From positions 676,281-740,280 of the forward strand of contig BCKE01000011.1 of NCBI GenBank assembly GCA_001600495.1: 64,000 bases of DNA, given 5' to 3'. Below, in pieces: positions 1 through 64,000 of the stretch. The stretch's first letter is position 1. The number at the start of each line of letters is the position of its first letter. The notes beneath the pieces are model-generated. The model made no database searches and was not told the DNA's origin. It saw only the letters and a list, made by a program, of their open reading frames with translations. This DNA comes from Pilasporangium apinafurcum. Its lineage: Eukaryota > Oomycota > Peronosporomycetes > Pythiales > Pythiaceae. A program made the translations under genes and the position numbers.

Positions 1-20
1 TGTTTTTCCTGATAACATAG

Positions 21-1095
21 CAATAAGGATGACACAGCTCCTCGTGGAGTGACGTTCATGTGCGGGTGCTACGTCGAATCACTTCCCCAGGATGTGACAA
101 TTGAGAAAAATGTCAAGTACTACGCCATCGATATCGTTCCCGAGCCCGGCAGTAATAGAGAAAAACGGACGATCTATACGAAATCACTCGAACAACAGCA
201 GAAATGGACATCAAAACTACGTCGAGCCACTGATAAAGTATCCATTGATGAATTCTATGAGATCGGTGCCCAACTCGGTCGCGGACGGTTCTCCAAAGTG
301 TGTGAGGTGACACACAAGAAAACGGGTGTGAAACACGCGGTCAAGATCATCGACAAGTGCAAGCTCATCGCAACCGAGAAAGAGCTACTACGCACGGAGA
401 TTGCGATCCTGAAACTCGTAACCCACCCGAATATCATCCGTCTACATGACGTCTACGAAGACAAACAGTATATCTTCATCGTCACCGAACTCGTCGCTGG
501 TGGGGAGTTGTTTAATCGGATTGTGGGCCGATCGAGGTATACCGAGTCCGAGGCGCGTACGGTAATGCTGCCACTTCTTGAAAGTGTCGCTTATCTGCAT
601 CGCCTGGGGATTGTGCATCGAGATATCAAACCAGAGAACATTCTGTGTGGTGAGTCACTGTATGACCTGAAAATCGCCGATTTTGGACTCTCCAAGCTTG
701 TACATCCAGAAGAAATCATGAAAATGCCGTGTGGAACGCTCAATTATGTTGCTCCAGAAGTGCTGTTGCTTGTCGGATACGGAAAGGAGGCTGATATTTG
801 GTCCGTGGGGGTGATTATGTATTTGTTGTTGAAAGGGGAACTGCCGTTCCATGGAAAAACAAAGAATGAGATTATTCAGAAGACAGTGCATGCCGATATC
901 AACTTGGATAGCGATAGTACACCATGGAGTAGTATCTCGCCATCGTGCAAGTCTTTGCTGAAAGGTCTACTGACAAAAGACCCAACAAAGCGGTTGACGG
1001 CGCAGGAGGCACTGGGACATGATTGGTTTACTGGACGAATTCGTACCGAGTCGTTGGCAAATAACAAGACACCGAGAGGATCTATCACACAATAA
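21..1095 (+). CDS. PH domain / CAMK-type Ser/Thr protein kinase, 5' partial
   Basis: The gene runs in from the left edge. Bases 1-20 look like the end of an intron (branch-like CTGATAAC, then TAG), so the visible exon starts near 21 and upstream exons are missing. The first ~50 codons resemble the end of a PH domain (a basic strand, then the closing helix with Trp in QKWTSKLRRA), which would recruit the protein to phosphoinositides. A complete kinase domain follows: glycine loop LGRGRFSKV, VAIK-type Lys in HAVKII, HRDIKPEN catalytic loop, DFGLSK and APE. Residue spacing and the LVAGGELFNRI hinge fit the calcium/calmodulin-dependent (CAMK) group. About 30 residues follow the kinase core, so no long calmodulin-binding tail is visible. 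It converges on the next gene with ~110 bp between stops. The kinase call is firm; substrate and upstream signal are unknown. Confidence 0.88.
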
Positions 1096-1206
1096 ATAGT
1101 AGGTGTGTGCCATGGATATGACGAAAAAAAGGTACTATTAGTTTGAATTCCCTTTCTATTCAATACGATTCCGGCTCCCGTTGGTCTTCTTCTCTATTGT
1201 ATCGTG

Positions 1207-3171
1207 CTATCGACTTCGTTGCGCAGCGACTGCACTACCTTGATGAAAGTTCATTGCCAATGCTGGTGATCGATTGTTGACTGCAATAGCATTTAGGGGT
1301 CGCTGATTTGACATGTGAAGTTGATTGAGCTCCAGTGCGCGAAGTTTGGTAGCATCGACTATGCCCATTTTTCTAATGCTCTTACTATTGTTGAAGGGGT
1401 AGTGATCACTATGTCTGAGAGGAGAAGCACCGGATTTCTTTTCTATCATGACTTTTCTGGAACTCCGCGGTGACAGTACAGCTGGCAGTGCATTTAGTGG
1501 ACCAATTGACTCGGTGTATCGTCGCTCTTCCTCGTCATTCTCGAGCTGCTCTCGACTGAATGGGGAGCTCATTCGACGAGAGATGTTCCTATTTGATCGT
1601 GTTGGAATCCCTGATGGTGGTACTGGCTGCACAGGCGGTAAAGAGATAGACATTTTCATCAGTGACAAGCTTTCGTTGCTGTTAAATGGTCGCTTGCTCG
1701 TGATTTTTCGTTCAGGAGGGCATGGAACAAGTTTTAACGGCTCAAAATTGGTGCGTCTGCGTCCACAGAGTTTGCAATACACTCCACTAGGTTCAATCAC
1801 CCCGCAGTTCGAGCAGCGAAAGCGATCGCGCATTTTCTTCAACAATTTCGCAAATGATCGCCGCACAACGAGTCCACGAACGTGTTTTTGGATGATAATC
1901 GCCGCAGTGTACCGTTTGTTTTCCAAGGCTTTCTTGCGGAGGAGATGAACGTGTTTCCGAGCCTGAACTCCACGAAGGCAAGTTTGAATCAACGTAGCAG
2001 CTTTTCGTCGTCGTAGTAATACAGAAGCGGCAACAAACACACGGAAGAGCCGCTGAAGTACACAAGCTGCAGCGTTCTGCTGTTGTTGCTCTTGTGTTCG
2101 AAGACCAACCATGAATTGCTCCCAACGATTAAACGCGATTCGGAGGTATTTGTTGACAATGCAATGTGACACTTTAGCTGCGCCTTCGCGGTATTTCTTC
2201 TGCTGACACACTCTGACTTGCCTTTGATAGAAAGACGCGATTCGTACTGCACTCTGTTTCATTCTTTTCCTGCGCTCAGCCATAGTGCGTCTGAGTTTCC
2301 ATCGCTTGATATTATAAGTAATCACCTCTGCCGCTTTCTGTTGTAATTCGAACTTGTGCTTTTGCCTCAGGACTATTTGCTGCTGTATTAGCATCCATTG
2401 GCTACGACAAATCAACTGTCGCTGTTCTGTCCTCAAATGGATCTGACGCTGCCGAAACTGTCGGATGGCTCTTCGACCATGATACCAATCACACAAAAAC
2501 ATTGAGGCTTGCTGTTTTCGTTCTTGCTGGCGATGCAGTTGTTGCTGGTGCTTGTGGATTTGCAGTTGACGCTCTTTTTCACTTTTGACATTGACTGCTT
2601 TTGCCAACAAGAGCTGCAATCGAGATTCGAAAATTCTGAGTTCATGCATATACCTGGAGATTTTTCGGCGTTGACGACATCTCCGCCAATGTTGCTGCAA
2701 AACAATCACCGCTGTAGCTTCTAGCAGCTGACGTAGTGTCTCCACCTCATGCACCCGCTCACGTTCTCGGTTCCGCAGCAAGAAAACTCGAACATATTGT
2801 TGAATAATTCGAGTAGCAAAGTCACGCTCATTATTGTCGTGATGGGACTTCCTTTTCACTTGATTTGGTAATAATAGTACGCGTTCATTCCATGTGTGTC
2901 GCTTCTGTTCATTAGACTCTTCTATTTGTCGCTGGGACTTACCACACGTAGCGAGATCCTTGGTGTTTCTGTCCAAACTACTGCCGATCAAGTTCGCCGA
3001 CTTCAATCGCATGTGGCGATCCTCATTTCCAGATCGCTCTCTAACCATCCTGCTCGGTTTATGAGACATTTCCCGCGAATTTAAATCGCCATGTTTTGCC
3101 GCGGACGACCTCGTGTCGAATGCAGTTGAGCCAAATACACTCGCTGGCGACCAGTCTTGGTATTTCTCCAT
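1207..3171 (-). CDS. IQ-motif protein with Cys4 zinc-ribbon-like knot
   Basis: An intronless gene of 654 residues. The open frame extends four codons further upstream to a GTG; the first ATG is at 3171 and is taken as the start. The N-terminal ~100 residues are polar and unstructured, followed by long Arg/Gln/Lys-rich helices carrying IQ-type motifs such as AAIIIQKHVRGLVVRR, AATLIQTCLRGVQARK and AACVLQRLFRVFV, which bind calmodulin or centrin-like light chains. Near residues 455-475 lies CSNCG...CKLCGRRR, a four-Cys arrangement like a small zinc ribbon, then a Ser/Arg-rich tail. The family is not recognised. IQ arrays of this kind are common in flagellar and basal-body proteins, but that role is inference. 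It is divergently paired, across ~210 bp, with another IQ-repeat gene. Confidence 0.75.
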   Translation of the reverse strand: MEKYQDWSPASVFGSTAFDTRSSAAKHGDLNSREMSHKPSRMVRERSGNEDRHMRLKSANLIGSSLDRNTKDLATCGKSQRQIEESNEQKRHTWNERVLLLPNQVKRKSHHDNNERDFATRIIQQYVRVFLLRNRERERVHEVETLRQLLEATAVIVLQQHWRRCRQRRKISRYMHELRIFESRLQLLLAKAVNVKSEKERQLQIHKHQQQLHRQQERKQQASMFLCDWYHGRRAIRQFRQRQIHLRTEQRQLICRSQWMLIQQQIVLRQKHKFELQQKAAEVITYNIKRWKLRRTMAERRKRMKQSAVRIASFYQRQVRVCQQKKYREGAAKVSHCIVNKYLRIAFNRWEQFMVGLRTQEQQQQNAAACVLQRLFRVFVAASVLLRRRKAATLIQTCLRGVQARKHVHLLRKKALENKRYTAAIIIQKHVRGLVVRRSFAKLLKKMRDRFRCSNCGVIEPSGVYCKLCGRRRTNFEPLKLVPCPPERKITSKRPFNSNESLSLMKMSISLPPVQPVPPSGIPTRSNRNISRRMSSPFSREQLENDEEERRYTESIGPLNALPAVLSPRSSRKVMIEKKSGASPLRHSDHYPFNNSKSIRKMGIVDATKLRALELNQLHMSNQRPLNAIAVNNRSPALAMNFHQGSAVAAQRSR

Positions 3172-3381
3172 CGGCACATTCACCTCCTGTTCACATCCAT
3201 TCTCTCAAACTATGTAGCCATGTGTCGCTTCGAAGAGCTCCAATAATAGTGGCCAATGGGCGTCTTTCATTGGCTAAAATGTATCTTCACTGCATTTTCT
3301 AGATTTTCAGCCAATCATTAAACGCACCATGTTCGAGTTGGTTTCAACACAATCTTCATTGAACATGATCAGCAGGTGCCG
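3172..3381. promoter_or_regulatory. shared promoter of divergent IQ genes, with CCAAT boxes
   Basis: About 210 bp separate the two divergent start codons. It carries GGCCAAT at 3251-3257, ATTGGCT at 3269-3275 and AGCCAAT at 3309-3315, i.e. three CCAAT-type boxes in 65 bp, in both orientations. CCAAT boxes are the site of the conserved NF-Y (HAP) factor. A regulatory role is inferred from sequence and position. Confidence 0.4.
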
Positions 3382-6300
3382 ATGCTTCCTCATCAAAAAC
3401 ATTGGGATTTGACTCATCTCGCTGCGAAATACCCATGGCTACGCGTAGATAGTACGACGATCGAAGAGTTCCGATCGCCGTTTGTGTGGGTGCGCGAGGG
3501 TGAAGAGGAAGAAAGGCTAACAGGTGCTAAAGCTACAAGCAAAGATGACGCTGACGACGACGATGATGATGATGAGAACAGAACCAACTCACCCAGTCAA
3601 TCCGATGCATCTTATTTCAGTCTGTCCAGTAGAAAATGTAAATCGATGCGCAATAAGTGGAGCGAAAAGAATCAGCAGCAGCATGGGAAATACGATGTTT
3701 CGAGGAAACGGAAGAAAACATGCAAGCTGCCACCATCCAAGGAGATTTCAAAGCGGAATGTGCATACACCACTTGCATTACCTCATCAAGAGCAGGAAAC
3801 ACTTTATCGAATGCCATCAATCGCACAGCATGTAGCAACAAATACAAACTTGTCGACACGAGAAACAACAAATGAGGAGCATATCTTTGTGGTAAAGAAG
3901 AAAAAGAAAAAGAAAGCGAAAAATGCGGAAACAAAAAAGAAACACAATATTTTATCTCTAAGGTGAGCAGTATACTTATCTCATTTGAAGAAGACTTCAT
4001 CTTATTGATGTGAATAATCTTTTCCAATGGGTGCATCAGTTTTCCTGTTCTCGCCAAGAAAATAACACCAAATGGACCATTGTCTACTATTCAAAGTTCC
4101 GAAGTGCTAACTCAACAGTATGCGAAAGAACTGCAGCGACTAAAGCAAGCAGAGCAGGAACTTAAGGTACTTTGATGCTTTATGTGCTTTGTCAATTTCT
4201 TTTGCTGCTTTTCTAAAGTTATGTCGCTCATTGAGTAACCACAGCTGCAAGTCCAGCAACAAATTGAATCGGAAAAGGCCAAACTGCCACTCACGTTTCT
4301 TTTTGAACATAATCTCGAAAGCCGCACATATTGCAAGCAGAAAAGCATTGCGACCATCACACATATCTTCTCGAAATTCCAGAACCGACTGGTCTTTCAA
4401 GCGTTCGACCGCTGGTGTCAATTAGTTCATGAGCTGCAAACACTGGAAAGAAAAGAAATAGCATGCAAACGCCTACAGTTGCAGGCGCTGCATTTCTTTC
4501 AGCGGGTTGCCAATGATGCTTATGTCGGTAGTATCGGCCGAGCGTTCCATCGCTGGCTGAAAATAAGTAAGCAATTGGTTTTTCAGGAGCAATGGAGGGC
4601 AGCAACGATGATTCAGTCACTCTACCGCAAACGACGTGCAAAACATTTGCTGAATGGGCTGAAGCAGGCCGCACTGGATCGAGAATACAAGCACAAAATC
4701 GAGATTCAGCAGCTGCTACGATTTGAGAGTTACGGCACGGCGATGCAGTGGAGCACTTTACGGATTGGCTTCGATTTGCTTCTTCAAAACCATTGCGCAC
4801 GTCGAATCCAGTTCTTTTTCCGTCGATTGGTGGTGTGTAGAAAAGTCGAGCAACGAGTGGTGCGGAAACAGGCAGCAACTCGCATCCAATCGTACTACCG
4901 TAGGGTACTGGCGAAACGAGAACTCAGCCGTCGGAAGGTGGCATTTGCAGCTAGAAGAGCGATCGAAAACCGAGCAGCAATAGAGGTTCAGCGTCATATT
5001 CGTGGATTTCTATCGAAATGTGAGGCGCAGCGCAGGCGCGAATGGCTGTCGCACGACAATCAATGTGCCATACGCATCCAGCGATGGTGGCAGAAATGCT
5101 GCGAGAAGAAGGAATTGAACCGTCGATTTGAACAACGCAGACAGATACTGTACCAAGAAAGAGTGAGAATCGCTGCAGCTGAGTATGTTAAGGCGCAAAT
5201 ACGTTTAGAAGGTACCCGTCAACGGTGCGCTGGTGAAATACAGCGCGTGTTTCGTGGATTCCTCGGTCGGAAGATTTACAACCAAGCATTATATGTGAAG
5301 CGATTGGAACTGGCAGCACGTAGAGTGCAAAGTAGTTGGCGGCGATCTACTGGACGGTATGCACTGCATCTTCGTTTTGCTGCTCAACGCCAGCGTCTGG
5401 AAGAGCGGAAGCAAGAAGCGATACTCCAGATCCAATGTTGGTATAGAATGCAAAAAGCCATCCAGATTCGAAAGCAATTGCATAGTGAAAAGCAGCAAAG
5501 ACATCATGCAGCTGTGCATATTCAGCGGATGGTGCGCGGCAGACAAGTCAACCAAAAATACCAACAGGCTCGACGTGCAACAATCAAAATCCAGAATGGT
5601 ATCAAGTGCAAACTTGCACGGCTAGAACGCCAGCGGCGGTTCGATGCACGAGAAAATCAGCGTCGAGCGCGTTTAGAAGCAGCCATTCGTCTGCAAAATT
5701 GGATGCGCATGCTGGCAGCAAAGCAGAAATTACAAGTTTTACGTGTTGAGAAAGCCGAAGAAGAACAACGAAAAGCGCACTTGGCGCTGCTGCTGCAGAA
5801 GCGCGCAAGAGGCATCGAGGTCCGAAAAACAATACAGATCCTACGGTTGGCTATGCAAACGATAGAACTAGAACAGCGTCGCCGCTTTCCGTCGTCAACA
5901 AACCAAAACATGTCACAAATTCTAGAGTTTATAGCGACGTATTATGCCAATAATCCTACATTTGGAAGCGAGAGTGAAGCCGATGGAACATCGACGAGTG
6001 TGCAGTTGTTTTCCAGTACTCAATACGAATGGCTGACTACAAAAATCAATGAAGTTACTACACAAATAGCAAGAGAAGATCGAGCAGTTGTGTTTCTGCA
6101 ACACCATTACCGTGGATATGCCTGTCGTGTCGCGTTTTGGGTCCGTAAAGCTGAAGCCAAAAAGCGCCGAGCATTGGAAAACAAGATGGCGATTCGAATT
6201 CAATGTATTGCACGAGGCTATCTAGCGCGTAAGCGGGCGAAAGCGATCCGGCAGAAACAGAAATTAGAAGATTTGAAGCAGGCTTACATCCGTGAGCGCA

Positions 6301-8162
6301 GGTGGAAGGAACAGGAGCAACAATGGAAGGAACAATACCACCGCGAGAAAATGGAGATCCAGATCCGCAACCTCCAAACAATGGAATTGAAGGTGAGGGA
6401 GGTGAAACGCGAAGCCGAATTGGCGAAATGGCAAGCCGATATGGCAAAGTACCGAAAGGAGATAGAACAACAATATCAACAGCAGCAGCCAATCCAAAGA
6501 GAAGCGATTGCTGGGGATATCATTGATCCAAATTGGGAGCAGTTACTGGATGCGTACGGGAATGTCTATTACTACAACACACAGACAGGAGAAAGCAGAT
6601 GGGATATGCCTGCCTGGGAGCCGAAACCAATCGAGCCAGTGGTAATCGTCGAGAATTTACCTAGTATCGATGCGCCTCTCAGCTCGAAGGATATGTCTGC
6701 TTTGTCCACTGCAAGTCAAGAGGATTCAGTATCATCAACATCATCCAGTGAACTTGATGTAGTAGCCAGTAAAGTCAGTATCCAAGATGAAAAAGAGCCT
6801 GCAGTCACTCCAGATGTAGCGGAAAAAGCTGATACCGAGCAAGATAGAATGTGTTGGAATTGCAAGATTTCTATTGCCGTGAAGGAGTGTATGGATTGCC
6901 TCAACCCTAAGCAGACCAAGTATTGTGCATCGTGTTTCACACTAGAGCATCACGGAGCTAACTCTCCCAAGCAAAATCACGATTTCAGAGTCTTGATCGC
7001 TGTCAAGTGCCAAAGTCGTTGTCAAGCTGGCACTTGTCAATCCAAAACCTCTACTGATTCCGCCGAATCGAATTTGGCTACGTACTTCTGCTACAACTGT
7101 GTCCCCAATAGTTCCGATCCTTCATCAACGCAGTGCTCACTTCGTCCAGACCAAAACGGTCGTTTCTACTGTGAAGAGTGCTTCTGCAAAGCCCACCAAA
7201 CAGCGCAGGAGCTGCATCATGTGGCGAATGCGCTACATTTTAAGACTGGCGCGCAGCTGTGCTGTGATTGTCAGTGCGTCATCGCAACACGGTTTTGTGA
7301 GCAATGCGAGGAAGAGTTTTGCGCCACATGCTTTGATCGCATCCATTCCCACAGTCAAAAGAAGAAAGAACATGAATGGACGCCGTTAGAGGTAATCAAA
7401 GAGGATCTCACGAGCAACAATGACGCATATTGCGTTGAATGTGATATTCGGCGATGCACGAAGCTCTGTAATTTGTGTGGCGATGGATTTTGTGACGCGT
7501 GTTTTGCGAAAACTCATGACAAAGGCAACAAGAAGCACCATACGTGGGTCTCGTGGGCCAAGTTTACACAGGTCGGCGATTGGCTCGAGATTTGGGACGA
7601 GAAAGCAAACGCCACGATTTTCTTCAACATTGAAACGAAAGAGTCGGCCACGAAGCAGCCATTTGTGCTGAAATCTGGAGCAGAACGTCACCAGTTGCAA
7701 CTCCAGGAGCGCGAACAACAGTATAAACGAAAAGAACTGGAGCTGGAAAGCGAGGTTGTGAAATTAAAGGAGCAGTTGAAAGAGCTCCAGGAAAAGCAAG
7801 ACATATTGCAAGCACGGCCATTGAGTCGAAATGTGAAGTCAGTTAACGAGCCGAGATTAACAGCACCAGGATCAGGAGATCAAGATAATGTAAAGAAGAA
7901 GAAAAAGAATGGGCTATTTCGTGGAATTTTCTCCCGATCAAACAAGAAAAATGCAAGCTCAACATCAACAACCGATGGTCTCACCCCAGAAGAACGTAAA
8001 CGACAGGCGTTAATCACCGGTATTCGCGACGACGAGTTAAACTTGGCGTTGCAAAAATTGACTACACGTAATCGCGAAGAGAAAGAAGCAAAAGCGAGGG
8101 AAACATTTGGTACAAAAAATTTTGAAGCCGCGATGATTCACGATCTGACGCAAATCAATTGA
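3382..8162 (+). CDS. large IQ-repeat / WW / B-box-like zinc finger protein
   Basis: Three exons: 3382-3962, 4040-4166 and 4245-8162. Phases join cleanly to give ~1,541 residues; the in-frame GTG at 3376 is rejected in favour of the ATG at 3382. The order is: acidic/Lys-rich N-terminus; a helical array of about 14 IQ-like motifs (for example AATRIQSYYRRVLAKREL, CAGEIQRVFRGFLGRK, MAIRIQCIARGYLARKR); a WW domain near residues 1000-1030 (GNVYYYNTQTGESRW...P); four successive Cys/His clusters of B-box style near 1105-1340 (for example FCEQCEEEFCATCF and LCNLCGDGFCDACF); a second, WW-like segment near 1340-1370; and a coiled coil before a basic tail. IQ arrays bind calmodulin-like proteins, and WW and B-box modules bind partners. 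It is probably a cytoskeletal or flagellar scaffold, though this is inferred only from architecture. Confidence 0.85.
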
Positions 8163-8254
8163 ATGGTTCTAGATAAGAATAGTACACGACACAAAAGCGG
8201 CCGTTTCATGAACGTGAAGTCTCATCGCTGAGCCGAAAAACGTATCCTCGTGGA

Positions 8255-10702
8255 ATGGATGAAGAAGTCCACCAGCAACAAGAAATCCCGGCGACTGCGG
8301 GTGACTTGTTAGAATCAGAATCACTCACTCTTTCAGATTCGGATAGTGCAGCGATTGAACTGCCGCCACGAGTGCAGGGTGAAGCAGCTCTAGATGATAG
8401 CCACGATCATGACGAGGTACCAGAGAGTCTAATCATCAATGCGACTCAACTATTACCTCACTTGAGCTTGGATGGGGATGACATCGTGATGGAGTTTGTG
8501 GATGATCTAGCGGATGCAGCGGTGCAGTACTCCATCGAACAGTTCTATGAGCGGAGGCTGAGTGGATATGTCGCCACGTGGGCTACCTCGTTAGTCTTTG
8601 AGTGTGTTTTGCCGGTTTGTATGACCCCAACTGGAATTTTATCGCGTCAGGAGAAAGGAGAATTGGTTATTGATCCGATGACAGAGGTGATCCACCCTCT
8701 TTCCTCGTTAGCCAGCCCCCAGGCATGCTCTATGGATAATTTTTGCCGCTACGAGATCCCCATCAAGCCACAGCAGCAACGATTGAGCGAATCACCTCAT
8801 CAACCGATGGGTTTTGATACAAATGCGTATCGTGGCTCCAAAAGTCGGAAAGAATACTCACCATCTCGTCCATCATCGGTTCAATCCTCACACCGAGTGA
8901 AAAAGAAACCACAGGGATGGGTACACTGGTCGCTATTGCGTAGTGAACCAACTGCATTCGACACAGTATTGGCAACAAATCATACACCCGGTGTAGTGTT
9001 CAGCACAGAACCCAGCTTGCCGCCTCGAGCTTCACCTCGCAAAGCAGTCGCGGCTCTGAAGACTGCAATATCAGCGATGACAGCGCAGCAGCAAGATACA
9101 AGCGTGAATATACTTAAACACGATGGCGATAAACCCATCGATTCTATTGCGTCTTTGGATGAATGCGCTTCCAACCAGTCCAGCGTGTCGACGCGACAGA
9201 AACTTGCATCACATCGAGTGATTCGGCATGCAGCTGATAATATAAATACGTTTCTAGCTCGCGATGGTCATCTGGCACATGATAAGTCCGGCAGGATATT
9301 TGCCAATGATTCGCATCAATCAGTGGAGGTGGAATTTCAGATCAAGCGGTATGATCACACTGATCGTCGACGCAGTAGTGTAAAACACGATGTCCTCCCT
9401 GACTTGGGTTTACAAAGCAGATTGAGCCATCTCAACAACAACGGTGCGGCCATTCATGAAGAATACAAAGAAGATATTGGCCAAAGAGACAACAACATGA
9501 ATGGGCACCGTCACGGTATCGATCATGCTATAGCGCAGTCGTTTAATGCGATGGCACTTTCTCCAGGTGTGAAGCTCCAAACATCTGGAGAGGCGATGAA
9601 AAGCGGACCAGNCCTGCCGCTCTTCTCCACAAGAATGCGTAAAGCTACATTCAATGTGCGTTTTTTGTTTGCTTGCACTGAGTCTATCTGGATTTGGTTG
9701 TATTCCTCTGAAAGTTTCTCAATATGGTTTTACCGCCTTGTTATAGCAAGAAGAACTTGCGACAGCTCATTCTTCTCCGTCCATGGCATTTACCCCTTTG
9801 CATTCGACTTGTCATACAATAACAGACGGTAAGCATTTTGCACTTCATGTAAATCTATGAGAATACTATCTTCTGATTAGAATCTGCCTCGCTTCACCAA
9901 TTAATCAGACTCGTGTTTACGAGCAACTACAACGGTGAGAACTACAGTTGTCAACACATACTTAGGCATTTTTCTGATAGTGCTTATCTGTTTTTCGTGC
10001 TCTCTGTCTCCTAGATGCAAACCAAGCAGCAGCTCAAAGTTCAGCGCCCGTGTACTACCTCAACAGTGAGTTTTACCCCGGCGCACCAAGCCTGCTGTGC
10101 AGATGGAGCGGTGGAATCCGTGGGGACGGCAGTTGGTAACGCCGGCAACTTCTCTGAACTTATCAAGCAGCGCGCATTTTTGAGGAAACAGGCTACACTC
10201 CACTCACCACCAAAGAAAATGACTCCACGTAGCCGCCGAGCGACTACTGCACCACCTTCATCACGTATGTTGATGCGAATGTGAACGTACTTGATATTGG
10301 TCACTTGTGGAACCTGACGTTGCTTGTCTCTATTTGCTATTGACTATTGTTATCTTTAGCTTTGATGCGGCGAATCCTGCAGCCAAAAGAGTCCAATCCG
10401 CTCACAAATGCAACCAAAATCATATAGGACAAGTATTATCGACGACATTGATCACGTTGCTCGATGTGGGCGACTGGATCATGCATTGCTGTTCAAGAAA
10501 CGGAAACATCAATGAAAACTACGCGCTTGCAAATATTGCGGGAGTTTTGAGATTTTGGATAAAGATTTGCATTGGTAAACCTATACGACATCAATGTACA
10601 TTAGAAGATGGTCACTCTTTCCTCTAGCAACTAGCCAATGATGGACGAATCAACGACAATTTTGAACTATCCAAGTGGAAATTTGCTATAAGAAGTCTCT
10701 GA
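8255..10702 (+). CDS. unrecognised multi-exon protein; 3' exons uncertain
   Basis: The first exon (8255-9655) is long and well supported: an acidic N-terminus, then a stretch with YSIEQFYERRLSGYVATW and a polar middle. Base 9612 is an N, so one codon (GNC) is unknown. Likely next exons are 9747-9828, 9881-9934 and 10015 onward, after the strong pyrimidine-rich acceptor CTCCTAG. A frame change inside 10015-10130 needs either a 37-nt intron (10066-10102) or a later acceptor at 10066. A GTATGT donor at 10265 ends the next exon. Beyond it, open protein-like stretches run to a stop at 10702 (…KWKFAIRSL), nine bases before the convergent nuclease gene, but I could not fix these last junctions with certainty. 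No family recognised. It follows the IQ/WW gene by 92 bp on the same strand. Confidence 0.6.
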
Positions 10703-10710
10703 GCTGTGAT

Positions 10711-11523
10711 TTACGCTCTTGCTGATCGCAGGCGTCCCTTGTACTCGCTCGAACTCTCGAACTTTTTACCCTGACTCCACATACCAATTTTCTTGTTTCG
10801 CGCTTGTTCCTCCAGTTTTTCAAACACCTCCTGTCGCCCACCATATACCGCACCCGCTTGGCGGTAGACATGTCCAAGCCCTGCTTTCAAGATCTCTTCT
10901 GATGCGTTTCTCCAAAAGGGCCATCGGCCGTAGTGTACCATGCACACCGCACGGCCGTATTGGTCCTTGTGCAACAACGTAAGCCTCAATTTCCGGCCAT
11001 CGAGCGCCTGTGCGAGCCATTTCTTGGCTTCTTCCCCAAACGGCTGGCCTTCATTCCCAAACTTGGCTGTCTCGGGTGTATCTGTTCATTGAAAGCGATT
11101 AATAAGAAGGATAATTCTCTTAGGCGTGGCATTCATTTCGGTAATCGTACCAATTCCAGCAAGTCGGACCTGTAACGTATGATCCGAGACTTTGCCTGTA
11201 TAGTTGCCAACACCGCGCCAAAACGGCACGTGGCGCGCGCGAAACGTATCGCCATCGCTAAAATTCACGGCGACGGCGTTGATCTGCCGTTCTTGGTGGA
11301 AAAATTTGAGCGGAATGTCGTCGACAGTCGCAAACCTGCGGAATGGCTGTCGTAGCTTAGGGATCAACAACCCGACACAGATGCCCGCGACGAACGCATT
11401 GAAAACGTGTGCTTCGTGTGGAAGCGTATGGTAGTAGGTGACACAGGCATTGCGTGTATGTGTCCATTGGTCATTAAGCATGGTGGCATACTTTTGCCAG
11501 TCGTCTGGTGTTGAGGGCGCCAT
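10711..11523 (-). CDS. membrane-anchored staphylococcal nuclease-like (TNase) protein
   Basis: Two exons on the minus strand, 11523-11151 and 11081-10711, joined across a 69-bp intron (G|GTACG ... ACAG|AT) that restores the motif AGIDTPET, giving 247 residues. Residues ~40-57 form a hydrophobic membrane anchor (NAFVAGICVGLLIP). The rest is an OB-fold thermonuclease domain: FSDGDTFRARHVP, VRLAGIDTPETAKFG, LHKDQYGRAV and KKIGMWSQGKK. The Arg of VRLAGID, the Glu of TPET and the Arg of QYGR match the catalytic triad of the family. The plan, one N-terminal membrane segment then TNase, resembles the fungal Lcl3 endonucleases. An in-frame ATG 60 bp further upstream is possible. It probably cleaves nucleic acid at an organelle or ER membrane; location is inferred. 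Confidence 0.85.
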
Positions 11524-11756
11524 TATCGGAGCTGGTGCTGATTTTTGATGTGCATGATCGACGAGCTCAATGACCAAAAGCAACTTATTCTCAAAAGAAG
11601 ATAAATTATCTATGAAATTACATATGAGCTATCCAAGAACTACCTAGTTACAAACTAAGACAAATTATACATACCTAATATTGGAACTGACAAAGTTAGA
11701 CGCTCAAAAGCATTTTATGCTGTTATTTTTGCACCTATGTTCATGTGTCAATCCCT

Positions 11757-14159
11757 TTATCGAAGGATACCTATGAAAGCTTCCTCGCGCAAGAGTGCTT
11801 GCATGTCCTTCTCAATGGCTTCACGCACAGACAAATCCTTCTCGGTGAGAGGAGGTCCGATCGAATCATTCAGTCCGAGAAAGTTATTGGGTGAATCTTG
11901 AAGACCACGTTCCCTTTTGTACCCAGCTGCCTCGTTTCGTCGTGATTCAAATACTTGCTGAGTGTAGATATCCTGAACCTCGTTAAATATTGCAAAATCG
12001 CCATCGTCGAAGGGTAATGCTTGGTGGTGTCCAGAATCATGACTAGTATGGGGCTGGTGACGCGCTAAATAATGAGATTGCTCTCGTCGTTGTGCTAGCT
12101 TTTGCTCACGAGCTTCCACATGCTGCTGCAGATCTTTCACCCTTGAATAGGGATGCGGGTTTAAAAGAGATGGCGACACGTCATCTAGTCGTCGCATATT
12201 ATGAACTGAAGGGCTTCCCACTTGTGGAACGTGCTGGTTGCGCTGAACTTCGCTGGATGGAGTAGCCGATTCAAATTGGAAGGACGATTTCTCAATAGCA
12301 TCCACCACATCAAACAGTGATGTCTCGTACAGACTGGTGAGACTATTAACCATCCTCATGTGATGGCCGTTTTCTCGTCCACCATGCTTCCTTCTATCCA
12401 TCAACGACACGTCCGATAGGATATCTGAACTAACTCCATCAATATCAGTGTCTGTAGCAGCTTGTCTAGTGAGCTGTTTGTGATGACGTCGTCTACGTTG
12501 TGCGCCTTTGTCCCTCCGATAGTATCGACTACCTTCGGAATCATCATCCTCTTCTTTTACTTCTTTCCACTCCTCGCTATCTTTCTCCTCACTGTCATCC
12601 TTGCTAGTATTATCTTCGAGATCACCCGGTTCGGATTCAAATAGCAAATTTTTATCAAAGTTCATGCGCTTGACTTTGGGGATCGATCGCCATTGCCTGT
12701 GTTTCGCCTGTCGTGGCTGTCTCTTTGGCGTCTCGATCACGGGTGAAGAGTTAGCATCGTGGTTGCTCCCTTGGTAGTCACTCTCAAGCAAATCTTCTGT
12801 GTCTTCCCTCACTCTATTCTCGTTTGCAGTGCTTCTAGCTGACGCCTCCTCTTCAGTCGCGACTTCTATTTCATTCCGTTGTGGTGTTTGACACACTTTA
12901 CAAGTATGTGACGATGCTGTGAGTGGTTCATTCTCTTCTTCGATCTTGTGCACAGTCCCAGAGATGGCTTCTTCCATGCGTTTTTTCCACTCGTCCATGA
13001 TTTCTTTGATTTTTTCAGGCAGCTCTACCGACGTATTAAGGAATGATGACATATCCAATTGAGCAGATGGTGCTGACGAAGGAACACAATCGCTCAATAC
13101 TGGCGCTGAATCTTGCTGCTCTTTAACATCAGCATTGTTTGGTACTGACGTGGCAAAATTCGTTGATGGAACAACAGTAGTAGCAGCACTATTCGCTGCT
13201 TTTTGTAATCGCTCCTCCAATTCACGCTGCTTCTCCTCGATTCGCTCACGCCGTTCTTGAAGTAATTGCTCATGCGTTTCCTTCAACTCCTGACTTACTC
13301 GCTGCAGCTCTTCAGTAAATTTATCCCGCTCTTCTTTTCCCTTGATCTCCATTTCTTCTTTTTGCTTTCTCACTAGTTTCCGAAGCTTTTCTACTTCAAG
13401 CTACACAGAAATCATAACCAAGTTGTATTTGTGCACATTCACGTCTAGAATGTTTGAAGAAAAATGGCGACCCACCTTAAGCATATCCATGGTCTGATCC
13501 GTCTCCATCCGATATCGTGTTTCTACTTCGTTGCTTTCTTCCAACACCAATACCCGCTCTTGGTAATCGCGAAGCTTGAGCAAGGTCGACTTGAGCTTGT
13601 CACTCAGTTCTTCAATCTCTTCAGTATCCTGTTTTACCTGTTGCCGTAACTCTTGGATCTCCTGCTCCATCACCTCCCGCTGGCGTTTAAACTCTGCCTC
13701 TGTTTCTTCGTGCAGCCTTCCTACCTATGCGAAACTCGACTGTTTCAATCATCTCCTCTTGATTCCGTCAAAAAGCGACCATACTATTACCTCCACGATG
13801 CGTCGGATTAGCTTCGCTACCTTGTTTCGATCTTCTTCACATAGATCTGCGATACGTGCATTCTTAGTTCGCCTGTCTTCGGTATCCATCCTTGCAGTCA
13901 CACGCACTGAATGTCGTAACTCCCGCCATCGTGAAGGTGGCACTGGCGGCTGTTGGCTAGGTGGCTTGAGGTCGGTCACAAGCGAACTCGGTTTCTGATT
14001 GTTGCGTGCTACGATTTTATTTGCAGACGATATCGTGTGTTGCGATTTGTCATTGTTATTGTTAATAATTGTATTTCGGCTGAGATTGGATCCAATAGAT
14101 CGAGTGAAAGCGCCGCCACGCCGTCGACCTGTGCGTCGGCTCCATTCTTGTTCCTGCAT
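11757..14159 (-). CDS. coiled-coil protein of unknown function
   Basis: Three exons on the minus strand: 14159-13791, 13724-13476 and 13400-11757, with introns of 66 and 75 bp and clean GT-AG ends, giving 753 residues. An in-frame TAG lies just upstream of the ATG at 14159, which supports that start. The N-terminal 120 residues are basic and Pro/Asn-rich; residues ~124-300 are a long Glu/Lys/Arg/Gln coiled coil (for example EEIEELSDKLKSTLLKLRDY). The remainder is low in structure, with a CxxC pair near 375 (HTCKVCQTP), acidic patches near 440-470 and a conserved-looking C-terminal helix (REAIEKDMQALLREEAF). No family recognised. The layout resembles centrosomal or flagellar coiled-coil proteins, which is only suggestive. 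Confidence 0.75.
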
Positions 14160-14243
14160 ATCTGTCTACCTGAAGCCAACAGGACAAAAACTATAACAGT
14201 TTGATGATTGGTTATAATTGAAAAAATAACGCTTAAGGATTGG

Positions 14244-14983
14244 CTAAAAAACTACAGGCTTTATTTTATTTTGCAAAACGGCAAAGAGGAAGCGATCATC
14301 AGAATGCAAACCATGCTGCTTGAAGACATGAGGGCGAAAGCCACAATAATTGACTGGGTACGCATGCAGTAAACGTGTAATGCTAGTACATACTGCGTCT
14401 ACATTATCAGAAGGAAGATAAAGTGTGGTCAGCTGTGTTGCTTGGTATTGATTGCTGAAACAAATTGAATATAGAACGCACTGCATGTTGGGACCCTGTC
14501 GAGCACGCTCTCGCGTTGCCATGATGTTTGCCAGATAGGAAAATGACATCAAATGCAGCTGAAACGCGAATAAACACATCACCAAGCGTGTTAATCGACA
14601 TTATACCATCACATCTTAGTTCATCCAATGTAAAATCACAAACCTGTCTATTGTAGTCATCTGAAACATTCGCAGACAATCATTGCTCATCATATTCAGT
14701 CTCAAATCCATCCGTCAAACATATACAACTCAAGCACAGCATACCTGGCGAAATCTTATTCATTTGTCTTGCATGTTCAAGTTGCTCAATCCGCTGTTGT
14801 GTCTCTAGCTCCTGCCGTCTGCGCATCTGTGCCATCATCTGCCCATGAGCAAATCCTACAAGCGAGACATTAACCCAGACGAAATAAATCAGCACATATA
14901 CGAGAATTTTTTCATGCGAGCTAATATACACGCCTGTTAGTGACATGCATGTACATACGCGGAGCTGGTGCTTGGTATTCCAT
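14244..14983 (-). CDS. small unrecognised protein with 17-nt microexon
   Basis: Proposed exons on the minus strand are 14983-14959, 14855-14745, 14660-14644 and 14558-14244, giving 155 residues with phases that all agree. The second exon encodes a basic helix (QMMAQMRRRQELETQQRIEQ). The third exon is only 17 nt (encoding DYNRQ). The last encodes a compact, not strongly charged domain ending LQNKIKPVVF. Upstream of the proposed ATG the same frame stays open and protein-like (VVRTAKELKKAIEQKADVRK) back to a TGA, so the true start may lie in another exon. No family recognised. It is divergent from the DDX27 helicase across ~440 bp. Confidence 0.5.
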
Positions 14984-15099
14984 TTCTTTTCTCACGTCTG
15001 CCTTTTGCTCGATCGCTTTCTTTAGTTCCTTCGCCGTTCTGACGACTTTGTGTTGATGAATCCGACGTTTCCAAGTTCAACTGCTCAATCTTCCATGCT

Positions 15100-15300
15100 C
15101 ACTTGATTGGTTCGTTTTTAGATTTTTAATAGCCAATAGAAGTTTTTTATATTGTTTTTAACCAATAAAATTCAATATAATCATTAATGACGATATTGGA
15201 TTGGTTAGTTTTACGCTAGGAAATGACTAACTGGACGTCGACAACTATTTTCTACCAATAATATATTTTATTTGATGAAATAAAGTAGAAGATTGGATAA
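15100..15300. promoter_or_regulatory. AT-rich divergent promoter with many CCAAT boxes
   Basis: Between the small minus-strand gene and the helicase gene, CCAAT-type pentamers (CCAAT or ATTGG) occur at about 15106, 15133, 15162, 15195, 15200, 15255 and 15292. Seven in under 200 bp, in both orientations, is far above chance even in AT-rich DNA. This is probably a bidirectional promoter bound by NF-Y-like factor; that is inferred. Confidence 0.45.
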
Positions 15301-15422
15301 AATAAAGAATTGCTTCTGCCCAACCAAATCATGCGGGCATGTCCTTTGGTGGTTCCAAGACATCGAAGCAGATCAAGTGACCGAGTGACAGGCAGCGCGG
15401 CTGAATAGATTGGCGTTACGAT

Positions 15423-18333
15423 ATGGGGAAACCAAAAAATGTGGAAGATGATCTGGTAATGACCATTGCGTCGGATGAAGAGGTAATGATGTGTATTTGC
15501 TGCAAAATATGCGTTATAGAAAACCAAATACGAGAGTCTAATGAATGGATTTACGTATCGTGTTGCTATTTATTACAGCTGTCGGACGTTGAAGAAAGCT
15601 CCGATGAAGAAAACGACGAAGCAATGCAGAATGTGAAAGACGCTATTATTTCAAAGGTGCGTACACACATGCTAAACGATAATTAACCGTGGATTCTACG
15701 CATGTGGCTAACAATAGTGTACTCCTTATTCACCAAATCAGAAACAAATGAAAGCAGAACAGGCGGCGGCAAAAAAATCAAACGTGATTGCGGAAAATTT
15801 CGAGTTTGACGATGGTAGCTCGTTTGCCGGCTCCATAGGAAGCTCCTGGGATTTTACGAGTGCGTTTACCGTGCTGGCTGCAATTTTTTTGTTTGCTTGT
15901 GATGTTTTTAATGACGTGGTTCCAATTGTTATTGCAGGTGCGATTTCACGGATAGAGAAAATGGAAGGCGGGATTCCTACCGCCACGAAACGAACATCCA
16001 TTCAGTCGAAGATTGAGAAGCGTCGGAAGGAAATTGAGGCAGAGAAACAAGCAAAGCGAGAGAAGAAAGCGTTAAAGGATGCCAAAAAGAAGAAGAAACA
16101 GCAAGAAATTGCGAAGGCGGATGAATCTGAAAGCGAAAATGAGAAGGCAGAAACCGATGATGGTGATGAAGAAATGGATGAAGATGCTGAATCGGACAGC
16201 GAACACGGAGAAAACGATGATAGCAACGAAAGCGAGAACGACGAAGAAGGGGAAGGTGAGAGCAGCGATGAAGAGCAGGAAGACATTGTTGAAGAAGAAC
16301 GTCTACAAGCCGCATTGAAAGAAGGCAAAAAGGACAAACAATCGCGTGAAGAACTGATGGATGAGCTCGAGAAAAAGAAAGCTGCCGAGTTCTTTGAAAG
16401 TGATCCGTTTACGGCTGAAGAGTTTGCCAAGACCAAATTCGAAACGTTTGCAGATCTCAAACTCTCTCGTCCGATCATGCGTGCGATCACGCAGATTGGC
16501 TTTGAGAAACCTACACCAATCCAGCAACGTGCCATTCCTGTTGCCTTAACAGGCAAAGATATCTGCGCGAGCGCACAAACAGGTAGTGGTAAAACGGCCG
16601 CATTCCTCTTGCCGATCCTGGAGCGATTACAATTCCGTTCGCGTCGGGTGCAGTCGACTCGAGTAATGATCATCTGTCCTGTGCGTGAATTGGCGACGCA
16701 ATGTCAGTCGATGCTGGAGCAGCTTGCGCGATTCACCGACATCACGAGTTCGTTGGCTGTTGGTGGTTTACCTTTAAAAGCTCAGGAAATCGAGCTTCGG
16801 AATCGGCCGGATGTCGTGATTTGTACGCCTGGTCGTATGATTGACCACCTCCGTAATTCCAAGAGCATTCATATGGACGATTTGGAAATCCTGGTGTTGG
16901 ATGAAGCTGATCGATTATTAGAACTTGGGTTCACGGAAGAAGTCCAAGAACTAGTACGTATGTGTCCTGTAGCCCGTCAAACGATGTTATTCTCGGCGAC
17001 TATGACCTCGAAAGTCGATCAATTGATTGAGTTGTCTATGAAACGCCCCGTTCGGATCAGCACGGATCCGTTGTTTGATATGGCGAAACACCTTGTGCAA
17101 GAGTTTGTGCGTATTCGTCCCAATCGTGAGGATGATCGTGAAGCGATCTTGTTGGCATTGTGTACGCGGACGTTCAAGACCAACACGATTGTGTTTATGG
17201 AAACGAAAGTACACGCCCATCGCATGATGATTGTGTTTGGTTTGGCGGGAATTAAAGCCGCAGAGTTGCATGGCAATCTCCAACAGAAAGAACGTTTAGA
17301 GGCACTGCAGAATTTTCGTGATGGAAAAGTGGATATCCTGCTTTGTACCGATATCGCCGCTCGTGGTATCGATGTGAAAGGCGTGCATGCGGTCATCAAC
17401 TACGAAATGCCCAAGGATATCACTACGTATGTGCATCGTGTGGGACGTACCGCTCGTGCCGGTCGGAACGGTCGTGCTGTGACGCTCACGAGCGAATCAC
17501 GTCGTTTGTTGATGAAGCAGGTTTCGAGACATTGTCATGGTTTTGTCAAGAGTCGAGCGGTTCCTGATCCAGTAATTGCACAGTGGAAGGCACGGATTGA
17601 GAGCATGGCCAGTGATATCAAGCAGATCATGCATGAAGAGACACTTGAGAAACGTATGCGAGAAGCAGAGAAAGAAGTCGCGCGCGCTGAGAATCTGCTG
17701 AAGCATCATGATGAAATTCAAGCACGTCCGGCACGAACGTGGTATATCTCTGAAAAGGGGAAGAAGGCTGTCCAAGAGCGTGCCGAAATAGATCGATTAG
17801 CGCGTCAGAATGCAGCTAATGAAGGCAGTGATGATGATGAAGCAGATGGTGAAACGATGTCCCGAGCGAAGAAACTGAAGCTGATGAGTCACAAAAAGCG
17901 ACGACTGTATGAGATTCGAGAACGTGAAGAGCGGATGCTGCAGGATGCAAAGGCTGACGAGGATGATGCAGACGCGAAGAAGAAGAAAAAGGTGTTTACG
18001 GAACAGCATGTCGCGGGCGCTGCCAAACGTGCCAAGAAGGCGCATCTCGCAACTACGCTTGCCCGAGAAGAGGAATCGATCGCAGAATTGCACGAACGGA
18101 AACGTCTCCAACGAGAGAAAGCACGTGCTGCCAAGAGCAAACACACTCCTTCCTCTGGTTTTGATGTAGATATGAGTGAGGGTGATGCGTCAACGCAGAA
18201 AAAATCCAAGCCGAAAACCCGGGAACCAAGCAATCCATTTGAGTTCAAAGAGAAGATCACATCGTACAAGAAGCATGCCAAGAAAGGCACGAGTTCATTC
18301 AAGTCCAAGGGAAAGTACAAGCGACGCAAGTAG
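15423..18333 (+). CDS. DDX27: DEAD-box ATP-dependent RNA helicase, Drs1/DDX27 type
   Basis: Four exons: 15423-15482, 15579-15656, 15742-15859 and 15938-18333, giving 883 residues. The third intron (15860-15937, 78 bp) has no in-frame stop, so naive reading inserts a false membrane-like stretch. The N-terminus is acidic and Lys-rich (nuclear/nucleolar). The core carries all DEAD motifs: GFEKPTPIQQ (Q), AQTGSGKT (I), PVRELATQ (Ia), LDEADRLLELGF (II), SATM (III), DIAARGIDVKGV (V) and HRVGRTARAGR (VI), between residues ~270 and ~595. The C-terminus is a long basic coiled region ending in KSKGKYKRRK. DEADRLLELGF and the long basic tail are typical of Drs1/DDX27, which acts in 60S ribosomal subunit assembly and 27S pre-rRNA processing. 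High confidence in family, good in orthology. Confidence 0.93.
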
Positions 18334-19502
18334 GCGCGTCGTTGACTGGAGTTTAGAGCACTGGAAATTTGTTTTTCTTTCAGATATTGTCAATAGATTT
18401 TACTACATTGTACGTGGATGGTTCATTTCGTCTGCGTCTCTCACTTTGTTTCTTTGTTCATCTGACCAACTCAGTCAAAGACCACTTTCAGCAGGCGAAT
18501 GAGAGGTATAGGATTATGAAGCTGTCCGAAACAGCATCGCTGGGTATTCTGCATTGCATTAGATAACCCATGTGGCTGCCGTCATACCCGAAATGGGTTC
18601 GTCAATTCCTCTACAGATGGAAATAAAGCGAGATGTGTGTGTCAACATATGAGATTTGACATGAAATCACGTCATATACTGCTGCGTAATCTCACAAAAA
18701 TACTGCATTCCGACTTTTGCATCCAAACAGTTTACCGTTCGTTAGCCGCACCACGAATGGCTTTGAATTTTTCGACAATGAGATGAAATTGAATGATCAG
18801 GCGATCATAGCACGTCAAAAAAGATGCGAGTCTGTTTAAGCACAGGGCAACGTAGATGTGACACAAGTAGACATGGTAAAGACTCGTGTTTTTGTTTAGC
18901 ACTGGATAAATGCAATTTTCTCACCGATTTTACTAATAGATTTTGCTAAATATTTTGTTGGTCCTGAATTTCATGCATGTCTCCGTTCAACTCACCACAG
19001 CGATTCATCCCACCAAAGTTCAAATGGAGAACAATCGAGTTAAACAAAAGACTTTTCTTGGGTGAGTGTGGTTTGCTGGCATTGTGCAAGTTACAATCGT
19101 GTCGTCCCATTCGAAACTGGTTCAATTCAAAGAGTGCCAATGCATAACCAATCGATAATCGCATCACGAAAGCTTTTTTCCACTCATTGTAATTATAATA
19201 TCCATGTTCGTCATCAAAGTTAAAAATGTTGACAAAACTGAAAGACTATCGCATCATCGGCATCGTCATTCTTGTTTTCGTGCGTATTTGTCGTTCTTTA
19301 TACACTACTATGGATATCCATACCGTCGTGGATATAAAATTCTCACAAAAAAACCAACACCATCATAATAACACAAATACTCTCATCGTCTAGGCTTTGA
19401 CTGCTTCGCTGACTTGCACCTTGACGATTAATCCTTCATATCTGTGAGGGACGATAGCAAAACTCGTTTCCCCCAACCCAATTTGCCAACTGTGTCTTCA
19501 TC
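18334..19502. other. intergenic region, no gene seen
   Basis: About 1.2 kb between the convergent helicase and mucin-like genes. Only short, compositionally noncoding open frames occur. The ends probably hold the two 3' untranslated regions. I see no RNA gene, repeat family or mobile element here. Confidence 0.6.
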
Positions 19503-20965
19503 TTACAGCTCATAAGAACCACGCGCCGATTCATCTTCAAAATCTGGGAAATCCTTGTGGCTGTTCAGATCACTGCTGCCACTGAGTTGACTTGTTTGGT
19601 CATTATCGACTTGGTCATAGCTGTTACGGCCACTTGTGTACGATTTTTGGTCGCTATCATGGATTGATTCGTGGGCACTCAGATACGAGTCATTCTCCTT
19701 CGGTTCCATGGCGCTCATCCACAAGTTGGTCCCATTGGTGGTAGAACTGTCATCTTGATTGTCCGGATACATTCTCGTTTGGGGATCTTGACGATTGATA
19801 GATCCAGGTGACGTTGCGGTATCATAAAACTCCGAATAGGCTACACCAGCGGCAACTGCACCTGCTTCGGGCGTATTGGTATTATCCGACAGTTCACGTC
19901 CGGGTGCAGCGCGAGTGTTATACGAGCTCTGACCCATAAACGCTGGACCAGCACCGTATCCCTTATCCATAGAAAGCTCAAACGGAGAAAGTGGATCGTC
20001 ATCCTCGTTTTTCCGCTTGCGGATCACGCACATGGCGATGAGCGACATCAACGCAACACCACAAATGATACCCGCAACAATACCAATCACTGTGCCAGTG
20101 CTCATGGAGCTGTCATCTTCCGTGCCAGCACTTGCAGCTGAAAATGGAGTAAGAGAAAGTTATCAGTTTCATACTAGGAAATGAACCTGGAAACGTTTGA
20201 GGATGGAAATGATTACCTGAATCGGTACTGCCTTGGTTGTCAACAGAAGCAGAGGTCGAACCAGACCCTGATGAAGACACGGTAGAAGGCACTGTCGTCA
20301 CTGGAGCTGTCGTAGTAGGTGTGGCTACAATAAAACATATCCGGAACATAGTGAGTCACAGCATTAACCTCACTTTATTGAGCAGAGAGTAGTTTAATTA
20401 GCAGCGTTGTTTTACCTGTCGTGGTAGTAGGGGCTGACGTAGTAGAACCATTTCCGCTGCTAGAGTTACCCGCCGTACTAGTCGGTGACGGTGCTGGCGA
20501 TGGCGACGTATTACCCGACGACCCAGATGCTGAAGAACCGGTGGATGATGACGGTGTAGCGGGTGTCGGTGTCGGTGTCGGTGATTGCGTGGGCGTAGCG
20601 GTCGTTGGTGCCGGCGACTCTGTAGGCGTAGCAGTCGTCGGCGTTGGCGTCGTCGTTGGTGTAGCGGTCGTCGGTGCCGGTGTCTCTGTAGGCGTAGGAG
20701 TCGTTGGTGTCGGTGTATCCGTAGATGTACTTCCTTCTTGCATACGTCTTAGATATGGTGACTGGAAAGCAGGAGCCTCCATAAGCTCATCGGGGAATCC
20801 TACATCACCTGTTGCACCTGCACCGCATCAGTGATGATCCATTTTTCCGATCGATCGATCCTATTTACCATTTTAAAATGGAACTTTAGCGTGAAAAGGC
20901 AGCTTACCGTTGGAAACGGAGACGAGCGTCGTCAATGCGATCACAAGCGGCAAGAAGAACTTCAT
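19503..20965 (-). CDS. mucin-like single-pass membrane protein
   Basis: Four exons on the minus strand: 20965-20908, 20817-20416, 20324-20217 and 20137-19503. All introns are phase 1, giving 400 residues. Exon 1 encodes a signal peptide (MKFFLPLVIALTTLVSVSN). The ectodomain is a Thr/Pro/Ser/Ala-rich stalk (repeats of PAPTTATPT, TPTPTP) of ~140 residues, expected to be heavily O-glycosylated and surface exposed. A membrane helix near 206-228 (VIGIVAGIICGVALMSLIAM) is followed by RKRK and a ~170-residue cytoplasmic tail rich in Ser, Asp, Asn and Tyr. It has no recognisable ligand-binding fold. It is probably a cell-surface or wall-linked sensor or adhesion protein; function is inferred from topology only. 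Confidence 0.85.
20535..20735. repeat. degenerate tandem repeats encoding Thr/Pro stalk
   Basis: Imperfect repeats inside the mucin-like gene. A unit beginning GGCGTAGCGGTCG at 20592 recurs with few changes at 20658 (period 66 nt, 22 codons), nested in shorter GGTGTCGGT-type units. Such arrays often vary in length between strains. Confidence 0.6.
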
Positions 20966-22678
20966 ATTTGTTGAAGGAACGTTGAGCCACAGAAAGAGAG
21001 AGAGAGAGAGTGCTAGATGGATATGTAGACGGAGGGGGTGTCGTACGGATGAACGTATACACTTCTTAGATGGTGGCTTCTTTTTTCTCCCTGGCTAGCA
21101 GCTAGATCGAGATGAAGGAGAAGCGCGTAGCAGCTAGTGAGTCGTAGTCACTGAACCTCCGAATAGAAAATGCTCAGCGACGATACAGCCACGGGAACAA
21201 AAGGGAGAGGCAGGCCTTGTCGCCTCTAAAAAATGATCAACGAATTTGAAAGGGAGTCATTACTTCACCCCTGCTCCTCCCACCAACAACTTGGCTTCAG
21301 TATAGTAATTGGAGGATTCTTTCACCTAACCCTTAGTGATTGAGGTACCTTTGCAAAAAAAAAGAGGCTACTGTTAAAGGCACATGCAGTAGACTGATCA
21401 TCTGGTTATGCTGTGACAGGTTATCATTGGGGTAACAAATTCTGACAGATGGCCCCTCGCCAGCTAACAACTCTCGGCTTGAAAAGAATGGCAAAGGTCA
21501 AGTAATTGTGCATTTGAATTCAACATTCTGCGACAATTCTCAACAGTGTTGGTGCCCCCAGTTGTTGATTACATTATGGATGGTCGGAAAAATACCAGGA
21601 GTGTCACTGAAAAATGGCGTGCTGCTTTGTAGGGTTACAGCCTTTTGCTGAAAAAAAAATTTTAACCTGTAAACAATGATGACTTAAAAAGCGATCTTCG
21701 AAAGGAAAAAAAGGAAAACAAGAGAAGGTTACAAGAGACTTATTCCAGAGGTTCAGAGGCATCTAAGATGTTCCATGGAAGTATGCGAGTGACCTTTGAG
21801 CTGCTAAGGAAAAGCGTGGAAAAAGACATGCCCATTTTCTTTGGATCCATTCTCAACAATCACACAACCATGACAGGCTGTCAGCTTATGCCAGCCACAT
21901 GGTCATGCATAGTTTTTTCTGACTCTTTGAGTAACCGGTCTGGTCGTTTCCTGAATGTAACCGGTCCTGATTAAAGATCGTTTGGCTACATCCATCAATG
22001 TGGTAACAGTGTTCATGATACAGGGTCACAGGCATAGATAGCTAATGCACTGTGAAGCAGACCAATGTGCGCATTGATAACACACTTCAAATTGGCCAGT
22101 TCCCATTTTGTCAACTTGGACTATTACAGTGTATTGATCATGGGAGAATTGGTTACTACTGGGCCAAGAAAACGAAGATTGCACTAATATTTATGATTTA
22201 AATGGGATCAATCGTCTTTTGTTGCGTCATGTGTGTATGAGAGAGAATATTTTAGTGTTAGTACTAAACTCACTGCTTCACATCGGTTTAACTCCATTAC
22301 AAGCGTCACAGGAGCAGACAGAACAACTTGAAAGTTCATGATATCACCAGGATCTCACGATGCTTCTTGTCGCGCTCCAATCTATCTTTTGTTTGGCATT
22401 CATCTTTGAGCCAAGGCGAGTGAATCTTGTGCTTCGTTTTTGATAAGAGGATATTGCGAAGGAAGAAGTTGATGAATAAGCCACTAAATCCGTAAATACG
22501 TAAATAATACCATTAACACGTAAACAGCACAAAGATGAACCAGTATTGTGGATAAAAACAGTACTCTTTAAGGTTCTTGTGGTGTTTGGGTTTGGTTGCG
22601 CAATTGCCTGAGCAGATCCGTTCTGATGTGGCAGTCGAGCAGTCACACATCCACATTAGAGGCATAGATCACAGCTGC
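20966..22678. other. gene-poor intergenic region
   Basis: About 1.7 kb with no convincing gene on either strand. It includes a GA-rich simple repeat near 20992-21010 just upstream of the mucin-like gene start, and several A-runs near 21355 and 21650. Short open frames (for example at 21768-21974) lack family similarity or splice support. It could hold a decayed element that I do not recognise. Confidence 0.55.
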
Positions 22679-24960
22679 ATGCACCTGATGTTCCGCCGCC
22701 GACTATCTTCGTTGGGCACGAGCGCCTCATGGGTGCGCCCAGGATCGCATGACTACTTGAAAGACGTCATTGAGAGCCGTGTGTATGATGTGGCAGTGCA
22801 AACTCCGCTAGTGCATGCAGCGCAATTGTCAAAAGCCTTGCCTGGCAATTGCAGCATCTACTTGAAACGAGAGGTGTGCGCTAAGTAGCTATGGTTGCAA
22901 AGATCCGAATGTATATTTTTTACATAAATTCGGATGCTACTGGTTGTGTATAGGACATGCAACCAACGTTTTCGTTCAATATTCGAGGAGCACACAACAA
23001 GATCGCAAATTTGACAGCATCGCAGCGGCAAAATGGTATTGTTGCTTGTGCCGCAGGCAATCACTTACAGGTGTGCTGGACCGAGTATTATGGATGCATT
23101 GTGTGAATCCCCTTTTACTGAGTATATGATGGGCTGTTGCTTTAGGGAGTGGCGTACTCAGCAGACAAGTTGGGGGTGAATGCGATTATTATCACTCCAC
23201 ATGGCACAACTCATCCTGTAAGCAACTACCGAAAGCACCAGATTTTCAAGCGGATCATTGATAAACTTATGTCGTACGTGTGCATATTGCTCAGTTCTCA
23301 CACGCTGCATCAGAATATGTTCAAGTAAAGGAGCATGGCTCCGATTTTGACGAAGCACTGGTGAGTGCTAATCAATTGTCGAATGATTCATCCTGATGTT
23401 AACGTCACCATTTAAATTGTCGAGTGTAGAAAGAAGCATTTCGCATTGCTCAGACCGAAGGGCGTTCACTAGTTCATCCTTTTGATGACCCGTTAGTCAT
23501 CGCTGGGAATGGAACGGTAGGGTTGGAGATTTTGAAAGAGGTATGTGGCGTGACTGTTGGCATTGCGCATTATCATGTTAAATATCGTATGCAGATGGTG
23601 ATTGTTTCTAAATACAATATGTAGACAGCGGGTCAATGGCCTGATGCCATTTTTGCACCTGTCGGCGGAGGTGGTTTGATTTCCGGTATTGCCGCTTTCG
23701 TAAAAGAAGTGGCGCCATCAGTAAAGGTTATTGGTGTTGAAGCGCATGGCTCGAATTTGTTACAAGCATCTTTGCAGAAAGGCGAACGCGTGACATTCCC
23801 AACGATCAATCGCTTCACCGAAGAAGTTGGGATTCGATCACTTGGAGTGGAGAACTACCGACTTTGCAAAGACCTTGTCGATGATGTCGTTACAGTCTCA
23901 ACGGATGAGATTTGTTCCGCCATCAAGGATATCTTTGGCGATACACGGTCACTTATGGAACCCACGGGTGCTGTAAGTGTCGCCGGTGCTAAAAAATACG
24001 CCCACCTTCGAAATGCGCAAGATGAAAAATACATCGCGATTTTAGCGGCTGCAAACATGGACTTTGATCGATTGCGATTCGTCTCAGAACGGTATGAGAC
24101 GAACCATTCAGCCACGCACACGAAACTCGGTGCTAACCTTTTGCATGATGTTTAGATCGGATGACCGAGAGAGGTTTATGGCTGTTACGATCCCAGAACG
24201 CCAAGGCAGTTTTCAGCGACTATACAATCTGATCTGTGAGTTTGCTATCATTATGGCGTATACCAGCGTTGAATTCGTTTCACTTGCAACTGTCGACTCA
24301 TATTCGTTCCTTCTGCTGCAGATCCACGTAATGTGACAGAATTCACATACCGAATGAACTCTCAAACAGACAAAATTGCTCGCATCTGCATGAGCATCCA
24401 AACTAAAGCCGAGCAGGAATTTGACGAGATCATTGATGCGATCAACTCAGCTGAGGGTATGCACGCCACGGATTTGGTGAACAACGAACTCGCCAAGTCT
24501 CATTTACGCCATTTGGCAGGCGGACGAGCTGAAAATGTACGTGCATTGCACGAGCAGCCTATTCTAAACCAACGGGAGCTAACTATTCACTTTTCTGTGA
24601 CAATACTTTTGTCATCGCAGGTGCCAAATGAGCGATTGTTCCGATTAGAGTTTCCAGAACGTCCAGGCGCATTAAAAGATTTTCTCGACACTCTAGGGTA
24701 AGTCAGTGTTTCGTCTAATAATTGCATATTGAACAACTTGAACGGATTTAACAAATGACTTTGCCATTAGGGAATCGAATGTGCGCTGGAACGTGAGTTT
24801 GTTCCATTATCGCAATCACGGAGCCGATATTGGGCGCGTCTTGGTAGCCTTCCAAGTTCCTCCAAAGGATAATGCGACTTTCAGTGATTTCCTGGATAAA
24901 GTAGGCTTCCGTTTCGTCGAAGAGACTGACAATGTTGCATATACGCACTTCCTCATGTAA
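22679..24960 (+). CDS. ilvA: threonine deaminase (biosynthetic) lacking the PLP lysine
   Basis: Ten exons: 22679-22873, 22954-23070, 23146-23217, 23295-23360, 23430-23540, 23625-24091, 24156-24235, 24322-24536, 24621-24697 and 24771-24960, giving 529 residues with consistent phases. The fold is clear: LKRE, SF-IRGA, AGNH, GVAYSADKLGV, DDPLVIAGNGTVGLEIL, PVGGGG (201-204), and two C-terminal ACT-type regulatory domains (VTIPERQGSFQRL, LEFPERPGALKDFL), as in isoleucine-pathway threonine deaminases. The start has mitochondrial presequence character (MHLMFRRRLSSLG). In the family the lysine of SFKxRGA forms the Schiff base with PLP; here the codon is AAT, giving SFNIRGA (Asn74). The following SAGNHAQ reads AAGNHLQ. 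No frameshift or stop breaks the gene. It may be a catalytically dead or regulatory relative, or carry a base-call error. Confidence 0.88.
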
Positions 24961-26287
24961 AAATATTCAAGAAATCGCTCAGCCCGTAGTTTGGCTTTCA
25001 ACTGCTAATTATCTTAGCCACTTTACATCGCTAACATTACTACCAAGCGCAACGAAAATGTCACCCTAGGTAATAATACTGGAGACTCCAATGGAGTCCA
25101 GCTATCGCCTAGCAACCTATGGCATTAAGGCGACACTTATTTTTTTGTCCTATGTTCTAGCTCTACAAAACTCTGAGGATCTTCTTCTTGTCTGGCGGGT
25201 CCGTACGCTTTGCTCCGCGTGACGGCATCATGCTTTCCGTAGCGGTAGATTGGAGAATGATGAAATTCTATTGTATGCTTACTGGTCCATTACAGAAGAC
25301 CAAATTCGCTAAATTGCGAGTATTTGTGAAAACATTTTCTTGCAAATAGATGATGTGAATGCATTGTTTGAGGTCATCTAATGTACGTCAGGTGTTTGCA
25401 GATATCAAGAATCTCAGCGATCTTGTTGATAGTGAACCCTTGGGTCCGAAGACGAAAATAAATTTGTCGTTCAGCAATTGATCTCATGACTATATATTTT
25501 TGTGGATAAGGGTGACATTCTCGATGCCCTCCGTATTAAATAATAGCTTTACTTTTTGTATCTTCGCCAAGTCTTACTTCAAAGGACAAGATACATGTTC
25601 GTATCTCTGTCAACTCTTACTTCATATTACCATCAACAATCATATGCATTATTGCAATGGAAACAAGAATCGAGATAAGTATAAGGCGCGGCGTAGAGAA
25701 TTGAATTTATGTTCAAAGAAATGTGAAAACTGTTTAGTTACATTTCCTACAGCAAATACTTTTTACCAACACAAAAAAAAGATGTAGTAGTGTCTAGAAT
25801 AATCAATGTCTAGTATTCGAACCGCCACCGTCTTCATTCATCATTAAAACATTCAATTCTCCAACAACAACCAAGACGAGCCACCTATCACATATCGACC
25901 TTCGACCAAAAACACTATCACCACAGCTGCCTTACTTCTACCACTCGAATGGGATGAAACGAAAACAGACGCGACCGAATGCATGACGGACGCCATCACC
26001 ATCACCGTTCAACACAGAAACAACAATCAACTTGATGTCATCCGGTATCCAAGATGTAACATAACATCCGACATTCGACATCCGTCAATCACACACAAGT
26101 ACAACAACTAGCAGTCATCGCTTCCAAATCAACGAAATGCACTACGCATTCTTGCCTAGAAACGTCCTAATCATAACCCCCAGTGACAGTGACAGTGACA
26201 GACTTTCACAACAATCCACCGACCACCACTGCTCTCTAAACCAACACAACGCTACTTGTTTCCAACTTCACAAGCCACAGCAACACC
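24961..26287. other. intergenic region with possible element relics
   Basis: No intact gene. Small features: a near-perfect inverted repeat GACTCCAATGGAGTC near 25084-25098; a helix-turn-helix-like open stretch on the minus strand at about 25380-25486; a 20-bp motif at 25511-25530 that recurs at 26958; and from about 25800 to 26287 a strongly C/A-rich, G-poor + strand with small tandem repeats, probably the leader of the decayed gene that follows. Confidence 0.45.
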
Positions 26288-26725
26288 ATGAATTTCGTTA
26301 CCTTCGTTGTCGCTATCACTACTGGTGTGGCATCCACCAATGCTGCAGTCACTGATGACGTTGCTGCTCTATCCAATCCATCATCCGTCATCTCATCACA
26401 GGAAGCGCTATAAGCGGTCAAGGGACTTGAACTTCCCAAGAGAGTCACGCTCACTAATACTGCTGAGTATATCCCAGAAGCACCACCACAACAACAAATC
26501 GACAAGAAAGAAGTGGATCTTCGCAGTGCGCAATCTGATGACAAGAAGGAATGGTGAGGAGGTTGGGGAGACTGGGGTGGATTTGGACCATACCGCTTCG
26601 GATATACTTGCGGTGACTGGGAAGGATGGGGTTACCCACTCGGTTACTGGAAGGCTTATGGTGCTGGGTTGTACGGAGGTGGCTGAGGACTTGGCATTCC
26701 CTTTGACGATCTCTTCTATTGCTAA
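26288..26725 (+). pseudogene. decayed Gly/Trp/Tyr-rich small secreted protein
   Basis: From the ATG at 26288 one frame encodes a signal peptide (MNFVTFVVAITTGVASTNA) and a short polar stretch, then a TAA at 26411-26413. The same frame stays protein-like (LPKRVTLTNTAEYIPEAPPQ), meets TGA at 26555-26557, continues as a Gly/Trp/Tyr/Phe-rich segment (GGWGDWGGFGPYRFGYTCGD, then EGWGYPLGYWKAYGAGLYGG), meets TGA at 26684-26686 and ends at TAA 26723-26725. Three in-frame stops with no frameshift point to a recently inactivated gene. Both TGA codons stand where TGG (Trp) would suit the repeat. Gly/aromatic-rich small secreted proteins are widespread in oomycetes, so the original product was probably extracellular. 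The break is described here, not repaired. Confidence 0.6.
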
Positions 26726-27562
26726 ATTATCAGCATCGACTGTCGCTTGTATACTTGCATGCTTGGATTGGTCATCTCCAATACCATCGCGCTATGAATG
26801 AATTTCAAGAGTGTGTACGCAGGATGCAGCGTTGTCGTAAACTATCGCTCATTTCTCATTACTACACAATCAACATCCGAGCTTTTTCGTATCGTGTCTC
26901 CTTATTATTACCAAGGACATCGAGAGTGTCACAGTAGGATTTATGTGATGGCAGCAGGGTGCCATTCTCGGTGCCCTTTGTAATAACACCTTGAACTATT
27001 CCTAACACTTTTGATTCGATCACCTGTCATCTTTTGGATACTCTATGACCATCACTCCGAGCGTGCAAGGTTATTTTCGCCAAGATTTTGAACAAAAATA
27101 CATTGTTTCTTTGGATTTTAATAGATTACTGTATAAACCTGTTGTACTAAATGTTCTCTTTGTGTGTTTTTACTTTGTTAACCTTCCCAAAATGATGGGT
27201 AATACTATAAAATCCAAAAGAAGAATAAATAAATATGCGTTAAATAACGGTAAGTAATTTTCGTTGACGGCAAGCCTGGCAGTCGGAAAGAGGAGCGAAG
27301 AAACACACGTGCACAGGTGAGAAAAGGATCGAGTGTGTGTGCAGCCGTGTCCTCCTCTATCAGTAACAAGAAGAAGAAGAAGTCAGAGCGTAATAAATAC
27401 GACGCTCGAAAAAACAAAGCTGTCTGGGATAGTGAAAAACTGAGGAAATCAACGTGAAGAAACCGACGTCGGAAATTTGTGTTGAAGTCGAAATTTCGAT
27501 CCTTCTCTATTGATTTGTGCTCATTCCCCCCTCCATCCAGACGCTTTTTGTGCGGTTAAAGT
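26726..27562. other. intergenic region before the giant HECT gene
   Basis: No gene seen. It contains the second copy of the 20-bp motif (26958-26977), AT-rich sequence near 27100-27250, and an AGA/AAG-rich purine tract near 27366-27382. Confidence 0.5.
27519..27527 (+). promoter_or_regulatory. possible oomycete initiator element
   Basis: GCTCATTCC lies 36 bp before the ATG of the HECT ligase gene and is followed by a pyrimidine tract. It matches the initiator consensus described for oomycete core promoters (GCTCATTYY). The match is short, so this is a moderate suggestion of the transcription start. Confidence 0.4.
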
Positions 27563-30500
27563 ATGGAAGGGAGCCACGATGATGGCAGTGGGCGATCTGG
27601 GGGATGTTCAAAAACTCCCCTGAGCGTCAATGAGAAGAAATTAATCGATGTCTTGGTCCAGGCGTCGGATGCGCGATTTGCGACTGTGCTGAAATGCATT
27701 AAAGGATGGCAATTTGAGGGCCAAGCAAACTTAGCGAATTGGATTGATGTACTTGACAAGATGAAGCGTCTGCTACACCGCGCATTGCAACAATGTCCGA
27801 GGTTACTCGTTGTTAAATCTCCTGCACATTCACTTGATCTTGCACCATCTTCAATTGAGGACGTTGCGCAAGTACATACAGATAGAGACGACGAAGAGTC
27901 GAAGAGTGCAGATAGTTCTAGCAAAGCAAACGTGACAATTGGAAATACTGAAAGCGTGCTGGAGCAGGAGCTGACAGAGCAAGTGTACGAGATACTTCGC
28001 TTTACTGCGATTCTCCTGGAAAACGCAGCCAAAAAGCATGCCTACAATGCTGTTGAGGTGTGTGTACTGGATTTTATGTATATTTTGTCGTGTTTATGAA
28101 AGTAATGCACGATGTTGATGGATATTATTGTGTAGTTGGTGGTTGCATTTTTAGGCGCACGGAATGATCGAATTGTGTTTGAAGCCACCCATGTTCTTGC
28201 AATGTTGGCGCTGCCTCCACAATTGCATCGGCATGCAGTAGATCCAACCATTTCTACAGAAGCTCCAGCATCGCGAAACAGTGTACTACGTCGACGATTG
28301 TTAGCGATTGCGAAAGCTCAGGGTACAACAGGTAGCAGTCTTGATGTCGTCGATTACCTTAATGCTTCAACAAGCATCTCACAGCACGATCAAGTCATAT
28401 TCCAATTTTATGGTGGTCACGAAGTAGCTGAACAACCCAAGGTGGAGGGAAATGGAAGGAATGTTGTGACTATTGCCATCCCATTATATGGTGTCAACAG
28501 CGCCAATACTACCAACGGCCGAGTATCGTCAGATAATTGTCCTAGTGATGCTAGTTTGCGCGGAGATTTGTTTGCAGATGTTGCATACGCGGCAGCGAAC
28601 ACGTTCGAGCACCTTTCTGCACAGTATCACGTCCCAGAAGCGCTCCATTTTCAATTTTTTACAAAAATCAGAGCGTCGTTCGCGGCGCAGAGCAAGTTCA
28701 CCCGCGAATCGAATGTCGTGGAACGATTGTATGCGCTACTTGCGCTTTTTTATACGTTTAGTGAGTCTTGGGATGTAACCAGCTATATTGAACAAAATCC
28801 AGAGCTCACACGCAGCATTGTGGAGCTAATTCGTGTCGAGGTTCGTGAGAAGATTCCTGTTCAAGTCCGTGTCGCAGCATTACAAGTATTGACGGCATTG
28901 GTTCACGACCGTGCTAGTCGTGGTGGTGGAATTGGTGTCCTTGGTCGTCAATCCAATGTATTGTCAGTGCTTGGAGTTGCGAAGGGTTCTCCTCATGGCG
29001 TGCTCCCGTCCCTCGTTCGTTTTTGTATGTCAGAGCTTGGAACAATTACAACAAAACCCAGTCGTTCAAGTAGAGACGTGACTGTTGGATTAACGGGCTC
29101 TACGGATGCGAGTCCAGACGCTAGTATGCAGCCAGCGCCTAGCGAATCAGATAATGATATGGATATGAGTCTGGCGGTAGCCTTTGTCCATGCTACGACA
29201 GATCTTTTATCACCCCAAGAAGCAGAAGTTGTTAGTGGGCCGGTATTTCGTGGTACGCGAGGCAACAGCCAAGATTCAAAACTGTGTTGGGTGGAAGCAG
29301 TTCTTGGTCTACTTACATCGGTCGTTGAAATCCAGTCTGGTGCGGCTGTGCTAACGGAGAATGGTGTCATTCCTTCGCTGCTGCACTCGATCTCGATGCC
29401 TTCAGTAAGTCCCTTTCATACGACAGTGATTACACAGTGCGTTCAGGCACTAGAAATCACAGTGAGCAGTCACTCCGCGGCTGCAGCTCTGTATCGTGAT
29501 CTAAATGGTGTGGGGATTCTAATTGATCGATTAATGGTAGAATGCTCAAGTGTATCGACGACACCTCCCCCGACGTCAATATCTTCTCTACCGGAGTCGA
29601 AAGTGGTTCTTATTGTCGCACTACTTGTAGCTCTGTCAATGTCATTTCATTCCCAAGGAGTGATGAGTGCAGGAGCGACTAGTCGGGTTATTCGAGAAGG
29701 AAGTGTATTGAGCAAGGTGCTGATGAAAGTGTTGGGTCACATTGATATCTTTGGTCCAGTTGTGTTTGCCCAAGCAGCAATACTGATAGCAGACATTATC
29801 AACAATGATCCAAGTAGTATTAATCATGTACATTCAAGTGGTATTGCGGATATTTTGCTGCAAACACTTACTCGGTGGGACGTTACCGAGTTGTATCCAG
29901 AACAAATATCACTTCCACCGTGCTCCGAACTCGTCACGGCGGTACCATCAGTGCTAAATGCGTTATCCCTAACAACGATTCATGCGGAAAAGGTTGCCAA
30001 GTATGAGCCGCTTCTCCATCTGGTGGACATGTTTGCGCTGCCACAGTATCATGAAGATCCATCTATGGATTACTTTCCTGGGGATGTTCCATCAGTTGTT
30101 GGAGCAGGCATATTGGAGATGATGCGTCATGTACCAAGCTTCCAGAATCCAGCAATTCAAGCGTGCGTACAGGCGCTTAAAAAAGTCATTCGATTTGGTG
30201 AAGAGCAAGTTGAAAAATCGCGATGTGCATCGTCCGAGGATATTCATAATGCTGAAAATGCTGTTGGCAATAAGAACTATGTGGTCTTGCTTCGTATGGT
30301 GACACATCTGGCAGATATGCTAGAACCAATCCTATCAAAATCCGACCATGCTGGTTATTTTGCCGATATCGGTGGAATTAGTGCCCTATTGAAGGTTTAT
30401 CAGCTGATTTTACCGTCTACGACTTCATTTTTGGCAAATGCACTCTCAAGTGGCTCGCTTGCGTTAGATGGACCGGATACGATGAGTCATCACCCTGCAG

Positions 30501-33500
30501 CTCATTCCATCACACTCGCGCTTCGTTCATACGCATCACAACAGCCCACAAATATGCTTACATCGATTGTTAAGGAGCTTGGGACCCAATTGGATAATTT
30601 ACAGTCCGCCAGATCTGTTATTGGGCTTCCATGGTACTTGAGTGAGAGTGGAGAAGGTGCAGAAGGAATTTTGTGTTCATTGCCGGATGTTGAACTTGCT
30701 GTCCTATTCGACAAATCAAAAAATACTGACTCTCGTGCCAACAATGACGCTAACGTTGGGAAAATAGCGGCGGTGGGAGCGTATCTGCGTATTCTCGCTG
30801 TGGTAGAATGGCTGAGCTCATTACTGATTTGGACGTTGAACGCGGCTCAAAGCCATTTACAAAGTCGACGCTGGTTTTCTGAACTTTCGTCGAAGTCTAC
30901 GCAACAAGTAATGTCACGTCTGTTTCGAGTGGATCGATCTGTTCAATTTGAGCGCGCAAGTTTGGCAGCTCTACATAAGACGAGACAGCATGGTGAGTGC
31001 CCACGAGTGGATGTCCATGATGTGAAGAACCCGATTCCTGAGTCTGAACGGAAGCCTCCACACAAACATCATTTACAAGGAATATGGAAAGTGGGCTCGC
31101 TACTTTTATTACGATTCACTCTAGTTATGCGAAATCTTTTGCATGGGTATGGGAAATTATTCCTTTCAACACCATCACAACATCGACGCGGAGATGATAG
31201 TGCAATTCCGCTTGCGCCACATGCAGATGCGCTTGCGAAAGTGGTGGTGCAGGTTTTTCGAGATCATCTCGTCTATGTGGTAGAAGAAGCGCGAGCGAAA
31301 CAAATGGATCCATTTGTTCGTCAATACTATATTACCTTCCTGCTCGAAACGATTGTGAAGGTCGTTTTTGATGTGAAGAGAAACCAACCTAATACGCTTC
31401 TGTTGGTCGAAATGTTAAAACCAATCGAAAATACTGTGAATACGAATTCTTCAAGTACAGAAACGAAGGAGTCTGCCAATGATGTTGTAATGGAACAGCC
31501 ACCCGATGGAAGGAGAGTCTATATGGTGGGAGAGCATACTATCTCAGCATCCTCACTGATGGAGATTATCATGAAGATCACCCAGCAGTGCTTTCAGGTG
31601 TGCTTGGACAAAGAATCTCACAGCTCGGAATCGGGGCCATCACGTATGGATTTCACATCCTTTCGCACAGCTGCCAGTGCATTGCGAAAGTTTTCTGATG
31701 TCGAAGCAATATCCATGTCCCCACTAACAGCAGCACTGCTTGTCAGCGAGGAATCTGGTGGAGAGAGTGGGAAAGATTTTGAACCGCGCAAGCTGATCTT
31801 ACAACTTCATAGTATGTGCACTCAAGCACTATTGTCTATCTGGAACCATCCTCGTTTTCCAGCAATGCCTGTTAATGAGTGCATTTTGGAAATTGTTCCA
31901 GTGGCGGTGACTATTTTGAAGAATCGCCTAGATTCTAGTGACTGTCAAGACAGTGATTTCGAGTTCAGTGGCAGTCATAGTGGACGTCGGCTTGGACTTG
32001 GTTTTGGTCGAGACCGCGGAGAAGGTGGCAGAAGCAGCATTGACAGTGAAACGTCTTCACTGCGTACATCGTTGTTTGGTGGTTCACGCAGAGGACGCAG
32101 CGGAAGCAGTCGGCATAGTTTTGTGGTGGATTCTGGAATCGTGGACAGTTTAACAGCCATGGGATTTACTCGCAGTCGTGTCGAGCACGCTCTTCGCAGA
32201 GTCCAAGCGAATAATGTTGAGCTTGCGATGGAATGGATTCTTTCACACCCTGAGGAAGACGGAGACGGAGACGGCGAAGAAGAAAAAGCGAACGAGCATC
32301 ACGATTTGGAAATGGCTGCAGATTCTGGAGAGGATGGTAGCGACAATCGTATGGACGATGATTCGGGTGAAACCAAGCTGGAGAAGGAGCTTATCACTCA
32401 ATACACAACTTTGCGTGACGGGTTTGAACGAATATGTTTTACAATCCTACAAATTCAATCCAGAATCGCAAAGAACACTAAGGTGGATGGGAGCAATGAA
32501 CTTTCTGGATTGTATCCAAATCAGAATCTCGTCAGAGTAGTAGCTGAATATCTCGGAAGTTTGTGTGGTCGATCCGATGTTGAGAGGGACCTTGTTGTTG
32601 GGCGTATCAATACTGCAATACTGGAGTATTTTGAATCATCCACTGTGGAATCAGACGATCAGTACTTGACCATGATGGCTCATTTACTTGCTCTTGTATT
32701 GAAAGCAAATCCCAGCTGTGGAGCTATTTTGCAAAGACAGTCTCCGTCTTGCGTCAATAAGTTAATGTCATCATTAGTTGATTTCGGAGTCTCAAATCCT
32801 GATGGTCAAGTACACGTAAAACCATCTTGTGCTCCTGTGTTGCTGATTATGGATGCAATGGTAGGCGGACAGTCCCAGGCATTTGCATCCTCACTTGCTC
32901 AAGAAGAAAAGGTTGAAAAGCGAGAAAATAATGACGAAGACAATGCATCCAGTGCGATGACGTCAATGGCTTTTCAACAACGATTGATGGAGATATCATT
33001 GGAATTCTTGAAATCCTTTTCGAATTCTTCAGCGCCAACATTGGAACCAACCATTGCCCACGCCATATGGCAGCTACTGGCGCGCCTGACATTGAATTAT
33101 GAGCTGGCAAGCTACTTTTTCAATCATGGAGGAGTTGATGCAATATTAAGTATCACTGATTGTGCAATATTTTCTGGCTACAATGAACTAACTTGCACCT
33201 TGCTATCACAAGTGATGGAATCTCCGGATGTACTGCAGCAAATGATGGAAGAAAAGATTCTACGCGCGATATCCAAGCTGGCGACACGATTTGGTTCACC
33301 AAGCCAAATGCGTATCACTCCACGTGCATTGCTAATGGAAGTTGCACCTGTTGCAGCACGGAACGAAGACATTTTTGTCAAAGCATTGCAGAATTCAGTT
33401 CGAATTCGAAAAACTGAATCTGGCCGAGCATATGTCGTACCAAAAAAGCCAAATAATGTTTCAGATAGCCAAGCAACAACACACGAAGTGTCAGAAGATG

Positions 33501-36500
33501 ATACTCGAGCAAGGAAGCTGCCTGGTCATAAAGTTCCGAAGGGGCACAAACACCACGCGCAGATGATTGTTCACAAAATTATCGATAAAATTTACAAGCT
33601 GTGGGAAGTTGAGAAGCATGCGGCGTCAGATCGTCATGGTGAAATCAGCGAAAAATCCGCAGAATCTGAGGAGACTATCTTATGTGTTGGTACCTATTTG
33701 CGATTTCTGGTTCATTTGGTGACATATTTTCCTGTTTGTGCGACGGTTTTGGCAAAGTCGAAAGACTCGCTTAGCGGCCGTGAAACCTTTATTCGGTTGG
33801 TACTACATGATTTCTTACCGTCAAAAGAGCTCTGTCACTTTGCATCGTTACGACGGTCATTGAAGGACTCTGGCGTGTACGGAAGTAACGTTGATGCAGA
33901 ATCGGATGTGTTTGTTGCAGAGGTTCCACCTTCCATCGACATCCGAACAAAAGAGCGTGTACAGAATGCTCACCGGCTTCTTGTTGGTATTGGTAGCCAT
34001 TCTGGGGAAGGATCTAAATGCATTATTATGGAGCTGGTGCGTTTATTACAAGAATGGCCTCAAAGTGCTTCATCGGGTACTGGCAGTATTAGTGACGACG
34101 ACTTGAGTGTTCGCGATGAGGTTGCGTTGAGCTCTTTACATGCATGGTCTGGCCTGATTATGCGTATTTTGTGGCCAAAAGGATCGTCGAAAGGATTTGC
34201 ATGGGACAAAGTTGTCCTTGGTGGTGGTCTTAAGGGAAAACATTCCTTTGTCACGTTGCTTGCCGAAGCGTTGCGGAAAATTGATTTAGCTCATCCACTG
34301 GCACATACGACATGCACCATGCTACTGCGTCCACTGGCGACTCTTACTCGATCATTCGTCACAAAACGAGTTCGTCGATTGTTGAAGAAACGAAATTCTT
34401 TGTCATCTACTCCCAGTGACGATAATGCTGCACATACTGGAACATTAAACACATCTGCAAATACACAAGTAGCGTCAGATTCGAGAGAATCGACGCCTCA
34501 TGCCACTGCTGGTATGGAAACAGCTGCCTTTCAATCGTCGGGAGCAGCAACGACAGCGTCTACTCGTGAAGGAAACGACATCGGTTTCACTCTTCATGAT
34601 GATGATGACGTAACTATGCAGTCTCCCACATCGGGCGTTGAAGACGATGATATGCATGACGATGACGAACCTAGCGATGATGACGACGGAAGCGAGCGTA
34701 GCATCATTTCCGGTGAGTCCACTTTTGAAGTCGAAGAGGAAGAAGACGATAGAGAGGACGATGATGACGAGGACGATGATGATGATGACGACGATGACGA
34801 TGATGACGATGACGACGATGATGAAGAAGAAAATGACGAAGAAGAACGTGAAGAAGAGCGGATGCGTCTCCGCGTTTCTCGACGATCTGGCGGTCACAGC
34901 ACAAGTCGACGTACAGCTTCTAATCGTCTGTGGGGCTCACTTGACGCAGAATTATCTGTTTTAGATGCACTTGATGAAGTCGACGAAGAGGAATTTTCTT
35001 ATCTGAGCTTGCTCGAGGACGAGTCTGCGTTCGCTGAGGAGCAGCGTCGTCGAGCTCGCATGATGAGTCGTAATACTCCTGTTACTGATGTCAGAGCACG
35101 TCACGACAGAAGAAGTACTACTCAGCGTCCGAACGAAGTAGGAAATGGTGAAAGAATGCTACAAGCAATTCTTGATACTATCGGATCAACAGGTGGTCCT
35201 GGTAGAAGTGGGATTGACTCACATACGAACGTTTTGATGTTTGGTGACTTTGATGGAGAAGACAACGAATCGTTCACTTCTGTAACAAATGATGCGGCAC
35301 AAGGTGGTTTGCAGACTTCCTCGGCGAATGCTCATGGGAATCGAGATCGTGGTGATGGTACTTTTGCAACGGCAACATTGCTCCAGTATCTTGAGGATCT
35401 CTCGGATTCCGCAGAAGATGAGTTTTTATTCCATTCTTTTGAAGTTGGGGCTCCTAATAGTCGAAGAAGCGGGGATCGTCCTCAGAGTCGGAACCACCAG
35501 TCGCCTGACTTCGGGAATACCACTGTAACCCATCCATTACTCAGTTCTAATGAAGTCCCCAACACTTTGACAGATCCGAATGGGTTACGTATCCCTGGAC
35601 GTCTGTCACTACCACGGCATTCGTCTTTGCTGCGGGAGCTACAAGAATTGACAGACCATGTACAAACCTCCTTTAATGGTGGTACTCGCTCACGTTTGGG
35701 ATTAGGGCGTGAGCAGCTCTTCCGAGGTGGGGGTCGTAGTCGACCACCAAGTCGCAATAGTGGATTGTCTGCCGTTTCGAACTTATTGAGTGAATTCTCC
35801 CTCGACATCCCTACATCCTCGCATCTACCACTGCATCAACCGCGCGGCCATCGTCTAGGACTACGTCGCAGTGAACTGGACATTTTTGGAAATGTTAATC
35901 GCAGCCTGCGTCTACCTGGTGAGGGAAGTACCAGCAATAGTGCTACGCCCTGGGGATCAAGTAGTACGGGTCGAGATATGGATATTCGGTCCATTGCGTC
36001 TCGGCTAGAGCAACGAATCAATCAAATCTGTGCTGATAGTGATGACGAAGAGACCATACCAACAGGAGACAATGCAAGCAGCTTACCGCAAAGAAGTTCA
36101 TTGAGTGAGAATGAAGTACCAGAGCCTCAATATAGACCTTCTAGTGGTGATACTGGACCACAAACTGGAGCTTCTCATGAAAGCGAAATCACCGTGAGTG
36201 AGGGCAGTCGGAATAGTGTGGTAGGAAATGAAGATGATGGCAGTTCAATGCAAATTACGAACGAGCAAGCTGGTGCTAATGAAACTACGTCAGATACAGC
36301 ATCGATGATAGCACTTGCCAGTACATTTGGAGAATCTTCGTTGAGATCTCCAGAGGAATCCGATGCGGAACAAATTGGTTCTGAAGCCGAAACACCAGGT
36401 TTTCCAACTGACCACGATGAAGATCGGCATATTGATGAAACAGTTTCGACGACACAAGAGAATCCGATTAACATTCTTCCACCACCAGCGCCAGTTGCTT

Positions 36501-39500
36501 CATCGAGTTCGGATCGAATGATGAATTTCACCTTGGATTTGAATGGGCTTCAACTCCCACAGTCTTCTAGTAGTGTACATGACTCCGTATCACCACGGTC
36601 ACACGTTGTGGATGAACTCGAGGAGTCAAAGACAGAAGATGTACTCGAAGAACCACCTCAAGTCCAAGAAGGAGATACCGGAATGTCAAGGCCGCAATTG
36701 CAGTGTCCTGAAGGAATGGATCCGGAAGTGTTTGGATCGCTACCACCTGATATGCAGGCCGAGATTATTGCCCAGGCGATGCCTTCCAGCGCTCCGTCCG
36801 GGATAAGTGACAGTGGTACTGCTGGTGGCTCTGAAAGCTTTTCCCAACTAGACTTAGACATGGAAAACACGAGTTTTGATCGAGAAACTTTGGAAGCGTT
36901 ACCACCGGATATTCGAGCTGAAGTCTTGGCAAATGAGCGACGGGAACGTGAGGCTGCCGCGGCAGCTGCTGCTGCACCAGCGGATATATCACGCGCACAA
37001 GAAATGGATAACGCATCTTTTGTAGCCTCTCTAGCACCAGAGTTGCGGGAAGAGATTTTAGTTACCTGTGACGATGCGTTTTTGCAAACACTTCCTTCTC
37101 AAGTCAGAGCAGAAGCCATGGTTTTGCGCGAACGAGCCGCATTTCGAACCACATATCGTGAACGAGAACCAAGTGATGGTCGACACGGCGGTGATGTTGA
37201 TATGGGAGATATTTTCCGTCGTCCAACGCTACGTCGAATGTTGACATCACACGGCGGTGATAGTAGTAGTCGCCGATCTGGTCGTCGAGGTGTGTATACG
37301 GATGGCTCAAGTGGTCGGCGAGGAAGTCGACGAAATTTAGGTGGAACCAGTGGCGGAAGTCGTGCTGGGATGCTTCGAGTGGATCGGGATGAAGAAGAGA
37401 CGATCGATGATCGAATTTTCGATGACAAGTGTGTCAAGGGTCTGATCCGGCTCTTGTTTATGGCACAGTCAGTCATTCAAAACCGTGTGTTCCAGCGATT
37501 GCTGGCGAATATCTGCTTGTATCCTCTGACGCGATATAGCGTTCGGATCAACATGCTTCGTGTTATTACACTCCCATTGGAACAGCCACTGATTTCTGCG
37601 GATGCGTCTACATCGATCGATGAACTGTTCCCTCCAAAACAACTGTATGGCTGCAGTGGTAGTGACAGCAGGGATCTCAACATGCAAAACCAAGTTATTC
37701 CTGCGGATGTCATTAATCGAATGCTTCATGTGCTGGTCTCACTTGCAAAATATAATCCTCGGTTTACAGTGGAACTACTTCGACCACATGGGATGCAGCG
37801 AGACAATCGATTATCTTCAATGAAAATGGAACTTTCCGGTGAATTCGAAACAGAAAGTGGAGTAGCTGTTTTAATTGAACTGATCGCTCTTCCAGTGATT
37901 CATCGTAACGGGACAAACCTGGATACACTACTAGAATTAATTGAGCTGGTCTTAGCACCATTAGAACGAATTTCGAAGTCAAAGTCCAACGAAGAAGAAA
38001 TGAAGGGAGATTCGGATGATTCAGATGCTTCGTCCTCTCCACGCGAAGGTGCAGAATGGGTTACTGTTCCACCTGTTGAACTTGATGGAATAAGGATGGG
38101 CCACATCGTGTCTGTACTTTGTATGGATATTTGCTCACCACAAATGCAAGAACGCGCGTTGTCTATCTTGAAACTGCTAGACCGTGTACCAAACAACCAA
38201 GCACTGATCATTGACGCAATCGTTCGCCATGCGAGCGATTTGGCTCGTTCAGATCGTTACAAACGCACGCGTCCTTCGTCTCATTATGAGTCGTCAGCAG
38301 TTCTTCTCTCAGCCCAGGATGAACTGAAACTGCTTCGATTATTGCACACATTATCCGATGTTTGCGAAAGCACAGCACAATTCACAGATTGCTGTCGCAC
38401 TATTGGACTGGATCCATTATGGGATGCTCTGAGTTTGTCGCTTGAGGAAGCAAGATCCAATGGTGGTCTCGAAGAGAATGATGGGAAATCGAGTATCCCT
38501 GGTATCCCAAGCGTAAATATTGCATCGGAAGACGATAATGTGGATGGTATGGTCATTGAAGGAAAAAGTGCTGGAGCGTCGTGCGCAATGGCAGCTCTTC
38601 TGGCGCGGTTTTTGCCGATGGTGGAAGCGTTTTTTGTCGTCAACGCTCGCGATGCTGCTTCGATGGCATTAAAGGTGTCTGACTCGACGGAGCGCGAAGA
38701 AGCTGTTGTCGACGCTTTACGAATTGGAGGCTTTACAAACACTCCAACAGATATAGGTGATGAGGAATCAAAGACTGATTCGACCCCAAAGCAGAAGACT
38801 ATCAAGCGTCTATCATCGACATCGTCCGAAGCTGGTGAAAGTATGCGGCTTGCCAATTTTGTAGAGGCCAATCGAGTTTTGTTGAATATTCTCGTGCGAG
38901 AAAAGCCTTCGCTGCTGGATTCATCATTGGCGGCATTGATCAAAATGCCACGCTGTCGTGCATATTTGGATTTCGATAATAAGCGTACCTATTTCCAGAG
39001 TGCAATGAAGAAATTACGGCAGTCAGCGCTAAGAAGCCATGGAGGAAGTTCTTCGGTCCGTATTCCAGTTCGCCGTGAGCATATCTTTGAGGATTCATAC
39101 TATGCGTTGCGCATGCGCAGTGGCCATGAACTGCGCCGGAAATTACACATTTCATTTACTGGAGAAGAAGGCATTGATGCTGGTGGTGTGACGAGAGAGT
39201 GGTATATGATCCTTGCGCGCGAGATTTTCAATCCGAACTACGTTCTGTTTACCTCTGCTGCGGATTCGCCTACGTTTCAACCAAATCCGTTGTCGTATGT
39301 GAACAAAGATCACTTGAGCTACTTCGAATTTGTCGGAAAGGTGATCGGCAAAGCAGTCGCGGATGGACAGTTGCTAGATGCGCATTTCACGCGCTCGTTT
39401 TACAAACACATTTTGCAGCTTCCTATCTCATATCATGACATGGAAGCGATCGATCCAGAGTATTATCGAAATTTGCATTCGATCTTGGACAATTCCATTG

Positions 39501-40204
39501 AGGATTTGGGGCTAGAGTTGACGTTTTCCGCAGAGCAATCGAATTTTGGGAAGGTGGAGATTGTAGACTTGATCCCGAACGGTCGCAATGTGCCCGTGAC
39601 AGATGACAACAAGATGGAGTACGTTAAACTGGTGACTCATCATCGTATGGCCACAGGGATTCGACAGCAAATTGACGCATTCTTGAAAGGATTTCACCAA
39701 TTGGTGTCACCGGAATTGATTTCCATCTTCAATGAGAATGAGCTGGAGTTGTTGATTTCTGGGATGCCTGAGATCGATATCGATGATCTAAAGGCCAACA
39801 CGGAATACGCAAACTATAAACCGACTGATGCTGTGATTCGATGGTTTTGGAATGTGCTATACTCATTTACACATGAAGAACGAGCATTGTTTTTACAATT
39901 CGTCACGGGAACATCCAAAGTACCGCTGGAAGGTTTTAAAGCGTTAGAGGGCATGCGTGGCACGCAAAAGTTTAACATTCACAAAGCATTTGGCAATTCC
40001 AACGCGTTGCCGTCTGCACACACATGGTAAGCCGTAAATTTCACTAGCTTTCTTTTGTATGTTCACGGGGACTAATCATATTTTTTACTGATATGAAACA
40101 GCTTTAATCAGCTCGATCTGCCGGAGTACGAAAGTGAAGAGCGATTGAAACAGCGACTGCTCTTTGCCATTCGTGAAGGATCGGAAGGTTTTGGCTTTGG
40201 TTAG
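27563..40204 (+). CDS. giant HECT E3 ubiquitin ligase, UPL1/HUWE1 type
   Basis: Three exons: 27563-28057, 28136-40026 and 40102-40204, giving 4,162 residues. The N-terminal ~1,100 residues are helical repeats as in the DUF908/DUF913 region of UPL1/HUWE1/Tom1. A UBA domain lies near 1497-1537 ([19 protein letters not shown]). An Asp/Glu tract with a long pure Asp run follows near 2365-2400, then a long disordered region and helical repeats of the DUF4414 type ([18 protein letters not shown]). The HECT domain fills the last ~350 residues ([44 protein letters not shown]). The catalytic Cys (~4129) has its codon split by the last intron (TG|C), so without splicing the frame ends one codon later. 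The enzyme would form thioester ubiquitin and modify nuclear and cytosolic substrates. Confidence 0.95.
34735..34860. repeat. GAT/GAC tract encoding poly-Asp
   Basis: An imperfect trinucleotide tract of GAT and GAC codons inside the HECT ligase gene encodes a run of about 17 Asp flanked by Glu-rich sequence. Mixed codons suggest selection for the acidic protein tract rather than pure slippage. Acidic tracts in this position occur in the Tom1/HUWE1 family. Confidence 0.7.
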
Positions 40205-40385
40205 ATGTTGTGCGTGTTGTTTCAAATTTCGTAGGGAATCGATCAGAAAAAAGACAGATTGAAAATGCCTGCATGGTGAATATATTAGGTAACTGCATAT
40301 CATGATGATGTGTCCATGGTTGTCATGCTCCATTCCCTGGCGCTCTAGTTGCTTTTGATCCTACCATGTAATGAGATCCACATAT

Positions 40386-41528
40386 TCAATCATCATTGTC
40401 GCTTCCCCAGACTACGTCATCATCATCATCGTCCTGATCGTCGTTGTCTTCATCACTACTACTGTCCTGTGCTGTATTATCACGCTTCACCTGCTCAAGA
40501 AACGCCTCAAAGCCAGCACCACCGGCGAGATGATCCACAAAGTCTGTCGGTGTCCGGTAGCTGCTCATTGGATTTGGCCGAATCGCTTGCTCAGACTCCA
40601 CCACACGAAATTCTATACCAGCATCAGTATCGGCGCAGTTGATTCTGCCAGCATCTCGCCATGCTAGCAATTCTTCCCACGAGAAAAGGAGCGTATCAGT
40701 GACGGCACCAAAGACATTGATATCCAGTAGATACACACGATGCTTCTTGTCTACATAGACGTCAAAGATAAATTCTGAATCTGGAAAGCATGATTTCGTG
40801 GGTTCCTGCTTATCTTCCACAAAATGTTTCTCATAGAATGCATCGATAACATGACAGAGATAATCTTGTTGATCCATAAGGAATGGATAATATTCATCAC
40901 AATTTCGTTGGCAGATGCCGACCAGCTGATGGTTGACCACAAAACATCGAAAGTGCATCGAGTCAAAAAAATTGCACCATTTCTTCACCACCAAGTACAC
41001 CGACGATGGCGTGGACGCTCGCAGTTCCTGCTCCTTCTTCTGTGCATCTATATGGCTTGGCTCTCCACCGGCTTCTTCTTCACTCGATAATGAGCAGCCA
41101 GCGTACGGCTCAGTGAGATCGTGGACAATGAAATCGGACGCCTTGAGCAACAAGAATATGTCATCGAAATTCGTGCACTGCATGGTGCCAAGCATCCAAG
41201 TGGCATCTCGTGGGCTGCTCCAATTGGTTTTCACAAACACTTTGTGCTTGAACGTATGCAGCGCCTGCTCGACTTGTTCTCGAACCTCCGCGACCGCGTT
41301 TTCTGTTGCAACTTTTGTAGCGTCATTGCTGGTAGAGGCTGTACTAGCGGGTTGATGTTTCGTGTTGACGTCCGAGAGTTTGACGCCGTCAGCGAGTAGC
41401 AGTGATACAAACGCCTTTGGCAATGGGATCACTACACTCTTGATGGAGACGTGCTGTAGTGACGGATACCAGGCCGCAAACGCGCAGTTTTTAACGTGCT
41501 GCTTGGAATATGGCGGTGCTCCTGACAT
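40386..41528 (-). CDS. CDC123: CDC123/D123 family eIF2 assembly factor
   Basis: A single exon of 380 residues. D123-family landmarks are clear: VKTNWSSPRDATWM, TNFDDIFLLLKASDFIVHDL, VVKKWCNFFDSMHFRCFVVN, LVGICQRNCDEYYPFL, VYLLDINVFGAVTDTLLFSW, and an acidic C-terminus (DDQDDDDDDVVWGSDNDD). CDC123 has an ATP-grasp fold and drives assembly of the alpha and gamma subunits of translation initiation factor 2. The Asp and Asn of LLDIN correspond to the metal/nucleotide ligands. The usual Pro of DFNPFG is Val here. It converges on the HECT ligase with ~180 bp between stops. Its start is preceded by a short (TGAT)n repeat and divergent SEC22 lies beyond. Confidence 0.92.
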   Translation of the reverse strand: MSGAPPYSKQHVKNCAFAAWYPSLQHVSIKSVVIPLPKAFVSLLLADGVKLSDVNTKHQPASTASTSNDATKVATENAVAEVREQVEQALHTFKHKVFVKTNWSSPRDATWMLGTMQCTNFDDIFLLLKASDFIVHDLTEPYAGCSLSSEEEAGGEPSHIDAQKKEQELRASTPSSVYLVVKKWCNFFDSMHFRCFVVNHQLVGICQRNCDEYYPFLMDQQDYLCHVIDAFYEKHFVEDKQEPTKSCFPDSEFIFDVYVDKKHRVYLLDINVFGAVTDTLLFSWEELLAWRDAGRINCADTDAGIEFRVVESEQAIRPNPMSSYRTPTDFVDHLAGGAGFEAFLEQVKRDNTAQDSSSDEDNDDQDDDDDDVVWGSDNDD

Positions 41529-41845
41529 GATGTGATTGATTGATTGATTGACAAGATGGTCGTGTACCTGTTGGTGATCAAGTCGGAGACTTTATAAATT
41601 TATAAAAACGCAATTAATTATCACAAATTACTACTACATACACGAAATTTATATACTATATAAATAATTACCCAATACAGTACACTAATTTATAAATTAC
41701 AATTTTGGTATATACAATCAGTTTAGTAATAAATAAATAGATTAATGTGGTTTTCGTAGTATTTGGGAAATGACGTTTGCATTTGCTCAACTGGATTGAA
41801 GTGAACACATTGGAAGCACAAGAAAGCAAAAGGAAGGGAAGGAGG
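41529..41845. promoter_or_regulatory. divergent CDC123/SEC22 intergenic region
   Basis: 317 bp, very AT-rich in the middle (41590-41750). It starts with a TGAT tetranucleotide repeat at about 41530-41550, directly upstream of CDC123. It presumably holds both promoters; no clear TATA or CCAAT cluster is visible. Confidence 0.4.
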
Positions 41846-43016
41846 ATGCCGATTATTACGTTTGTGGCGCGGATTTCAGATGGGATGCTACTGGTATAAG
41901 CAGTAAAATGGGCAGCATGCGCGTAAAAACATCAAGGGATGATAGTCTTACATCTATGAATTGATTAGGTGGCATCCATGGAGTCGATTGGCGACGGGAA
42001 CTTGGATACATATAAGCAGCAGGTTTGTTGTCTCAAGCCTTCGTTATGCATTCCAGCTTCGTCCTTCGCTTAAACCCCGCTTAAAGAAGTGATGTTGACG
42101 CAATCTATGTGGGAGCGACTAACGTTTTATATGGATTGTTTGTTGGGGGGATTGAATAGGGAAAACAAATTATGAAAAAGTTGGATCAACGATCCCCGAC
42201 CAAGTGCAGCATCGAATCTGGTGCCTACACATTCCAGTCCGTTTTCTCACTCTACCTCTCGCTTTATTATGTATTGGTATTTCGACGGCTAAGTGATGTG
42301 CAATGGTGTTGTGGTGGTGATGGTATGTAGTTACTTAATACAGGAGGGAGTGTGCTACCTGACGCTCTCAGATCGTGGATTCCCGAAGCGTCTGGCGTTT
42401 TTGTATCTAGAAGAAATCCATGCTGGGTTTGTGGAAGAGCTAGAACGAGACTATGGCGGTAATTGGCGTGATATTGTCACTACCGTAGCGCGGCCGTATG
42501 CGTTCATCAAATTCGGTGCGTTAGGTTCACAACTCATCTCGATTTTGACTTGATGTGGTTATTATTTTGTCAAAATTAACAATCCGCACATGTGCGTTTG
42601 TTTGTATACATGTATTGACATGATCAGACAAGTTTATCCAGAAGAAGCGCAAAGAGTACATGGATCCGAATTCGTCGCAGAACATGCATCGCTTGAACGA
42701 TGACCTCGCGGATATCCACAATATTATGCGCAAGAACATCCAAGAGGTGCTAAACCGTGGTGAACGCGTTGAACGTACGTAGCTTCTTCCCATGGTGCTT
42801 TGCATGTCTATTTACTGTTGGAGAGTTCTGAGATCACAATGTGCTCCTTTGCGAATAACAGATGTGTCGCGAATTTCGTCAAATTTGGCGGATCGATCGA
42901 AGGATTTGAAATGGGGAGCAAAGAAATTGCGAATGCAAGCAATTTACCGTCAATATGGCCCTATCGTCGCAGTCGTGCTCTTTGTGCTGTTGGTTATTTA
43001 CATCAAGTTCTTCTAA
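41846..43016 (+). CDS. SEC22: SEC22-type longin R-SNARE
   Basis: Six exons: 41846-41893, 41969-42022, 42160-42236, 42331-42515, 42628-42774 and 42862-43016, giving 221 residues. The N-terminal longin domain reads MPIITFVARISDG, then NLDTYKQQ, SGAYTFHYLIQEGVCYLTL and VARPYAFIKFD. The SNARE helix follows (LADIHNIMRKNIQEVLNRGE, with the central Arg of an R-SNARE), then LADRSKDLKWGAKKLR and a C-terminal membrane anchor (YGPIVAVVLFVLLVIYIKFF). The length and exon-by-exon match to Sec22 are excellent. It acts in membrane fusion between ER and Golgi. The third intron has a slightly unusual GTCCGT donor. It diverges from CDC123. Confidence 0.93.
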
Positions 43017-43281
43017 GCAAGCAGGGCTTTTTTACTAGAAAGTAAAGGCTGATATTTTGTCGGCATGCTCAATAGATCCATACTTGGCAATCAATAACGC
43101 GTGTGGAGTGAAGCTTATGAAAGACTACAAGCGCTCACGTAGTGGCTTGGTCGACACACATGTGCCGTTCTCATTTTGGTTGATTGTTTAGGTAAAAGTG
43201 ACCAATCATGAAAGGTCGCATGACTCTTGCAAAATAATAAGTGATTGAATAGCGCATCTTGGTGGTGAAGTGGCAAGAAAC

Positions 43282-44745
43282 ATGGAGCGTAAAGGATCAG
43301 AGCGAACGAAAGTATGTCGACAATGTCTATGTGATCCTCTTCGTTGGAGTACAACCATATGTCTGACACGTTGGTAATGCATGTGCAGATATCGTCGGAT
43401 GCGAAAGGCACTGCCTCCAGCTCGTCCTCGAAGGATATTTGGATGATGTTTGCATCGATGGAACCAAAAGACAAACAATCCCAGTTGCAGCCAGAGGAAC
43501 TCACAAGTGCAAGTACAACGACTACCAATTTGGCTGAAGAACGCGATACTTTCACACTGATAGTCGGCTCCAAGAGCGCTGGGAAGACTTCGCTAATCTC
43601 CAATTTTCGTAGCTCAACCAAAGGTTTGAAGAAATGCAGATCATATGCCTCATGCTTGTATCTCCATCGTGCTTAGCAAAGAACAACAATGTAATACTTG
43701 TTGTACAGCTGAAGAAATCAAGCCCACGACTGCACTAGACTATGTCTTCGTTCGATTAAAAGCGAGTTCTGCGTCCGCGCGACCACCTGTCGCACATATT
43801 TGGGAGCTTGCGAGCCTGAAATGCGTGAAAGAGCTCATTCGTGTGCCATTATCTCCTGAACGAATCCTCAATGGTGCGCTCATTATTGTATTAGATTTGT
43901 CAGTACCTGGTGATGTGGTGCCGTATCTCGTTAAGTGGCTCATCACACTCTATCGAGTCGTCCAGGATGTTCTGAAACAGAAGGAGAAGAACCCAGTCGA
44001 CAATTTTGCCGTTGATAAGCTTCGACAAGACGCACTGGTGACAAGATACGGTACGTCACATCCAGATCGAGACGAAGTTACGCCAATTCCATTGCCCGTA
44101 CTGATCGTAGCAAACAAATATGACACATTTCGCGACGAAGACTCGGTGAAACGCAAAGGCATTACGCAGGCGGTGCGGTATCTCGCGCACATGTATGGCG
44201 CGTCGTTACTCTTCACAAGCATGAAGGACAAAAATCTCGTGACACAGTTTCGCTCGGTGATGAAGAACTTTGCGTTTCGAGTAGGTGGAATGAAGGGTTC
44301 GAAAGAAGTTGATTCCACCAAACCCCTGTTCGTGCCAGCTGGTAGCGATTTGTTTGAAGATATTGGTATGCCAAAGACCGCTCGACGACAAGAATTTACG
44401 AAGGAACAACACGAAGAACGTGCAAAACAATGGAAAAAGATCGCGACTGAATATTATGCGCCGACGGGGGAAGTGACAGAAGCAAACGATGATAAAGCAG
44501 ATGTAGCAGATGGAAAAGACGGTGGGGATGACAAGCAAGAACAATATCCCGAGCCAAATATCGACAGAGTTCGACAACGTAAGAGGTAAGGATTCCATAG
44601 GACAAGAGAGAGGATGTTTGGTTGACTAAGATGAAATGACGTGATGACGTGTGTTGTATGCGTTTTGTGTGATTTCAGTGAGGAGTTGCGACGGTACCGT
44701 GAAAAACGCAAGAGCACGGTGGACAAGAGATCGAAAGGGTCATGA
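43282..44745 (+). CDS. DYNC2LI1: cytoplasmic dynein-2 light intermediate chain
   Basis: Proposed exons are 43282-43311, 43389-43623, 43709-44585 and 44679-44745, giving 402 residues. The first exon is 30 nt with a GTATGT donor; an alternative start is the ATG at 43359 in the frame of exon 2. Landmarks: a P-loop (LIVGSKSAGKTSLI) near residue 70, KPTTALDYVF, HIWELASLKCVKELIRVPLS, GALIIVLDLSVPGDVVPYLV, PVLIVANKYDTFRDED, and a basic C-terminal helix (SEELRRYREKRKS). The usual ALEYTF and HIWELG elements of the D2LIC family are matched. The protein is part of the retrograde intraflagellar transport motor, which implies a flagellated stage. An upstream ACCAATCA (43201) may be a promoter box. Confidence 0.9.
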
Positions 44746-45134
44746 AGACACTAAAGGATAGATCCGTTGACCAGTATTACCAACTAATAGGAATTAAAGG
44801 AGGTCAGATTGAAGCCGTGTGGATCATCACGGTAATGAACCATAGCGCATCAAGATCGTTGTGAGCTTCAACATCTGCGATGAACACATTGGTGGCAGTA
44901 GTCAACAGATACTATTATCTACCAATCGTTTCCTGCGTATCCTTTATTTCATCCAATAAAAAGTACCATATCTCCCAAAAAGAATTCTTATTGGTCATTA
45001 ATCATTCACCTTCACTAACACCAAGGGGGGAAAAGATCCTCACAAGCTCAACGAGAAAGAAAGAGAAGAAGAGGAAGGCAACCTAAAGCGACTCGGACGA
45101 GCAGCTCAGTTCGCTTCATATACACATATACGCA
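44746..45134. promoter_or_regulatory. intergenic region with CCAAT boxes upstream of proteasome gene
   Basis: 389 bp between two + strand genes. ACCAATC near 44931, CCAAT at 44953 and ATTGGTC at 44990 lie 145-205 bp before the proteasome subunit start. The proximal part is purine-rich (44995-45085). Confidence 0.4.
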
Positions 45135-46021
45135 ATGGATTCTGTGTTTGGTATCGTTGGAAAGGATTTCGTGCTGCTGGCCGCTGACTGCAAAGTCGCG
45201 CGCTCGATTCTCGTCTATAAAGATGACGAAGATAAGGTAGCGCTGCTGTTTCACATGATGTAGATTCCAGAAGATCTGTCTCCTCCTTTACTTGCTTCAC
45301 TCATCTGGGCTCATTTTTCTTTTCTTCATATAGGCTGTGCATTTGGACTCGCACAAGGTGTTGGTCGCTACGGGACCACAGAGTGACCGCGTGGGCTTTG
45401 GGGAGTACATTCAGAAGAACCTCAAGCTCTATGAATTGCGGAACGGAGTGTCGTTGAATGGCCCCACGACTGCCAACTACGTACGCGGTGAGCTGGCGCG
45501 ATTTTTGCGAAAGTCTCCGTACCAAGTTAATCTGCTGATCGGCGCGGTTGATGAAGAAAAAACGCCCGAAGATGAATCGAAGAAGCAAATCGTGCCAACT
45601 CTACACTGGATCGATTACTTGGGCTCGATGGTTAAGGTCAACTACGGTGCGCATGGGTACGGGTCTAATTTCTGTCTTTCGATATTCGACAGAGAATGGA
45701 AGGTACGAAAGATGAAGAAGATAGGATGTCTTGATATTTGTGAACTAAGCGGATTGCATTGTGAACGATGGTATATTCGTTTATGTTAGCCTGAGCTGAC
45801 CTTGGACGAAGCAACCAAGATCATCAAGATGTGCCGTGCAGAATTGGATATGCGATTCCTTGTGAAGAACGGCAAATGGCAATACACGGTACGAATCAGT
45901 GCTGCAGTTTGTCAATAGTGTTTGCCTTTGAAAGTCTAAACTGATAATTCTTTTTTGTTGTCGTAATTTTGCTTTTATACAGGTGATTGATGTGAATGGT
46001 ATTCGGGATTTGCAAGTGTAG
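45135..46021 (+). CDS. PSMB2: 20S proteasome beta-4 subunit (PSMB2 type)
   Basis: Four exons: 45135-45236, 45334-45702, 45790-45888 and 45983-46021, giving 202 residues, usual for this subunit. It opens directly with MDSVFGIVGKDFVLLAADC, without a propeptide ending in the catalytic Thr, as expected for the non-catalytic beta-4 ring member. Other family landmarks are the DSHKVLVATGPQSDRVGFG stretch, PTTANYVRGELARFLR, the QVNLLIGAVDEE strand, TLHWIDYLGSMVKVNYGAHG and the C-terminal YTVIDVNGIRDLQV. It forms part of the inner beta ring of the proteasome in nucleus and cytosol. It converges on the P450 gene 217 bp away. Confidence 0.95.
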
Positions 46022-46237
46022 ACAACGCACGACTATTGTAGTGGTGGTATTTCAACACAAAGCATATTTTTTTTCCATTCCAAGTCACAGCACAGGCGAT
46101 ACAAAGAAACAAAATAAAATAGAAACAGGCAAAAACATGCAGGTTTTTCCATCACCAAGGCGTGTGAGTGGTCTTTGCATCCACATCCATACGCCACTAA
46201 TCTCTACTTGTGTCTTCTTCATCATCAACTCGCTTCG

Positions 46238-47830
46238 TCACAAAGCAGCGACATTCACAGGTTGAATCCGTACCATCAAGGGGTCCTTCATCGGTAACGT
46301 TAATGACCTCCCGTAAGTAACATGCTGTCCTGGCTCAACAGCAATGTGAAAGCTGCTCAACACCGCTATAATCACGAATTTCATCTCCAACATCGCCAAG
46401 TGCATTCCCACACACATGCGTGGTCCACCAAAGAACGAATTGAATTTAAATGGCGACACCTGCAGTAGCTTCCCCGTATGAGGATCTATCCATCGTTCTG
46501 GCTCAAAGTCAGCAGCATTCGGACCCCAAATGCTTGTCATCCTTCCCATAGCGTAAGGAGACATGATGATAGTCGTGCCTTCGAGTACGAACGTGCCATC
46601 CGAGAGCACTGTATCCTTGTTCGTGTATCTGGAACTCACTGCGCCAGGTGGATAGAGGCGAAGCGTTTCTTTGATAGCTGCTTCGAGGTACGTGGTCTCT
46701 TGGAGCTCAATCATCGTCGGTAAATGGATTGGCAAGTTTTTTCCCTCTCCAGCAGATAACAATGGTAGTTTTTCGTGTAATTCTGCACGGATCTTGGCTT
46801 CGACATGTGGATGTCGGCTCAAAAGGTAAAAGAACCAACATAGGCTCTGTGCAGTCGTGTCACGTCCAGCAAAGAGCGATGATAAAACTATACTGCGTAA
46901 CACTAGTGGCTCCAATTGCTGCTTCTCACCCGTTGCATCAGCTGCATCAATCGCCAACGACACCAAGTCCTTCATCTTTTGATTATTTGTATTCGCAGTG
47001 TTATTACCTCGACGACGTTCCAAGGCCTTAGAGATTATATTCAACACCAAGTCATTCACGGTCTTCATGCTGCGCTTCAGTTGGGCTTCGTCGCCGATGT
47101 TGAGCAGCCGCTGCAGTTTCCAGTAGGCAGAGGGCAAGATGAATCGCTTGGTAATGATCCGTGAGGCTTCATCGAAGGCAGCTTCAAACTCATGACTCTC
47201 ACCTGCTTCGAGTCCCCTCAAATGCACGCCGAAAGCAATATCGGAAAAAACTTCAAGTGTAAAGCGATTCATGATGGTGCAGAGGTCAAAACGTTCTTGC
47301 ACCTCACATTTCTTCTGGAAAACGTTTAGCAACACATCAATATGCTTGTGGATGATCGACGTGATCACTTTACGGAGATTCTTGGCGCTCAGCAAGTTCG
47401 CAACGATCTTTCGCTGGAACCGCCATTTCTCGCCATCAACAATGCCCATTGAGTCACCAAGTAGATCATGCAGATTCTCGTAGGTGAAGGGCCCTTTGAC
47501 GAATGTATCGAACTGTGTTTTCAGCACGTCTTCCAATAATTTTGGCGAGGAAATGATGATGCTGTCCATGGCACCGATTGGGGCACGCAACACCCACACG
47601 TCGAAACATGTGCACATTTCCAAAAACCAGTCGTGGATGGTCTCATTGTTGTTGATCATGTCGAATAAATTACCGATGAGCGGTAACGTCGTCGGTGGCT
47701 GAGGAAGAGGTGGTGATAATAACTTCTTCGACGATGGACGAATAACAACAACATAAAGTAAATAAAACAGAGCTCCAGATACGATGGCTGATGGAGTGAA
47801 GACTGCGTTTTGCAGAAACGATAAGACCAT
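46238..47830 (-). CDS. cytochrome P450 (CYP86-clan-like), copy 1
   Basis: A single exon of 530 residues from the ATG at 47830. An upstream in-frame start at 47863 is possible, but the chosen one matches the N-terminus of the neighbouring paralogue (MVL-SFL). It has an N-terminal membrane anchor (IVSGALFYLLYVVVI), a Pro-rich hinge (PPLPQPPTTLPLIGNLFD), an I-helix oxygen-binding motif (LFAGRDTTAQSLCWF), K-helix ETLRLYPPG, and heme loop FFGGPRMCVGMHLAML with the Cys ligand ~58 residues from the C-terminus. AGRDTTA and the whole plan fit the plant/oomycete CYP86/CYP94-like clan of fatty-acid hydroxylases, including oomycete CYP5014/5015-type enzymes. Substrate not known. It is arranged head to head with its paralogue. 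Confidence 0.92.
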   Translation of the reverse strand: MVLSFLQNAVFTPSAIVSGALFYLLYVVVIRPSSKKLLSPPLPQPPTTLPLIGNLFDMINNNETIHDWFLEMCTCFDVWVLRAPIGAMDSIIISSPKLLEDVLKTQFDTFVKGPFTYENLHDLLGDSMGIVDGEKWRFQRKIVANLLSAKNLRKVITSIIHKHIDVLLNVFQKKCEVQERFDLCTIMNRFTLEVFSDIAFGVHLRGLEAGESHEFEAAFDEASRIITKRFILPSAYWKLQRLLNIGDEAQLKRSMKTVNDLVLNIISKALERRRGNNTANTNNQKMKDLVSLAIDAADATGEKQQLEPLVLRSIVLSSLFAGRDTTAQSLCWFFYLLSRHPHVEAKIRAELHEKLPLLSAGEGKNLPIHLPTMIELQETTYLEAAIKETLRLYPPGAVSSRYTNKDTVLSDGTFVLEGTTIIMSPYAMGRMTSIWGPNAADFEPERWIDPHTGKLLQVSPFKFNSFFGGPRMCVGMHLAMLEMKFVIIAVLSSFHIAVEPGQHVTYGRSLTLPMKDPLMVRIQPVNVAAL

Positions 47831-48701
47831 TCTGATATTAATATTGAAATTTGTTGTGGTCAAGGATTAGACAAAGGCAAATGCAAAAATAAGCCCATTT
47901 GAAATGTCCAATGCAGCCAAACAACGAAGGTTAATCCATGGAATTGAAAAGTGTACCCACCGCCTAATAAATTTAAACTCAACCATCACCTGGCGATGCT
48001 TCTGTGGTGGTGCAGCTGTCAAAGACGAAGAAAAGGTGGATGCATTAGTGAATCTGCGGGTTCAAAAGCATCTAACTACTTCCCTAATGTCCAATATATG
48101 GTAAATATTCCAAAAAGATCATATGAGCTACCATTTGGTAACTCAGAGATGATCTTTGTTTACTTTGAGTTTCTTCCAAGCCACTATAACGTCTTTTCCA
48201 AGTCATTATAGCACGTGAATTTGCAGAGACTCGAAGCAAACAAAACGATTTTCTTATTGCTATTTCGTCTTACTTTGGTATGTAAGCGTAACGTCGAATC
48301 TAGAGCATTGCATTGCATTGCATATGATGTCCAAATACATCTCATATGAATGGAAGTGAGGATGATAGTCAACAAAATAACAAAAAAGTGAAATCATGCC
48401 ATATAGAAATCTTATATTGCTTAAATAACGAGCTTGTGGGCGGCATGCTCTAACGGTATATTTTACAGGGTTCACGGTACCGGTATCTGCTTTTTTACCG
48501 GCCCATGCATCACTCCATGGCATTCGTACAGTACCGACGAAATGCAGTGATGAGTGTGATGCGGGAAGAAGAAGCATAAAATGGCGGTCCACATCGTTGG
48601 AGTAGCTCCATCTCCCTCCTGACTCTTGTATCCATCTGATAAGACCGACAACCTCCTGTTTCTATTTTTCCCTCACTTGAAGAAGTGGATAATAAGAAGA
48701 A
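47831..48701. promoter_or_regulatory. shared upstream region of divergent P450 genes
   Basis: About 870 bp without a gene, between the two divergent P450 starts. Contains a GCATT tandem repeat near 48305-48320 and AT-rich stretches, but no clear TATA or CCAAT cluster. Divergent duplicates this close may share regulation. Confidence 0.4.
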
Positions 48702-50282
48702 ATGGTGCTGCTGTCCTTCCTCTCGCATGCCCAGCTATTTGTTGTCGGAGTTGCTGGAGCTCTAGTGGTGTCCTATGTTTGCTACACTCTCATCACATGG
48801 AAAACAACGTCAAAGCATCTATACCGTCCCAAGCAGCAACTCCCTCAGCCACCAACCACGCTACCGATCGTCGGCAACCTCTTCGACTTGCTTCAGAAGA
48901 GCAGTGTCTTCCACGATTGGCTGTTTGAGTTGTGTATGCGCTTTGATGGGAAACCGTTCGCGCTCACATCGCCCGGTCGAAACCCGCTCATCGTGATCTC
49001 CTCCCCTGAGGGACTAGAAGAAATCGTCACCACTCATGTCGACACGTTTGTGAAAGGCCCGCATATGTATGAACGCTTCCATGATTTTTTAGGGGACGCT
49101 CTCACCATCGTCGATGGCGACGCGTGGAAATTCCAGCGGAAAACTCTCGTCACTCTATTTAGTGCACGAGCATTAAGAGAATTGATGGCGGAGATCATTC
49201 AGAAAAACACCCGCATTCTCGTCGATTTCTTCCAGCAGCAGCAGATGAAGGGCAAAAGTCAACAACCGTTTGATCTCTCAGCTAAGATGCACCGGTTTAC
49301 AATGACAGTGTTTACGGAAATTGGCTTTGGCCTGCAGCTTGGTAGTTTGGAATCCACTGATACCCATGAATTTGAACGTGCGTTCGATGCGGCACAGCGG
49401 ATCATTGTTGGTCGATTTGCTCAGCCTGCGATCATCTGGAAACTCAAGCGGTGGCTCAATGTCGGGAAAGAAGCGGAGCTCAAGCGCAGCATCAAAGTCA
49501 TTGATAATGTGGTACTGGATGTGATTTCTAAAGCGTTGGCCAAACGTGCCAACCACGAGACAAAAACTCAGAGAAGTGGGAACGATATCGTGTCCTTGGC
49601 GATCGAGAGTGCTGAGGCTAACGAGCACTTGAACCCGCAGGTGCTGCGTAGTCTCGTGGTCGCTGCATTGGTCGCTGGACGAGACACGACCGCACAGACG
49701 TTCTGTTGGTTCATATACCTTTTGAATCTCCATCCTGAGGTTGAAACTAAGGTCCGAAAGGAATTAAGAGTGAAGCTTCCGGCAGCCCATAACGCTGCTA
49801 AATCTCTACACTTGTCTATGAACGTTTTGCAAGAGCTCATTTACACTGAGGCAGCTTTAAAAGAAACCCTCCGCTTGTATCCTGCAGGTGCACTGAACGG
49901 CAAGTACTGCAATCAAGACACTGTACTTCGTGATGGTACGTTCATTCCCAAAGGAACGAGTGTCATGCTTCCACACTACGCAATGGGAAGAATGTCGAGT
50001 ATCTGGGGCCCAGACTCATTGGAATTCAAGCCCGAACGATGGATTGACGATACCACAGGCAAACTTCGGCAATTTTCTCCCTATAAATTCAGTGCATTCT
50101 TTGCCGGGCCGCGCATCTGCGTGGGTAGGCACTTGGCAATGCTAGAGCTGAAAATGTTGGTGGTGAACTTGCTTACGCGCTTTCACATCGCTGTTGAGGC
50201 TGGACAAGACGTGACATATGATCGCTCAATCTCGTTACCGATGAAACATCCCTTCATGGTGAAGATAGAAGCGATAGCGTAG
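48702..50282 (+). CDS. cytochrome P450 (CYP86-clan-like), copy 2
   Basis: A single exon of 526 residues. An anchor helix (LFVVGVAGALVVSYVCYTLI) is followed by the hinge QQLPQPPTTLPIVGNLFDLL, I-helix ALVAGRDTTAQTFCWFIYLL, K-helix AALKETLRLYPAG, RW at the meander (FKPERWID) and heme loop FFAGPRICVGRHLAMLELK. It aligns end to end with the neighbouring minus-strand P450 (for example NLFD, ETLRLYP, YAMGRMSSIWGP in both), so the pair arose by inverted duplication. Expected ER-bound monooxygenase, likely a fatty-acid hydroxylase by clan; substrate unknown. Confidence 0.93.
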   Translation: MVLLSFLSHAQLFVVGVAGALVVSYVCYTLITWKTTSKHLYRPKQQLPQPPTTLPIVGNLFDLLQKSSVFHDWLFELCMRFDGKPFALTSPGRNPLIVISSPEGLEEIVTTHVDTFVKGPHMYERFHDFLGDALTIVDGDAWKFQRKTLVTLFSARALRELMAEIIQKNTRILVDFFQQQQMKGKSQQPFDLSAKMHRFTMTVFTEIGFGLQLGSLESTDTHEFERAFDAAQRIIVGRFAQPAIIWKLKRWLNVGKEAELKRSIKVIDNVVLDVISKALAKRANHETKTQRSGNDIVSLAIESAEANEHLNPQVLRSLVVAALVAGRDTTAQTFCWFIYLLNLHPEVETKVRKELRVKLPAAHNAAKSLHLSMNVLQELIYTEAALKETLRLYPAGALNGKYCNQDTVLRDGTFIPKGTSVMLPHYAMGRMSSIWGPDSLEFKPERWIDDTTGKLRQFSPYKFSAFFAGPRICVGRHLAMLELKMLVVNLLTRFHIAVEAGQDVTYDRSISLPMKHPFMVKIEAIA

Positions 50283-50343
50283 GCTGTTTAATGCCAGGAT
50301 AACCGCAAAAATCAGCACTGAGAAAATATAAAAATTTCACTTC

Positions 50344-51249
50344 CTATTCCTTGGGTTTATATTCGCGAAATGTGAGATTCAGTCGTCCTGAGCGCATGCG
50401 CAGCCAACTAGGCTCCGTGTTTGGATACACCCGCGTCAATGCATGCACGAGTTTCCGCGATGGTCCACCAAATACCAACACATCACCCGACTCTAGTGTC
50501 ACGATCGGCACAGCCTCTCCATCTTTCGGGTAATGGTCAATGTACGCAAACTCTGCGGTTGCACCAATTGAAAATGAGATTACAGGCGAGCCTTTCTCCA
50601 TGGCTTCTTCACTCTCATCTTTATCAATGTGCATTCCATTTCGCCCTGCTTTCTTGTAGTAATTGACCACACAGATGTCTGGCTCCATCTGTTGTGTGCA
50701 GGTTCCCATGACCAGTGGGTCGACGGCGATCGCAGCTTCCAAACTCTTGAGCGCATAGGCTTTCCACGTTTCCGGGAGCGATGGAACTTGCGCGTGGTCG
50801 AAATTCGTGCGGATTTGTTCGTATTGTTCCGTAACGACATTCCAGTGCCGGCCGAGGCACATCTGATGCAATCGACACTTGGCGCCACTGGCATAAGTGG
50901 GTTTGTAGAACCCACCATCCTCCAGTCCAAGCTTTTGTGCGTCTATTACAAGTTGCTGCTGTTCGGATGGCAACAAAAAGCGCTTCAGAAGTACCATACC
51001 GGGTAGTAACGCGTTCTCAGTGGCAGGAGCATCCACATTTTTGGTATGGAGCTGCTCGTGGCTGTCCGTAGCTGTTGGCGCTTCTTGTGATGATGCCGCG
51101 GTGGTGGTTGCAACTTGCGTATCCTTGTCAGCAGCTATGAGTATATCATCTGATATAGGTGTAGTGTTGAGGAAGAGATCTAACTCGTGTTCATTCAGCG
51201 CGTGCTGCTGCTTCTTCTCCAGAATCCGCTCCGCCTTACGCTTCCCCAT
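50344..51249 (-). CDS. AlkB-like 2-oxoglutarate/Fe(II) dioxygenase
   Basis: A single exon of 301 residues from the ATG at 51249; four more codons upstream begin with TTG and are not used. The N-terminus is Lys-rich (MGKRKAERILEKKQQ), then a low-complexity linker. The dioxygenase core follows: PGMVLLKRFLLPSEQQQLVI, DICVVNYYKKAGRNGMHIDK with the iron ligands H-x-D, SFSIGATAEFAY, SGDVLVFGGPSRKLVHAL with the distal His, and GRLNLTFRE with the 2-oxoglutarate Arg. The NYY and GDVLVFGG elements fit AlkB/ALKBH1-type nucleic-acid demethylases. DNA, mRNA or tRNA as substrate cannot be told. It is divergent from PIG-H across a CCAAT-containing promoter. Confidence 0.9.
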   Translation of the reverse strand: MGKRKAERILEKKQQHALNEHELDLFLNTTPISDDILIAADKDTQVATTTAASSQEAPTATDSHEQLHTKNVDAPATENALLPGMVLLKRFLLPSEQQQLVIDAQKLGLEDGGFYKPTYASGAKCRLHQMCLGRHWNVVTEQYEQIRTNFDHAQVPSLPETWKAYALKSLEAAIAVDPLVMGTCTQQMEPDICVVNYYKKAGRNGMHIDKDESEEAMEKGSPVISFSIGATAEFAYIDHYPKDGEAVPIVTLESGDVLVFGGPSRKLVHALTRVYPNTEPSWLRMRSGRLNLTFREYKPKE

Positions 51250-51386
51250 CTTGCCAAACAAAATGCGTGTGTTTTATGGGGCCAAGAAATACAAAGTTAG
51301 GTATAATATTTTATTATTGGCTGAAAAGATCCATTTTTCTACCAAAACGATTTATTATTGGCTAAAACTACTCACCATTACACATC
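51250..51386. promoter_or_regulatory. divergent promoter with direct repeat TTATTATTGGCT
   Basis: 137 bp between the divergent AlkB-like and PIG-H genes. TTATTATTGGCT occurs twice, at about 51311-51322 and 51352-51363, 41 bp apart in the same orientation, each with an embedded CCAAT box (ATTGG). It is probably a regulatory pair for one or both genes. Confidence 0.45.
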
Positions 51387-52275
51387 ATGAGGATTGTCAT
51401 TGCAATCAAAATTATGGCAAGGGACCAAGTGGATTTGCATGTGCAAATCTACACGAATCACGCGGTCAAATTCACGCTGCGGAAGGCGCAGCAACAGCAA
51501 CCAGCGTCTTTATTTCACAATATGACAGTCTTGCTCGCCATCTTGCTCATAGTAGCAGCAATCACAAGCGTTGTTGGCGTCAATAACGACACAATATTAA
51601 CCACATCTGGCATTGCTGTGGGCGTGATCGGTATCTTATGGGGATTAGTGAGCATTTTTCTTGGCTCTGCCATCGTGGAAGGCAAGCAAGAACGCTTTAC
51701 TTGTGGCGAGCTTTGTTTTCATGGACACGAGTTGTTTACATGTGAATTGTTGTATGTAGAATCAATGCTGGTCGTACCAGGATTTGGTGTCAAGCTCAGC
51801 AAAACGAAACGAAACGGAACCAAGTCTATCCAGGTTTGTGCTGTTTGCGTGTGCATCTCTATCTTTATGAATGGGTGATTGATGCTGGAGTTGATGTGAA
51901 TGCAGTTTCTGGATCTGAACGACCTCTTAGCCGTGATAGTGAACGAAGGCATTAACTTTGCCGACGTGGTCTACTATCTTGCCTTCATGATGCAAGGCAA
52001 AGACGCGATGGTACTACCGTTCGAGGCACGTTCATAATCCTATGCATATTAAGCGGAAATTACATATACCATAGCAAAGAGAGAGACATACCCGAGTGTG
52101 ATTGTACTGATTATTCTGTGTGTTTTTTGCTCTTTCGCTGTAGACATTCCGACCGAAAATTGATGTCCTTCAGCAGATCTATCGCGAAGTAAAAATGATC
52201 CTGTTTCCACCTGATGGAAGTAAACAAATGCGATTTCCTCCGCAGTTTTCTTCGTCACTGGTACCTAATACATAG
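51387..52275 (+). CDS. PIGH: PIG-H-like subunit of GPI-GlcNAc transferase
   Basis: Three exons: 51387-51833, 51906-52025 and 52144-52275, giving 232 residues. Two membrane helices (TVLLAILLIVAAITSVVGV; SGIAVGVIGILWGLVSIFLG) precede the PIG-H domain: YVESMLVVPGFGVKLSKT, LDLNDLLAVIVNEGINFADV, VYYLAFMMQGKDAMVLPFE and FRPKIDVLQQIYREVK. These match the EESLLVIPGLGVQL...VVINE...YYLAF...LPRLDVL...Y pattern of PIG-H/Gpi15. It would act in the first step of GPI-anchor synthesis on the ER. The second intron must start GC (GAG|GCACGT) to keep the frame, a GC-AG intron. It converges on SF3B3, 70 bp apart. Confidence 0.88.
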
Positions 52276-52345
52276 TCGTCATCTCTGCATTTGTCCTGTC
52301 TTGCTTTTTGAAGTCGTGGGTGAATACTGCTGATTTTCTTGATTA

Positions 52346-55300
52346 TCACATGAGTCGGTTGCGAATGTCTTCCAATTTCTTTAGAACCTCTGCAGGTGTG
52401 CGGTCAAGGTCTTCAGCAACGCTCTTCTGTTTTTCTGGACTCAGTTCGCCGAATTGTTCGCAGAGATCGCCATCAGTAACGTTCTTCACGGGAATGAAAT
52501 ACGAACGATACGAGAGGTGATCGCGTCCGCAAAGCGGTGGTCGTTCTTGGCGCATATACATTTCCAGGTGCGTGTAGAAATCCACATCTTCCCGTGATGT
52601 GAACGGCACGAGCGCACCAATGCGACCCATTATGGTCGCATACACGATTGCTTCCATGCCGCCTGGCACCAAACTCGTTCGAACCATTGACGTCACGACT
52701 TCGCCCACGTGGAATTGTGCCACCTGCTCCAATTTACTTGGTGCGCCATTGAGAAGGCCAGTGTCCCATAAAATACGATTCCCCGTCGGATTGTCAATCT
52801 CATCCGACACTTCAGAGGGCAAGCGTGCAATAAACACGTTGCCAAACTTATCACTGCCCGCCACCGTATCATAATCAAGCAACACACTGCTTGTAATGAA
52901 ACGAGGCACACAATCGTCCGCAAAGATAACCAACTGGTTTTCATCCCTTTTGTACTTCACGAAATGGAATGACTCATGAAGATCCGACGCATAGACACGG
53001 TCACCGACAGCCTTAAGGTCCACAATGATCGACGGGAAGTTACGATTCTCACACTTACGCAATAATTTCTTCTTTCCCAAATCATAAATGCGCAGCGCTT
53101 TGCCCACTGACACGAGCAACCGGCCCTGGAATTCACACATCGCGTGCGGAATGTCGTCAATTTCCGTCGTGTGCACCAAAACCAGCTGCATACCTTCCAC
53201 GATACGATACACACGCAACAATCCAGCACCTGGGGCTCCTTGATGGTGTAATTGCATTTGCTTCACGGTTCCTACAATAATAAACACTTCTCCTCCACGA
53301 TCATGAAACACACAAGTAGCAATACTTCGAGCTCGTTCATCTTCGCCTAATTCTTCACAGACCACACTTTGGCACGACACCGGATCAAAGATACGAACGC
53401 AGGATGCCCATTTAGTAGCGCTCGAGGGCAATGGACCGCGCGGAATCAACAAGGCATCACTTGCTTCATCGTCATCATCATCTTCCTCATCGTTCATGGC
53501 ACTCGACTGTTGTTTAAGATCAGGAATCTGCAACCCATGCTGCCTCTTGTACGCAGCGTTAAACTCATTGTGATCCGTTTCAATGATAACTAATCGATGA
53601 GATGGCGGATGTACAACGGCTTTCCGTGGTGTGTAACGCAAATTGCACTTTTGCTGATTGAATGTATCTCCAAGCTGTTCCAGAGTTAAAATCTTCATTC
53701 CTTCGCCTGTAAGAGCAACGATACCACCAGGACACTGTTCTGAATTGAACGAACTTGCATACGACAACACCTCACACGAAAGAGGTGTCAGATGTCGTCG
53801 CGTCTGATGGAAATAAGACAGCCATGACCGACTAGAAAGCGCTAGAACTGCACGTTTGCCCTCGATGACTACGCGAAACAACTTGACTGGCTTCGCGCCC
53901 AAGAATCGAGATCGCGAGTCAGTCAAGTTGGCGGTAATGGGATCAATACGCGATTGCTGCAACACACCATTATCCAAACCGATACTAAGCAACAGTGAAC
54001 GTGAAGAGTGCTCAGAATCGCCTGTCGAAGGCTCGGTCTGGAGCTGAGCCAAACAGAGCGTGTGTGGATGCGACGTCAATGCCAAGGTTGATTTTTGCCG
54101 GAAGAGATCATTGGGATCAAGTGATAAGATTCGCACCGTATTATCCCAGCTACCGACTGCAAGGAACTGGAAGCGCTGGCGTCCTTCTGGCACCTCTCCG
54201 ACATCCAAACTGGAGACTTCAAATCCCAAATCCAACTTGCCTTTCTCTGCCAAATCTCCTGATGGACCGAGTTCAAAGTAAATTACTTCCCCACCAGCGA
54301 GCGAGATTACGACCTGACGGGAATTGGCCGCACACTTCTCAATCATCTTTTTACCCGGTGCTTTCCATTCCGTAATCTGTTGTGACTTTCGCACATGTCG
54401 AATTCCGTTTTGATGTACCTGTAATTTGGAATCATCTTCTAATAACGTTACCAGCAGAGAGCCTTGTTCACGCAAGAAGCCGGACTCAGTCACTTCTTCG
54501 ACCGTTTCACCGACTTCAAGCACCAATGTTGCGTCCTCAAAACTCACCACAATATACTTGTCGTATGGATCCGAATACGATTCTTTCAAACACCAAATCG
54601 CCTTTGCCACACCAGGGAGCGCACTCGCGGCCATTTCGATAATCGGCAGACCATGACGCAACACGCGCAGCGACGAACGATTATTCTGGCCGCACAACGC
54701 ATACATCTGTGGGGTTTGCTCGTTCGCGAGATCATCCACGAGTAGTTGTGTCACTGGACTCAAACTGGGAAGGAAGCTCGCTAGTGCTAGATTCTTCAGC
54801 TTGCGCAACGAGAACGTTGGGGCTTTGAACACGTCATCTCCAGAGGGATCAGAATCCATCATCATCATACTCGAGCATTGGGCGGTGTCATCGCCTTCAC
54901 CGATGCTCAAAAACTGGAATAAATAGTGATTCGAGAATTCGGACGCACAGAATAGTAGCCCTGTCTTCGTAATGCACATCGCGGTGGCAACGGGCACGGT
55001 ATCGAAGAACTTAATCGTCAGTTCTTGTACTGTGTTACCCGAATAATCTAGTGAAATCTTATACAAGTCACCCAGTTCCGACTGTAGCAATACGAAAAAT
55101 AAGTCACGTTGCTTGTGTGTGGCAGCCGATACAATTAAAACCTTATCACGCCCTTGACCCTCACGGCGTGGAATTGCACACGTGAGCTCCGGGTGGTTTT
55201 CGTTCTTATACTGAATCACATTTTCGCCCAGCACTAGCACACCACCGGGGCCATCACTGCCACCAGGCACTGCCACCAACATGTTGGCAGTTCGCACAAC

Positions 55301-55978
55301 TTCTTCACTCCATCTTCTCGTCACATGATTTAACCCCAAATCCAACTCGTAGTACACGACAGTCTTCACTGCATTCACGACGGCTTTGCCCGTTGGATCG
55401 GCATCAGCATCAGCGTAATCGAGCTCCAAACACGCAAAAATAGGGTTCTCGAAACCCACATCAATACCGACCATCCCGAAATGAATGGCATGAGAACGGT
55501 GCGCTTCCAAAGGTGACGAGATCGTCAACCGATTCGAGGCGTCACGGTTCATCACGTACACAAGTTTCTGTTTCTCGACCGCACCAATCATTATCGCTCG
55601 CCCTTTCGGATCGACCGCCAAGTATTGACCCGGTGTGATGCGACGACAGCCAGTCTTACCATACGTTTCGTTCTGTCGGATCTCGAATTGATTTGTCTGC
55701 ACGTTGACTTCCAAAACAATAATCTTCCCTGAGTCCGAGCCAACAACCAAGTAATCGTGCGTACCGCCGGTCAAACGGAATGGGTGTAATGAGCGAATGA
55801 CACCAAACACTTCAGTCGAGATAATCACCTCCAATTTCCCACTGTCATCCGGACGAAGTAATTGCAGCACATTGCCGCGCGCCACCACAAACTCTTGCGC
55901 CTGTGGGGCCGAGAAGTTCCCGTAGACCGAAAGGTTGATCGCCGTCGGCGGCTGCAGCGTTAGATTCAGCAGATGCAT
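52346..55978 (-). CDS. SF3B3: splicing factor 3b subunit 3 (SF3B3/SAP130)
   Basis: A single exon of 1,210 residues, near the usual ~1,217. The frame is open 38 codons further upstream, but the conserved start is MHLLNLTLQPPTAINLSVYG at 55978. Family landmarks run through the whole length: VVARGNVLQLLRPD, EVFGVIRSLHPFRLTGGT, VVGSDSGKIIVLE, CRRITPGQYLAVDPKGRA, VGIDVGFENPIFACLELDY, PGGSDGPGGVLVLGENVIQY, and C-terminally MRQERPPLCGRDHLSYRSYF and LDRTPAEVLKKLEDIRNRLM. The beta-propeller fold is shared with DDB1 and CPSF-A, but these residues are specific to SF3B3. It is part of U2 snRNP SF3b, which recognises the branch point. Nuclear. Confidence 0.96.
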   Translation of the reverse strand: MHLLNLTLQPPTAINLSVYGNFSAPQAQEFVVARGNVLQLLRPDDSGKLEVIISTEVFGVIRSLHPFRLTGGTHDYLVVGSDSGKIIVLEVNVQTNQFEIRQNETYGKTGCRRITPGQYLAVDPKGRAIMIGAVEKQKLVYVMNRDASNRLTISSPLEAHRSHAIHFGMVGIDVGFENPIFACLELDYADADADPTGKAVVNAVKTVVYYELDLGLNHVTRRWSEEVVRTANMLVAVPGGSDGPGGVLVLGENVIQYKNENHPELTCAIPRREGQGRDKVLIVSAATHKQRDLFFVLLQSELGDLYKISLDYSGNTVQELTIKFFDTVPVATAMCITKTGLLFCASEFSNHYLFQFLSIGEGDDTAQCSSMMMMDSDPSGDDVFKAPTFSLRKLKNLALASFLPSLSPVTQLLVDDLANEQTPQMYALCGQNNRSSLRVLRHGLPIIEMAASALPGVAKAIWCLKESYSDPYDKYIVVSFEDATLVLEVGETVEEVTESGFLREQGSLLVTLLEDDSKLQVHQNGIRHVRKSQQITEWKAPGKKMIEKCAANSRQVVISLAGGEVIYFELGPSGDLAEKGKLDLGFEVSSLDVGEVPEGRQRFQFLAVGSWDNTVRILSLDPNDLFRQKSTLALTSHPHTLCLAQLQTEPSTGDSEHSSRSLLLSIGLDNGVLQQSRIDPITANLTDSRSRFLGAKPVKLFRVVIEGKRAVLALSSRSWLSYFHQTRRHLTPLSCEVLSYASSFNSEQCPGGIVALTGEGMKILTLEQLGDTFNQQKCNLRYTPRKAVVHPPSHRLVIIETDHNEFNAAYKRQHGLQIPDLKQQSSAMNDEEDDDDDEASDALLIPRGPLPSSATKWASCVRIFDPVSCQSVVCEELGEDERARSIATCVFHDRGGEVFIIVGTVKQMQLHHQGAPGAGLLRVYRIVEGMQLVLVHTTEIDDIPHAMCEFQGRLLVSVGKALRIYDLGKKKLLRKCENRNFPSIIVDLKAVGDRVYASDLHESFHFVKYKRDENQLVIFADDCVPRFITSSVLLDYDTVAGSDKFGNVFIARLPSEVSDEIDNPTGNRILWDTGLLNGAPSKLEQVAQFHVGEVVTSMVRTSLVPGGMEAIVYATIMGRIGALVPFTSREDVDFYTHLEMYMRQERPPLCGRDHLSYRSYFIPVKNVTDGDLCEQFGELSPEKQKSVAEDLDRTPAEVLKKLEDIRNRLM

Positions 55979-56096
55979 GGACGATTTACGGAGACGATAT
56001 GACCGACGTGAGCTTCGCTGCCGTCTCTTCCTTTCGCTTCCACCGCTTTCTGTTTGTAAGGGGGCAAAGCGCGTGAGGCTGTCACTATTCAAAGAG

Positions 56097-56165
56097 TATA
56101 TCCCTCTATATAAGAACTTTTGCTAGTGATGGTCAGCAAAGATGCGTCATTATAGAGAGGGATAT
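56097..56165. repeat. short inverted repeat upstream of SF3B3
   Basis: TATATCCCTCTATATA (56097-56112) and TATAGAGAGGGATAT (56151-56165) are near-complementary arms with a 38-base spacer. It lies ~120 bp upstream of the SF3B3 start. It could form a hairpin or be a paired protein site; no stronger claim. Confidence 0.4.
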
Positions 56166-56361
56166 TGAAGCGAGAATGCCAAATGGGAATTCTAAACTGT
56201 AAATGTCACTAAGACGGAAATGGATCTTGATGGCTACATCTTCATTGCAGAGATCAACTGATAGGAATGGTATTTCGATTATTTCCTTACGCTACACTTA
56301 CACCACAAGCTACTAACCCAAGTACAACAAAAGACTCACATCTACTCTCTACAACACATTC

Positions 56362-58299
56362 TTATCCGCGCATGGGATGGTGTTGTGGCTCAACCGTTTT
56401 CTCTGCCAGCATCCGACAGATCATGGCATTCGCATTGACGTTGCAGAACGTCACCACACGATCGATCACCACATCCGCTGCAAGTAGCAGCGCATACATC
56501 GATGGTAGCTCATATTTTGACATCACCAACCGCCAGAGCGTCATTGCCATCGCAACACTTCCTCCAGGGACGGGTGAAGCCGCCAATGAGCCGAGGAACG
56601 CCACCAAGAACAGCATGCAGTGCTGGAATACGCCGACTTCCGATTTCAGACCACACAGATCGACCATCAACAACGTCACCATCGGGAGGTAAATTGCTGT
56701 ACCGGTTTTATTGATTGCAGTACCGAGTGACATGACAAAGTACGCCATGGAGCCAGAGACAGCCTGGCATTGACTAATGCACTGTAAGCTTACAGGAAGC
56801 GCAGCCATGGACGACGAGCAGCCCATGGTGTAGATATAGACTGGCAGTAAGTCCTTCATGAACATGAACGGATTGATGCGGCCACCTGTGACAACTGAAG
56901 CGAGTACAGGCATGACGAGTAATGTGTGTATCACTACAGTTGCGATGAACAGCGCACAAATCTCCAGGATGATCACCAACGCCGAGACATCGACCATAAT
57001 ATCGCTGTTATCAGTTCCAAACGACCCAGCGAACAGACAAAAGAGTGCCAGCGGCGTCAATTTGACCACGTACGTCACCATGATGACCAGTAATTCGTTG
57101 ATTTCGCGTAGAAATTCCAGCATTGGGTTGAGTTGCACGGGTCCGCGGAAGCTCTTGGACAAAGTGATGCCGCAGGATATCGCTAAAACGACAATTGCGA
57201 GTACGAGATTGTGGATACCGAATGGCATGAAGAAGTTGTCCGGTACGACGTCGTTCATGAATTTCAGTAGGTTATCCGAGAGTGAGAATGGTTGCATGGC
57301 GGAAGACTTGAGTACCAATCCATGCGTGAGATCGTCAGCGATGAAAATTGTTGCTGATGTTTCATTGACAGAGGTGGCGGAACAACTCACCAAACCAGTC
57401 GAATTCTCAACTGTCCAATACAACCCATTGCTACACTGGACACCCAATCGAATGTCTGTGAGCGTCAGGTCATTATTCGCTTCTTTGTAATGAAGAAACG
57501 CTCGCGAAAGGAAGCCCACACCAAAGCCTTCAAAGAGAGCCAGTACAGTTGTCACAATGAAGAAAAATAATGCACGCACGCTCAGCCTCTTCCCCTGATC
57601 AATATGCACCAGATCGGCTACTGATACAGCCACGTTGATGAACACCAGTGGCACAACAAAACATGTAATAGCGCGCAAGTACAGATCGCCTGGCATCTGA
57701 ATCCATTTGGCCACCGACAGCCCAGCGTCCAAATGAGTCAGGACGATCCCGCATATCAATCCGAGCGCAGCACCAGCTGCCATCGCTCGTTGGTTGGGCA
57801 CAGGGAACTCGATCGTAGATGGCGGCTTCAGTTGTTCTGTCGGGTCGTCAGTCACCGAGCGAGCAACAGCGATGCCTCGGCCATATATCCCACCGTGTGG
57901 CGTGCGGATATCCTGAAAACCTCCATGCGGTGACTCTTGAAAATTACCTTGCAAAACGTCTGCATTATCATCTTGGACCTGGTCTTCTCTTCTCCTACTG
58001 GACGTAAACCGTCGTGGCCGTGGAGATGGTGGTTGCGACGGTCGGCGCACACGCGGTGCTTCCAATGGCACACATGGCGCGATCGGTGGCGGAATCGATC
58101 CGACAATTGGCACCGAACTGTGAGCGGTTGCTCTTGTAATGTTTGGGTTTCTAAGCATTTCGCGATTGATGGGATTGCCGTTGGTGTTGGTGTTGTTGGT
58201 GATGGGTTGACGACCACCAATGGGGGCATCCATGATCCGCTGCTGAGCAGGCGGTGGGTGATTGGTGTGTGGATCGTTCATATGCTGTTGTACCGTCAT
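56362..58299 (-). CDS. divergent sodium:dicarboxylate symporter (SDF/EAAT-like) family protein
   Basis: A single exon of 645 residues from the ATG at 58299; a GTG 12 codons earlier is not used. The N-terminal ~165 residues are Pro/Arg/Asn-rich and cytosolic. Eight or so membrane segments follow (for example AMAAGAALGLICGIVLTHLD, LYLRAITCFVVPLVFINVAV, LSVRALFFFIVTTVLALFEG). A serine-rich re-entrant loop reads GCSSSMAALPVSLQC. The family motif NMDGTA reads NKTGTA, and the DRxRTxxNVxGD end of helix 8 reads DRVVTFCNVNANA. These are residues that bind Na+ and acidic substrates in DctA/EAAT proteins, so the transported solute is probably different. Plasma-membrane location is inferred. It lies between SF3B3 and BUD23. 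Confidence 0.85.
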   Translation of the reverse strand: MTVQQHMNDPHTNHPPPAQQRIMDAPIGGRQPITNNTNTNGNPINREMLRNPNITRATAHSSVPIVGSIPPPIAPCVPLEAPRVRRPSQPPSPRPRRFTSSRRREDQVQDDNADVLQGNFQESPHGGFQDIRTPHGGIYGRGIAVARSVTDDPTEQLKPPSTIEFPVPNQRAMAAGAALGLICGIVLTHLDAGLSVAKWIQMPGDLYLRAITCFVVPLVFINVAVSVADLVHIDQGKRLSVRALFFFIVTTVLALFEGFGVGFLSRAFLHYKEANNDLTLTDIRLGVQCSNGLYWTVENSTGLVSCSATSVNETSATIFIADDLTHGLVLKSSAMQPFSLSDNLLKFMNDVVPDNFFMPFGIHNLVLAIVVLAISCGITLSKSFRGPVQLNPMLEFLREINELLVIMVTYVVKLTPLALFCLFAGSFGTDNSDIMVDVSALVIILEICALFIATVVIHTLLVMPVLASVVTGGRINPFMFMKDLLPVYIYTMGCSSSMAALPVSLQCISQCQAVSGSMAYFVMSLGTAINKTGTAIYLPMVTLLMVDLCGLKSEVGVFQHCMLFLVAFLGSLAASPVPGGSVAMAMTLWRLVMSKYELPSMYALLLAADVVIDRVVTFCNVNANAMICRMLAEKTVEPQHHPMRG

Positions 58300-58539
58300 C
58301 ACTACTTGCCGTGGATGTATAGACACCAATAGCACTTATACTACGAAGAACGCTGATGATACAGGACTTGCCATGGATTGACATCTGCGACTGGTGTAAA
58401 GTCTAGACACGTGATAGTCGGTTCACTCGATCGTTTTATGTTCAACTGTTTATATTAAAGTATATCACACTATTTTAAACAATAATATAAAAATAAGGTG
58501 GCCACACTACATAATGTCCGACTTATGGTCTTGGTGTTG

Positions 58540-58546
58540 ATTGGCT
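58540..58546. promoter_or_regulatory. CCAAT box (ATTGGCT) before BUD23
   Basis: ATTGGCT lies 48 bp before the BUD23 ATG and ~240 bp upstream of the divergent transporter start. It is the same heptamer as in the IQ-gene and AlkB/PIG-H promoters. Confidence 0.35.
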
Positions 58547-58594
58547 TTGGTTTCATTGCCTTCCCATTAGGCTGGGAAAAGACCTGCGGAAAGG

Positions 58595-59818
58595 ATGAGT
58601 CGTCCGGAGCATATTTCTCCGCCAGAGGTGCGTGGATGTGAAAGTGCTATGGCGTATGATTAGCGGTGGGTGAGTTCTTATCAGTAGCATTGTGGCGGTG
58701 TTTTGTAGCTGTTCTATGACCAGAAAGAAGCCGCCAAGTACAATTCTAGCTCGCGTATCATCAAAATCCAGGTATGCGTTGTCTCTTTGCTTGATCAATT
58801 TGCTTTTGTTGGTCTGCGCATCTCAGTATTGCTTTTTCAAATTTGATAGGAAGAACTTGCCAATCGTGCCATTGAGCTACTCAATTTACCTGCAGATAAA
58901 GAACATTTCATCTTGGATGTCGGCTGTGGCAGTGGTTTGAGTGGAGGTACTACCTTATCATCTTTTCATTAACATCATTATCTGTTGTCAATTCTCATGT
59001 ATTTCTATGTGATTATAGTGGCTTTGGAAGAGGCTGGCCATGCGTGGGTTGGTGTGGATATCAGGTTGGTTGTGTTAATGTATGTGACAGCCAAAGTGTC
59101 CAGACTAATCATCCAGTTGTTGCTTCTTGACTGCAGCAAGGACATGCTTGACATCGCTGCCGAACGTGACAGCAGTGGTGATGTGTTTCTTCAAGACATG
59201 GGGGGCGGTTTGCCATTCCGTCCAGGCATCTTCGATGGCTGCATCAGCATCTCAGCCGTGCAATGGCTTTGCTACTCGGACAAAAAAGAGCACACCGCAA
59301 GAAAAAGACTAACACGCTTCTTCACATCACTTTACATGTGTCTGAAACGTGGTAGTCGCGCTGTGTTGCAGTTGTACCCAGAGACTCCAGAACAGATGGA
59401 AGAAATTTCCAGTTGTGCCATGCGTTGTGGGTTTTCTGGTGGGTTAGTCATTGATTTCCCCAATAGTGCCAAGGCAAAGAAGTTCTTTCTCTGCTTGTTT
59501 GCGGGTTACGATGGTTCGCAACAAGTACCGAAAGGACTGGGCGGAGGTGATGAAGCAGCTGAAGTGGCGTATGCATCCCGCCGCCAGCAACTTCGCCAAC
59601 GGAAGAGCAACAAACGCAACCCAGTCAAAGCCAAGTACGCTCTCTCCATTACACCGACTGACGAAGTCGAAATTAGTCCGCTTGCTAATGCTTTAATCGC
59701 TTTTTGTTGTGTGCATAGGGATTGGGTCCTGGCCAAGAAAGAACGCTATCGGAAACAAGGCAAGAAAGTCAAAGCCGACAGTAAATTCACAGGCAGAAAG
59801 CGTCCTGGCAAGTTTTAA
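58595..59818 (+). CDS. BUD23: 18S rRNA (guanine-N7) methyltransferase BUD23/WBSCR22
   Basis: Six exons: 58595-58627, 58709-58771, 58850-58946, 59019-59064, 59137-59634 and 59719-59818, giving 278 residues. MSRPEHISPPELFYDQKEAA opens the protein; the SAM site is DVGCGSGLSG with VGVDIS at the acidic strand. QDMGGGLPFRPGIFDGCISI, AVQWLCYSD and the basic C-terminus (DWVLAKKERYRKQGKKVKAD, FTGRKRPGKF) match BUD23. The last intron (59635-59718, 84 bp) has no in-frame stop; removing it joins KAK to DWVLAKKE exactly as in the family. The enzyme methylates 18S rRNA during 40S subunit maturation, with TRMT112 as partner. Confidence 0.93.
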
Positions 59819-59922
59819 ACATTTCCCAGGTAGCGAAGCAAAGTTGGTGTTCATATATAAATTACATCGTATATATCTCCCTGTGTCTATCCAAATCCTC
59901 GCTCGTTTCCTGCATTAACTAC

Positions 59923-60540
59923 TTACTGTGCTGATGGTGTGCCGTCCTTGACAATTTCACCTTTTTCGTTAATCTTCTCTGGTGCCTGAGGGTTGATATT
60001 GACGCAGCCGATGACCACGCAATCGGGCTCAATCTTGACAGTCTTAGCTGTGATATTGCCAAAAATCTGTCCTTTATCCCTCAACACGAGCTTATCGACG
60101 ATGATGTTGCCAATGATTTTGCCACCAGTCACGTAGACCTCCTTCATGTTCTCTACAGGTCCAATCAACACACCTTTCGACCCAATAACAAGCGACCCTT
60201 TCGAGATGAGTTTGCCTTCGAACTCGCCTTCAATACGCAGCAGCCGCTCAAAGCTCAGCTCGCCTTTCATCTTCACCGCGGCACCGATGGTAGTCTCAGC
60301 TTCGGCATCAACAATGGGAACTTTGGACACACGTGGGCAACCGTTGCTGCCGTGATAATTTGGCGTCATTGGGGGCGAATCACTTTGGAATTTCGAGTGA
60401 TTGCGACCACGTCGAGGTGGAGATGTTGTCCCGTATTCGTGGTCAGACACGCCTTCATCTGGATCCATCATTGATGCTGAAGGTGCGTACGTTCGTTTGG
60501 GTTTTGGTGGTGGATTACGCGGAACAGCCACGTCGTCCAT
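59923..60540 (-). CDS. bactofilin-family polymer-forming protein
   Basis: A single exon of 205 residues from the ATG at 60540; the frame is open 14 codons further upstream to a GTG. The N-terminal ~80 residues are Pro/Ser/Asp-rich. Residues ~83-187 are a right-handed beta-helix of the bactofilin/DUF583 type: TTIGAAVKMKGELSFERLLR, IEGEFEGKLISKGSLVIGSK, then GNIIVDKLVLRDKGQIFGNI and AKTVKIEPDCVVIGCVNIN, with the repeated hydrophobic/Gly periodicity of about 17-18 residues and the starting T-x-IG. Bactofilins self-assemble into nucleotide-free filaments and are mainly bacterial. The tail carries the C-terminal APEKINEKGEIVKDG. It converges on BUD23 (~105 bp) and does not look like contamination given the neighbours. 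Confidence 0.82.
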   Translation of the reverse strand: MDDVAVPRNPPPKPKRTYAPSASMMDPDEGVSDHEYGTTSPPRRGRNHSKFQSDSPPMTPNYHGSNGCPRVSKVPIVDAEAETTIGAAVKMKGELSFERLLRIEGEFEGKLISKGSLVIGSKGVLIGPVENMKEVYVTGGKIIGNIIVDKLVLRDKGQIFGNITAKTVKIEPDCVVIGCVNINPQAPEKINEKGEIVKDGTPSAQ

Positions 60541-60923
60541 TTCTTGGATTCGGCCCGTAGCGGTAGTGTTTTCTCGTAGCACACGTGGGAGTGGAATTTT
60601 CGCCTGCTATTGATCTTAAGGGTGGTTGCTTCCCAGGCGCGCAGGCTTGGAATTCTTCCCGTTCTCTGCTGTTTCTCACAGCTCGAAGAAGAGGATGATG
60701 AGGAACCAGACCGCTTAGAAGGCGAGTTATTTATGTGAGATTCAACCAAAAGAGAGCGGCTAGTAATGATAAGAATAGAGGCACACCAACAATACAAAAA
60801 TACATCATCTCGTTCGTTTTGCTTTTGTTTTTCGATCATGATCTTATTAGGTGGGTCAGATTGTTCGATAGATATTTTTTTTGAGAGTATTCCGGATAAC
60901 AGTAGGTTGTCATTATCCTCTAT

Positions 60924-61841
60924 TTAGGCAGCAGGATTTGGTGTCGTCGATGGCAGCTTTTCAATGGGTGTTGGAGCTGGTGCATTGCTGAAATATGGAT
61001 GTTTCAGTGCCTCACTTGCTGTCAACCGCTCCGAGGGATTGAATTTTAGCAATTTTGACAGTAAATCCAGCGCATCTTCTGATGCCGCTGAGAAAATCGA
61101 TGACAAAGGCGGGGGTGTCGATGGTGTGAATTCAATATAGTTTGGCAACGATGACATACCCGGCCATTTCTCTTCCATGGGAGTCCCTAATGCATGGAAG
61201 ATTTTACCTAGCTGGTCCAATTCATTCATACCAGTCAAATACGGGGTTCGCAGCATTAATTCTGCGAAAATACACCCCGCGCCCCACATATCCACCGAAC
61301 CGCTGTACTCTCGTGCCCCAAAAAGCAGTTCCGGTGGTCGGTACCAGATTGTGCACACCATTGACGTCATATTTCGATTCGGACTGCCATAGACACGTGC
61401 CAGCCCAAAATCACCGATTTTCACTTGCCCATCGGGGCCAATGAGCAGATTCTCAGGCTTCAGATCACGGTGTAGCACGTAGTGTGCATGACAATACTCG
61501 AGTCCTTGCAGTAGCATCTTCATGTAGGCTTTGATGTCGGCCTGTGTGAGCACAATGGCCTTATCCTTGATAATGTTATCCAAGTTGTTTGGCAGGATCT
61601 CAAACACGACGTTCATGGTATCGTTCGCGACGAACACATCGAGCAGTTCCACAACATTAGGGTGCTTGAGTTCCGTTTGGAGTTTGACTTCGCGCAGTGC
61701 CGTGAAATCGACACCATCTTTGAACTTGCCGCGTTTAAACTGCTTGATCGCTACCCGTCGGGACGTGCTCTTCTGGATCGCAGAGTAGACGATACCGAAC
61801 GTACCCTCACCAAGCACGTCGCCACGTTCGTACCTCTCCAT
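60924..61841 (-). CDS. CDK7: cyclin-dependent kinase 7-like kinase
   Basis: A single exon of 305 residues, almost only the kinase core. LGEGTFGIVY glycine loop, AIKQF Lys33, the CDK7-type helix DFTALREVKLQTELKHPN, HRDLKPENLL (124-133), DFGLARVYGSPNRNMT with the T-loop Thr159, CTIWYRPPELLFG, and the late CDK7-type stretch WPGMSSLPNYIEFTP and YFSNAPAPTPIEKLP. The activation-segment position that is Arg in animal CDK7 (VVTRWYRAPE) is Ile here. CDK7 with cyclin H is the CDK-activating kinase and the TFIIH kinase for the RNA polymerase II tail. Orthology is likely but should be tested against CDK20-like relatives. Confidence 0.87.
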   Translation of the reverse strand: MERYERGDVLGEGTFGIVYSAIQKSTSRRVAIKQFKRGKFKDGVDFTALREVKLQTELKHPNVVELLDVFVANDTMNVVFEILPNNLDNIIKDKAIVLTQADIKAYMKMLLQGLEYCHAHYVLHRDLKPENLLIGPDGQVKIGDFGLARVYGSPNRNMTSMVCTIWYRPPELLFGAREYSGSVDMWGAGCIFAELMLRTPYLTGMNELDQLGKIFHALGTPMEEKWPGMSSLPNYIEFTPSTPPPLSSIFSAASEDALDLLSKLLKFNPSERLTASEALKHPYFSNAPAPTPIEKLPSTTPNPAA

Positions 61842-63959
<2,118 letters not shown>

Positions 63960-64000
63960 GCACGCAGCATTCTCTCGTTAGTTTTATATATGAACACGCG

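Follow-up and report, generated by a model that had tools for sequence, protein, structure and literature searches.

The threonine deaminase gene and its neighbors

The window, the whole 64-kb stretch of Pilasporangium apinafurcum DNA that we analysed, carries a ten-exon threonine deaminase gene on the plus strand at 22679-24960, in a model built from our reading of the sequence. Its coding sequence (1590 nt) specifies 529 amino acids without an internal stop, and all nine introns begin with GT, end with AG and measure 64-86 nt; the claim of the original prediction that neither a stop nor a frameshift is present therefore holds across all 529 codons. Exon 1 (22679-22873) provides the start codon, an Arg/Ser-rich N-terminus that by eye is a possible mitochondrial presequence, and the beginning of the catalytic domain, while exon 2 (22954-23070), the segment to which attention was originally drawn, encodes the motifs SFNIRGA and AAGNHLQ. 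Exon 3 (23146-23217) closes with the letters TPHGTTHP and is followed by exon 4 (23295-23360), for which the splice choice is uncertain, and by exon 5 (23430-23540), which carries HPFDDPLVIAGNGT and a change of Gln177 to Asn at 23508-23510. Exon 6 (23625-24091) contains a preserved GGGGL loop (from 23664) as well as the changes G254E (23823-23825) and S328A with G329A (24045-24050). Alignment with the solved structures 1tdj and 8y1j places the start of the first regulatory (ACT-like) domain in exon 7 (24156-24235) and its continuation in exon 8 (24322-24536); the second regulatory domain occupies exon 9 (24621-24697), with its best Thr_dehydrat_C stretch at residues 438-528, and ends with the stop codon in exon 10 (24771-24960).

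Intron 3, with donor and acceptor at 23217/23295, is a GT-AG intron of 77 nt and is the only one of 13 in-frame pairs enumerated whose length lies in the range spanned by the eight remaining introns (64-86 nt). Read without splicing, the region 23218-23345 contains VSNYRKHQ, which has a faint likeness to KVQAVRAHG of 8y1j, a stretch with no counterpart in the spliced protein when the two are aligned; splice evolution or an impaired intron 3 may be relevant here. The original prediction had also named, as something that would refute it, an exon structure that replaces the Asn74 segment. Such hidden splicing was considered and rejected: the Asn codon starts 24 nt inside exon 2, which aligns gap-free with both 8y1j and 1tdj.

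Around the gene, ten flanking open reading frames compared with Pfam matched P450, DEAD helicase, symporter, kinase and similar cellular families, together with one bactofilin. The bactofilin domain (PF04519, 64 bits) lies in a minus-strand frame at 59923-60606 of this eukaryotic window; bactofilins are a polymer-forming cytoskeletal family known mainly from bacteria. Two cytochrome P450 genes (PF00067), each a single open frame, form a divergent pair at 46238-47866 (minus strand) and 48696-50282 (plus strand). Downstream of the threonine deaminase gene, a short plus-strand frame at 26288-26413 has, by eye, a start resembling a secretion signal (MNFVTFVVAITTGVASTNA...) and stops after 41 codons. 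The window contains two N bases, at 9612 and 63827, both far from the threonine deaminase gene; the latter falls within an alpha-tubulin-like frame (62559-63959, named by eye). A tblastn search with a 278-residue composite query returned the gene itself, in three stretches, and four matches at E values of 0.23 or worse, and no second threonine deaminase copy was found within the 64-kb window.

Family membership and the altered active site

The gene belongs to the biosynthetic threonine deaminase family and has both regulatory domains and a frame that is open across its ten exons. The protein matches TIGR01124 (ilvA_2Cterm, biosynthetic threonine ammonia-lyase with two C-terminal domains) at 591.5 bits against a cut-off of 411.3, over residues 25-528 of the protein and positions 1-499 of the model, and its Pfam matches are PALP and two stretches of Thr_dehydrat_C. 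Among solved structures, the best full-length matches are 8y1j (49% identity) and E. coli IlvA, 1tdj (44%), and the likeness to IlvA extends to full-length alignment, domain order, the GGGGL loop and the regulatory domains. All four glycines and the leucine of that phosphate loop are kept (G201-L205), as are Asn101 (E. coli N89) and His102 of the SAGNHAQ loop. Both C-terminal regulatory domains are present, and of the 50 regulatory columns with at least 97% conservation, 44 are unchanged. Preservation of both ACT domains and of the GGGG loop, as originally predicted, is evident in the intact G201-L205 and in the two Thr_dehydrat_C stretches, and 29 of the 32 columns that are strictly invariant in the regulatory part are unchanged.

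For comparison we fetched 80 bacterial relatives, 69 of which gave a usable frame. These were closer to one another than to the window protein, and more divergent controls were therefore added, bringing the mean identity to the set down to 0.21. Viral contigs searched with the window protein alone gave no relative, and searched with the alignment gave four (L081-L084). The final comparison comprised 112 rows (110 distinct), all of them bacterial sequences except for two PDB chains, of which one is from E. coli; 106 rows are threonine-deaminase-like and six are distant fold-type II relatives of unknown function.

Against this set the original prediction of an asparagine in place of the PLP-binding lysine is confirmed, on stronger grounds than those first given. 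Codon 74 is AAT (22978-22980), within SFNIRGA, and aligns with K62, the cofactor lysine of E. coli IlvA; the column holds lysine in all 112 rows, including the six distant relatives, down to 21% mean identity. The second loop was likewise read correctly as AAGNHLQ where SAGNHAQ is normal, with GCC (Ala) at codon 98 (23050-23052) and TTA (Leu) at codon 103 (23065-23067). Column 98 is Ser in 108 rows and Thr in four, and column 103 is Ala in 103, Gly in seven and Ser in two, with Leu in none. Measured against the TIGR01124 family, the SFKxRGA lysine is thus replaced by Asn74 and the SAGNHAQ loop is altered with its Asn and His retained: an essential catalytic residue has been lost from an otherwise complete family member, which is one of the marks of a pseudoenzyme.

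Five further changes, Q177N, G254E, A256G, S328A and G329A, had escaped the original prediction, so that its description of the gene as “otherwise intact” applies to the reading frame but not to the active site. Glutamine occupies column 177 in 106 of the 112 rows and glycine column 254 in 109, while column 328 is Ser, Cys, Thr, Gly or Asp throughout and never Ala; the remaining two substitutions have some precedent, Ala occurring at column 329 in two relatives and Gly at column 256 in three. There is also a degenerate stretch at approximately residues 124-141, following TPHGT, that includes the loss of K129 (lysine in 110 of 112 rows) and depends on how intron 3 is spliced; the differences at K74, S98 and G254 are independent of that choice. 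In E. coli numbering, the window protein differs from IlvA by K62N, S86A, A91L, Q166N, G241E, S315A and G316A in addition to this stretch.

The window protein differs at four (K74, S98, K129 and G254) of the 25 catalytic columns that are strictly invariant in the 106 threonine-deaminase-like rows. Over the deep-conserved catalytic columns it keeps 40 of 49 and breaks nine, a total that is not unusual, because three divergent paralogues that retain the lysine break 12, 11 and 9; one control (L113, at 0.50 identity) has 18 breaks among the 101 catalytic columns with at least 97% conservation. The number of broken columns is unremarkable, and what is special is which columns have changed.

Divergence of the catalytic and regulatory parts

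With 97% conservation as the lower limit, the window protein breaks 25 of 101 columns in the catalytic part and 6 of 50 in the regulatory part, and bacterial members left out one at a time break a mean of 1.19 catalytic columns and at most 7. The difference between 25/101 and 6/50 is not significant (Fisher P = 0.087), so we make no claim of a significant excess across the conserved catalytic columns as a whole. When only columns strictly invariant in the 88 rows with two regulatory domains are counted, 3 of 32 regulatory and 10 of 60 catalytic columns are changed.

At a regulatory identity of 0.44-0.50, bacterial pairs have a mean catalytic identity of 0.577 (sd 0.026; 135 pairs, which are not independent of one another), against 0.490 for the window protein (68 pairs), a mean under every one of the 135 bacterial pairs; at 0.50-0.56 the corresponding means are 0.604 (1046 pairs) and 0.467 (15 pairs). 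With residues 124-145 removed, the window mean is 0.513 against a bacterial mean of 0.581 and minimum of 0.510, and so is no longer below all bacterial pairs; with the nine active-site columns removed as well, the values are 0.529 and 0.570 (sd 0.027). Because the gap shrinks once these columns are taken out, the excess catalytic divergence is largely concentrated at the active site and in the stretch of uncertain splicing. For the window protein, catalytic minus regulatory identity comes to 0.008, against a mean of 0.050 per member and 0.017 for E. coli IlvA, and one of 88 members has a difference as low. Divergence centered on the active site is the pattern that would be expected if catalysis had been lost and the fold kept, an effect that is not unique in the set.

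A probable pseudoenzyme, its rivals and its meaning

Loss of the PLP lysine removes both the internal aldimine and the base that takes the alpha proton. Since the lysine needed for both is missing, we infer with high confidence that normal threonine dehydration by the Asn74 protein is very unlikely, and the gene product is probably a non-catalytic relative of threonine deaminase rather than the enzyme itself. In human serine racemase, according to the part of PMC6424897 covered here, Lys56 acts as a base and Ser313 faces the pyridine nitrogen; by likeness to that residue, position 328 (E. coli S315), now Ala, should face the pyridine nitrogen as well. A threonine deaminase that is still active despite its unusual active site would agree with the high family score, but this is a most improbable reading given a lysine in 112 of 112 rows, the six distant fold-type II relatives included, and given what the loss of that lysine does to the aldimine and the base. 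Hardly more credible is an error of sequencing or assembly, or a chimera of alleles or paralogues. Asn74 requires only one base change, and there are two N bases elsewhere in the window, yet six more conserved positions (98, 103, 177, 254, 328 and 329) are changed with the frame intact. A single base error was rejected as the whole explanation since altered conserved positions are scattered over exons 2, 5 and 6, and the original argument that one such error would not account for the second loop was sound.

The reading we prefer, at somewhat better than even confidence from the sequence comparisons, is that the gene encodes a pseudoenzyme of the biosynthetic threonine deaminase family, catalytically dead but retained. 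Its main rival, distinctly less probable, is a young pseudogene or dying gene: the enzyme would have become unneeded, through isoleucine supplied by a host or through a second active copy, and would not yet have collected a stop or a frameshift. Such decay is consistent with the missing active-site residues, the degenerate stretch at 124-141 and a perhaps impaired intron 3; against it stand nine canonical introns, 529 intact codons and the 40 of 49 deep-conserved catalytic columns still kept, among them GGGGL and the Asn loop residue. A neutral simulation bears on both sides. When the coding sequence of 400 genes was randomly substituted until hits at the 49 deep-conserved sites numbered 4, 6 or 9, with indels and splice sites not counted, the genes still free of stops amounted to 16%, 9% and 1%, respectively; four hits would thus leave decay some room, while nine would leave it very little, and frameshifts and splice-site loss would lower these fractions. 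The simulation favors retention, short of proof. Rather improbable is a protein that still binds PLP or substrate and has a lysine-independent job, as PLP carrier, amino-acid sensor or catalyst of altered chemistry. Retention of Asn101 (E. coli N89) and of the GGGG loop would suit it, but the Ala at position 328, seen in none of 112 rows, and the lack of any positive sign of new chemistry argue against it. The lysine and the normal SAGNHAQ loop are truly gone. Retention as a pseudoenzyme, originally raised beside a recent loss of isoleucine synthesis in a host-dependent lineage, is the better-supported reading; the regulatory role suggested along with it would be a further step.

If the gene is a retained pseudoenzyme, it seems reasonable, with moderate confidence, that the Asn74 protein has been kept for a role other than catalysis. 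Feedback inhibition of threonine deaminase is a textbook case, and the E. coli enzyme is a tetramer. In the likeliest such role, the Asn74 protein would join an active threonine deaminase encoded elsewhere, would add extra isoleucine/valine-sensing domains to the assembly and might in this way tune the feedback inhibition of the active enzyme. Pairing of a dead with a live subunit has precedent among PLP enzymes: the LCB1 subunit of serine palmitoyltransferase belongs to a PLP family, lacks that lysine and works with an active paralogue, although it differs from threonine deaminase in being of fold type I and in serving an unrelated reaction. The closest functional precedent that we found is the TSB-like protein of core eudicots, a tryptophan synthase beta paralogue that, in the part of PMC12727527 covered here, is no longer catalytic because two essential residues have changed, and activates TSA allosterically. 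Both it and the window protein would be fold-type II PLP enzyme relatives without catalysis, but TSB-like is of another family and its partner, TSA, is a different enzyme (PMC12727527, same part). By this analogy, the Asn74 protein is perhaps an isoleucine/valine-sensing partner. More speculative, and doubtful at present, is the wider proposal that in a eukaryotic lineage threonine deaminase has been divided between an active subunit and a dedicated dead one that senses isoleucine/valine; these would form hetero-oligomers, and the ratio of the two genes would set the feedback control of isoleucine synthesis.

The literature offers some context. In openly licensed papers, none of the matches listed had a title about an inactive threonine deaminase from an oomycete, and no feedback-resistant IlvA positions were found. 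The word “threonine” was not found in the portions covered of the main text of three oomycete papers (PMC6493774, PMC6638193 and PMC8308905), nor any active-site detail in the portion covered of PMC9081730. According to passages of PMC6493774, valine, leucine and isoleucine synthesis involves 14 enzymes, and early in tuber infection mRNA levels for the genes of all of them are higher in Ph. infestans than they are in Py. ultimum. E. coli K-12 strains from which ilvA and tdcB have been deleted adapt after 70-120 h (PMC7476758), and two diatoms have one threonine deaminase gene each, according to part of PMC3901274.

Annotation at the family level would label this gene a working enzyme, its score being above the cut-off, and metabolic models could as a result credit too much autonomy for isoleucine. 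A naturally inactive form that retains its sensor domains would, in turn, let the regulatory role of those domains be examined separately from catalysis.
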